Positions 1 to 31,724 of a stretch of DNA of 31,724 nucleotides are shown here, in pieces. The translations under genes were made by a program, and so were the position numbers. Each line of letters begins with the position of its first letter. The first letter of the stretch is position 1. The stretch is taken from positions 1 to 31,724 of IMG/VR virus record IMGVR_UViG_3300008738_000013; one strand, given 5' to 3'. The notes under the pieces were generated by a model. That model was given only the letters and a program-made list of their open reading frames with translations. It was not told the origin of the DNA and searched no databases. Source of the stretch: a virus.

Positions 1-1227
1 TAACCCTGCTATCTGGCTTTCATATCCTCCTACATCCTTTTGGAATCCTTCTTGACCAAACTGTTCCCTAACTTCACCTAAATCTTTAGCTCCCGCTTCA
101 AAACCTTCCTGACCAGCTTTAGCGGCATCTACCATGCCCTGACCAGTTACCCCCTTATATCCTTCACCTATTCCTTTAAGAGCTTCTGCACCTTTACCTG
201 CCGCATCTGTATATTTTATACCTTCTCCTTGAAGAAACTTTTCTCCTTCATCTCCTCTAGTCTTTGCCTCTCCTGCCATTGTATCAAATTTAGATTGATA
301 CCCTGCCAGTTTTGTTGCATCTTTACCAAACTCACCAGTTACACCTTTAGCTTCAGCACCAAGACCTTTAGCTTCTCCTTTATATCCTTCATATTCTCCA
401 AGTCTTTTAGCCCTTTCAGACTTGCGATAATTTTGCATCCTCCTATCTGCGGCTTCTTTCTGTCTCGCCGCTTCACCCCCTTTATATTCATCATACTGTC
501 GTTGTAACTGGTTATACTGAGCTTGAGATACTCCGGGTGGAGGCCCAGTTGGATGTGTTCCTCCAGTTCCACCACTCTCACCGCCTCTAGCCGCTACAGC
601 ATCTCCATGTGCGCTACCTGTTTTGTATTGAGAGCCGCCTCCGCCGCCTCCTACAGTACTAAAACCAGCCCTTCCCGGCCCTCTTGCGGCATTAGCCGCT
701 TGTGCTTGGCTTCTTTTGTATGCGGCACCAGCACCTTCATCCGATCCCGGCCCTCCATGCGACCATCCTCCACCTCTTGACATATTACTCTTGTCTCCTC
801 TATTTGCCTTTCTATTCCCTGTTCCTAAATTTGTTGATCCGTATTTCTTTGGTGAACTCGTTTTCCTTGTCTTCGGCCCTTTATAATTTTCAGGTCTAGC
901 AAAACTAGGCACACCATACTCAGTCATTTCACCAGAACCACCTGCTTCTCTTAGCATCTGCATCTCTTCAGGATTAACATATGCTAATGTTTCCATTTCA
1001 CCACCTTGAGAAGGTTCATACTCTTTTGGTATTTCCATCATCCTCTGCTTATCTTGTTGCATACGATTATATGCAGACATCTTATCCACCATACCCTGTT
1101 CTTGTGCTTGGTCTGCTTGCATCTCCTGTCCCAATTGTTGACGGAACTGTTGTTGTTCTGGTGATATTGGTTTTTTCTTGGCATTACGTTTTGCCAATCC
1201 CATAAATCCCGGTTCTCTTTTCATCAT
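1..1227 (-). CDS. Virion-associated Gly/Ala-rich protein, partial (C-terminus beyond left edge)
   Basis: The frame is open from an ATG at 1227 to the first base of the window, 409 codons without a stop, so the gene is truncated. A second ATG follows at 1224. The N-terminus is basic (MMKREPGFMGLAKRN), followed by a Gln/Met-rich helical stretch. A segment with GGSGEMTEYGVPSFARPE resembles openings I recall from small virion proteins of marine phages. A Gly/Ser/Arg-rich linker comes next, then a long part rich in Gly, Lys, Glu and Ala with loose repeats (GYKGEAKGLG, GEGYKGVTGQG). The start lies 1 base past the stop of the upstream tail gene. Position after the tail hub would suit an internal or ejected virion protein, but that role is inference only. 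Confidence 0.8.
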   Translation of the reverse strand, partial: MMKREPGFMGLAKRNAKKKPISPEQQQFRQQLGQEMQADQAQEQGMVDKMSAYNRMQQDKQRMMEIPKEYEPSQGGEMETLAYVNPEEMQMLREAGGSGEMTEYGVPSFARPENYKGPKTRKTSSPKKYGSTNLGTGNRKANRGDKSNMSRGGGWSHGGPGSDEGAGAAYKRSQAQAANAARGPGRAGFSTVGGGGGGSQYKTGSAHGDAVAARGGESGGTGGTHPTGPPPGVSQAQYNQLQRQYDEYKGGEAARQKEAADRRMQNYRKSERAKRLGEYEGYKGEAKGLGAEAKGVTGEFGKDATKLAGYQSKFDTMAGEAKTRGDEGEKFLQGEGIKYTDAAGKGAEALKGIGEGYKGVTGQGMVDAAKAGQEGFEAGAKDLGEVREQFGQEGFQKDVGGYESQIAGL

Positions 1228-1228
1228 A

Positions 1229-2032
1229 TTACTGCCCCTGTGGTGTAGGTTGTTGAGGTTGCTCCACATCTAATAGAGTCTGATCTGTTTCTAATAATGC
1301 TATATCTCCATCTCCATCCGTCTGTATCCATTGGAGTACCTGACCAGATGAGTTAGCAGGAAAATAGTCCTTATGTGTCTTATACCCTCCATCTTGTGGT
1401 ATTACTACTTCTGGAAGCCACTCTTTAGATAGTTGCTCGCCGTCCATAAAAAGGGCTAACTCCACCTCTCCTTGATAAGTGACTTGGTATTCTGTGTGTG
1501 ACTTAAGCCCTTTGTAATATTTAACTGGCAGTGCCACTGGTCTTGAGGATAGAATTTGACCTTTCTGAACAGAAGATATAACTTGTTCAAGATGGGGGAT
1601 ATACCCATAAGTCAGGGGAGGGAAATAAACCTTTATTGTATCTTGATTCCTTCCATTTCTTGGTATTAGAGAAACAGTTTTGTCAATGTTGTTATTTGGT
1701 TTTACTGACTCTTCGTCCATGAACATTTTAATTTGTATATTTTTATTAAAAGTTATTTCATAGTAATGGAATAATGTATTATCCTTAAAACTCCCCTCTG
1801 GTTGTGCTTCAAACTGGTATCGTGTTATATCTGTTAAGTCAGAAGTCATCTGAGCTACATATCCATGTGCTCCTTTAGGTAGAGATATTCTCCTTGTCTG
1901 TCGTACAAGATGTTCCGGTAGCGTCTTTCCTGTTGGTGACAAAATGTTATTGCCATCTATTGTAACCTTAATTGTAGGCTTCCCTAGATATTCTATTAAT
2001 AATGCCTGAAATACTTGTCTTTCTTTTATCAT
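1229..2032 (-). CDS. Tail protein made of three tandem beta modules
   Basis: 267 aa. I do not recognise a named family. It can be read as three diverged copies of one module at roughly residues 12-79, 85-168 and 172-255. Each has a beta strand pair like TYQGEVELALFMDGEQL, a variable middle, then a segment like YFPPLTYGYIPHL and a closing strand. The C-terminus of the 1035-aa tail hub encoded just upstream ends in the same module (TYTGTPTVLVKVDSVEKI, then YFPAMTEGHIPH). The C-terminal tail is Gln/Pro-rich. Its start overlaps the preceding 70-aa gene by 4 bases (ATGA), so it is probably translated by coupling. A structural role next to the tail hub is likely; receptor binding or hub decoration are both possible. 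Confidence 0.85.
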   Translation of the reverse strand: MIKERQVFQALLIEYLGKPTIKVTIDGNNILSPTGKTLPEHLVRQTRRISLPKGAHGYVAQMTSDLTDITRYQFEAQPEGSFKDNTLFHYYEITFNKNIQIKMFMDEESVKPNNNIDKTVSLIPRNGRNQDTIKVYFPPLTYGYIPHLEQVISSVQKGQILSSRPVALPVKYYKGLKSHTEYQVTYQGEVELALFMDGEQLSKEWLPEVVIPQDGGYKTHKDYFPANSSGQVLQWIQTDGDGDIALLETDQTLLDVEQPQQPTPQGQ

Positions 2033-2241
2033 GCGATTGTCCCAAGCTGGAGCGATATTTCTGCCGCCTGAACAATTTCTACTTCTTCAAGTTTTTCTAC
2101 ACGGCTTATTAAGGTTTCAATTTTATCATTAAGTTTTCTTGTATTGTCAAACAATTGCCTTAATGTTTCTCTAAGAACTTCATCCTCTATATTAAAATAA
2201 ATGTCTGAGTCTGACATTCCTGTACTTGGTATTACTGCCAT
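2029..2241 (-). CDS. Small coiled-coil protein between tail genes
   Basis: 70 aa. The middle (VLRETLRQLFDNTRKLNDKI, continuing to about residue 55) has heptad-like spacing of Leu/Ile and should form a coiled coil. There is no signal peptide or membrane segment. It sits in a tight tail cluster: its ATG overlaps the stop of the 1035-aa gene by 1 base (TAATG), and its stop overlaps the next start by 4 bases. An oligomerising linker or chaperone for the neighbouring tail proteins is a guess from context. Confidence 0.8.
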   Translation of the reverse strand: MAVIPSTGMSDSDIYFNIEDEVLRETLRQLFDNTRKLNDKIETLISRVEKLEEVEIVQAAEISLQLGTIA

Positions 2242-5200
2242 TATATAACCTCCGCATCAAAAACTGAACCAGAAATTCGACTTGTTTCTGTTTCATCTGT
2301 AGTAATATGAGGTATATGCCCTTCTGTCATTGCCGGAAAGTAAAGAATTGCTGTTCCTGTATTACCTGTTCCGGGGTCGTTTAAGGTTGTGGCACTTATT
2401 TTTTCAACTGAATCTACCTTAACAAGCACGGTTGGCGTTCCTGTGTAAGTTAAGGTAACAAAGTTAAATCTTTTCTTTTGTTGTTCTGCAAGATTATCAT
2501 ACTTGATTGAAACGGACGCTATCTTACCTGTACAATTAACAAACTCAATACTAGCCCTATTTGCCACCTTCGCTGAAGATATAGAGAGTGCTCTATTAAA
2601 TTCAGGGATAACTGAGGGGTAACTATATGTGTCTATTAATGAACCGTCACATTTAATATTGACAGTGCCAGAAAAGTCTGAACCTGTTACGTATACTGTA
2701 TAGTATGCCTTTTCTGCGGTAATATTACCACCAGTAAAATCCCTAGTTTCAAATGAAAATTTATTAGCTGTAAGTGCCCCACCTATATAACCAGCCTCAG
2801 AATATAATTTATTGTTTACACCCCTGTAATGTAAGTTAGTTGCTTTGTTTGTTGTAACACAAATTTTAGGGGTATCCCTCATATCAACTTTCCAACCATC
2901 ACTTGCAGGGGCTAGTAGATAATATGTATCATTTACGACCCCAGCTACATTCTCTGAAAAGGTTGCACTTGGTTTTGTAAAGGATTGAAGAAGTCTATCT
3001 GTTAATACAGTCACATTTCTTCCATCAAAAAAACATAACCCAGAATGAGAAACATACATTATTGAATCCTTGATTTTAGCAATTGTCTTACTCGCTCCTA
3101 CAGGACAACCATGTACAGTTGGTACCTGTACTTTTCTCATTTCATTATGAGCATTACCATATACACGGAACACACTATATTCAGTAAAGACAGCCGCTTC
3201 TCCTCCTCTTGATATTATTCCTGTAATTTGGGCATCAAAGTCTAAATATCCATCTATTGAAAAGTTATTAGGGCTTGCATAATTACTTATGTACAACCTC
3301 TTATCCACAGCCCCTAGAAAAAAGTTATTAAATTCAGTAAGATACTGTAGGTTATACGGAATAACGGATGGATCACTTATAGGCTCTATCTCTATTAATG
3401 CTCGTGGAGGAATAAAGTCTATGTAAGAACCACACCCATCATGAGACCCGACTCCGTCATCGCCTGTAACGGTTGTTGCATCCACGTTGGTACTGGCAAA
3501 TATATATTCCCTTGTATCATCACTATATGGTGAGCCTGTTACAGTATCTATAGCATCTGATGTGAATTTAACTACAAAGTGAAGGTCTATATTGTGAGAG
3601 GCACTACCTCCATATAATTTATGTACTGTGCTTACATCAGAAAAAAAAGAAGTTTCCCCTTGATAACTAACTGGTTCGACTACCGCAGTACCAGTACAAT
3701 TACCTGTGATTGTAACAGTAGGTACTGATTCATACCCACTTCCTTTTTCTGTAATAATAATATTAGAAACTGAGGCTCCTGTTAAAACTGCGGTAGCTGT
3801 GGCCTGTTTCCCTCCTGAACCAGAGGGGGCCGCTATCGTTACAGTTGGAGCGGAAGAGTAACTGTTATTTGTTCCTCCAATAGTGATACTGGAAATTGAC
3901 TTTGAAGAGTACGCCCTTCGTGCGGTTCCATCTCCATATCCGAACCACTTAACCTTCCATTCTGCTCCAGTTGGTTTTCCAGCTACCTGAACAGCTATAT
4001 CATTAGTACTCGTGGCTACATCTACAGATAGTGGGGTTCCATCAGTTTCAGAGGTAAGATATATATCTTCTACCTTCTTTACTACAGTTGATGTTCCTCC
4101 TACACGATATAAAGCAAACTTACCATAAAGTTGAGAGTTTGCGTCTTTCTTTCCAATCTTGTGTTTTACTATTATTGGTATGTTTACACTATTTGCATCA
4201 TTACCAATATTACCCACACTTAAATCTGTAGATGAAAGTTTTGATATTCCTCCCTCTACACCAGTAGCTTCATCAAATCTGGCTATACCATACTGAAAAG
4301 GTATAGGAAAGTTTTCTGTGCGGAATGCTTTGGAGTGGTGACTTGTTATATTTGCAGGTCTATTATCTGGTAAGTCATCAACGGATACAAAGGTAGGGTC
4401 TGGTCTTGGAACTTCTAGTGGGTATACATTACCTAGTATCCCATCTATTAATCTTACTGGGGCAGTATGTACCGTAAGAGAAACACTTGAACCACTTGCA
4501 GTTGCTACTTTATTAAGTGTAACAATACTAGTTCCATAGTTTATAGATTCTATGGTTGTATCTTTAGCAATCCCTGTACCAGTAAACTTATCATTCACCA
4601 TAACTTTAACAGCATCAGCCGCAGTAAGTTGAACCGCAGTTGATCCACTTGTAACAGTAGTGGCTGTAATTGAGAAGGAATCTCGGCCCATATACAAATC
4701 ATCGCTGTACTCTGCAAATGAGGAAACAGAACCAAGACTTAATTCTGTGTCATTGATTGAAACTATTACTTCTACAGAGTGTGTCCCTGAACCTGTGTTT
4801 GTAATATTAACAATAGAGCCTTCGTTTGCTGAAGATACCGTGAGGGTAGTTGAAGAAGGGGTTGTAAGAACGTAGTAATCTGTATCTACTGATAAACCAG
4901 CAGGGAGGGTTCCTGTTGAAGTAAATCTTATAATATTATTAGGATCAACATCAGCTAGTCCGTGGGCGGTACTTGTGGTAATTACATTTGTTCCTGTATT
5001 AACAGTAAAGGTAGGAGTTGTACCTATTTGGTAGATACCTGTTTCTTTGATAAAAAGGGGGTTACCTAAATCTGTATTACTTGCTACTGTACTTGAAGCT
5101 CCTGCTTGTATTACAGTTATTGGATATGAGGTTTGACCACCTACTCCGTCCGTGCTAACCCAAGATAATCCTTTTTCATAGTAGAATTGCTTACCGCCTC

Positions 5201-5348
5201 CGTCTCCTCCTATACCTGTGTCAGGCCGTATATCTCCATGAGAAAAATCCACATTGGTTGCGGCTTGCACCATATTCTCTGGCAATTTGTGCGCTGGTAT
5301 CCGTGTGTTCAAGCCTCCAGTAAAATCTGTTTGTCTGTCTAAAGCCAT
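2241..5348 (-). CDS. Large tail hub / nozzle-like protein (T7 gp12 / P22 gp10 type)
   Basis: 1035 aa. The opening (DFTGGLNTRIPAHKLPEN, then a VDF-x-HGDIRPDTG stretch) resembles the start of T7 gp12-like tail tubular B and P22 gp10-like proteins. About two thirds in there is beta-propeller-like sequence: LYISNYASPNNFSIDGYLDF, GGEAAVFTEYSVFRVYGNA and SHSGLCFFDGRNVTVLTDRL. Inserted beta domains precede it: an FCCH-like segment (NVITTSTAHGLADVD), a segment with FTGTGIAKDTTIESI, and two copies of a Y-x-S-x-PTVTI repeat. The last 60 or so residues match the module of the 267-aa neighbour. Together with the adaptor at 16649-17671 this implies a short tail. Family assignment is by eye; a distant relative is possible. 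Confidence 0.8.
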   Translation of the reverse strand: MALDRQTDFTGGLNTRIPAHKLPENMVQAATNVDFSHGDIRPDTGIGGDGGGKQFYYEKGLSWVSTDGVGGQTSYPITVIQAGASSTVASNTDLGNPLFIKETGIYQIGTTPTFTVNTGTNVITTSTAHGLADVDPNNIIRFTSTGTLPAGLSVDTDYYVLTTPSSTTLTVSSANEGSIVNITNTGSGTHSVEVIVSINDTELSLGSVSSFAEYSDDLYMGRDSFSITATTVTSGSTAVQLTAADAVKVMVNDKFTGTGIAKDTTIESINYGTSIVTLNKVATASGSSVSLTVHTAPVRLIDGILGNVYPLEVPRPDPTFVSVDDLPDNRPANITSHHSKAFRTENFPIPFQYGIARFDEATGVEGGISKLSSTDLSVGNIGNDANSVNIPIIVKHKIGKKDANSQLYGKFALYRVGGTSTVVKKVEDIYLTSETDGTPLSVDVATSTNDIAVQVAGKPTGAEWKVKWFGYGDGTARRAYSSKSISSITIGGTNNSYSSAPTVTIAAPSGSGGKQATATAVLTGASVSNIIITEKGSGYESVPTVTITGNCTGTAVVEPVSYQGETSFFSDVSTVHKLYGGSASHNIDLHFVVKFTSDAIDTVTGSPYSDDTREYIFASTNVDATTVTGDDGVGSHDGCGSYIDFIPPRALIEIEPISDPSVIPYNLQYLTEFNNFFLGAVDKRLYISNYASPNNFSIDGYLDFDAQITGIISRGGEAAVFTEYSVFRVYGNAHNEMRKVQVPTVHGCPVGASKTIAKIKDSIMYVSHSGLCFFDGRNVTVLTDRLLQSFTKPSATFSENVAGVVNDTYYLLAPASDGWKVDMRDTPKICVTTNKATNLHYRGVNNKLYSEAGYIGGALTANKFSFETRDFTGGNITAEKAYYTVYVTGSDFSGTVNIKCDGSLIDTYSYPSVIPEFNRALSISSAKVANRASIEFVNCTGKIASVSIKYDNLAEQQKKRFNFVTLTYTGTPTVLVKVDSVEKISATTLNDPGTGNTGTAILYFPAMTEGHIPHITTDETETSRISGSVFDAEVI

Positions 5349-5351
5349 TCA

Positions 5352-6503
5352 TCAAACTTTTATAATGTAATTGACTGCGATTATTGGTGATAGATTATTA
5401 TGCGCTGTTCCCCCACCTGTATTTGTTGTGGTTATTGTATGTGAGTGAGAGTCATTAGCAATTGTTATTGCAGGGCTATTAAATGTTATAGCAGTGTTGG
5501 TCGTTGTTGTTGTATTCGTTGTACTCTGACTATTTGTTGTCATAGCTGGTAATTCATGCGTATGGGGCATGGGGTGAGTGTGAGTAGACTCAGGTAGTAT
5601 ATCAGCACATCTACTAAGACTAGGCTCATCAGGAGAAGAATCAAAGGCCGCCATTGTGTGCTGACCGTCTCTCTTCATCAGCTTATCAAAATCACCATTA
5701 TCATGGTTGTGAGGTGAACCAGCGCCTGTATTAGCTGTGCTAACTCCTCCAGTATCAGTTGCTGGGGTACCGTGTGTGTGAGCATATGCGTGTACGTGGT
5801 CTGGTACATTAGCAGTAATAGCCGCTAATGACGCTGTAGCACCTGTAGCGCTATCCTGACTAGTTGCACCGTGTAAGTGGGCAGGAATTTGTGCTGTAGT
5901 TAAAACGTGGTTTTCTGCACCAGTTGTATCGCCTAATGTTCTTACAGAGAGGGCGGCACTATCTGCGCCATTACCTATCGAAGTAGCCGCTCCTGTTCCC
6001 ACACCTACTGGTGACCTTGATCTGAAATCAGGAACCTTTACTGTGTTTGTTCCCCATGCGGCTGAACTTGAATTACCAAAATCACTTGTTGCTTTCAGTA
6101 AATTAAAAAGCGATTGATAATCATTACCCTTGCCATCTGAGTTATAGTGAGTACCTCCATTACCAGAGGTTTCACTTATGGTATCACCGTTACAATATAA
6201 CCATCCAGTAGGAGGGGCATTCCCAGCGGCATTACCTGCATACATCCGTATTTCACCAGTAAATCCAGAGAAATTATTAAAACCACTAACGGTAGAAGTT
6301 AAGGTAAGTGTGTCTGTAGAAGCGTTGCCTATTACTGAGTTACCATTTAAGGTGGCTACGCCAGAGACAGTTAATGTACCATCTACAGTTAACCCCTTTG
6401 TACTTGTGGTTTGAAGGTTAGTATTTTCATTAGATTCAAGTACTAAATTAGCTGTACCTGTATTACTAATGTGACGGATTTCATTTACTTTTAGTGTACT
6501 CAT
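5352..6503 (-). CDS. Tail fibre / collar-domain protein with His-x-His motifs (copy 1)
   Basis: 383 aa. The N-terminus (MSTLKVNEIRHISNTGTANL and following) with short GLTVDGTLTVSGVATLNG beta repeats is typical of marine phage fibres. A phage tail collar domain follows: GEIRMYAGNAAGNAPPTGWL, then YCNGDTIS, and later VKVPDFRSRSPVG. The C-terminal half carries many H-x-H motifs (HVHAYAHTHG, STHTHPMPHTHE, DSHSHT). In T4 gp37 such histidines bind iron and hold a trimeric needle together. It ends in NLSPIIAVNYIIKV, the usual end of collar fibres. The ATG overlaps the stop of a 27-aa basic ORF (ATGA). Likely a receptor-binding fibre; the window has a second, different one at 9841-10635. Confidence 0.88.
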   Translation of the reverse strand: MSTLKVNEIRHISNTGTANLVLESNENTNLQTTSTKGLTVDGTLTVSGVATLNGNSVIGNASTDTLTLTSTVSGFNNFSGFTGEIRMYAGNAAGNAPPTGWLYCNGDTISETSGNGGTHYNSDGKGNDYQSLFNLLKATSDFGNSSSAAWGTNTVKVPDFRSRSPVGVGTGAATSIGNGADSAALSVRTLGDTTGAENHVLTTAQIPAHLHGATSQDSATGATASLAAITANVPDHVHAYAHTHGTPATDTGGVSTANTGAGSPHNHDNGDFDKLMKRDGQHTMAAFDSSPDEPSLSRCADILPESTHTHPMPHTHELPAMTTNSQSTTNTTTTTNTAITFNSPAITIANDSHSHTITTTNTGGGTAHNNLSPIIAVNYIIKV

Positions 6504-6583
6504 TGTTCTCTATTCTTTTCTTTTAGTTTCCGTTTATCCCTGTAGGGATTGCCGTTCCCAGTTCTAGCCTTCTTCTTAGCCAT
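6500..6583 (-). CDS. Very small basic peptide (27 aa)
   Basis: MAKKKARTGNGNPYRDKRKL plus seven more residues. It fills the only gap between the M15 peptidase and the collar fibre, overlapping the first by 8 bases and the second by 4 (ATGA). A weak SD-like AAGGG lies about 10 bases upstream. Short lysine/arginine-rich peptides of this kind are frequent in phage genomes. No function can be assigned. The neat overlaps are the main reason to list it. Confidence 0.5.
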   Translation of the reverse strand: MAKKKARTGNGNPYRDKRKLKEKNREQ

Positions 6584-7040
6584 TAGTACGTAGCCCTTTT
6601 TTGTACAATGTTTTGCCCTTTTCCTTGACCGCAGTTAATATTTGTCCTCTATTGCCTAATCTATTAAATGAACAATGTACCCATCCGTCTCTTGGGTCTT
6701 TACCCGGATATTCTAAGATTAACTGGTCAAACTCTAAATTTGCTTCTATCCAATCTGCTAGTTTATAGTTACTGACTGAACTAGTTTCAAAATCAGCCGC
6801 TTCTCCCTTAGTATGCTGGCTCTTATCTCCTGAACCTATTGCACGGTTTAAAGCTAACACCCTCAGCCCTGAATTAATATTAATAGGGCCAAACTTATCT
6901 CTACAGGGTTGAAGTATCTTTGCTGTCAGTACAGCCAAGTTAATCAGTTGTTCTTGATTAGGGCTGTTATCTATCCCCTTTCTTATAGCTGTCTGACTAG
7001 CGGTTAGTTCTCGTAGTGCAAAGTTCTTACTTAATTGCAT
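6576..7040 (-). CDS. M15-family peptidase (D-Ala-D-Ala carboxypeptidase-like), second copy
   Basis: 154 aa. It has the M15_3 pattern: FALRELTASQTA near the N-terminus, the SGLRVLALNRAIG segment, SQHTKGEAADF with zinc ligands His76 and Asp83, and WVHCSF with His122. It should cleave peptide cross-bridges of peptidoglycan, as an endolysin or a virion-associated lysin. No signal peptide is seen. The start overlaps the stop of the upstream 62-aa gene (TGATG). It lies at the tail-gene side of the lysis region, and a second, quite different M15 protein is encoded at 8432-8779. Confidence 0.88.
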   Translation of the reverse strand: MQLSKNFALRELTASQTAIRKGIDNSPNQEQLINLAVLTAKILQPCRDKFGPININSGLRVLALNRAIGSGDKSQHTKGEAADFETSSVSNYKLADWIEANLEFDQLILEYPGKDPRDGWVHCSFNRLGNRGQILTAVKEKGKTLYKKGLRTNG

Positions 7041-7228
7041 CAGCTAAATAATTCTTTCATAGACTTGAATGGATTATCTGGCATTTCCTCGACCACAGCA
7101 TCCAATAACATCATCTGCTTCTCACTAAGATTTTCATTTATAGCCTTTTGCACATGCTCGACTGCCAAGTCTTGTGCCTTGTCTACTACTAAACTTTGAA
7201 TAACATTAATTAGTAAAGCTGGATTCAT
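7040..7228 (-). CDS. Small helical protein in lysis region
   Basis: 62 aa. I chose the ATG at 7228 (MNPALLINVIQSLVVDKAQD) because GGAG lies 6 bases upstream. A longer frame back to 7306 would overlap the upstream gene by 100 bases without a better start. The protein is predicted to be all helical and acidic toward the C-terminus (VVEEMPDNPFKSMKELFS). Similar small helical proteins next to holin genes occur in marine phages, but I cannot name a family. It overlaps the preceding holin-like gene by 23 bases. Confidence 0.75.
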   Translation of the reverse strand: MNPALLINVIQSLVVDKAQDLAVEHVQKAINENLSEKQMMLLDAVVEEMPDNPFKSMKELFS

Positions 7229-7505
7229 CTTCTTCTCCGTTTGTTGGTTTAGGTGGAGGCAGTAACTTATCTTCTGGTTCTTGGTGAAGATCACCGCCTG
7301 ATTCAAAATAGAACTTAGCTATACCAGCTAAAATGGGGATGAACGCCCCAATCAAAATGTTTAGTAGGTCTTTGGAGGATGAAGTCATTTCATCACTAGC
7401 TACTAACATCATGTGAACTATGTAGCTAAAGATTGTCATTGCAACTATTGCAATAGCAAACCTAGCATAAAACCTAATTAATTGAACTTTCTCATTAACT
7501 GACAT
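7206..7505 (-). CDS. Putative holin with two membrane segments
   Basis: 99 aa. Two hydrophobic segments are visible, at about residues 14-35 (FAIAIVAMTIFSYIVHMMLV) and 45-66 (DLLNILIGAFIPILAGIAKF), separated by a short polar loop. The C-terminal tail is charged and Pro-rich. The pattern GAFIPILAGIAKFYFESGGD is common in putative holins of aquatic phages. Neighbours on both sides are lysis-related. It would form the inner-membrane lesion that releases or activates the lysin. Assignment rests on topology and context, not on a firm family match. Confidence 0.7.
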   Translation of the reverse strand: MSVNEKVQLIRFYARFAIAIVAMTIFSYIVHMMLVASDEMTSSSKDLLNILIGAFIPILAGIAKFYFESGGDLHQEPEDKLLPPPKPTNGEEDESSFTN

Positions 7506-7509
7506 ATCT

Positions 7510-7809
7510 CTATGTTTGGTTTGTTATTTGATTAAGTAAGTTGTCCATAGATTTTGTGTTAGCCTCTAAGCTCGCCGCCATTTTATTAATAGCATCATTA
7601 CTTTGTTGTGCTAACGCAAATACTCTCGCATCATTGTCTGAATCCCTCTTGGTAAAATCGTCTATAATCCTTTGCCTCTCTTCTCTTCCTCTTGTAGCCG
7701 CATCCTCTGCCTTTACAAATTGAAATTTAATAAACCATAAAGCTAGTAAACTGTAAACAATTGGTGCTCCTAAATTTTGGACTAAGTCAATTATTTCCTT
7801 TGAGTTCAT
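7510..7809 (-). CDS. Single-pass membrane protein with coiled coil (holin-like or inner spanin-like)
   Basis: 99 aa. An N-terminal membrane segment (NLGAPIVYSLLALWFIKFQF, about residues 12-31) is followed by a charged coiled coil (REERQRIIDDFTKRDSDNDA and beyond) to the end. This topology fits small BhlA/UviB-type holin-like proteins, and also an Rz-type inner spanin. It starts inside the end of the 95-aa gene (23-base overlap). A lipoprotein that could be an outer partner lies one gene away at 8085-8447, but the two are not nested as classical Rz/Rz1 pairs are. Confidence 0.7.
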   Translation of the reverse strand: MNSKEIIDLVQNLGAPIVYSLLALWFIKFQFVKAEDAATRGREERQRIIDDFTKRDSDNDARVFALAQQSNDAINKMAASLEANTKSMDNLLNQITNQT

Positions 7810-8074
7810 CGGGTTCCTCCTTATCTTTGGGGTTTTTAGCTAATTCTTCCTCGTATTGTAATTTTACTTTATTAGCCCAATCGACTCCAAGATTAGAGTA
7901 ATTTTCATTCCAACGTGGAATTTCAAATATACCTCCATCTTCCTTATATAAGACCATCCTATTAGTGTCCTCATAGTATTTATGTCCTATAACCTCTAGA
8001 TGTTGCCATTCTCCTTTCTGTTCCTTCCAATTGAAAGTATAAACCGTGTATTCTTGTTTTTGTTCTTCTGCCAT
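7787..8074 (-). CDS. Conserved small protein, paralogue of the 73-aa protein at 8999-9220
   Basis: 95 aa, no known function. Its core matches the 73-aa protein about 1 kb upstream in the transcript: aromatic and Trp-rich start (YTFNWKEQKGEWQHL), then EVIGHKYYEDTNRMVLY, DGGIFEIPRW and LGVDWA. The shared signature is GHKY-x-ED-x-N-x-MVL, DGGI-x-EI-x-RW, LGVDWA. It differs by a polar N-terminus and an acidic, Lys-rich C-terminal tail. It is soluble by appearance. The two copies bracket the M15 lysin and lipoprotein genes, which suggests a local duplication. Confidence 0.8.
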   Translation of the reverse strand: MAEEQKQEYTVYTFNWKEQKGEWQHLEVIGHKYYEDTNRMVLYKEDGGIFEIPRWNENYSNLGVDWANKVKLQYEEELAKNPKDKEEPDELKGNN

Positions 8075-8084
8075 GTTGTCTCCA

Positions 8085-8447
8085 TTATAATGATGCAGGA
8101 TCAGCGAGTGCCTGTTCCTGCTGAAGTTTCATATTGCACTCGATTATTAAGTTCTTTGTTAGGTTTTTAAAAGATTCAACAGACTTATATTCAAGTTCTT
8201 TTGCATCCTTATATGTTCTCCTAACATAATCAGAATAGCAGTCACAATGTTTTATAAGAACAGGCACAGGAGTATAAGGATTTTTCTGTAAAAAGGCCTG
8301 TTGACATAATGTCCAGTATGACCGTATTTCTAATGTGGTAAAATTATTTGAGTATATTTTCTTCTCAATTTCTGGCTGAGGTTTACTTACACACCCAGTT
8401 AATAATGCCAATAATACTATAATTAATATTTTTATCTGTAACTCCAT
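8085..8447 (-). CDS. Phage lipoprotein in lysis region
   Basis: 120 aa. A signal peptide ends in a clear lipobox (IKILIIVLLALLTGC, acylated Cys19), followed by VSKPQPEIEKK. The mature part has four cysteines, including a CDC in HCDCYSDYVRR, and a helical C-terminal half (ESFKNLTKNLIIECNMKLQQ). Overlap with the end of the M15 lysin gene by 16 bases places it in the lysis cassette. An outer-membrane spanin-like role is plausible, but the protein is longer than Rz1-type spanins and not Pro-rich. A superinfection-exclusion lipoprotein is an alternative. Confidence 0.8.
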   Translation of the reverse strand: MELQIKILIIVLLALLTGCVSKPQPEIEKKIYSNNFTTLEIRSYWTLCQQAFLQKNPYTPVPVLIKHCDCYSDYVRRTYKDAKELEYKSVESFKNLTKNLIIECNMKLQQEQALADPASL

Positions 8448-8779
8448 ACCGCTGGTCTATCTGCCTCTTCAGGTGTTAGTGAATCCACATGGAGAAAATG
8501 AGAGCGGTTTCTACCTTTTAAGTTGTAGCCAATGCCACTCATGTGTTTCTTAGCAATTCTAAAAAGTCGTGTTGCATCCTTCCCTGAGACTTTTATATCA
8601 ACTGCCTTCCCCTTTGTATGTGGCCCTGACCCATCAATTTTCGATGCATATTTTGAAACCCTTCGGTTGTGAGAAGGGCATCTATATCCTGAACTTATTG
8701 ATTTTATTAAATCTTTTCCTGTTATTCTATACCATTCTGATCTTATCTTTTGGAACCTGTCTAAAAAGTCTTTATCCAT
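8432..8779 (-). CDS. M15-family peptidase, endolysin candidate (N-terminus probably longer)
   Basis: 115 aa from the only ATG (8779). Zinc-peptidase motifs: SISSGYRCPSHN, GPHTKGKAVDI (His54, Asp61) and HFLHVDS (His97). It should cut the peptide part of peptidoglycan. The in-frame sequence upstream of the ATG reads HPRFRCKCGCKTCK, which is the usual start of M15 lysins (F-x-C-x-CG-x-C). Before that comes RRKFIALAILAGVTVLPEPI, a good signal peptide. The real protein is therefore probably about 162 aa, but there is no ATG, GTG or TTG upstream in this frame after a TAATAA. See the entries for 8780-8920 and 8939-8989. Confidence 0.85.
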   Translation of the reverse strand: MDKDFLDRFQKIRSEWYRITGKDLIKSISSGYRCPSHNRRVSKYASKIDGSGPHTKGKAVDIKVSGKDATRLFRIAKKHMSGIGYNLKGRNRSHFLHVDSLTPEEADRPAVWSYR

Positions 8780-8920
8780 TTTACAGGTTTTACACCCACA
8801 CTTACACCTAAATCGTGGATGGTAATCAACTGGCCTCCATCTCAGTAAAGTTGCAGAGATAGGCTCAGGAAGTACAGTTACCCCTGCTAAAATAGCAAGA
8901 GCTATAAATTTTCTACGCAG
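8780..8920 (-). other. In-frame N-terminal extension of the M15 lysin with signal peptide, no canonical start
   Basis: These 47 codons continue the lysin frame upstream. They encode a positively charged n-region (RRK), a hydrophobic core (FIALAILAGVTVL), a plausible cleavage site (PEPISA), and the Cys-rich segment typical of M15 lysins. The first codon is CTG (8920-8918), preceded by ATT (8923-8921). Either could serve as a rare start. Two stop codons (TAATAA, 8941-8936) close the frame just upstream. Conservation of these protein features argues the stretch is translated; how is open. Confidence 0.6.
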
Positions 8921-8940
8921 AATAAGGATAAGACCTTATT
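8921..8940 (-). promoter_or_regulatory. Perfect 7-bp hairpin at stop codons, before lysin extension
   Basis: The inverted repeat AATAAGG / CCTTATT has a 6-base loop. On the transcript it begins within the TAATAA stops of the 16-codon leader ORF and ends on the ATT codon, directly before the CTG that could start the signal peptide. It could gate access of a ribosome to that start or pause re-initiation. It is too AT-rich to be a normal terminator, and no U-run follows. Confidence 0.5.
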
Positions 8941-8989
8941 AGCTCAGGTTACCCTTGTGAGTCTCCGTTACTAAATACTTTTGTGTCAT
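8939..8989 (-). CDS. 16-aa leader ORF upstream of the lysin
   Basis: MTQKYLVTETHKGNLS, ending TAA TAA. It has the best SD of the region (AAGGAGG, 4 bases before the ATG), right after the stop of the 73-aa gene. The frame is the same as the lysin downstream. It may be a true leader peptide that brings ribosomes to the lysin, or the remnant of an older N-terminus cut by the double stop. No similarity recognised. Confidence 0.5.
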   Translation of the reverse strand: MTQKYLVTETHKGNLS

Positions 8990-8998
8990 TTTTCCTCC

Positions 8999-9220
8999 TT
9001 ATTGTCCTGCTTCTTCTTTTATTTGCTCTTTTGTCGCTAAGGCCCAATCTACCCCTAGGCTACACTCACAGCTAGACCAGCGAGCAATTTCTCTGATCCC
9101 ACCATCTGGAATGAAAAGAACCATCTTGTTTTGATCCTCTTCGTACTTATGGCCCATTACTTTTAATTTATGCCAGAAGTATTTATATTTCCAACGGAAA
9201 TAATAAGTTTTATTATGCAT
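8999..9220 (-). CDS. Conserved small protein, paralogue of the 95-aa protein at 7787-8074
   Basis: 73 aa, function unknown. It is rich in aromatic residues at the start (TYYFRWKYKYFWHKL) and then follows the shared signature: KVMGHKYEEDQNKMVLF, DGGIREIARW, LGVDWA. It overlaps the upstream 200-aa gene by 8 bases. The start at 9220 is chosen because the alignment with the paralogue begins within a few residues of it. An AAAGG lies directly against this ATG, too close for a good SD, so coupling is likely. Confidence 0.78.
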   Translation of the reverse strand: MHNKTYYFRWKYKYFWHKLKVMGHKYEEDQNKMVLFIPDGGIREIARWSSCECSLGVDWALATKEQIKEEAGQ

Positions 9221-9815
9221 CCTTTACATTAGCAAATAAGGAAAGGGACTTGATATATAAATAACATTGTTTTACCAAGTTTGTATCATCCTTATTTATA
9301 GTGTCAACACCAAACCAAGTATCAAAATCTGTACTGGTAAAAGGTGCGCTACATTTAGTTACTGTACCTTTATCATGAGGAACATACCAATGTTGACCTG
9401 CCTTATCTTTGTAATACTCTTCAGTTGCACTTATCGGTTGCCATACCCATGTTGAAGAATTAGGCTCTGTTCCTACGGCGGCACCGTCATCATAATCGAA
9501 GTTCTTACCGCCATTTTCTGAACATGTTAATAGACATGCTGGGTCAGTATGTTTACTTGAAGAAAGGTATACAGGTATTGTTGCGGCATCTACATCGCCG
9601 TCAACTGCGGCTGGATCAGCATCCACAACAGCTTCAATGCTAGAAGGTGTGGGAGTATGTCCATCCACCATATACTCCTGTTTTGTTTCTTCTATTTCCT
9701 TAGAAGAATCTGCATAAACAGTTACAGAAAAATCTAATGTTTTCTCTGCTCTGTTTAGTCGGATGTTATCCACAACGCTGTAAGTGTCGGTTGCAATATA
9801 GTTTTTTATAGCCAT
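9213..9815 (-). CDS. Hypothetical protein, probably tail-associated
   Basis: 200 aa. The start MAIKNYIATDTYSVVDNIRL, then RAEKTLDFSVTVYADSSKEI, looks like a beta-rich structural domain. The middle is rich in Asp/Ala (VVDADPAAVDGDVDAATI) and the C-terminal half contains STWVWQPIS and GQHWYVPHDKG. No signal peptide or membrane segment. It lies between a collar-domain fibre and the lysis genes, with an SD-like AGAGA upstream of the ATG. A minor virion or fibre-associated protein is the best guess. Confidence 0.75.
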   Translation of the reverse strand: MAIKNYIATDTYSVVDNIRLNRAEKTLDFSVTVYADSSKEIEETKQEYMVDGHTPTPSSIEAVVDADPAAVDGDVDAATIPVYLSSSKHTDPACLLTCSENGGKNFDYDDGAAVGTEPNSSTWVWQPISATEEYYKDKAGQHWYVPHDKGTVTKCSAPFTSTDFDTWFGVDTINKDDTNLVKQCYLYIKSLSLFANVKDA

Positions 9816-9840
9816 TTTATCTCTTTCTCTTAGAAGTTAA

Positions 9841-10635
9841 TTATTGTACTCGTATCAAATATACCACATTTAAGTACTTTGGGGTAATAGTAACTGCACT
9901 CCCTGAACCTGTACTACCAATTGATATTCCGTGTGTGTGGGAATAACTGTGGGTGTGGCTCTGCATTGCGTGGGTGTGGTTAGCACTAAAGTTTCCTGTA
10001 TTTCCATGATGGTGAGCACCATTGTTTGCAACTAAAGTTCGTTGGTTACCCCATGAATATCCATTAATACCACTTCCACCGTAACCACCAAAACCAGTCG
10101 TGTTGTAGTTACCATGTTGGTGACCGCCTGTATTACTACCACTGTTATGGGTGTGGTTTGATGATACAGTGCCTGTAGTGTTATTACTAGGCCCACCTGA
10201 AGTTGATGAACTTTGTGAGGATGTACTTCCAGAGTGAGTGTGGGAAGGTAGTTGAGCTTCTGATATTGTTACCGTATCTGCACCACCTGTAGACCCTACG
10301 TTCCCATGTGTATGTCCTCGTAAAAATCTCCCATCATTTAATGTAGGAGCGTTACCACTTAAGGTAGCCGCACCCGGAATGCTTGCACCATCGCATAGTT
10401 GCCAACCACCTACTCCTACTGCACCTGTTGATGGAAGGGTATATGCTCCAGTTATTCCAGAGGCTACAGCAATTATAGTACCAAGTGGTGGCCCCTGTAA
10501 TATACCTCCGGCAGTTGAACCATCGTGGACACGAAGCTGGTCAGTATCTGTGTCTACAGATAATTCTCCAACCAACCCTGTAAAAGTAGCGTGTTGTGCA
10601 GTAGTTCCACGCCGTATTTGTAATTGTTTCGCCAT
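9841..10635 (-). CDS. Tail fibre / collar-domain protein with His-x-His motifs (copy 2)
   Basis: 264 aa. The N-terminal segment QLQIRRGTTAQHATFTGLVG with ELSVDTDTDQLRVHDGS is a domain often found at the start of phage fibres and collar proteins. The collar domain follows: GTIIAVASG, GGWQLCDGASIPG, and APTLNDGRFLRGHTHG. The C-terminal half is Gly/Ser-rich with repeated H-x-H pairs (LPSHTHSG, NHTHNSG, NHTHAMQSHTHSYSHTHG), expected to bind metal in a trimeric shaft. It ends TITPKYLNVVYLIRVQ, the usual collar-fibre end. It follows the giant repeat fibre and may form the distal receptor-binding tip. Confidence 0.88.
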   Translation of the reverse strand: MAKQLQIRRGTTAQHATFTGLVGELSVDTDTDQLRVHDGSTAGGILQGPPLGTIIAVASGITGAYTLPSTGAVGVGGWQLCDGASIPGAATLSGNAPTLNDGRFLRGHTHGNVGSTGGADTVTISEAQLPSHTHSGSTSSQSSSTSGGPSNNTTGTVSSNHTHNSGSNTGGHQHGNYNTTGFGGYGGSGINGYSWGNQRTLVANNGAHHHGNTGNFSANHTHAMQSHTHSYSHTHGISIGSTGSGSAVTITPKYLNVVYLIRVQ

Positions 10636-10644
10636 TTTTACTCC

Positions 10645-13600
10645 TTATGCTATACTCCCGAAATCTATGTTTAAGTTTGCGCCGCTAATTGTAGCAACAT
10701 TGGTAATATTATTGCCATCTGCATCAAGGGCACCGCCTAGTGTTGGACTAGTATCATCTGATACTTCTCCGATACCAGCGGCTATTGCCGCAAACGCAGA
10801 ACCTGTATGATATTTTAATACGTTATTAGTACTATCGTACCACAAATCACCTTCACTTGGTGATCCGGGTGCAGATGCGGCTATTGTATATTCAGCCGCA
10901 TAACGGTTTACATCTGCTATACTATTTGCGACTGTTGTAACATTTGCTGATACTCCTGCTACTGTAGTTATATTAGCACTTATCCCTGCCAATGTATTCA
11001 TATTAGTCACATTTTGGGATGTCCCTAGTGTATTCATATCAGATACACAATCCGCCGTACCCAATGTATTCATGTCGGTTACTACATCAGCAGTCCCTAA
11101 CGTATTCATATCTGCCACTACATCGGCAGTTGCTAATGTGTTCATATCAGCAACAACATCCGCAGTTCCCAGCGTATTCATATCAGCAACTATATCAGCC
11201 GTAGCTAATGTATTCATATCGGCAACTACATCTGAAGTAGCTAATACATTCATATCTGTTACAACATCCGCTGTTCCTAATATTGCCATATCCGCTACTA
11301 TATCTGAAGTAGCTAATATAGCCATATCTGCTACACAGGCAGTAGTCCCAAGTAAAGCCATATCTGCTACTGCATCGGCTGTTCCTAAGCGACCAATTTC
11401 AGTTGCTTTAGCGGCTACTGCTCCAATATCTGTTGCATCTGCGGCAACCGCAGTCACATCACTTGATATACCTGCTACCGTTGTAATATTTGATGAAATA
11501 CCTGCAAGGGTATTCATATTGGTTACATTGCTTGAGGTACCCAACGTATTCATGTCGCTAACTACATCGGCTGTACCCAAGGTATTCAGATCAGCTACTA
11601 CATCCGCTGTTCCTAAAGTATTTAAATCTGTTACAACATCTGCTGTTCCTAGGATAGCCATATCAGCAACACAATCAGTTGTACCTAAGATAGCCATGTC
11701 TGCCACACAAGCCGTTGTCCCTAATAACGCCATGTCCGCTACAATATCAGTAGTACCAAGTATTGCCATGTCTGCCACCGCATCAGCAGTACCAAGTCTA
11801 CCTATCTCTGTAGCTTTAGCGGCTACCGCCCCGATATCAGTAGCATCCCCTGCAACCGCAGTTACGTCACTTGCTATTCCAGCAACGGTTGTAACATTTG
11901 AACTTATTGCCCCTACAGCCGCTACATTCGCTATATTCCCAGCAACTGCGTTTATATTAGTTTCGTTATCAGCAACATCAGTTATATTGTTTCCTGTTGT
12001 TGAAATAACTGTCCCTGTAATAAGTCCTAAATCCTCTTTATATATTAATTCTCCTGCGACTATATCAATGTTTGCTTGATTAGCGGCATTGGGAGTTGTT
12101 ATATTCCATGCTCCTCCACCGTAGGCAAATAATTCATTTGATGTAGTATTCCAATATAAATCTCCTGTATCTAAACTAGATGAGGGTGCGGAGGATGCTA
12201 TTCGGTACCGTACTGCAAATGTATTAACATCTGTAATATTAGTCGATACTGTATTAATAGCTGTTTGTTCCGCTGTGGTTGGTTGTAGTTGTTTCCAGTT
12301 TCCTGCTGTTGCATCATAGACCTTCATTACATCGTCTGTAGTATTGAAGTACAACATTCCATCAGCTAGTGCCCCATTGTCATTGTCCGTTGCAGGGCCA
12401 TCCTTTGTGCCGTTGAAAGTACCATATATACCATAACCTGTAAAAGTAAGTGCTACGGCTGATCCTGCCGCATCCATATTATCTGATATAACTACTGTGG
12501 TACCGTTGATGGATAAAACATTAGGGGCTGGAGAGGTGGGAATTCCTGTTCCAGTTACAACTTGACCTACTTTTATATTAGTATTACTGACTACTGTAAT
12601 AGAGGATGAGTTCTTAGCCCAAGTACCGTTTGTGGTAGGGTTAGTGCCTTGAGTAGCACTATCTGACATTGCTCCAAGATACTTATCATCAAAAGCATCC
12701 ATATACTTTGCTACTGCATCTGCGGAAGCATTTGCCGCTGTCTCACTCGCCGCCGCCGCTGTAGCAGAAGCAGATGATTTTGCCGCATGATGTAAGGCTG
12801 AATACCCCGATCCACCGTCTACTACAGAGTCTTCTGCCTGTATTGCCCAATCCTTAGCTGAACCTGCCGCTACTGTTGTACCTAATGCCCACTCCTGTGC
12901 CGAATATCCTGCATTATCAACGGTAGCTCCTGTTCTTGTGGCCCAATCTTTAGATGATCCTTCTCCTGCATTTCCTCTACCTAGTATACCAACGGCCCAT
13001 TCCTTAGAGGACATATCGCCTGTACCTGCCCCACGAACATCTGCCGCTGTGTAGGTAGCCCAATCTTTAGCTGAACCTCCAGTTGAAGCTGTGGTTCCTA
13101 TTGCATATTCCTTTGAACTATAATCACCTGAACTGCTATCTACCTTACCTCCTGTAGTAGTGGCCCATTCCTTTGCCGCTCCTTTAGAAGCTGTTGTTGT
13201 GACTCCTGTTCCTCCAACAGCCCATGCTTTGGCAGAATGAAATGAGGTAGCCCCACTTACTCCTCCATCTGTCTTCTGTGCAAAATCCTTTGATGAACCG
13301 CCTGTACTACCCTGAGTTCCATGTGCATATTCCTTAGATGAATAGCTGGTACCATCTACTGTTCCACTTGCTTCAATAGCCCATTCCTTAGCGGCACCTT
13401 TAGCGGCTGTGTCAGTTACTCCTGTACCACCAATTGCCCATGCCTTAGCAGAGAAATCAGCAGTATCTACCGCTCCGTTTGTTGTAGTTGCCCACTCTTT
13501 AGCGGCACCCTTACCTGAAGATGTAGTTACACCTGTTCCACCTATAGCATATGCTTTGGCACTAAATTCTGAGGTATCTACAGCCGCACTCGTTTTTGTT

Positions 13601-14469
13601 GCCCATTCTTTAGACGCTCCTCTGGAGGCTGTAGCTGTTACCTCTGTACCACCTATTGCCCAAGCCTTTGCACTATAATCAACATCCGCATTATTAGCAT
13701 CATTAGTAACTGCATCCGTTGTAAGAGATGCCCAGTCTGTTGCTTTTGCCGCATAGTGTTTAGCACTATATACAGAGGTTCCGGGTACTACTGTATGCTT
13801 ACCTGTAGTTGACCATGTTTTTGCTGAACCATCTCCTTTATGTGTAGATGTACCAATAGCCCACTCTTTAGCAGAAGCATCTGTAGCTACTGTTGATGGA
13901 GTGGTTGCTAGTTGTGCCCAGTTTTTAGCTGAACCTCCTGCCGCTAAAACTGAACCCTGTGCATATTCTTTTGCAGAATACTCTGCCGTATCTACAAATC
14001 CTCCTGTAGTTGTCGCCCACTCCTTTGCGGCTCCTCGTGATGCTGTGGTTGTTACCTCAGTTCCGCCTATCGCCCATGCTTTTGCGCTATAGCCTACATC
14101 TGCATTATTCGCATCATTCCTTACAGCATCGGTAGTGAGCTTTGCCCAATCCTGCGCCATTGCCGATTGATGGAGCGCACTATATCCTGAATTACCTAAT
14201 GAATCCCCTATTAGTGCATACTTTGCCTTTGTTGCCCATTGAAATGCATCGTCTGCATTTATAAATAGTGACCAGAATTCTACGTTAAGAAGTGGTGTAT
14301 TAGAAGATGATGATGTGTGCTGTACATTTACAACGTACAGGTTCCCATCTGTAAAACGTACACAATCTCGTACTTGATAGACTTGCCCGGTTTGCCACAC
14401 TCCCTCATACGTTAAACCCGGTACACCAGCGGGGCCGGGGGTAGCTACTTTTACTCGATTTGTTGCCAT
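10645..14469 (-). CDS. Giant repeat-rich tail fibre protein
   Basis: 1274 aa. The first 75 residues (PGPAGVPGLTYEGVWQTGQV, then YQVRDCVRFTDGNLYVV) form a head domain common in fibres. Residues of roughly 95-560 are imperfect repeats with the motif YSAKEWAIGT / GGSAKDWA. A beta insert follows (TVVSNTNIKVGQVVTGTGIP). Two chains of exact 12-residue repeats (consensus LGTADVVADMNT), 8 and 11 units, are each introduced by a segment such as SSDVTAVAADATDIGAVAAK. The C-terminus, DDTSPTLGGALDADGNNIT, is typical of marine phage fibres. No enzymatic motif. The ATG overlaps the stop of the 195-aa tail gene (TAATG). Repeats on this scale suggest a long trimeric shaft. Confidence 0.88.
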   Translation of the reverse strand: MATNRVKVATPGPAGVPGLTYEGVWQTGQVYQVRDCVRFTDGNLYVVNVQHTSSSSNTPLLNVEFWSLFINADDAFQWATKAKYALIGDSLGNSGYSALHQSAMAQDWAKLTTDAVRNDANNADVGYSAKAWAIGGTEVTTTASRGAAKEWATTTGGFVDTAEYSAKEYAQGSVLAAGGSAKNWAQLATTPSTVATDASAKEWAIGTSTHKGDGSAKTWSTTGKHTVVPGTSVYSAKHYAAKATDWASLTTDAVTNDANNADVDYSAKAWAIGGTEVTATASRGASKEWATKTSAAVDTSEFSAKAYAIGGTGVTTSSGKGAAKEWATTTNGAVDTADFSAKAWAIGGTGVTDTAAKGAAKEWAIEASGTVDGTSYSSKEYAHGTQGSTGGSSKDFAQKTDGGVSGATSFHSAKAWAVGGTGVTTTASKGAAKEWATTTGGKVDSSSGDYSSKEYAIGTTASTGGSAKDWATYTAADVRGAGTGDMSSKEWAVGILGRGNAGEGSSKDWATRTGATVDNAGYSAQEWALGTTVAAGSAKDWAIQAEDSVVDGGSGYSALHHAAKSSASATAAAASETAANASADAVAKYMDAFDDKYLGAMSDSATQGTNPTTNGTWAKNSSSITVVSNTNIKVGQVVTGTGIPTSPAPNVLSINGTTVVISDNMDAAGSAVALTFTGYGIYGTFNGTKDGPATDNDNGALADGMLYFNTTDDVMKVYDATAGNWKQLQPTTAEQTAINTVSTNITDVNTFAVRYRIASSAPSSSLDTGDLYWNTTSNELFAYGGGAWNITTPNAANQANIDIVAGELIYKEDLGLITGTVISTTGNNITDVADNETNINAVAGNIANVAAVGAISSNVTTVAGIASDVTAVAGDATDIGAVAAKATEIGRLGTADAVADMAILGTTDIVADMALLGTTACVADMAILGTTDCVADMAILGTADVVTDLNTLGTADVVADLNTLGTADVVSDMNTLGTSSNVTNMNTLAGISSNITTVAGISSDVTAVAADATDIGAVAAKATEIGRLGTADAVADMALLGTTACVADMAILATSDIVADMAILGTADVVTDMNVLATSDVVADMNTLATADIVADMNTLGTADVVADMNTLATADVVADMNTLGTADVVTDMNTLGTADCVSDMNTLGTSQNVTNMNTLAGISANITTVAGVSANVTTVANSIADVNRYAAEYTIAASAPGSPSEGDLWYDSTNNVLKYHTGSAFAAIAAGIGEVSDDTSPTLGGALDADGNNITNVATISGANLNIDFGSIA
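10993..11388 (-). repeat. Tandem 36-bp repeat array, 11 units
   Basis: Exactly 396 bases, read as 11 units of 12 codons with consensus LGTADVVADMNT inside the giant fibre. Units vary at a few positions (LGT/LAT; DMNT/DMAI; first and last units most diverged). Confidence 0.9.
11509..11796 (-). repeat. Tandem 36-bp repeat array, 8 units
   Basis: 288 bases, 8 units of 12 codons of the same consensus as the 11-unit array. Both arrays are preceded by the same leader (DIGAVAAKATEIGR) and end in the same cap (VTNMNTLAG), so the whole block was duplicated and the unit number then diverged. Confidence 0.9.
12780..14230 (-). repeat. Long imperfect repeats (AKEWA/AKDWA type) in the giant fibre
   Basis: Over a dozen imperfect protein repeats with the motif YSAKAWAIGG or GAAKEWATTT and linkers of varied length. 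Boundaries are approximate. At the DNA level they are diverged but recognisable, for example repeated GCCCA(T/A)TCCTT-like words. Confidence 0.8.
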
Positions 14470-15056
14470 TAGTTAAGCTCTCTTACTAAGGTTACTTTCC
14501 CTCTTAAAACCTTTTGATTTGTTGTTGCTTGGGATATTTCTAGGTCATAAAAAGCGTTACTAAAGTCATATGCCCCTGTAGTTCCATGTCCAATATCCAC
14601 GGATATGTTTGGTTGTATCTCATAAAAATTGACTGAAGTATCTGTAATTGTATCTCCTGCTACTGCATCATAAGTAAAGGTTGCCGCCGTTGGAATAGAT
14701 ACTACTTCAAAAACGCCATTATATTCATCTGGAGCGGCACCCGAAATATTTATTTCATCACCTATACCAAAGCCATGTTCACCCGAACCTATCGTTACTG
14801 TTACTACTGTTTTACTTGAATCTATTGAAATTGTCCCTGCTACTGAAGCCCCTATACCATTAGTTAGTGTAATCTCACCAGAAGCATTAGTTAAACTATC
14901 AATTGGGTCAGCATCAAGATATGACTCTTTAATATTCATCTTTGCAGTATAACCTGAAGACAGGTCAAAAACCAGACCTGCGGAATCAGCATAAGTTACT
15001 GCTAATGCAAAATCAGCACCTTGTTCTATTTCAATATTGTATACTCCTGCACTCAT
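14469..15056 (-). CDS. Tail/baseplate-like structural protein with FCCH-like insert
   Basis: 195 aa. The opening (NIEIEQGADFALAVTYADSA, then FDLSSGYTAKMNIKES) and the end (YDLEISQATTNQKVLRGKVT) form a split beta domain seen in phage tail genes just before fibres. Between them, at about residues 70-150, is an inserted FCCH-type beta domain: VTIGSGEHGFGIGDEINISG, then EYNGVFEVVSIPTAATFTYD. The same insert occurs in the adaptor at 16649-17671. Likely joins the fibre to the tail. Confidence 0.8.
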   Translation of the reverse strand: MSAGVYNIEIEQGADFALAVTYADSAGLVFDLSSGYTAKMNIKESYLDADPIDSLTNASGEITLTNGIGASVAGTISIDSSKTVVTVTIGSGEHGFGIGDEINISGAAPDEYNGVFEVVSIPTAATFTYDAVAGDTITDTSVNFYEIQPNISVDIGHGTTGAYDFSNAFYDLEISQATTNQKVLRGKVTLVRELN

Positions 15057-15065
15057 TTTCTTCTA

Positions 15066-15605
15066 TTACGGACTACTTGTTAGCCAACCACCATACAAAC
15101 CTTCGTATGCTTTTTTAGCTTCTGCTACCCCCTTCTTACCAATTTTAGCTTCAAACTCCTTATCTCTCTTTGCCCTCTTTACCATACCACTTATTTTTTC
15201 TTTAACTTTTTCTTTTTTTATTCTCTCCTGTGCTTTTGCATCTTTCTTTGCTTGCCGCTGTAACAATTTTTGTCTAGGAACTGGTGACCCCATACCCGGC
15301 CCCCATCCAGAAGGTGGTGTTAAATCCCCTCTTGGTATTTTACGCCTTGCATTACCAGCAAGGTTTGCTCCTGATTTTCTTGACTGTAGTTTAGCACTAC
15401 GTCCACCCATTTCTTCTACTCCAGAAGCTGTTGAATCTGCCTTACCAGTTTTGTTTACATTGGTCTTGGCTTTCTTGGAAGGTGCTTTTGGCTTGCTCCT
15501 GCCACCGCCTCGGCCTCCTCCGCCTCCAAATTTAAGTAAATTCTCATCAAAGCCACCTCTTTCAGGGGCACCACCTTTTATCCACTTTCTTTTACCTAAT
15601 TTCAT
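15066..15605 (-). CDS. Basic disordered protein with LYGxWL C-terminal motif
   Basis: 179 aa, very rich in Lys, Arg, Gly and Pro; mostly disordered by appearance (GGGGGRGGGRSKPKAPSKKA), then a charged helix. It ends AYEGLYGGWLTSSP. The motif Y-x-x-LYG-x-WL is shared with the 181-aa basic protein two genes upstream. It overlaps its upstream neighbour by 4 bases. Such a charge pattern suits a DNA-binding or capsid-internal protein; a function cannot be read from the sequence. Confidence 0.78.
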   Translation of the reverse strand: MKLGKRKWIKGGAPERGGFDENLLKFGGGGGRGGGRSKPKAPSKKAKTNVNKTGKADSTASGVEEMGGRSAKLQSRKSGANLAGNARRKIPRGDLTPPSGWGPGMGSPVPRQKLLQRQAKKDAKAQERIKKEKVKEKISGMVKRAKRDKEFEAKIGKKGVAEAKKAYEGLYGGWLTSSP

Positions 15606-15985
15606 AATCCTCTCTTTTCTAAAAAGCCAATTCTACTTTTTTCTCGTCTACCCCGATTCTTAGACTGTGGTTCAAACCCTTTTATTTTGCCTCCTTTATG
15701 AGATGCATCTAATCCATCCCTATTGCCGTATGTGCCCTTCTTGCGGTTGTACTTGTTTAGCTTTGCCCTGTAACCGCTCTTATGTTTCTGAAACTTTTTA
15801 TACTCGTCCTTGTAATCACGTTTTGCCATTGTTGGTTTATATTCCCTAGACCTTTTCTCTGCCCATTTATTTGCTTCTTCTTCTGTATCAAAGACCTTGA
15901 GAGACTTACCTTTATTCTTTCCTACAGTAGGTCTGACATGATATCTGCCATCGAATTCTACAGTCTCCGTTACTTCATGGGCCAT
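15602..15985 (-). CDS. Basic protein, degenerate HNH-like segment
   Basis: 127 aa. The first part (YHVRPTVGKNKGKSLKVFDT, then EEEANKWAEKRS) looks like a small alpha-beta unit. The second half (AKRDYKDEYKKFQKHKSGYR, then GNRDGLDASHKGGKIKG and SKNRGRREKSR) matches a common type of small phage protein with a weak HNH-like layout (D-G-x-D-A-x-HK...SKNR). The full set of HNH catalytic residues is not evident. It ends GFLEKRGL, close to the end of the upstream 39-aa peptide (GFLGSRGLY). It starts within the TAATG at the end of that gene. Confidence 0.78.
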   Translation of the reverse strand: MAHEVTETVEFDGRYHVRPTVGKNKGKSLKVFDTEEEANKWAEKRSREYKPTMAKRDYKDEYKKFQKHKSGYRAKLNKYNRKKGTYGNRDGLDASHKGGKIKGFEPQSKNRGRREKSRIGFLEKRGL

Positions 15986-16104
15986 TAGTACAACCCTCTT
16001 GAACCCAAGAAGCCTTTCTTATTGTGTTTCTTTGCTAACTTCTTAGCTACTTTTGGTTTTTTTGCGTACAAGTATCTTCTCTGTTTGTCTGATGCGAAAG
16101 GCAT
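15985..16104 (-). CDS. Small basic phage protein, KQRRYLYAKKPKVAKK type (39 aa)
   Basis: MPFASDKQRRYLYAKKPKVA, then KKLAKKHNKKGFLGSRGLY. The motif of KQRR-Y/W-(L/M)YA-x-KP-x-(V/M)AKK is widespread in short phage proteins near head genes; function unknown. Both ends use the TAATG overlap with neighbours, a strong argument that it is real although only 39 codons long. Confidence 0.82.
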   Translation of the reverse strand: MPFASDKQRRYLYAKKPKVAKKLAKKHNKKGFLGSRGLY

Positions 16105-16649
16105 TATTTTTGTTTTTGTTCCCTTAATCCTTTAAGAATACGATTTCTTACGTCACCAATTTTTCTTTTTTTAGCTTTAGCCTTATCTTTCTTTTCCAAC
16201 CAGTTACCATACAAGTCCATATACTTAGGCTTCATTCCTCCCGGCCCTTTAAAAGTTGACTGAGAATTACCTTTTCCATCAGTTTTACGTTTCACTTGTG
16301 CAACCGCACCAACTGGTGGTGGACGTACTGGACGATTAGCCCAATTCCTGTTTTTACTATTTAACCACTTCTTATATTTTTTCTTATGCTCTCTCGTATC
16401 AACAGCATAACTCGTTGGAGTTTGTTTCCATGTAGTTGTTGAAGAACTACCAAGACTTATCCCTTCGGGAGGTATTTTCTGTTTTTTCTTCTTTACTACA
16501 GGCTTCTTTTTTTCTGGTACGTAACCCGGCCCTTTTTTTGATTTTTTCCAAAAATCTATTGTTTTTCTTGATTCTTTTAACTCCTTAGCTGTGGGCTTAG
16601 TTTTCTTCTTTTTAGGTTTTACCCTTTCTTCTACTAATTCTTCTACCAT
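16104..16649 (-). CDS. Lysine-rich basic protein with LYGxWL motif
   Basis: 181 aa, extremely Lys-rich (KPKKKKTKPTAKELKESRKT; KKKPVVKKKKQKIPP). Little folded structure is expected. The C-terminal part reads KPKYMDLYGNWLEKKDKAKA, sharing Y-x-x-LYG-x-WL with the 179-aa protein at 15066-15605. It directly follows the adaptor (stop and start at 16649) and overlaps the 39-aa gene by 1 base. Candidate internal head or DNA-binding protein. Confidence 0.78.
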   Translation of the reverse strand: MVEELVEERVKPKKKKTKPTAKELKESRKTIDFWKKSKKGPGYVPEKKKPVVKKKKQKIPPEGISLGSSSTTTWKQTPTSYAVDTREHKKKYKKWLNSKNRNWANRPVRPPPVGAVAQVKRKTDGKGNSQSTFKGPGGMKPKYMDLYGNWLEKKDKAKAKKRKIGDVRNRILKGLREQKQK

Positions 16650-17671
16650 TACAAACTCCTATTAACCACAAAACCTGACTGATTCCTGCCCTCTGACAAG
16701 GCACCAGAAGTCATACCTTCCATTGTACCTGCTTGAGCTACAATTTCCATGAATTTCTGTCTATAAAATCCTGACTTCTCAGTATTTCGTTGCTGTGATT
16801 CTTTTAAATATGCTCTCTCTAGTGTACCCCATACTAATCCCTCGTGCCAATACGCATTCACCTTTGGCTCCGTTGTATCACTTGCTAATGTACTATCCTT
16901 GGGAACACCACGCACCTTAAGGGAATGAAATACCTTTGCTGTTGCATCCTTATCTATATATAAATCTTTTAAATCTTTTGGAAGGGGATATATTCTAAAT
17001 GTGTTCGATGTTCTATTGTTAAAGACTGCGGCTTCTATAGGGCCGTTTTGATCACGCCACCTAGGAGTATTATCTGTTGAAGCTACTACTGAGGAGAATG
17101 CATTGGGATGAAATCCCATTGAGGATTCCAGCATGAAATGCCTATTACCGCTTGAAGATGCGGCGGCATTAAGTTCAGATTCTGTAAAGATATTCAGTTC
17201 TCTACCATCTATACTGATAGAAACTATCTCTGAAATTGTGCTGGGGATTGTAAATTTAGGGCCAACTTTAAACACAGTAACGCTAGAATCGGTTACTGCA
17301 CCGCTAGTTGAAATCTTGTAGGTTATAGTAGTTGTAGATGGAACAGAAACAATGAATGTCCCAATATACTGAGTAGGAGCACCATCAGCAACATTAATAG
17401 CATCGCCCTCTGCGTATCCATGTACAGAACTAAATGTAATCGTTGCGGTTTTACTATTGGTAGTAAGCGTACCTGTTTTGGTAGCTTCACCTATAGTAGT
17501 TCCAGACGATCCATTAGTAGCGTAACCTTCTACTTGAGGGTACCTTACACGCCGTGTAAATTCATTGCAAGCATCATCGATGTATGTATTTAATTCTCCA
17601 TCAGACCAATGCTTATTAGATGTATCCTGTAATGCGGTTTCGGCACGTTCTCTTATTTGCTTTCGATTCAT
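16649..17671 (-). CDS. Head-tail adaptor (SU10-type) with FCCH-like insert
   Basis: 340 aa. The start, IRERAETALQDTSNKHWSDG, then ELNTYIDDACNEFTRRVRYP, is the first helical part of SU10/T7 gp11-like adaptors that ring the portal. At about residues 60-137 a beta domain is inserted (KTATITFSSVHGYAEGDAIN, then YIGTFIVSVPSTTTITYKI), alike to the insert of the 195-aa tail protein. The C-terminal helices include YWHEGLVWGTLERAYLKESQ. Overlaps at both ends are TAATG-type. In a short-tailed phage this ring connects the portal to the hub at 2241-5348. Confidence 0.82.
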   Translation of the reverse strand: MNRKQIRERAETALQDTSNKHWSDGELNTYIDDACNEFTRRVRYPQVEGYATNGSSGTTIGEATKTGTLTTNSKTATITFSSVHGYAEGDAINVADGAPTQYIGTFIVSVPSTTTITYKISTSGAVTDSSVTVFKVGPKFTIPSTISEIVSISIDGRELNIFTESELNAAASSSGNRHFMLESSMGFHPNAFSSVVASTDNTPRWRDQNGPIEAAVFNNRTSNTFRIYPLPKDLKDLYIDKDATAKVFHSLKVRGVPKDSTLASDTTEPKVNAYWHEGLVWGTLERAYLKESQQRNTEKSGFYRQKFMEIVAQAGTMEGMTSGALSEGRNQSGFVVNRSL

Positions 17672-18174
17672 TAATTCTGGTCAAGGTCAATCACCTCATG
17701 ACGCTCTAATGCACCTTCTATATCTTCCTTTGTTATTGGTTCTGACTTATCATCAAATTCGACACCTGCTTTTTGTCCTGTTTTAGGATACTTCTTAACT
17801 GTAAAGTTAAATCGCCTGTTAGTCCTTGGTGTAAGCCCCTGTGACAAATCCTTCTGGAAGTAATCGGTAGTAATAGCATCATTCAGTATGTTCATATGTT
17901 GAAGAGGTACAACTCTGTCTGTTCCTCTTGGTATCACTATTGTCCAATCTCCATGTGTCACCGGAACTGGCCCCATTTCCGTATTATCCTTGCCGTACTC
18001 AATATTAATTACAGCGTGACCCTCTGGAACTTCATCACCCTTTTTCCATTCAGCCGCCATTTTCATGCCGTTAGGAAGAACTACAAAACGACCATCACCT
18101 GCCGGAACGTAATTATCATGCCTTTTTTGATTGGGTAAATTTTCTGTTGGTAATAAACCACCTGCTATGGACAT
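17671..18174 (-). CDS. Conserved head-region protein
   Basis: 167 aa, no signal or membrane segment. Segments GDGRFVVLPNGMKMAAEWKK, WTIVIPRGTDRVVPLQHMNI and TPRTNRRFNFTVKKYPKTG suggest a compact beta-rich protein with a basic patch. The C-terminus is acidic. It begins after a hairpin gap with a strong SD (AAGGAG, 7 bases before the ATG), so a new translation block starts here. Head completion or connector role is possible by position only. Confidence 0.78.
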   Translation of the reverse strand: MSIAGGLLPTENLPNQKRHDNYVPAGDGRFVVLPNGMKMAAEWKKGDEVPEGHAVINIEYGKDNTEMGPVPVTHGDWTIVIPRGTDRVVPLQHMNILNDAITTDYFQKDLSQGLTPRTNRRFNFTVKKYPKTGQKAGVEFDDKSEPITKEDIEGALERHEVIDLDQN

Positions 18175-18202
18175 ATTTTCTCCTTAAATCTCCGTTGTTA
18201 AA

Positions 18203-18226
18203 AGTGGGTGACAAAAGCCACCCACT
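18203..18226 (-). terminator. Hairpin with short T-run between head genes
   Basis: On the minus strand, AGTGGGTG - 8-base loop - CACCCACT is followed by TTTTAAC. The 8-bp perfect stem and short U-run fit a weak or leaky rho-independent terminator just after the 176-aa head gene; it may lower transcription of adaptor and tail genes relative to the capsid. Confidence 0.6.
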
Positions 18227-18240
18227 ACTGAATTATACTA

Positions 18241-18771
18241 CTAGGCTAAACTAGCTTGTTCCCAAACAATGTTTGGATCATAGATATATTCAACCCACCA
18301 GATAAGCTCTCCGGCACTAGCAACTCCTCCAGCATGAGTCCATTGCAGAACTACTGGAACAACCTTTTCACCTGAAGATGAATAGGTTTCACTAACTGTG
18401 TAAGAAGGCTTGGTACCTAAGAGTGCTCCACCGAGCGACTCTGTTCCACCACGACAACTGAGGAATTTACCAACAGTCTTTAGACTAGCTGTTGCCGCCG
18501 CTCCTGCCATAAAACCGTTAGGATCGGCAGATACGGTTGATCCATCAGCCTGAGCCAATGTTCCTACTGTACCTGTTTCAGCGTGTGAGGCACCACTTGG
18601 ATTAAAAGCAGTTGTTACGATAATTGGAGTATCGATAACGATAGCTCCCCAAGGTATAAGAATATTACTAACTGCGGCATGAGTAGCAACGGAAGTATAA
18701 CTTCCTAATGATACTGTCTTCCTCCCCGACATTTGTGGGGCGTTAGTAATTCTTGTTTTTAAAGAATCCAT
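18241..18771 (-). CDS. Head protein next to major capsid (decoration-like)
   Basis: 176 aa. The N-terminus (MDSLKTRITNAPQMSGRKTV) is followed by a beta-rich, Gly/Ala/Ser-rich body (VSNILIPWGAIVIDTPIIVT; GELIWWVEYIYDPNIVWEQA at the end). There is no known motif. Size, composition and position right after the major capsid gene, with hairpins on both sides, suggest a highly made head protein such as a decoration or cement protein; this is inference. Confidence 0.75.
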   Translation of the reverse strand: MDSLKTRITNAPQMSGRKTVSLGSYTSVATHAAVSNILIPWGAIVIDTPIIVTTAFNPSGASHAETGTVGTLAQADGSTVSADPNGFMAGAAATASLKTVGKFLSCRGGTESLGGALLGTKPSYTVSETYSSSGEKVVPVVLQWTHAGGVASAGELIWWVEYIYDPNIVWEQASLA

Positions 18772-18796
18772 AAGTTTCCCTTATTTAATTGTGAAA

Positions 18797-18815
18797 CCCC
18801 TCCCATTAGAAGGGG
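18797..18815 (-). terminator. Hairpin between major capsid and next head gene
   Basis: CCCCT - 9-base loop - AGGGG, followed by TTT on the minus strand. The stem is only 5 bp, so termination would be partial. An mRNA 3'-end stabiliser for the capsid message is an alternative. Confidence 0.45.
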
Positions 18816-18823
18816 CTATTTAA

Positions 18824-19900
18824 TTATGAAAGTTTAGTACAGGCTACTTCCAATCTGTACATCCACAAGTCTTGAAGGATGATACAGGAATAGAAAGTAT
18901 CCCACGCAACCGTACCACGCTGTCCTAGTGGATCACCGGGGCCGGGTTTAGGCATAACAACCTTAGAGCGGAGTGAATCCATTCCACCTAATGTTGCACA
19001 ACCAATTGCGTCCTCTGCAAAAATAAGTACAGGGTATACATCAGCTTTTGCTCCACTTGTGGATACGCAGTTTGCAACACCAGCGGTGTCACCAGCGTCC
19101 TTAAATGGAACTGCTTGAGTTGTAGTAATGAAGCGTACACCTTCTACGCCACCAATCTCACCCTCAATTGCATCACCTTGAGAAGAATAATTCTCTACGG
19201 ATACAAATCCGGGGAGTGCTTGAACGTCCTGACGGAGGTCAGGATGGCAAATCGCAACATACGATTCACGGATTGGCTCTGTAGCAACACCAACGGATGC
19301 CTTTAACTTAGCTTTAAGTTTTCCTGCATCGTTGTTTTCAAGAGCACGAATTGCTGTTTGAATCGCACCCAAGGTTGGTGTATTAGCACCGGGAGCACCT
19401 AATGATGGTGCTTTATTACCAATGTGGAAATCAACATCACCTCGTCCAGATGCGGAAGTTCCTACATATTTAACCTGTGTTCCAGCACGAAAGACTTTGT
19501 AGCTGAGAAAGTCAATAGTCTCACCAGCCTGAGTAGCCTGTCTTTCGGATATAATTTTTAATACCGGGTCTGCCGCCGCCGCAAGCTGTACATCAGTAGT
19601 GTTCACGTATGAGCCGTATTGCTTCAACGTGTGCATTAAAGTTGTATGCTCAAGACTTGAGAAGTCCGGTGTAACACCTTCAGCAATCGGCGTATCCACG
19701 ATTGGGAAACGCTCATACCTGCGGTGTCTAATTTCTAAACCCTGTTTCTGGGGTTTGGTTTCTTTTTGTGCGAATTTCGCAAATGTCAGCAATCGCTTGG
19801 CGATTGGTAACATCTTCTTCTGGATAGTGAAAGCATCATTTTTGGATAAATCACCATAAGATGATCCACTAATGGTTCCAGTTCCTCCATATGCCGCCAT
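18824..19900 (-). CDS. Major capsid protein, N4-gp56 family
   Basis: 358 aa. It fits the N4-gp56 type of HK97-fold capsids: IQKKMLPIAKRLLTFAKFAQ near the start, FPIVDTPIAEGVTPDF, LSYKVFRAGTQVKYVGTSAS, then YVAICHPDLRQDVQALPGFV, GEIGGVEGVRFITTTQAVPF and GTVAWDTFYSCIILQDLWMY. Length agrees with that family. It follows the scaffold gene with a short gap and an AGGAG SD, and is followed by hairpins, as expected for a strongly expressed gene. Confidence 0.9.
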   Translation of the reverse strand: MAAYGGTGTISGSSYGDLSKNDAFTIQKKMLPIAKRLLTFAKFAQKETKPQKQGLEIRHRRYERFPIVDTPIAEGVTPDFSSLEHTTLMHTLKQYGSYVNTTDVQLAAAADPVLKIISERQATQAGETIDFLSYKVFRAGTQVKYVGTSASGRGDVDFHIGNKAPSLGAPGANTPTLGAIQTAIRALENNDAGKLKAKLKASVGVATEPIRESYVAICHPDLRQDVQALPGFVSVENYSSQGDAIEGEIGGVEGVRFITTTQAVPFKDAGDTAGVANCVSTSGAKADVYPVLIFAEDAIGCATLGGMDSLRSKVVMPKPGPGDPLGQRGTVAWDTFYSCIILQDLWMYRLEVACTKLS

Positions 19901-19921
19901 ATTTAACTCCTATCTTAATTG

Positions 19922-20860
19922 TTATTCGGGAATAGCTTCCCATAGTTCATCATCGGACAAATTGTCCAAATTCTTGTTTTTCACGGGTGCGGAATTACCT
20001 AAAAGACCAGTCGCCGCCGCTCTTTTAGCCTGTCGCTTAGTACTCGTTTTAGAAGGTTTAGCTTCTTCTTCAGGAGGTCTCCACGCATCTTGACCCGCTT
20101 GGGTTGATAGGAATAATTGCATAACGGAGGCATGATCAACCGGGTCAGTTGACTCAGTCATCATTTTTGTCATGGCTGGACTACCAAGAACAAATGCCTG
20201 AAAATCGGCATCTTTGTCTATATCCCTGTAATCCTCTCCTACATTCTCATGCATATAATTTTCATGATACTGTAGGAAGTTCTGATAATTCTGTTCTTTG
20301 TGCTGATCTTCTAACTGATCTAAACGCTGTTGAGCCTGTATGGTAGCTTCTTGAAGGGTTGTACCCTGTTTAGCCATCTCATGCTGAATCATTTTGCGAA
20401 ATGTAGAAGACAGTTCAGAGAACTCCTCCATTGTCTGCTTGTCATTGTCATCAAAGAAAGTCTCACTTGTGGGATCGGCAGGGGGTGCTTCCGTTTCTGA
20501 AAGTCCTTGTTTTACCCTTTGAAGTGCTTGTTCTCTCTCGACATCTCTGAGCCGAAGCTCATCAAAGTCTTGACGTAATCTAGCAGATTCTTCATTCCTC
20601 TTATGAAATTCTCGCTCTAAATCCTTATAACGAGCTTCATAATCATGCTGTGGTTCTTCAGGGTCTTCATCGTCTTCGGTCTCATCGTCTTCTGATTCAG
20701 GCTCCTCAGCTTCGGGTTCGGGTTCTTCTTCCTCTTCCTCTACTTCAGGGGTACCTTCTTCGGTTGAATCTCCTTCAACTTCATCATCCTGACTCCATAA
20801 TTCTTCGTCTGAGGTTTCTGTATCTTCAGTTTCCTCATCGAGTACCTCTTCTTCAATCAT
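19922..20860 (-). CDS. Capsid scaffold protein
   Basis: 312 aa. The first 75 residues are almost all Glu/Asp/Pro/Thr/Ser (MIEEEVLDEETEDTETSDEE and on). A long charged helix/coiled coil follows (YEARYKDLEREFHKRNEESA), then Gln-rich helices, and a basic C-terminal segment (KTSTKRQAKRAAATGLLGNS) ending in DDELWEAIPE. Acidic body, coiled coil and basic capsid-binding end are the usual scaffold layout, and the gene lies just before the major capsid. SD is GGAGGAG before the ATG. Confidence 0.85.
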   Translation of the reverse strand: MIEEEVLDEETEDTETSDEELWSQDDEVEGDSTEEGTPEVEEEEEEPEPEAEEPESEDDETEDDEDPEEPQHDYEARYKDLEREFHKRNEESARLRQDFDELRLRDVEREQALQRVKQGLSETEAPPADPTSETFFDDNDKQTMEEFSELSSTFRKMIQHEMAKQGTTLQEATIQAQQRLDQLEDQHKEQNYQNFLQYHENYMHENVGEDYRDIDKDADFQAFVLGSPAMTKMMTESTDPVDHASVMQLFLSTQAGQDAWRPPEEEAKPSKTSTKRQAKRAAATGLLGNSAPVKNKNLDNLSDDELWEAIPE

Positions 20861-20929
20861 AACTCCTCCAATGTCCCGATTAAACGGATTGGTTAAATAT
20901 TAGCCCTTCCTTACGGTGTAAAGGCGATT

Positions 20930-21136
20930 CTAATTTTTTTCTGCAATATCAAGCATTTCTTGCCATGCTTGGATTTTGCCGATAGATACATTATGCCTTG
21001 AAACTGACTCTTGGTCAACTAATTGTTTCGATTTTATTATATCATATGCATCTTGTATTCTTTTTTCAATCATTTCTTTGTAAATTTGCCATCCCGGTGA
21101 TTGGGATAACATGCCTAACATATCATTCTGGGGCAT
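20930..21136 (-). CDS. Small helical protein after portal
   Basis: 68 aa from the ATG at 21136 (MPQNDMLGMLSQSPGWQIYK), chosen because GGGAG lies 10 bases upstream; a TTG at 21145 or an ATG at 21121 are alternatives. It is helical, with no membrane segment, and overlaps the portal end by 14 bases. Small proteins in this position recur in related phages; function unknown. A gap of about 70 bases with a poor hairpin (CCTTTACACCGTAAGG) follows. Confidence 0.75.
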   Translation of the reverse strand: MPQNDMLGMLSQSPGWQIYKEMIEKRIQDAYDIIKSKQLVDQESVSRHNVSIGKIQAWQEMLDIAEKN

Positions 21137-23432
21137 TTTCTGCAAACTCCCTTCTTCTTATATCTTCTCCAGATGGGCCTCCCTGTAGTCTCTCTTGTGC
21201 TGGCCCTGCTTGTGTTGGGTCTTGCGGCATTTCTCCTTGAGGTGGCATTTCTTCTTCAGGAGGTGCCATTTCTTGTGCCATTTGTGCTTGTTGCATTTCT
21301 CTTATAGCTGTTTCTTCTTCATTTATTGCTTGTTCCTCTGCATTTAAATCCATATCAGTTTGTTGTTCAGATTCTTCACGTAATAGAACACTATAATTTT
21401 CTAAATTTGCAGGATTTAATACATTACCTTGTTTAGCTAATTCTAATCTTTCCTGCATTACAAGTTTACGCTGGTCTTCTCCTATAGACTGCTTCTCATC
21501 TAACATAGCTTTATTCTGCTCAATAGCTATACTTGATTGAGTCTGCATCTGGGTTTGTTGTTGAGCCATCATAGCTTGCTGTTGCATTTGCTCTTGGGCC
21601 GCTTGTTGTGCCGCTTGAGCTTGTTGTTGCATTTGTTGTTGTTGGGCTTGTTGTTGGGCTTGCATTTCTTGCGTTACTTCTTCCTCTGTCTTTACAACCT
21701 TATCTGGCTCCATATTAAACGCACGTAACAATGGCCTTGTAAATGCTTCCTGTTTGAGATACTGCTTTATCTCTGGCATCTGACCTACAACCTGTAAGAA
21801 ATTAATCAATTGAGTATTATGTACCTCCTTAGCTACATACTGCTCATAACCTGTTGATATTGCTTCATAATCTCCCTTAATAGACATATCTGTAGAGTCT
21901 ACCATCAACCACCTATATATAGCTCCTATATTTTTGGTGATCATTGAAGAAACTGATCTTACAACATCTGCGGTCTGTCTGTTTGCGTTGGAATTAAGAA
22001 TGGACATCCCTGTCGCTGTCTTAGTCTGTGCAGGTGACATATCCCCATAACCGATACTGGTCTGGCCTGAGTCTAGGTCTGCTTCTCTTTCAAGTTGCTG
22101 TATTACTTGGAGTAAACCGTTGGTTACGTCTGGAATTTGTACTGATTGGAAGGAATCTCGGACTGAAGCTCCGGGTTTTACACGAAACTGTTTACCCGGA
22201 TATATCTGTTCGGTGTCCGTTCCCGGCTCAAATGCATTTGGATCAATGACAGTCAATGGGGCCGCTGATAAAGACTTACCTTCTACCATCATTGCGTATG
22301 AAAAGTTTAGGATCGCTTGTGCATCTCTTATTGCATAATAAATACCGTCACCCCATATCGACTCTGGATTCTTCTGCCAGTTACAGAAATGGAAAGGTAG
22401 GGTGTCATCGAAAGGATTTTCAGCAATCTTAACGACTTTATCACCAATAACAGTAATAACAACAGGGATAGCATCTGGGATGTCCTCTGAATCAATTGGC
22501 AGATGTGGCTCCAAATCCTTACCGTCTAAACGACCCCAAAACTCTAAAACCTCAAACTTCTTTAATCTTGTCGCTGAGGTTTCATTATACTTTTTAGGGT
22601 GTTCACTGTCGTCCCATCCGTGTGCAAGGCCAATTTCTTCTTCAAGCACTTGTTCAAGTGCACCCGGAATAAAGCCCTCTGCTGTTTTTGCGAGCTTTCT
22701 GAGTTGTATTTTACTAAGGAACGATCTTTGGATAACATAATCTGCATCTTCAGCATTGATTGCCTCTGGAGATGGAAACACATTCCATATACTGACAAAC
22801 TTACATGCTGGCATTAATTCTTGTTCAAGGAACGACTCAACTGCGACCATATCGTCTGGAGTCGTAACCGTAGTGTAGACAGGAAAGTTTTTATATTCAA
22901 GGGACACTCCCTTCGTACATCCCGTCCCATACAGACACATTTCGTGTACAGCATGTTGAACTTCTTCGTTATAGTTAGTTCTTTCAAGTATGTCACGAAT
23001 CTTAAACTCCATCTGTTTAGAGCGTTCAAGAATCGCATCTTCAAGCATGTCAGGTCTGTCTGGTGGTGCTTGTATATCGGGAGGGTAAAACCGGGGCTTA
23101 CGGCTTGGCGTAATGCTAAACGGTACTTTCCCATCCTCAAATAGTAGCGTATTAACCTTAATCTTCGCCGAATTAATTTTACGCCTAGTTTGATTGACAA
23201 ATATACCCCTTTCGCTTGCCAATTCATGAGCCTTTGATATTTTTGAAGGGTATTTTCCTCTGTACGCATCGTATGCCTCCAACCAATGTTGTTCATGATC
23301 TCTACGATAATCCCTTGCCTCTTCAAATTTTTCTTGAATAACTTTGGCAAAGTCATCAACGTCTGCCTGTACTACCTCTACCTTAACCTCAACTGCTAAT
23401 TCTTGAGGCTCCTCATTTTCATATTCTGCCAT
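21123..23432 (-). CDS. Portal protein (P22-like)
   Basis: 769 aa from ATG 23432, which has AAGGAG 8 bases upstream; the in-frame GTG at 23441 overlaps that SD and is rejected. Portal features: EKFEEARDYRRDHEQHWLEA, a HEMCLYGTGCTKGVSLEYKN segment, FVSIWNVFPSPEAINAEDAD, FHFCNWQKNPESIWGDGIYY and MSPAQTKTATGMSILNSNAN. The C-terminal third is a Gln-rich helical barrel-like tail (about residues 600-680) with acidic end. The long C-terminus fits P22-like portals. It is coupled to the 58-aa lipoprotein by TAATG. Confidence 0.9.
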   Translation of the reverse strand: MAEYENEEPQELAVEVKVEVVQADVDDFAKVIQEKFEEARDYRRDHEQHWLEAYDAYRGKYPSKISKAHELASERGIFVNQTRRKINSAKIKVNTLLFEDGKVPFSITPSRKPRFYPPDIQAPPDRPDMLEDAILERSKQMEFKIRDILERTNYNEEVQHAVHEMCLYGTGCTKGVSLEYKNFPVYTTVTTPDDMVAVESFLEQELMPACKFVSIWNVFPSPEAINAEDADYVIQRSFLSKIQLRKLAKTAEGFIPGALEQVLEEEIGLAHGWDDSEHPKKYNETSATRLKKFEVLEFWGRLDGKDLEPHLPIDSEDIPDAIPVVITVIGDKVVKIAENPFDDTLPFHFCNWQKNPESIWGDGIYYAIRDAQAILNFSYAMMVEGKSLSAAPLTVIDPNAFEPGTDTEQIYPGKQFRVKPGASVRDSFQSVQIPDVTNGLLQVIQQLEREADLDSGQTSIGYGDMSPAQTKTATGMSILNSNANRQTADVVRSVSSMITKNIGAIYRWLMVDSTDMSIKGDYEAISTGYEQYVAKEVHNTQLINFLQVVGQMPEIKQYLKQEAFTRPLLRAFNMEPDKVVKTEEEVTQEMQAQQQAQQQQMQQQAQAAQQAAQEQMQQQAMMAQQQTQMQTQSSIAIEQNKAMLDEKQSIGEDQRKLVMQERLELAKQGNVLNPANLENYSVLLREESEQQTDMDLNAEEQAINEEETAIREMQQAQMAQEMAPPEEEMPPQGEMPQDPTQAGPAQERLQGGPSGEDIRRREFAENAPE

Positions 23433-23608
23433 TAATAACACTCCTTATTGTGTCTTGAGAAAGTATCTATGCATTGCCAATAGGGGTGCTTATTGAATTT
23501 TGTTGCTTCTCTTGTTCCTCTAAGCGGTTTATCATCAACCCAATAACCTAATCTTTCAATACCTGCACAAGATGATAAAAAAATTGTTAAAATCAATAAT
23601 ATCCTCAT
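23432..23608 (-). CDS. Small lipoprotein (58 aa)
   Basis: MRILLILTIFLSSCAGIERL and 38 more residues. A short signal peptide ends in a lipobox (FLSSC, Cys14). The mature part has YWVDDKPLRGTREATKFNKH, then PYWQCIDTFSRHNKEC. No SD is seen, but the ATG comes 3 bases after the stop of the oxygenase gene, and its stop overlaps the portal start (TAATG). A lipoprotein between oxygenase and portal is unexpected. Superinfection exclusion or a cell-envelope role are guesses. Confidence 0.75.
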   Translation of the reverse strand: MRILLILTIFLSSCAGIERLGYWVDDKPLRGTREATKFNKHPYWQCIDTFSRHNKECY

Positions 23609-23611
23609 GTT

Positions 23612-24262
23612 TTAAATATCATATACTACATTCCCAGAGATAGATATTCTTTCCTCATCTGTATTATAAAAAGGATAAACTAGGTGATTAATTTCTGCTG
23701 GGAAGAGTATCATTATACCTTCATAAGAGGGGTCTAGTTTATACACATATGAATCAATCCTGCCGGATATGTCCGAATACACGAATTTAAAATTACCAGC
23801 CATTGGATGAGCACTTGATTTAATAAAAGGAATCTCATGCTGTTCCCTCCAGTCATAAGGTATTTTCATCCAAACTACGAATGAATAAAGCCCTCCGTGA
23901 CAATGTAATGGGTTAAATTCGTTTTGTTTCTGAAAATTTACCCAAAATGACTCTAAAATATAAGGAACATTCTTTTGCCCAAAATATCTTCTATTTACTA
24001 CCCCCTTCCCATTACGGAAGACCTCCTCATATTCCCTTATTAGGGGGTTTAACACGTTTTTATAAAACCAATCGTCTGTATCAATTAGTTCTAGACTACT
24101 ATGAATATTCCCTGCTAGACTGTATTTATAATCTACAGCGTCTTCCCTTGCTTTGTTAGTATATTCCCACAGCCTATCCATTATGGGAGTATTAGCAAAA
24201 TTATTCTCTAAACCAAAACCAAACTGCCCAGCATCATAAGCTGGAACAATGCGACTACTCAT
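23612..24262 (-). CDS. 2-oxoglutarate/Fe(II)-dependent oxygenase-like protein (PF13759 type)
   Basis: 216 aa. The double-stranded beta-helix signature is visible: FWVNFQKQNEFNPLHCHGGL with iron-ligand candidates His120 and His122, MILFPAEINHLVYPFYN with His193, and EERISISGNV with Arg205 to hold 2-oxoglutarate. Family members in marine phages and bacteria hydroxylate unknown targets. The gene overlaps the upstream 89-aa gene by 4 bases (ATGA). It sits between terminase and portal, so it is expressed late. Confidence 0.8.
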   Translation of the reverse strand: MSSRIVPAYDAGQFGFGLENNFANTPIMDRLWEYTNKAREDAVDYKYSLAGNIHSSLELIDTDDWFYKNVLNPLIREYEEVFRNGKGVVNRRYFGQKNVPYILESFWVNFQKQNEFNPLHCHGGLYSFVVWMKIPYDWREQHEIPFIKSSAHPMAGNFKFVYSDISGRIDSYVYKLDPSYEGIMILFPAEINHLVYPFYNTDEERISISGNVVYDI

Positions 24263-24528
24263 TCTTTTTCTAGATTCAGGTCTATAATATCACCATTCTC
24301 CATAGTAAGTATATACTTTTTCTTACTTTCAATCTGTTCAGATAATTTTTCTCTGATCTTATCTAAAGAAAGGCATAAAGACTCAATTATCATACATCCC
24401 AACTCTTCACCATAATTCTTGCAGGATGCTTCAACCATATCCTCTAATATAGGTTGCAACTCTTCAACATACTCATCTTCATCTGGTAAAATCCCCTTAC
24501 CAAAATTAACCTGTATTACGTTGCTCAT
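24259..24528 (-). CDS. Small acidic protein between terminase and oxygenase
   Basis: 89 aa, acidic, predicted helical: LPDEDEYVEELQPILEDMVE, then LGCMIIESLCLSLDKIREKL and a Lys-rich turn near the end (YILTMENGDIIDLNLEKE). Not recognised. It is coupled on both sides by 4-base ATGA overlaps. Confidence 0.78.
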   Translation of the reverse strand: MSNVIQVNFGKGILPDEDEYVEELQPILEDMVEASCKNYGEELGCMIIESLCLSLDKIREKLSEQIESKKKYILTMENGDIIDLNLEKE

Positions 24529-26291
24529 AGTTGAGACGGTTGGTAAAATTTCAATTCAGGTTTCCAATGTCGTCTGCTGATTGCTTTATCCCATTCTGCC
24601 ATTGCAGGAAACATCTTACACCCGAAACATGCCATAGCTAAAGCCATTACGCAGTCATCATGTGAACCAGCTTGTGCCGCCATCTTTCCGTTTGGGAGAT
24701 TTACAAAAGTCTGTAGCTCATCCAAAACCTTGGGGCTTCTAATTTTTATTTCGTTCTCCCTAATTAATTCCCTTAAATAATCAATAATTAGGGGTTTTGA
24801 CTTTACTGTAGTGTGAAACCCTAACTTCCGGGCAGAACGACTTGATCTCTCGTCTAGTATCTTCTCTGAATATATATCTGGATATAAATGCACGTCTGAA
24901 AGGAACTTTAGAGTAACTAATCCGTGATTATTCCTTTCTACAATCAATTTTGCATTATTGTACCATTTACCCAAACTTGCAAGTTGCCATGCAAATAAAT
25001 CTGGATCAATCTTTATCCTCATAGTGGCTACCTCATCCATATTTGAGGCATCTAATACCACAGCTACACTCCAATCTGTATCCCTACCTACGTCTATACC
25101 CTCTGATACGTCTGCACCTATTCTATATTCCTTTTTAGGTTGCGGTCTCTGCCATACCTGTAATTCCCCATCATCCATTGCCTCTATAATGTATTTTTCT
25201 CCCCCTCCCCTCTCTTTCCACGCCTGAACAGGTATATGAAATCCTTCTGAAGGTCTCTCCCTTTGTATTTTTTGTGAGGCTAAAACAAGGCTACTAAGGG
25301 TATCTATATTAAATACGCTCCTCCCTGTAGTGACAAAAGACTCCCTAGCAGTTGTAGGAAACTCTTGATGAAATTTCCTTAAATCATTTTGACATTGAGT
25401 TTTAATGCATTGCCGTCTCCAGTTTAAGTTTTCTAGTGTTATCTTAAACTCTTTAACTTCATCCCCTACATCATACTGACAGGATATACCAAGTAATGCG
25501 TATTCTTCTTCCCCTCCGTACCGTTTATCCTGTCCTAACTCTTTCCTGAATGTCTCCTTATCTTCCTCTGAATCAAACGGCTTAGAATAGTGGCTGTATA
25601 TATACCACGGAAAGAAGACACTTTCCCACCCTGAATTGCCTTCTGCCGCATCCCAGTACATATCATGGAATACGCCACCCACACCTTGAGCAGTAGACTC
25701 AATAACTGCTTCTGTTTCAAAACCCTGTACTACACAATTGAGAAGCCCAAGTAAATAATCTTCACCGCCTCCCGACCAAGATGCTACTTCACTACAATGT
25801 AGATAATCTATCTTACTACCACGTACTTCACGCCCCCCTACGGTTGAGAGGGAATATGATGAATTAAGGCCACCCTCCTCACTACCCCAATGCAAGTCTC
25901 TCCTACCACTATATTTAAGCTGGGGCTTTATTTCTTTAGGAAGATTCTGTTCCATTGTGCGTGTCATGGCAAACATGACATCTGTAGCCGCCTTACTATG
26001 GGTGGTGATTTGTACCACCTTATTATGGTTCATAGCGGCATGACGGAAGTACCGTGCCTGTGCATATGTGGATATGCCGAATCTACGAGCCTTTAGGACA
26101 ATCATTCTGACATGATTATGTTCAGATAACTGTCTCTGCATCATAGAATGCATAATCTGTTGCACCTCATTTAGCTTAAACGGTATAAGTTCCCCTGTCC
26201 CAAAATTCTGAATTTTTAAACAATTTTCAAAGTAGAGAAGAGGATCGGACTTTAGCTTCCGTATAAGCTCTATTATCTCCTTTTCTTCCAT
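24525..26291 (-). CDS. Terminase large subunit
   Basis: 588 aa. ATPase: Walker A variant KARRFGIST (residues 67-75), Walker B-like region KIDYLHCSEVASW (160-172), coupling motif EAVIESTAQG (194-203). Nuclease: GADVSEGID with Asp394, LIVERNNHG with Glu453, and GSHDDCVMALAMA with Asp545/546. Length and order fit large terminases that package DNA into the prohead. The ATG has no clear SD and lies 9 bases after the stop of the cysteine-rich micro-ORF. Confidence 0.93.
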   Translation of the reverse strand: MEEKEIIELIRKLKSDPLLYFENCLKIQNFGTGELIPFKLNEVQQIMHSMMQRQLSEHNHVRMIVLKARRFGISTYAQARYFRHAAMNHNKVVQITTHSKAATDVMFAMTRTMEQNLPKEIKPQLKYSGRRDLHWGSEEGGLNSSYSLSTVGGREVRGSKIDYLHCSEVASWSGGGEDYLLGLLNCVVQGFETEAVIESTAQGVGGVFHDMYWDAAEGNSGWESVFFPWYIYSHYSKPFDSEEDKETFRKELGQDKRYGGEEEYALLGISCQYDVGDEVKEFKITLENLNWRRQCIKTQCQNDLRKFHQEFPTTARESFVTTGRSVFNIDTLSSLVLASQKIQRERPSEGFHIPVQAWKERGGGEKYIIEAMDDGELQVWQRPQPKKEYRIGADVSEGIDVGRDTDWSVAVVLDASNMDEVATMRIKIDPDLFAWQLASLGKWYNNAKLIVERNNHGLVTLKFLSDVHLYPDIYSEKILDERSSRSARKLGFHTTVKSKPLIIDYLRELIRENEIKIRSPKVLDELQTFVNLPNGKMAAQAGSHDDCVMALAMACFGCKMFPAMAEWDKAISRRHWKPELKFYQPSQL

Positions 26292-26300
26292 TAGTAATTA

Positions 26301-26345
26301 TTAACAATTACATGGGTTGCATTTACAGTCCTTACATTTACACAC
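26301..26345 (-). CDS. Cysteine-rich micro-ORF (14 aa), metallothionein-like motif
   Basis: Read from a GTG at 26345: MCKCKDCKCNPCNC, then TAATAA. Six of 14 residues are Cys in C-x-C and C-x-x-C spacing. AGGA lies about 6 bases upstream of the GTG. It overlaps the end of the oxygenase gene by 8 bases and fills the gap before the terminase. As an alternative to a free peptide, a +1 shift near the oxygenase stop would append the same Cys-rich tail to the oxygenase C-terminus. No other explanation for the spacer is seen. Confidence 0.4.
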   Translation of the reverse strand: MCKCKDCKCNPCNC

Positions 26346-26874
26346 GTTGTTCCTGAATATAGTTTATATTAATATTAAATCTAGCTGGCTCATTGCTCGT
26401 GGTTGTTGAACAATGTTCTTTGCTTGGGTCAAACAACAGCACACGATTTGCAACGCTGTCAACCTTAGTTCCGTCATGCAACTTTGTATACCCATCACAG
26501 GTATTTAAAGAAAGAATAGCTCCAGAATGAGGATAATCTTTATCTGAATGCTTTCTATGTTCATATACTGTTTCTGTCCGTGGATAAAGATTTGCTTTTA
26601 CCCTCAATAAACAGTTTACTCCTAATTTATCCAGTAATGGGAACATTAAGTCATAATATTTACTGGTCGGCCTATTATCCTCGTATATCATATGAGTCAT
26701 ATAGAACGATTTACCCGGCACACCATCAATCCCTTCAATATCTGATTGAAAAAACCAAGAGAACTCTGGAGGTGAATCGCCACGGTTTCTTGAGCGACCC
26801 TTGTCACAAATAAGAAAGGCTAAATTATTAAAATATTCTTCGTCTAAAAAATTATCTAAGACTGTATGTTGCAT
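26338..26874 (-). CDS. 2-oxoglutarate/Fe(II)-dependent oxygenase-like protein
   Basis: 178 aa. The core has the HxD...H...R set: EHRKHSDKDYPHSGAILSLN (His109, Asp111), VANRVLLFDPSKEHCST (His154) and EPARFNININYI (Arg165). It is distinct from the oxygenase at 23612-24262. Phage proteins of this type are often annotated as prolyl hydroxylase-like, but the substrate is unknown. The ATG follows the stop of a 45-aa membrane peptide by 4 bases, with a G-rich TAGGGGT before it. Confidence 0.78.
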   Translation of the reverse strand: MQHTVLDNFLDEEYFNNLAFLICDKGRSRNRGDSPPEFSWFFQSDIEGIDGVPGKSFYMTHMIYEDNRPTSKYYDLMFPLLDKLGVNCLLRVKANLYPRTETVYEHRKHSDKDYPHSGAILSLNTCDGYTKLHDGTKVDSVANRVLLFDPSKEHCSTTTSNEPARFNININYIQEQRV

Positions 26875-26878
26875 ACCC

Positions 26879-27016
26879 CTACATATATTGTAGAAATACC
26901 CATAAGAGCAATATGGACATAGCTACTCCCACTCCCCATATTGCTAGTATTGTTTTTTTCTTTTTTTCTTCCATAATATCTATTATATGCCTATGCCTCC
27001 TTCTCTTCTGAGGCAT
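26879..27016 (-). CDS. Small single-pass membrane peptide (45 aa)
   Basis: MPQKRRRHRHIIDIMEEKKK, then KTILAIWGVGVAMSILLLWV and a short end. An Arg/His/Lys-rich N-terminus comes before one membrane helix (about residues 22-42), so N-in topology is expected. The ATG lies 1 base after the stop of the holin-like gene (TAAGATG) and is probably coupled to it. It could be a holin partner or antiholin; this is inference from topology and neighbour. Confidence 0.68.
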   Translation of the reverse strand: MPQKRRRHRHIIDIMEEKKKKTILAIWGVGVAMSILLLWVFLQYM

Positions 27017-27017
27017 C

Positions 27018-27335
27018 TTAATCATCAATTGAATCTATAACCTTATCTAATTTTTTAAAGACCTTCTTTTCTAAATGAGGAAGAAGTCTTATTCCACTAT
27101 ACCCTATAAGAAAAGCTATAGCTAGGGCCGTATATGGCCCAAATTCAAATTGTTCCATTAACATTGGAATGAAAAATTCTGCCGCAATCCAACCAACAAC
27201 AGCCGCTATTGCTAAATTCTTTGCTTCCATCATCCAACCTGTCCATTTATGAACTAATCCATTAGTTAGACCGCCACAGGTGCTTGCAAATACACAACAC
27301 CACTTGGCTCCAAAAACTGCTAAAAGTGTTTCCAT
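27018..27335 (-). CDS. Holin-like membrane protein
   Basis: 105 aa. Hydrophobic segments at about 37-60 (MEAKNLAIAAVVGWIAAEFF) and 68-86 (TALAIAFLIGYSGIRLLPHL), with a Cys-containing, partly hydrophobic N-terminus (FGAKWCCVFASTCGG) and a charged C-terminal tail (EKKVFKKLDKVIDSIDD). This is the layout of phage holins. It is far from the lysins but next to the terminase genes, as in several short-tailed phages. An SD-like AAGGA lies upstream of the ATG. Confidence 0.75.
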   Translation of the reverse strand: METLLAVFGAKWCCVFASTCGGLTNGLVHKWTGWMMEAKNLAIAAVVGWIAAEFFIPMLMEQFEFGPYTALAIAFLIGYSGIRLLPHLEKKVFKKLDKVIDSIDD

Positions 27336-27350
27336 ATATAAAAATCCTTA

Positions 27351-27381
27351 TTAAATGTCTTAAAAATGTCTTAAAAATGTC
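27351..27381. repeat. Three tandem 9-11 bp direct repeats before holin gene
   Basis: TTAAATGTC, TTAAAAATGTC, TTAAAAATGTC in a row on the plus strand (GACATTTTTAA on the sense strand of the holin transcript), in its 5' untranslated region. Could be an operator or a simple slippage product. Confidence 0.6.
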
Positions 27382-27385
27382 CACC

Positions 27386-27435
27386 AAAAAAAGGTGACAG
27401 CCCCAACCGAGGTACTAAGGGGGGTCAGGGCTGTC
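27386..27435 (-). terminator. Rho-independent terminator between small terminase and holin-like gene
   Basis: On the minus strand, GACAGCCC - 24-base loop - GGGCTGTC, then ACC and seven T. The 8-bp GC-rich stem and T-run fit an intrinsic terminator downstream of the small terminase transcript. The loop holds C- and G-runs that can pair further. A second hairpin, AGGGCT/AGCCCT (27437-27456), lies directly before it in the transcript. Confidence 0.65.
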
Positions 27436-27524
27436 TAGGGCTGGAGACAAAGCCCTGTAATATTTTCTGTCAAAACATATAAATATGCAAGGGTGTAGAA
27501 GTGACTTAAACTACTTTATGTATG

Positions 27525-27565
27525 ATATGGGGGGTGGGGAGGCTCCGTGCCCCCCCGATCCATAT
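27525..27565. repeat. Strong GC-rich inverted repeat
   Basis: ATATGGGGGG pairs with CCCCCC plus CCATAT across a 16-base centre and a 3-base bulge. On the plus strand it is followed by TTTTTT, so it could terminate plus-strand transcription. It stands out from the AT-rich surroundings. Confidence 0.6.
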
Positions 27566-27604
27566 TTTTTCACTATCATTTCAGTAACTTATCCCGGTTT
27601 TGGT

Positions 27605-27659
27605 GCAGTTTATCGATCCAATCCAACCAATCTGTTGCAGAATCTCAGGAAACTGCAAC
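27605..27659. ncRNA. Two mutually exclusive stems in the non-coding gap
   Basis: GCAGTTT (27605-27611) can pair with AAACTGC (27650-27656), while GTTGCAG (27634-27640) can pair with CTGCAAC (27653-27659). The two 3' arms overlap, so only one stem can form at a time. This lies just after the small terminase stop. It may be a switch, a packaging-site structure, or chance in a repeat-rich gap. The whole gap 27336-27669 has no convincing gene. Confidence 0.4.
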
Positions 27660-27669
27660 GGGACCAGAC

Positions 27670-28095
27670 TTAATTAACTGTTATTGCTGGCTTTTCTGGA
27701 GTTATGTCTTTTAATGTTGATTCCTTAAGTAACTGCTCAAACGTCACATTGTGTTGATGTTCTACCTTTTTCTCAGGCTGAAACAAGCCTACTTCCATTC
27801 CTAATAGCTTGAGACAATCCCTCGCCACACCTAATGCTTCAGTTGTAACTGCCTGATTATACAGATCAATTAGATCACTTAGCACTCCTGACTTGGTTAA
27901 GCCATGAGACTGTAAAAGTTCTCGCTCTCTCCTTAACACCTCCTCCTTTATTCTAGTTTTTTGGAGGAGTGCGTATCCTTGTTTACCTGCATTTGCTGGA
28001 GCATACCCTGCTAACCTAGCAGATTCAGAAGCATTACCATTGGAGGCATAAGCTATTGAAAACATTAATTCTTTCTTGGTTAATTTGTCTGACAT
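27670..28095 (-). CDS. Terminase small subunit
   Basis: 141 aa. The N-terminal half has a Terminase_2-like DNA-binding layout: LTKKELMFSIAYASNGNASE, then SARLAGYAPANAGKQGYALL and KTRIKEEVLRRERELL. The helix-turn-helix is at about residues 19-52. The C-terminal part is helical and would oligomerise. It recognises phage DNA and brings the large subunit (24525-26291), from which it is separated here by four genes and a structured gap. It is the first gene of the leftward unit; upstream is the divergent promoter region. Confidence 0.85.
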   Translation of the reverse strand: MSDKLTKKELMFSIAYASNGNASESARLAGYAPANAGKQGYALLQKTRIKEEVLRRERELLQSHGLTKSGVLSDLIDLYNQAVTTEALGVARDCLKLLGMEVGLFQPEKKVEHQHNVTFEQLLKESTLKDITPEKPAITVN

Positions 28096-28127
28096 ATTAT
28101 TACCAATTTATTTTTTAAATTATTAGA

Positions 28128-28155
28128 TTGACATCTCTGTAGATCGGAGTAGAAT
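28128..28155 (+). promoter_or_regulatory. Sigma70-like promoter for the rightward operon
   Basis: Perfect -35 TTGACA (28128-28133), 16-base spacer, -10 TAGAAT (28150-28155, one mismatch). The start of transcription would fall near 28162, about 57 bases before the first ATG. Such a strong host-type promoter suggests early expression by the host polymerase. On the opposite strand only a weak candidate (TTGATT, 17 bases, TATGGA) is seen for the small terminase. Confidence 0.7.
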
Positions 28156-28162
28156 TTGTGAT

Positions 28163-28203
28163 CCATACTAATAAAGGTATGGGTAATCAAACTTAATCAT
28201 ACC
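28163..28203 (+). promoter_or_regulatory. Inverted repeats at the transcript start (operator or 5' UTR hairpin)
   Basis: CCATAC (28163-28168) pairs with GTATGG (28177-28182), and GGTATG (28176-28181) can instead pair with CATACC (28198-28203). The first arm begins at the predicted transcription start. The divergent location makes an operator controlling both units possible; a 5' hairpin that protects the RNA is the alternative. Confidence 0.5.
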
Positions 28204-28218
28204 ATATAAGGAGACAAC

Positions 28219-28419
28219 ATGGTAGATGAATTGACGAGAGACGATGTAGCAGAAGCTACTCAGGCATTCCTTGCCAATGGAGGTATAATCACAATCATTC
28301 CAACAAAGGCAAAGAGAGAATCCAATCAGAAGACCTATCCGCCTCGCAGACCATCCAGAGTAAGGAGTATGCATAGGCTTAATCCAGAGGAAGCAACATC
28401 ACGTAACCGTAACTTATAG
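28219..28419 (+). CDS. Early small protein, 66 aa
   Basis: The N-terminal part (VDELTRDDVAEATQAFLANG, then GIITIIPTKAKRE) looks like a small folded helix-strand unit that I recall from several marine phages; the C-terminal half is basic and Pro/Arg-rich (TYPPRRPSRVRSMHRL). First gene of the rightward operon with SD AAGGAGA. Possibly nucleic-acid binding; function unknown. Confidence 0.8.
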   Translation: MVDELTRDDVAEATQAFLANGGIITIIPTKAKRESNQKTYPPRRPSRVRSMHRLNPEEATSRNRNL

Positions 28420-28427
28420 GAGACACC

Positions 28428-28625
28428 ATGGCGATTAGTTCAGCAAGTAAGAAGAGATGGTCTTCCGATGAATGGAAGACACTAACAACGATCCAGAATA
28501 CTTGGTTTCCAAATCAGGACATTATGACCATCACAGGATTCATGGATCATGATCAATTCATTGCTCACGTTGAGCGATACAAACAATATGCTAAGGAGGA
28601 GGCGATCAAGTCAGATATGATCTAG
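28428..28625 (+). CDS. Early small protein, 65 aa
   Basis: MAISSASKKRWSSDEWKTLT, then a helical, Trp/His-containing body (TWFPNQDIMTITGFMDHDQF) and a charged C-terminal helix. Not recognised. SD is AGGAGA, 5 bases before the ATG. It is followed by a hairpin-bearing gap of about 100 bases. Confidence 0.78.
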   Translation: MAISSASKKRWSSDEWKTLTTIQNTWFPNQDIMTITGFMDHDQFIAHVERYKQYAKEEAIKSDMI

Positions 28626-28634
28626 TGTAGTAAG

Positions 28635-28662
28635 GATGCATCATTGGTATCAATGGTGCATC
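28635..28662 (+). ncRNA. 12-bp hairpin after the 65-aa gene
   Basis: GATGCATCATTG - GTAT - CAATGGTGCATC: 12 bp with one T-G wobble and a 4-base loop, starting 9 bases after a stop codon. No U-run follows, so it is not a terminator. The rest of the gap (to 28722) holds three TAGGTAT words, a small TGGC/GCCA hairpin and an AACAGGAGA SD. Confidence 0.6.
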
Positions 28663-28722
28663 TCTAGGTATACTAGGTATTCAATCTAGGTATCATGGCG
28701 ATAAAGCCAGAACAGGAGACTT

Positions 28723-28881
28723 ATGAAAGATTTCACGATGTTAAATGAGACTGAATGTATTCAGGCACTCAATAAGGAAATCACTAATCTGAAGGAGGAA
28801 TTAGAATACTACAAAAAATCTGAGGAAGCATTAAAGAATGCACTCAGGGACATGGTTTGCAAAGTAAAAACTAATAGTTAA
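28723..28881 (+). CDS. Small coiled-coil protein, 52 aa
   Basis: MKDFTMLNETECIQALNKEI, then TNLKEELEYYKKSEEALKNA and a short basic end. Heptad spacing of Leu/Ile suggests a coiled coil. The ATG has SD AGGAGA (AACAGGAGACTT). Small acidic/coiled early proteins of this sort often bind host proteins, but nothing here names a target. Confidence 0.78.
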   Translation: MKDFTMLNETECIQALNKEITNLKEELEYYKKSEEALKNALRDMVCKVKTNS

Positions 28882-28904
28882 TCAACCCAATAAAAGGAGA
28901 CACA

Positions 28905-29222
28905 ATGAAAGTATTAGCAAGCGAAGTAATCAACGAGAATCTAGAATTAGTTGTTGTTAGACCTGACAGTAAGGATGGCAATCCGCCATCAGATCGAGAC
29001 TGCGAATTGGAGGAGAAACTTGGTATTGAATTGTATAATAATTTCCCATTCCTTGCGAAGTACATGGGAAGGTATCAACCAATTGGCGTTGAAGGTTGTG
29101 ATCTGGAAGACGATCTAGAATCTGCAATAGGCACCATGTTAGCTCAAGCAGAATTCCATAGAAACAATCCTGATTGGATCGTTGAAAAGATCAGGAACTA
29201 CAACGAATCGGAGGAAGAATAG
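28905..29222 (+). CDS. Early hypothetical protein, 105 aa
   Basis: Acidic protein: VLASEVINENLELVVVRPDS, then LEEKLGIELYNNFPFLAKYM, a GVEGCDLEDDLESAIGTMLA segment and a Glu-rich C-terminus. No membrane segment. SD AAAGGAGA precedes the ATG. Followed at once by copy 1 of the two-stem RNA element. Function unknown. Confidence 0.8.
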   Translation: MKVLASEVINENLELVVVRPDSKDGNPPSDRDCELEEKLGIELYNNFPFLAKYMGRYQPIGVEGCDLEDDLESAIGTMLAQAEFHRNNPDWIVEKIRNYNESEEE

Positions 29223-29225
29223 CCG

Positions 29226-29289
29226 ATAGCTTGAATCCCTCTCAGACCATCGGAGGGATTTGAGGTATTTACTAATGAATACCGTAACC
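29226..29289 (+). ncRNA. Two-stem intergenic RNA element, copy 1
   Basis: ATAGCTTGAA opens the element. Stem 1 (29230-29241 with 29253-29264, 12 bp) has the variable core TCCCTC/GAGGGA between conserved CTTGAA and TTTGAG. Stem 2 is GTATTT - ACTAAT - GAATAC (29265-29282), followed by CGTAACC, then AACAGGAGA and the next ATG. The core sequence differs from copy 2 (29833-29902) while pairing is kept. Confidence 0.65.
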
Positions 29290-29303
29290 TAACAGGAGAT
29301 AAT

Positions 29304-29483
29304 ATGTTATTGATAGATGCAATAGCTAGTATAAATGCTAGTAACGATCCAAGTCCAGAAGACGTAGTTAATAACCAATTGGAATGGGAACAGGAACGTG
29401 AAGGTATTGCAAATGGTACCGTTTGCGATGATGGCTTCAGATGGAGTGATGAAGTAAATTTCAACCATTTATTCGGGAGATAA
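29304..29483 (+). CDS. Early hypothetical protein, 59 aa
   Basis: MLLIDAIASINASNDPSPED, then VVNNQLEWEQEREGIANGTV and CDDGFRWSDEVNFNHLFGR. Acidic, no known motif. SD AACAGGAGA, 6 bases before ATG, directly behind RNA element copy 1. Ends one base before the next ATG. Confidence 0.78.
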   Translation: MLLIDAIASINASNDPSPEDVVNNQLEWEQEREGIANGTVCDDGFRWSDEVNFNHLFGR

Positions 29484-29484
29484 T

Positions 29485-29634
29485 ATGTGTAGACTGAGAT
29501 TATTCTTTTTTGAGAATGAAGAATGGGGTTGGGCTGAATGGGTCTTGCCCTATGGTGAAAACCTTCAAAGCCATATAGACCATTGGAAAATTGGCGGAAG
29601 GATGGTTATAACTGAGCATATTGATTTAATCTAA
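29485..29634 (+). CDS. Early hypothetical protein, 49 aa
   Basis: MCRLRLFFFENEEWGWAEWV, then LPYGENLQSHIDHWKIGGRM and a short end. Rich in Trp and Phe. SD GGGAGA comes from the end of the preceding gene (one-base gap, TAATATG). Not recognised. Confidence 0.75.
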   Translation: MCRLRLFFFENEEWGWAEWVLPYGENLQSHIDHWKIGGRMVITEHIDLI

Positions 29635-29647
29635 ACAGGAGAAAAAA

Positions 29648-29833
29648 ATGGACGATTATATTGACGCATACAAGAGAGCCGAAGACGTAGCAAACGATGA
29701 GCTAAACGAAAAGAAGGAACGTCTTTACAACAAACTTTATCCTAGTAAAGACCACACCTCTGATGCGGTTCAGCTTGAGTTTGATCTTAATGTTGGCAAT
29801 GAGCCATATATTTTTAATCCTTACTGGAGTTAA
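29648..29833 (+). CDS. Early hypothetical protein, 61 aa
   Basis: A charged helix (MDDYIDAYKRAEDVANDELN, then EKKERLYNKLYPSKD) is followed by a short beta-like end (AVQLEFDLNVGNEPYIFNPY). SD AACAGGAGA. Its stop codon overlaps the first base of RNA element copy 2. Confidence 0.78.
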   Translation: MDDYIDAYKRAEDVANDELNEKKERLYNKLYPSKDHTSDAVQLEFDLNVGNEPYIFNPYWS

Positions 29834-29902
29834 TAGCTTGAAGCATATCGGCACACATTTTGCTGGTATGCTTTGAGGTATTCACTAATGGATACCGCAA
29901 CC
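29833..29902 (+). ncRNA. Two-stem intergenic RNA element, copy 2
   Basis: Same frame as copy 1: ATAGCTTGAA, variable stem, TTTGAGGTATT, loop ACTAAT, ATACCG, AACC. Stem 1 here is 17 bp (29837-29853 with 29861-29877, loop of 7), with core GCATA/TATGC in place of TCCCTC/GAGGGA. Stem 2 is GTATTC - ACTAAT - GGATAC, where wobble and Watson-Crick pairs swap relative to copy 1. It precedes the 208-aa gene. Confidence 0.65.
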
Positions 29903-29918
29903 AAAAACAGGAGATCAT

Positions 29919-30545
29919 ATGTTTAAAGACGATAACGCATTCATTGCGGAATATTGTCAGGCAAGTCCAGATAATCTATATAGATGTTCAGTTCTGGTGC
30001 ATGGTACGGTTCAACAAAATACAGAGAATCTTGATCGCATCGCAACACAATTTGACGAGGTAGGATTTGTTAAGGATGATACTCTGGAATGGAGGAAAGA
30101 TTACATCCTGCATTTCAGGAATAACAAAAAATATTATTACGATAATATGATGAAAATATTACGTAGTAAAAAGAATATTCCTGACAAGATATTGAAATTA
30201 TTTCTTGAAGCAGAAGGTTTAGGATTAGCTAAGGCAAATTTTCTTGCTCTACTAGCTACAGGAAACAAGGCATTCGCTTGCCTTGATTCAAACAATCTTA
30301 AATGGCATAAAATTAATCCCAAAATTACTGACTACAATAAGAAATTAAAGTCAGAGGACATCAAGGCGAAGAAACGTAAACAATATCTGGATGTAGTATC
30401 TTCACTTGGAGGAGGTGAAAAGTTATGGGATGATTGGTGTATAAATGTCGCAGACAAATCCAATAAATTTAAGTCAGGAATGGAAGTATCATTCAAACAT
30501 CGGCATTGGTTCACAACATGGGAGAATCAGTATCCCACAATATAG
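29919..30545 (+). CDS. Early protein with helix-hairpin-helix (DNA glycosylase-like) segment
   Basis: 208 aa. The middle, LEAEGLGLAKANFLALLATG followed by ACLDSNNLKWHKI, resembles the HhH region of HhH-GPD DNA glycosylases and of phage proteins with G-L-x-x-x-KA-x-F...C-x-D-x-HN; here the usual His is Asn. The second half is basic and ends GMEVSFKHRHWFTTWENQYP. No Fe-S cysteine cluster is seen. A DNA-binding or repair role is plausible; catalytic activity is uncertain. SD AACAGGAGA follows RNA element copy 2. Confidence 0.72.
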   Translation: MFKDDNAFIAEYCQASPDNLYRCSVLVHGTVQQNTENLDRIATQFDEVGFVKDDTLEWRKDYILHFRNNKKYYYDNMMKILRSKKNIPDKILKLFLEAEGLGLAKANFLALLATGNKAFACLDSNNLKWHKINPKITDYNKKLKSEDIKAKKRKQYLDVVSSLGGGEKLWDDWCINVADKSNKFKSGMEVSFKHRHWFTTWENQYPTI

Positions 30546-30553
30546 GCAATAAC

Positions 30554-30580
30554 TTCCTAGTAGGCAAATTCTGCTAGGAA
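30554..30580 (+). ncRNA. 10-bp hairpin after the 208-aa gene
   Basis: TTCCTAGTAG - GCAAATT - CTGCTAGGAA, 10 bp with one wobble pair, 8 bases after a stop codon. No U-run. Same placement as the other intergenic hairpins of this operon. Confidence 0.6.
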
Positions 30581-30601
30581 CATTTTACCACTAAGGAATA
30601 T

Positions 30602-30802
30602 ATGATATGTTCATATTGTTATAAAACAGGCGTAAGATCAAAACATGATGTCAGTAAATGGTGGAACAATCCTGAAGATTCTGTTCATGTATGTTCTGAT
30701 GAATGCAGGTCTGAACTAAGGAAACTACTTAAAGGCGAAGCATGGATGGATCACAAACCAGAGGCAATCTTTGGGGTTCGTAAAGTTTGGCACACCTCTT
30801 GA
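30602..30802 (+). CDS. Small zinc-finger-like protein, 66 aa
   Basis: Two metal-binding knuckles: MICSYCYKTG (C-x-x-C) and VHVCSDECRSELRK (C-x-x-x-C), 27 residues apart, which suits a treble-clef or FCS-type zinc finger. The rest contains WMDHKPEAIFGVRKVWHTS. Such small early phage proteins may bind nucleic acid or a host protein. SD AAGGA, 5 bases before the ATG. Confidence 0.78.
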   Translation: MICSYCYKTGVRSKHDVSKWWNNPEDSVHVCSDECRSELRKLLKGEAWMDHKPEAIFGVRKVWHTS

Positions 30803-30829
30803 ATCATTATTATATCTGAAAGGAGATGT

Positions 30830-30973
30830 ATGAAACAGAAACAATTTAATGAGCTAATGGAACAGTACCAAAAAGAGAACGAATCAATTCTATACGATTG
30901 GGGAGTTACATTAATTAGGCTTGGTACATTTTTAATGACAGCATATCTAGTAATTACAGTAATTAATAATTAA
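30830..30973 (+). CDS. Small membrane protein, 47 aa
   Basis: A charged N-terminal helix (MKQKQFNELMEQYQKENESI) precedes one C-terminal membrane segment (VTLIRLGTFLMTAYLVITVI, residues 26-45), a tail-anchored layout. SD AAGGAGA, 5 bases before ATG. Could act on the host membrane early in infection; no family recognised. Confidence 0.75.
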   Translation: MKQKQFNELMEQYQKENESILYDWGVTLIRLGTFLMTAYLVITVINN

Positions 30974-30993
30974 TTTATAAACTTTTTTTAAGA

Positions 30994-31009
30994 TTGGCAT
31001 AGTATTCGC
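30994..31009 (+). promoter_or_regulatory. Possible sigma54-like -24/-12 promoter
   Basis: TTGGCATAGTATTCGC has GG and GC exactly 10 bases apart, as in sigma54 promoters (TGGCAC-N5-TTGC); only one base of the -12 box differs. Transcription would begin near 31021, just before the possible pseudoknot. A host with sigma54 is not established, so this is a weak call. Confidence 0.3.
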
Positions 31010-31144
31010 ATGATTAGTAAACAGACCAGACATAACTGGAGGAAGAGGTTTGGTCTGAAGATTAAACCTTCCTCCAAAATCTACGGCAAAAAAGATCGTA
31101 GGTTAAACAAAGTAAATCCTGAACAGGAGAAATGTTATGAGTAA
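31010..31144 (+). CDS. Small basic ORF, 44 aa (doubtful)
   Basis: MISKQTRHNWRKRFGLKIKP, then SSKIYGKKDRRLNKVNPEQE and KCYE. Basic and plausible as a peptide, but there is no SD, unlike every other gene in this operon. It overlaps the next gene by 8 bases. The same bases can form a pseudoknot (31022-31075), so this stretch may be a leader RNA instead. Confidence 0.4.
   Translation: MISKQTRHNWRKRFGLKIKPSSKIYGKKDRRLNKVNPEQEKCYE
31022..31075 (+). ncRNA. Possible H-type pseudoknot in leader of the 129-aa gene
   Basis: Stem 1: CAGACCA (31022-31028) with TGGTCTG (31051-31057). Stem 2: GGAGGAAG (31038-31045, in the loop of stem 1) with CTTCCTCC (31068-31075). The stems cross, giving loops of 9, 5 and 10 bases. 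The GGAGGA word resembles an SD and would be hidden in stem 2. Confidence 0.4.
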
Positions 31145-31526
31145 TCTAGTAAATAGTGGAAGATACGTTACCGCAAAAAGAGCAAAGGCGTTGCGACAAT
31201 TAGGCTTGGCAGTTCAAGTAGGTCAGTACATTGAAGATATGAACGGCGAGAATCGCAGACTTATGCATCGTGATGATGCAAACGATAAGATGGGCATTTG
31301 CTTGAATCCTACAAACAAGGAATTGACTGTAGGTCAGAGGTCTTATCTTTTATTCATGAGTAAGGGCAAAATTAATATCAATGAGCCTGTATCCGCTCAC
31401 TTAGCTAAGAAAGTAATGACTGAGACTAAACTTAGATCAGAGATTGATCGTCTTGGTCACTTGGCAAACAAGATTGATGCAAGCAGGTCAATTCTCAAGG
31501 AGGAGTTAGAAGCAGACCAGATATAA
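31137..31526 (+). CDS. Early hypothetical protein, 129 aa
   Basis: The N-terminal segment (RYVTAKRAKALRQLGLAVQV, then GQYIEDMNGENRRL) is basic and helical. The middle contains NPTNKELTVGQRSYLLFMSK, and the C-terminal third is a coiled coil (TETKLRSEIDRLGHLANKID). No membrane segment. SD AGGAG, 7 bases before ATG. Function unknown; a DNA- or RNA-associated role is only suggested by charge. Confidence 0.8.
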   Translation: MSNLVNSGRYVTAKRAKALRQLGLAVQVGQYIEDMNGENRRLMHRDDANDKMGICLNPTNKELTVGQRSYLLFMSKGKININEPVSAHLAKKVMTETKLRSEIDRLGHLANKIDASRSILKEELEADQI

Positions 31527-31540
31527 TATGTCTCTTTTAG

Positions 31541-31716
31541 TAGGCTGGAGAGTGGTCGTTGGTCTATCGGAAGATAGTTTGAGCAAGCCATTGGCAGAAT
31601 CCAGCCTATTGATGGACACATTGACTGAGTGGTTACTTAACGCCAGTTCCCCTCTAGCTAAGGGAAAGTGTACAGCAATCCGGAGTGAAAGCTGATCAGC
31701 ATTCCGATGCGTGTCC
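31541..31716 (+). ncRNA. Multi-branched structured RNA at right edge
   Basis: Outer stem TAGGCTGGA (31541-31549) / TCCAGCCTA (31600-31608) encloses CTATC-GGAA-GATAG with a GNRA loop and a small GCC/GGC arm, a three-way junction. A second domain is closed by GGACAC (31614-31619) / GTGTCC (31711-31716) and holds TTCCC/GGGAA, the palindrome GCTGATCAGC and GCAT-TCCG-ATGC. The stretch is less AT-rich than its neighbours. No tRNA or named ribozyme motif could be matched. The window ends 8 bases later, so the element may be incomplete. Confidence 0.5.
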
Positions 31717-31724
31717 GTACATGA

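What the first reader, a model, noticed from the sequence alone, without database searches (positions are those of the whole stretch)
29226..29902. Repeated two-stem RNA element with compensatory changes in an early operon
Seen: copies at 29226-29289 and 29833-29902 share ATAGCTTGAA at the 5' side, TTTGAGGTATT and the loop ACTAAT, then ATACCG-x-AACC. Between them the core of stem 1 differs completely (TCCCTC/GAGGGA versus GCATA/TATGC) but still pairs, and stem 2 swaps wobble and Watson-Crick pairs. Keeping pairing while changing sequence points to selection on RNA structure. Each copy sits right after a stop codon and just before AACAGGAGA-ATG. Inference: an RNase III-type processing site, mRNA stabiliser or ligand/protein-binding leader. 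It matches no riboswitch class I can recall.
Basis: partly seen in the sequence, partly recalled or inferred. Interest (0 to 1): 0.72.

Follow-up and report, generated by a model that had tools for sequence, protein, structure and literature searches.

The report
Folding RNA dividers between phage genes
Between small genes that probably share one messenger RNA, a group of uncultured phages carries a short RNA that can fold in two mutually exclusive ways; both folds are preserved while the sequence changes, and it most likely marks where the message is cut and protected, which no test has yet shown.

Summary
The two copies (29230-29289, 29837-29902) are real, and a covariance model built from one copy type finds the other at E ~1e-10 to 1e-9. 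I collected about 17 copies in roughly ten related uncultured phages. Pairing survives sequence change (98.5% of cells paired; 28 doubly compensated cells, maximum 19 in 1000 tree-preserving simulations), so selection on RNA structure is supported. Rfam has no match.

The element is more than two stems. The ~10 nt before stem 1 can pair with the 5' arm and loop of stem 2, which explains the conserved ACTAAT loop. That pairing excludes stem 2, is nearly equal in predicted energy, and is itself compensated between subfamilies. Stem 1 has a conserved non-canonical 2x2 step two pairs from its base. Every copy starts 3-16 nt after the upstream stop codon. Copies sit at junctions of reshuffled genes. 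Hairpins of similar size lie at the predicted transcription start in most of the relatives.

Best explanation (inferred, 0.45): an intercistronic mRNA processing and stability switch. The long stem is cut by an RNase III-type enzyme and stem 2 then re-forms as the 5' end hairpin of the downstream message. No cleavage was tested and the host is unknown.

The parts
29220..29229 (+). copy A, segment a (upstream flank, contains stop codon TAG 29220-29222); can pair with segment b
29230..29264 (+). copy A, stem 1 (CUUGAA...UUUGAG, tandem U.G/G.U at pairs 3-4)
29264..29283 (+). copy A, stem 2 (GGUAUUU-ACUAAU-GAAUACC); its 5' arm and loop = segment b, its 3' arm = segment c; G29264 shared with stem 1
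29284..29300 (+). copy A, conserved GUAACC tail and ribosome-binding site AACAGGAG of the next gene (ATG at 29304)
29827..29836 (+). copy B, segment a (contains stop codon TAA 29831-29833)
29837..29877 (+). copy B, stem 1 (17 pairs)
29877..29896 (+). copy B, stem 2 (GGUAUUC-ACUAAU-GGAUACC)
29897..29915 (+). copy B, GCAACC tail and ribosome-binding site of the 208-aa gene (ATG 29919)
28626..28722 (+). third intercistronic element with the same plan (long stem 1, stem 2, plus a small GGC/GCC third hairpin), no sequence similarity to A/B; orthologue in L003
30546..30601 (+). fourth intercistronic hairpin (TTCCTAGTAG...CTGCTAGGAA), core conserved in L003 and L009
28128..28155 (+). sigma-70-type promoter (TTGACA-16-TAGAAT) of the operon
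28161..28188 (+). leader hairpin AUCCAUACU-AAUAAA-GGUAUGGGU followed by AAUC, starting at the expected transcription start

Best explanation
The element is a cis-acting intercistronic RNA of three competing segments: a (just after the upstream stop codon), stem 1, b, c. Shown by comparison: stem 1 and b:c (stem 2) are conserved structures, and a:b is a likely conserved alternative to b:c. Inferred: when no ribosome covers a, a:b extends stem 1 into one long hairpin with an internal 2x2 non-canonical step, resembling the lower stem - internal loop - upper stem plan of T7 RNase III sites. The host's RNase III (or a similar double-strand endonuclease) cuts there. Segment a leaves with the upstream message, whose 3' end keeps most of stem 1, and b re-pairs with c so that the downstream message starts with a hairpin that protects its 5' end. 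The primary transcripts appear to start with a hairpin of the same size at +1. Each reshuffled gene block thus becomes its own protected message. A ribosome terminating at the stop codon would cover a and push the RNA to the stem 1 + stem 2 state, which could tie processing to upstream translation.
For: Covariation in stems 1 and 2 and cross-detection of copy types by model R1. a:b pairing 80.6% against a column-shuffle maximum of 78.1%, slid versions at most 45%, 12 doubly changed cells against a shuffle maximum of 9 (0 of 2000); own flanks beat permuted flanks in all but 1 of 5000 and 4 of 720 for six divergent copies. Predicted energies of the two states differ by 0.2-2.5 kcal/mol in 16 of 17 copies (4.4 in L009a). 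Stem 1 has a 2-pair base then a 2x2 non-canonical step in three sequence subfamilies: UG/UG, CA/GA, UA/GU. Stop codon 3-16 nt before stem 1 in 17 of 17. No T-run terminator and no promoter on the + strand in the elements. 35 of 201 pairs are G.U when read on the coding strand and would be A.C on the other, so it acts as RNA. A hairpin begins about 5-7 nt after the -10 box in window, L003, L004, L005, L006, L029, L030 and L061, with compensated arms in the first seven. T7 R1.1 is a 60-nt hairpin with an internal loop between early genes (PMC6121014). A 5' hairpin stabilises bla mRNA and impedes RppH (PMC3997798).
Against: No cleavage, RNA end or half-life was measured; host and its RNase III are unknown. 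S. meliloti RNase III needs longer double strands than E. coli's (PMC6121014). The a:b test was designed after seeing the folds, on 16 related elements, so its probabilities are optimistic. One copy (L005B) has lost stem 2 and pairs poorly with its flank. In the L009 copies the 2x2 step is replaced by a single-base bulge. The leader hairpins share no sequence with stem 2 beyond a GUAAYC-like tail.
Confidence: 0.45

Rival explanations
1. Binding site for a phage or host protein (translational repressor, antiterminator or RNA chaperone) that recognises the conserved stem 1 base with its non-canonical step and the stem 1/stem 2 junction; the two states are bound and unbound forms.
For: Conserved CUUGAA/UUUGAG base and shared G while the rest of stem 1 varies freely.
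Against: Three subfamilies have different junction sequences; the ribosome-binding site is not consistently paired in either copy; no candidate protein identified.
Confidence: 0.18
2. put-like antitermination RNA: the two adjoining stem-loops bind the elongating RNA polymerase and make it ignore terminators or pauses, as in phage HK022.
For: Two adjoining stem-loops of about 70 nt meeting at a G, in what looks like an early operon (compare PMC9378689).
Against: HK022 has one put per early operon near the promoter; here there are several per operon between genes and most of stem 1 is free to change. No intrinsic terminator was found on the + strand of the operon stretch scanned.
Confidence: 0.1
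3. Translation-gated switch without cleavage: a terminating ribosome masks segment a, allowing stem 2, and the resulting structure changes translation or Rho access of the next gene.
For: Stop codon always 3-16 nt before stem 1; near-equal energies.
Against: The ribosome-binding site lies outside both states and is not clearly sequestered.
Confidence: 0.15
4. Recombination linker: the conserved intergenic DNA serves mainly as homology for shuffling small gene cassettes, and the RNA structure is secondary.
For: The same element type lies between different genes in different phages; type B stays with the 208-aa gene while the upstream gene changes.
Against: Stem 1 cores differ completely between copies, which lowers homology; G.U pairs and compensation indicate RNA function.
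Confidence: 0.08

Closest known systems
Phage T7 early-region RNase III sites (R1.1 and others)
   Same: Hairpins between early genes of a polycistronic message; lower stem, internal loop, upper stem.
   Different: Here the lower stem competes with a downstream hairpin, the internal step is a symmetric 2x2 or bulge, the sequence is unrelated, and cleavage is not shown.
5'-terminal stabilising stem-loops (ompA/papA type)
   Same: Hairpin at the extreme 5' end, here predicted at +1 of the primary transcript and, after the proposed cut, as stem 2.
   Different: Stem 2 is internal and would become terminal only after cleavage.
HK022 put RNA
   Same: Two adjoining stem-loops of about 70 nt with a key G at the junction.
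   Different: Many copies between genes, free sequence in stem 1, alternative pairing with the upstream flank.
Phage lambda cIII mRNA (from memory)
   Same: Two alternative mRNA folds with an RNase III link.
   Different: Single gene, translation-initiation control; here intercistronic and repeated.
PeSL cassettes of T4-type phages (from memory; paper not in the library)
   Same: Mobile intergenic stem-loop cassettes at shuffled early genes.
   Different: PeSLs carry an early promoter; none is found in these elements.

Membership tests
T7-type RNase III processing site | lies between genes of an early polycistronic transcript | tested here: met
   operon position behind a sigma-70 promoter; early timing itself not tested
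T7-type RNase III processing site | long hairpin with internal loop | tested here: met
   predicted for the a:b state; L009 copies have a bulge instead
T7-type RNase III processing site | cleaved by RNase III in vivo or in vitro | not testable with these tools
   needs RNA from infected cells or purified enzyme
5'-terminal stabilising stem-loop | hairpin at the 5' end of the mRNA | tested here: inconclusive
   predicted at +1 for the operon leader; for stem 2 only if cleavage occurs
HK022 put RNA | two adjoining stem-loops, about 70 nt | tested here: met
HK022 put RNA | one element per early operon, near the promoter | tested here: not met
   several per operon, between genes
HK022 put RNA | suppresses termination through the beta' zinc-binding domain | not testable with these tools
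   needs a reporter assay
Riboswitch or other Rfam family | match to a curated covariance model | tested here: not met
   (only a chance hit below gathering score elsewhere)
Intrinsic terminator | stem followed by a T run | tested here: not met
T4 PeSL cassette | carries an early promoter | tested here: not met
   definition from memory

The most novel reading that the evidence does not exclude
A mobile, translation-gated three-segment RNA switch that punctuates phage operons: the upstream stop codon sits in or next to the switch, terminating ribosomes choose the fold, and cutting of the alternative fold makes the downstream message refold into its own 5' cap hairpin. It spreads with gene cassettes so that an inserted gene becomes an independently stabilised message.
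Probability: 0.25. Interest if true: 0.75.

Novelty: new variant of a known kind. Interest (0 to 1): 0.56.

Why it matters
It is a structured RNA class absent from Rfam, apparently with both of its folds conserved. If the mechanism is right it explains how these uncultured phages keep reshuffling small genes in one operon while each gene still gets a stable message, and it links upstream translation to mRNA processing. It would also provide portable operon punctuation parts that are testable in laboratory bacteria.

Tried and rejected
Exact pattern scan for stem 2 plus the stem 1 base found nothing because it was too strict. Distant blastn in the phage collection found no relative. TerS in genome contigs found none, so no host link. 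A closing helix P0 (AGUU...AACU) enclosing both stems was considered: it forms in some copies (L003B) but not in copy A, so I dropped it as a general feature. Most hits of the short stem 2 pattern (L035-L038, L040-L045) are chance matches without stem 1. Two regular-expression hits for the element in L009 (2539) and L082 (808) are not elements but sequence without the second stem. ANTAR-type dual hexaloop sites (from memory) were rejected because stem 1 has no fixed hexaloop. Literature searches for T4 PeSLs and phage intergenic hairpins gave nothing useful.

Full report
What is there. The window is a 31.7-kb fragment of an uncultured tailed phage. On the minus strand lie structural genes, the terminase large subunit and an endonuclease V and the terminase small subunit (27670-28095). 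From a strong sigma-70-type promoter at 28128-28155 a plus-strand operon of small genes without known family runs to the window's end.

Is it real. A covariance model from four B-type copies finds A-type copies at E about 1e-10 to 1e-9 although their stem 1 cores share no sequence. On ten copies (alignment A6) 98.5% of cells pair, nine pairs have changes on both sides and 28 cells are doubly changed; slid structures reach at most 51.5% and 6 cells. With substitutions re-placed on the tree, 1000 simulations reach at most 92.6% and 19 cells; four stem 1 pairs are significant (E < 0.05) and two stem 2 pairs are close (0.057, 0.077). This alignment was fitted to the structure, so the numbers lean towards it. 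Of 201 paired cells 35 are G.U on the coding strand, which would be A.C on the other strand: the unit of selection is the mRNA.

Relatives. Copies were found in contigs L003, L004, L005/L028, L006, L009, L039, L052, L083 and L085 (collected; searches; L085 copy read). A descriptor without sequence constraint except the terminal C and G (two pairs, any 2x2 step, at least seven pairs, then a hairpin sharing the G) gives 17 hits in 400 kb of both strands against a mean of 2.8 in Markov-shuffled sequence. Thirteen of the 17 fall into three subfamilies: I CU-UG-AA/UU-UG-AG, II CU-CA-GG/CC-GA-AG, III CC-UA-GR/YC-GU-GG. The step is thus non-canonical in each (U.G G.U; C.A A.G; U.U A.G). The other four are probably chance. 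L009 copies (CUGA-bulge-...UCAG) follow the same plan with a bulge.

The alternative fold. Folding with flanks repeatedly gave an extended stem 1 instead of stem 2. The ten bases before stem 1 (a, for instance UAGUUGAUAA) pair with the 5' arm and loop of stem 2 (b, GUAUUCACUA). This explains why the ACUAAY loop is conserved in subfamily I and why the boundary G is shared. Over 16 elements a:b pairs in 80.6% of cells with 12 doubly changed cells, beyond all 2000 column shuffles and all 2000 whole-flank permutations; for six divergent copies alone, 4 of 720 permutations reach the observed value. Stem 2 (b:c) on the same copies pairs in 96.9%. The two states are predicted within 2.5 kcal/mol of each other in 16 of 17 copies. 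The test was post hoc and the copies are related, so I take a:b as likely, not proven.

Context. The upstream gene's stop codon lies 3-16 nt before stem 1 in all 17 copies, so a terminating ribosome would cover segment a (footprint from general knowledge). Gene order differs strongly between the phages: A-type copies lie between different gene pairs in the window, L004 and L006; B-type copies stay with the 208-aa gene (also in L005, and in L085) while the upstream gene changes. At the operon promoter, eight phages (window, L003, L004, L005, L006, L029, L030, L061) show a hairpin that begins about where transcription should start; seven of them have compensated arms around a common AAUNAW-like loop. 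L009 has a hairpin too, but its -10 box is poor.

How it most likely works. See Best explanation. Shown by comparison: conserved stems 1 and 2, a likely conserved alternative, position after stop codons, absence of terminator and promoter signals. Inferred: cleavage by RNase III, refolding into a 5' hairpin, coupling to translation. T7 R1.1 is an internal-loop hairpin between early genes (PMC6121014), and a 5' hairpin can stabilise an mRNA and impede RppH (PMC3997798). HK022 put (PMC9378689) is the main structural look-alike, but its one-per-operon placement is not met.

Verdict. A real, previously uncurated structured RNA (no Rfam match), a new variant of the known kind of phage intercistronic processing and stability elements, with an unusual, apparently conserved two-state design. 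The mechanism is untested and the host unknown.

Noticed in passing
window 28626-28722; L003 about 3349-3440: A sequence-unrelated element of the same plan with an additional third GGC/GCC hairpin, orthologous between the two phages.
   Followed up: partly
window 30546-30601; L003 about 5630-5692; L009 about 5150-5200: Hairpin with conserved core CCTAGTAGGCAAATnCTGCTAGG and differing outer stem after the 208-aa gene (after the 49-aa MCRLRLF gene in L009).
   Followed up: partly
L083 reverse strand 3047-3187 versus L039 4809-4890 and L052: The tip of stem 1 in an otherwise similar element is replaced by about 75 nt of extra structured sequence in L083, showing the apical part is replaceable.
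   Followed up: no
L028 / L005 (contig IMGVR_UViG_3300009376_000016): The end of the 61,577-base contig repeats its start (the overlap begins inside element L005X), so this relative is probably a complete genome of about 61 kb and the window about half of one.
   Followed up: no
window 29919-30545: 208-aa protein without Pfam match, preceded by a B-type element in window, L003, L004, L005, L006 and L085; distant relatives in Paracoccus phage ParKuw1 and Microcystis phage Mwe-JY26. L082 encodes a relative without a recognised element.
   Followed up: partly
window 18175-18240 and 18772-18823, minus strand: Late-region intergenic hairpins (GTGGGTG...CACCCAC-TTTT and CCCCTTC...GGAGGGG-TTT) look like ordinary terminators, unlike the operon elements.
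   Followed up: no
L004 7560-8222: Serine recombinase (Resolvase, PF00239) encoded downstream of the operon in relatives; similar sequences in L005 and L009.
   Followed up: no
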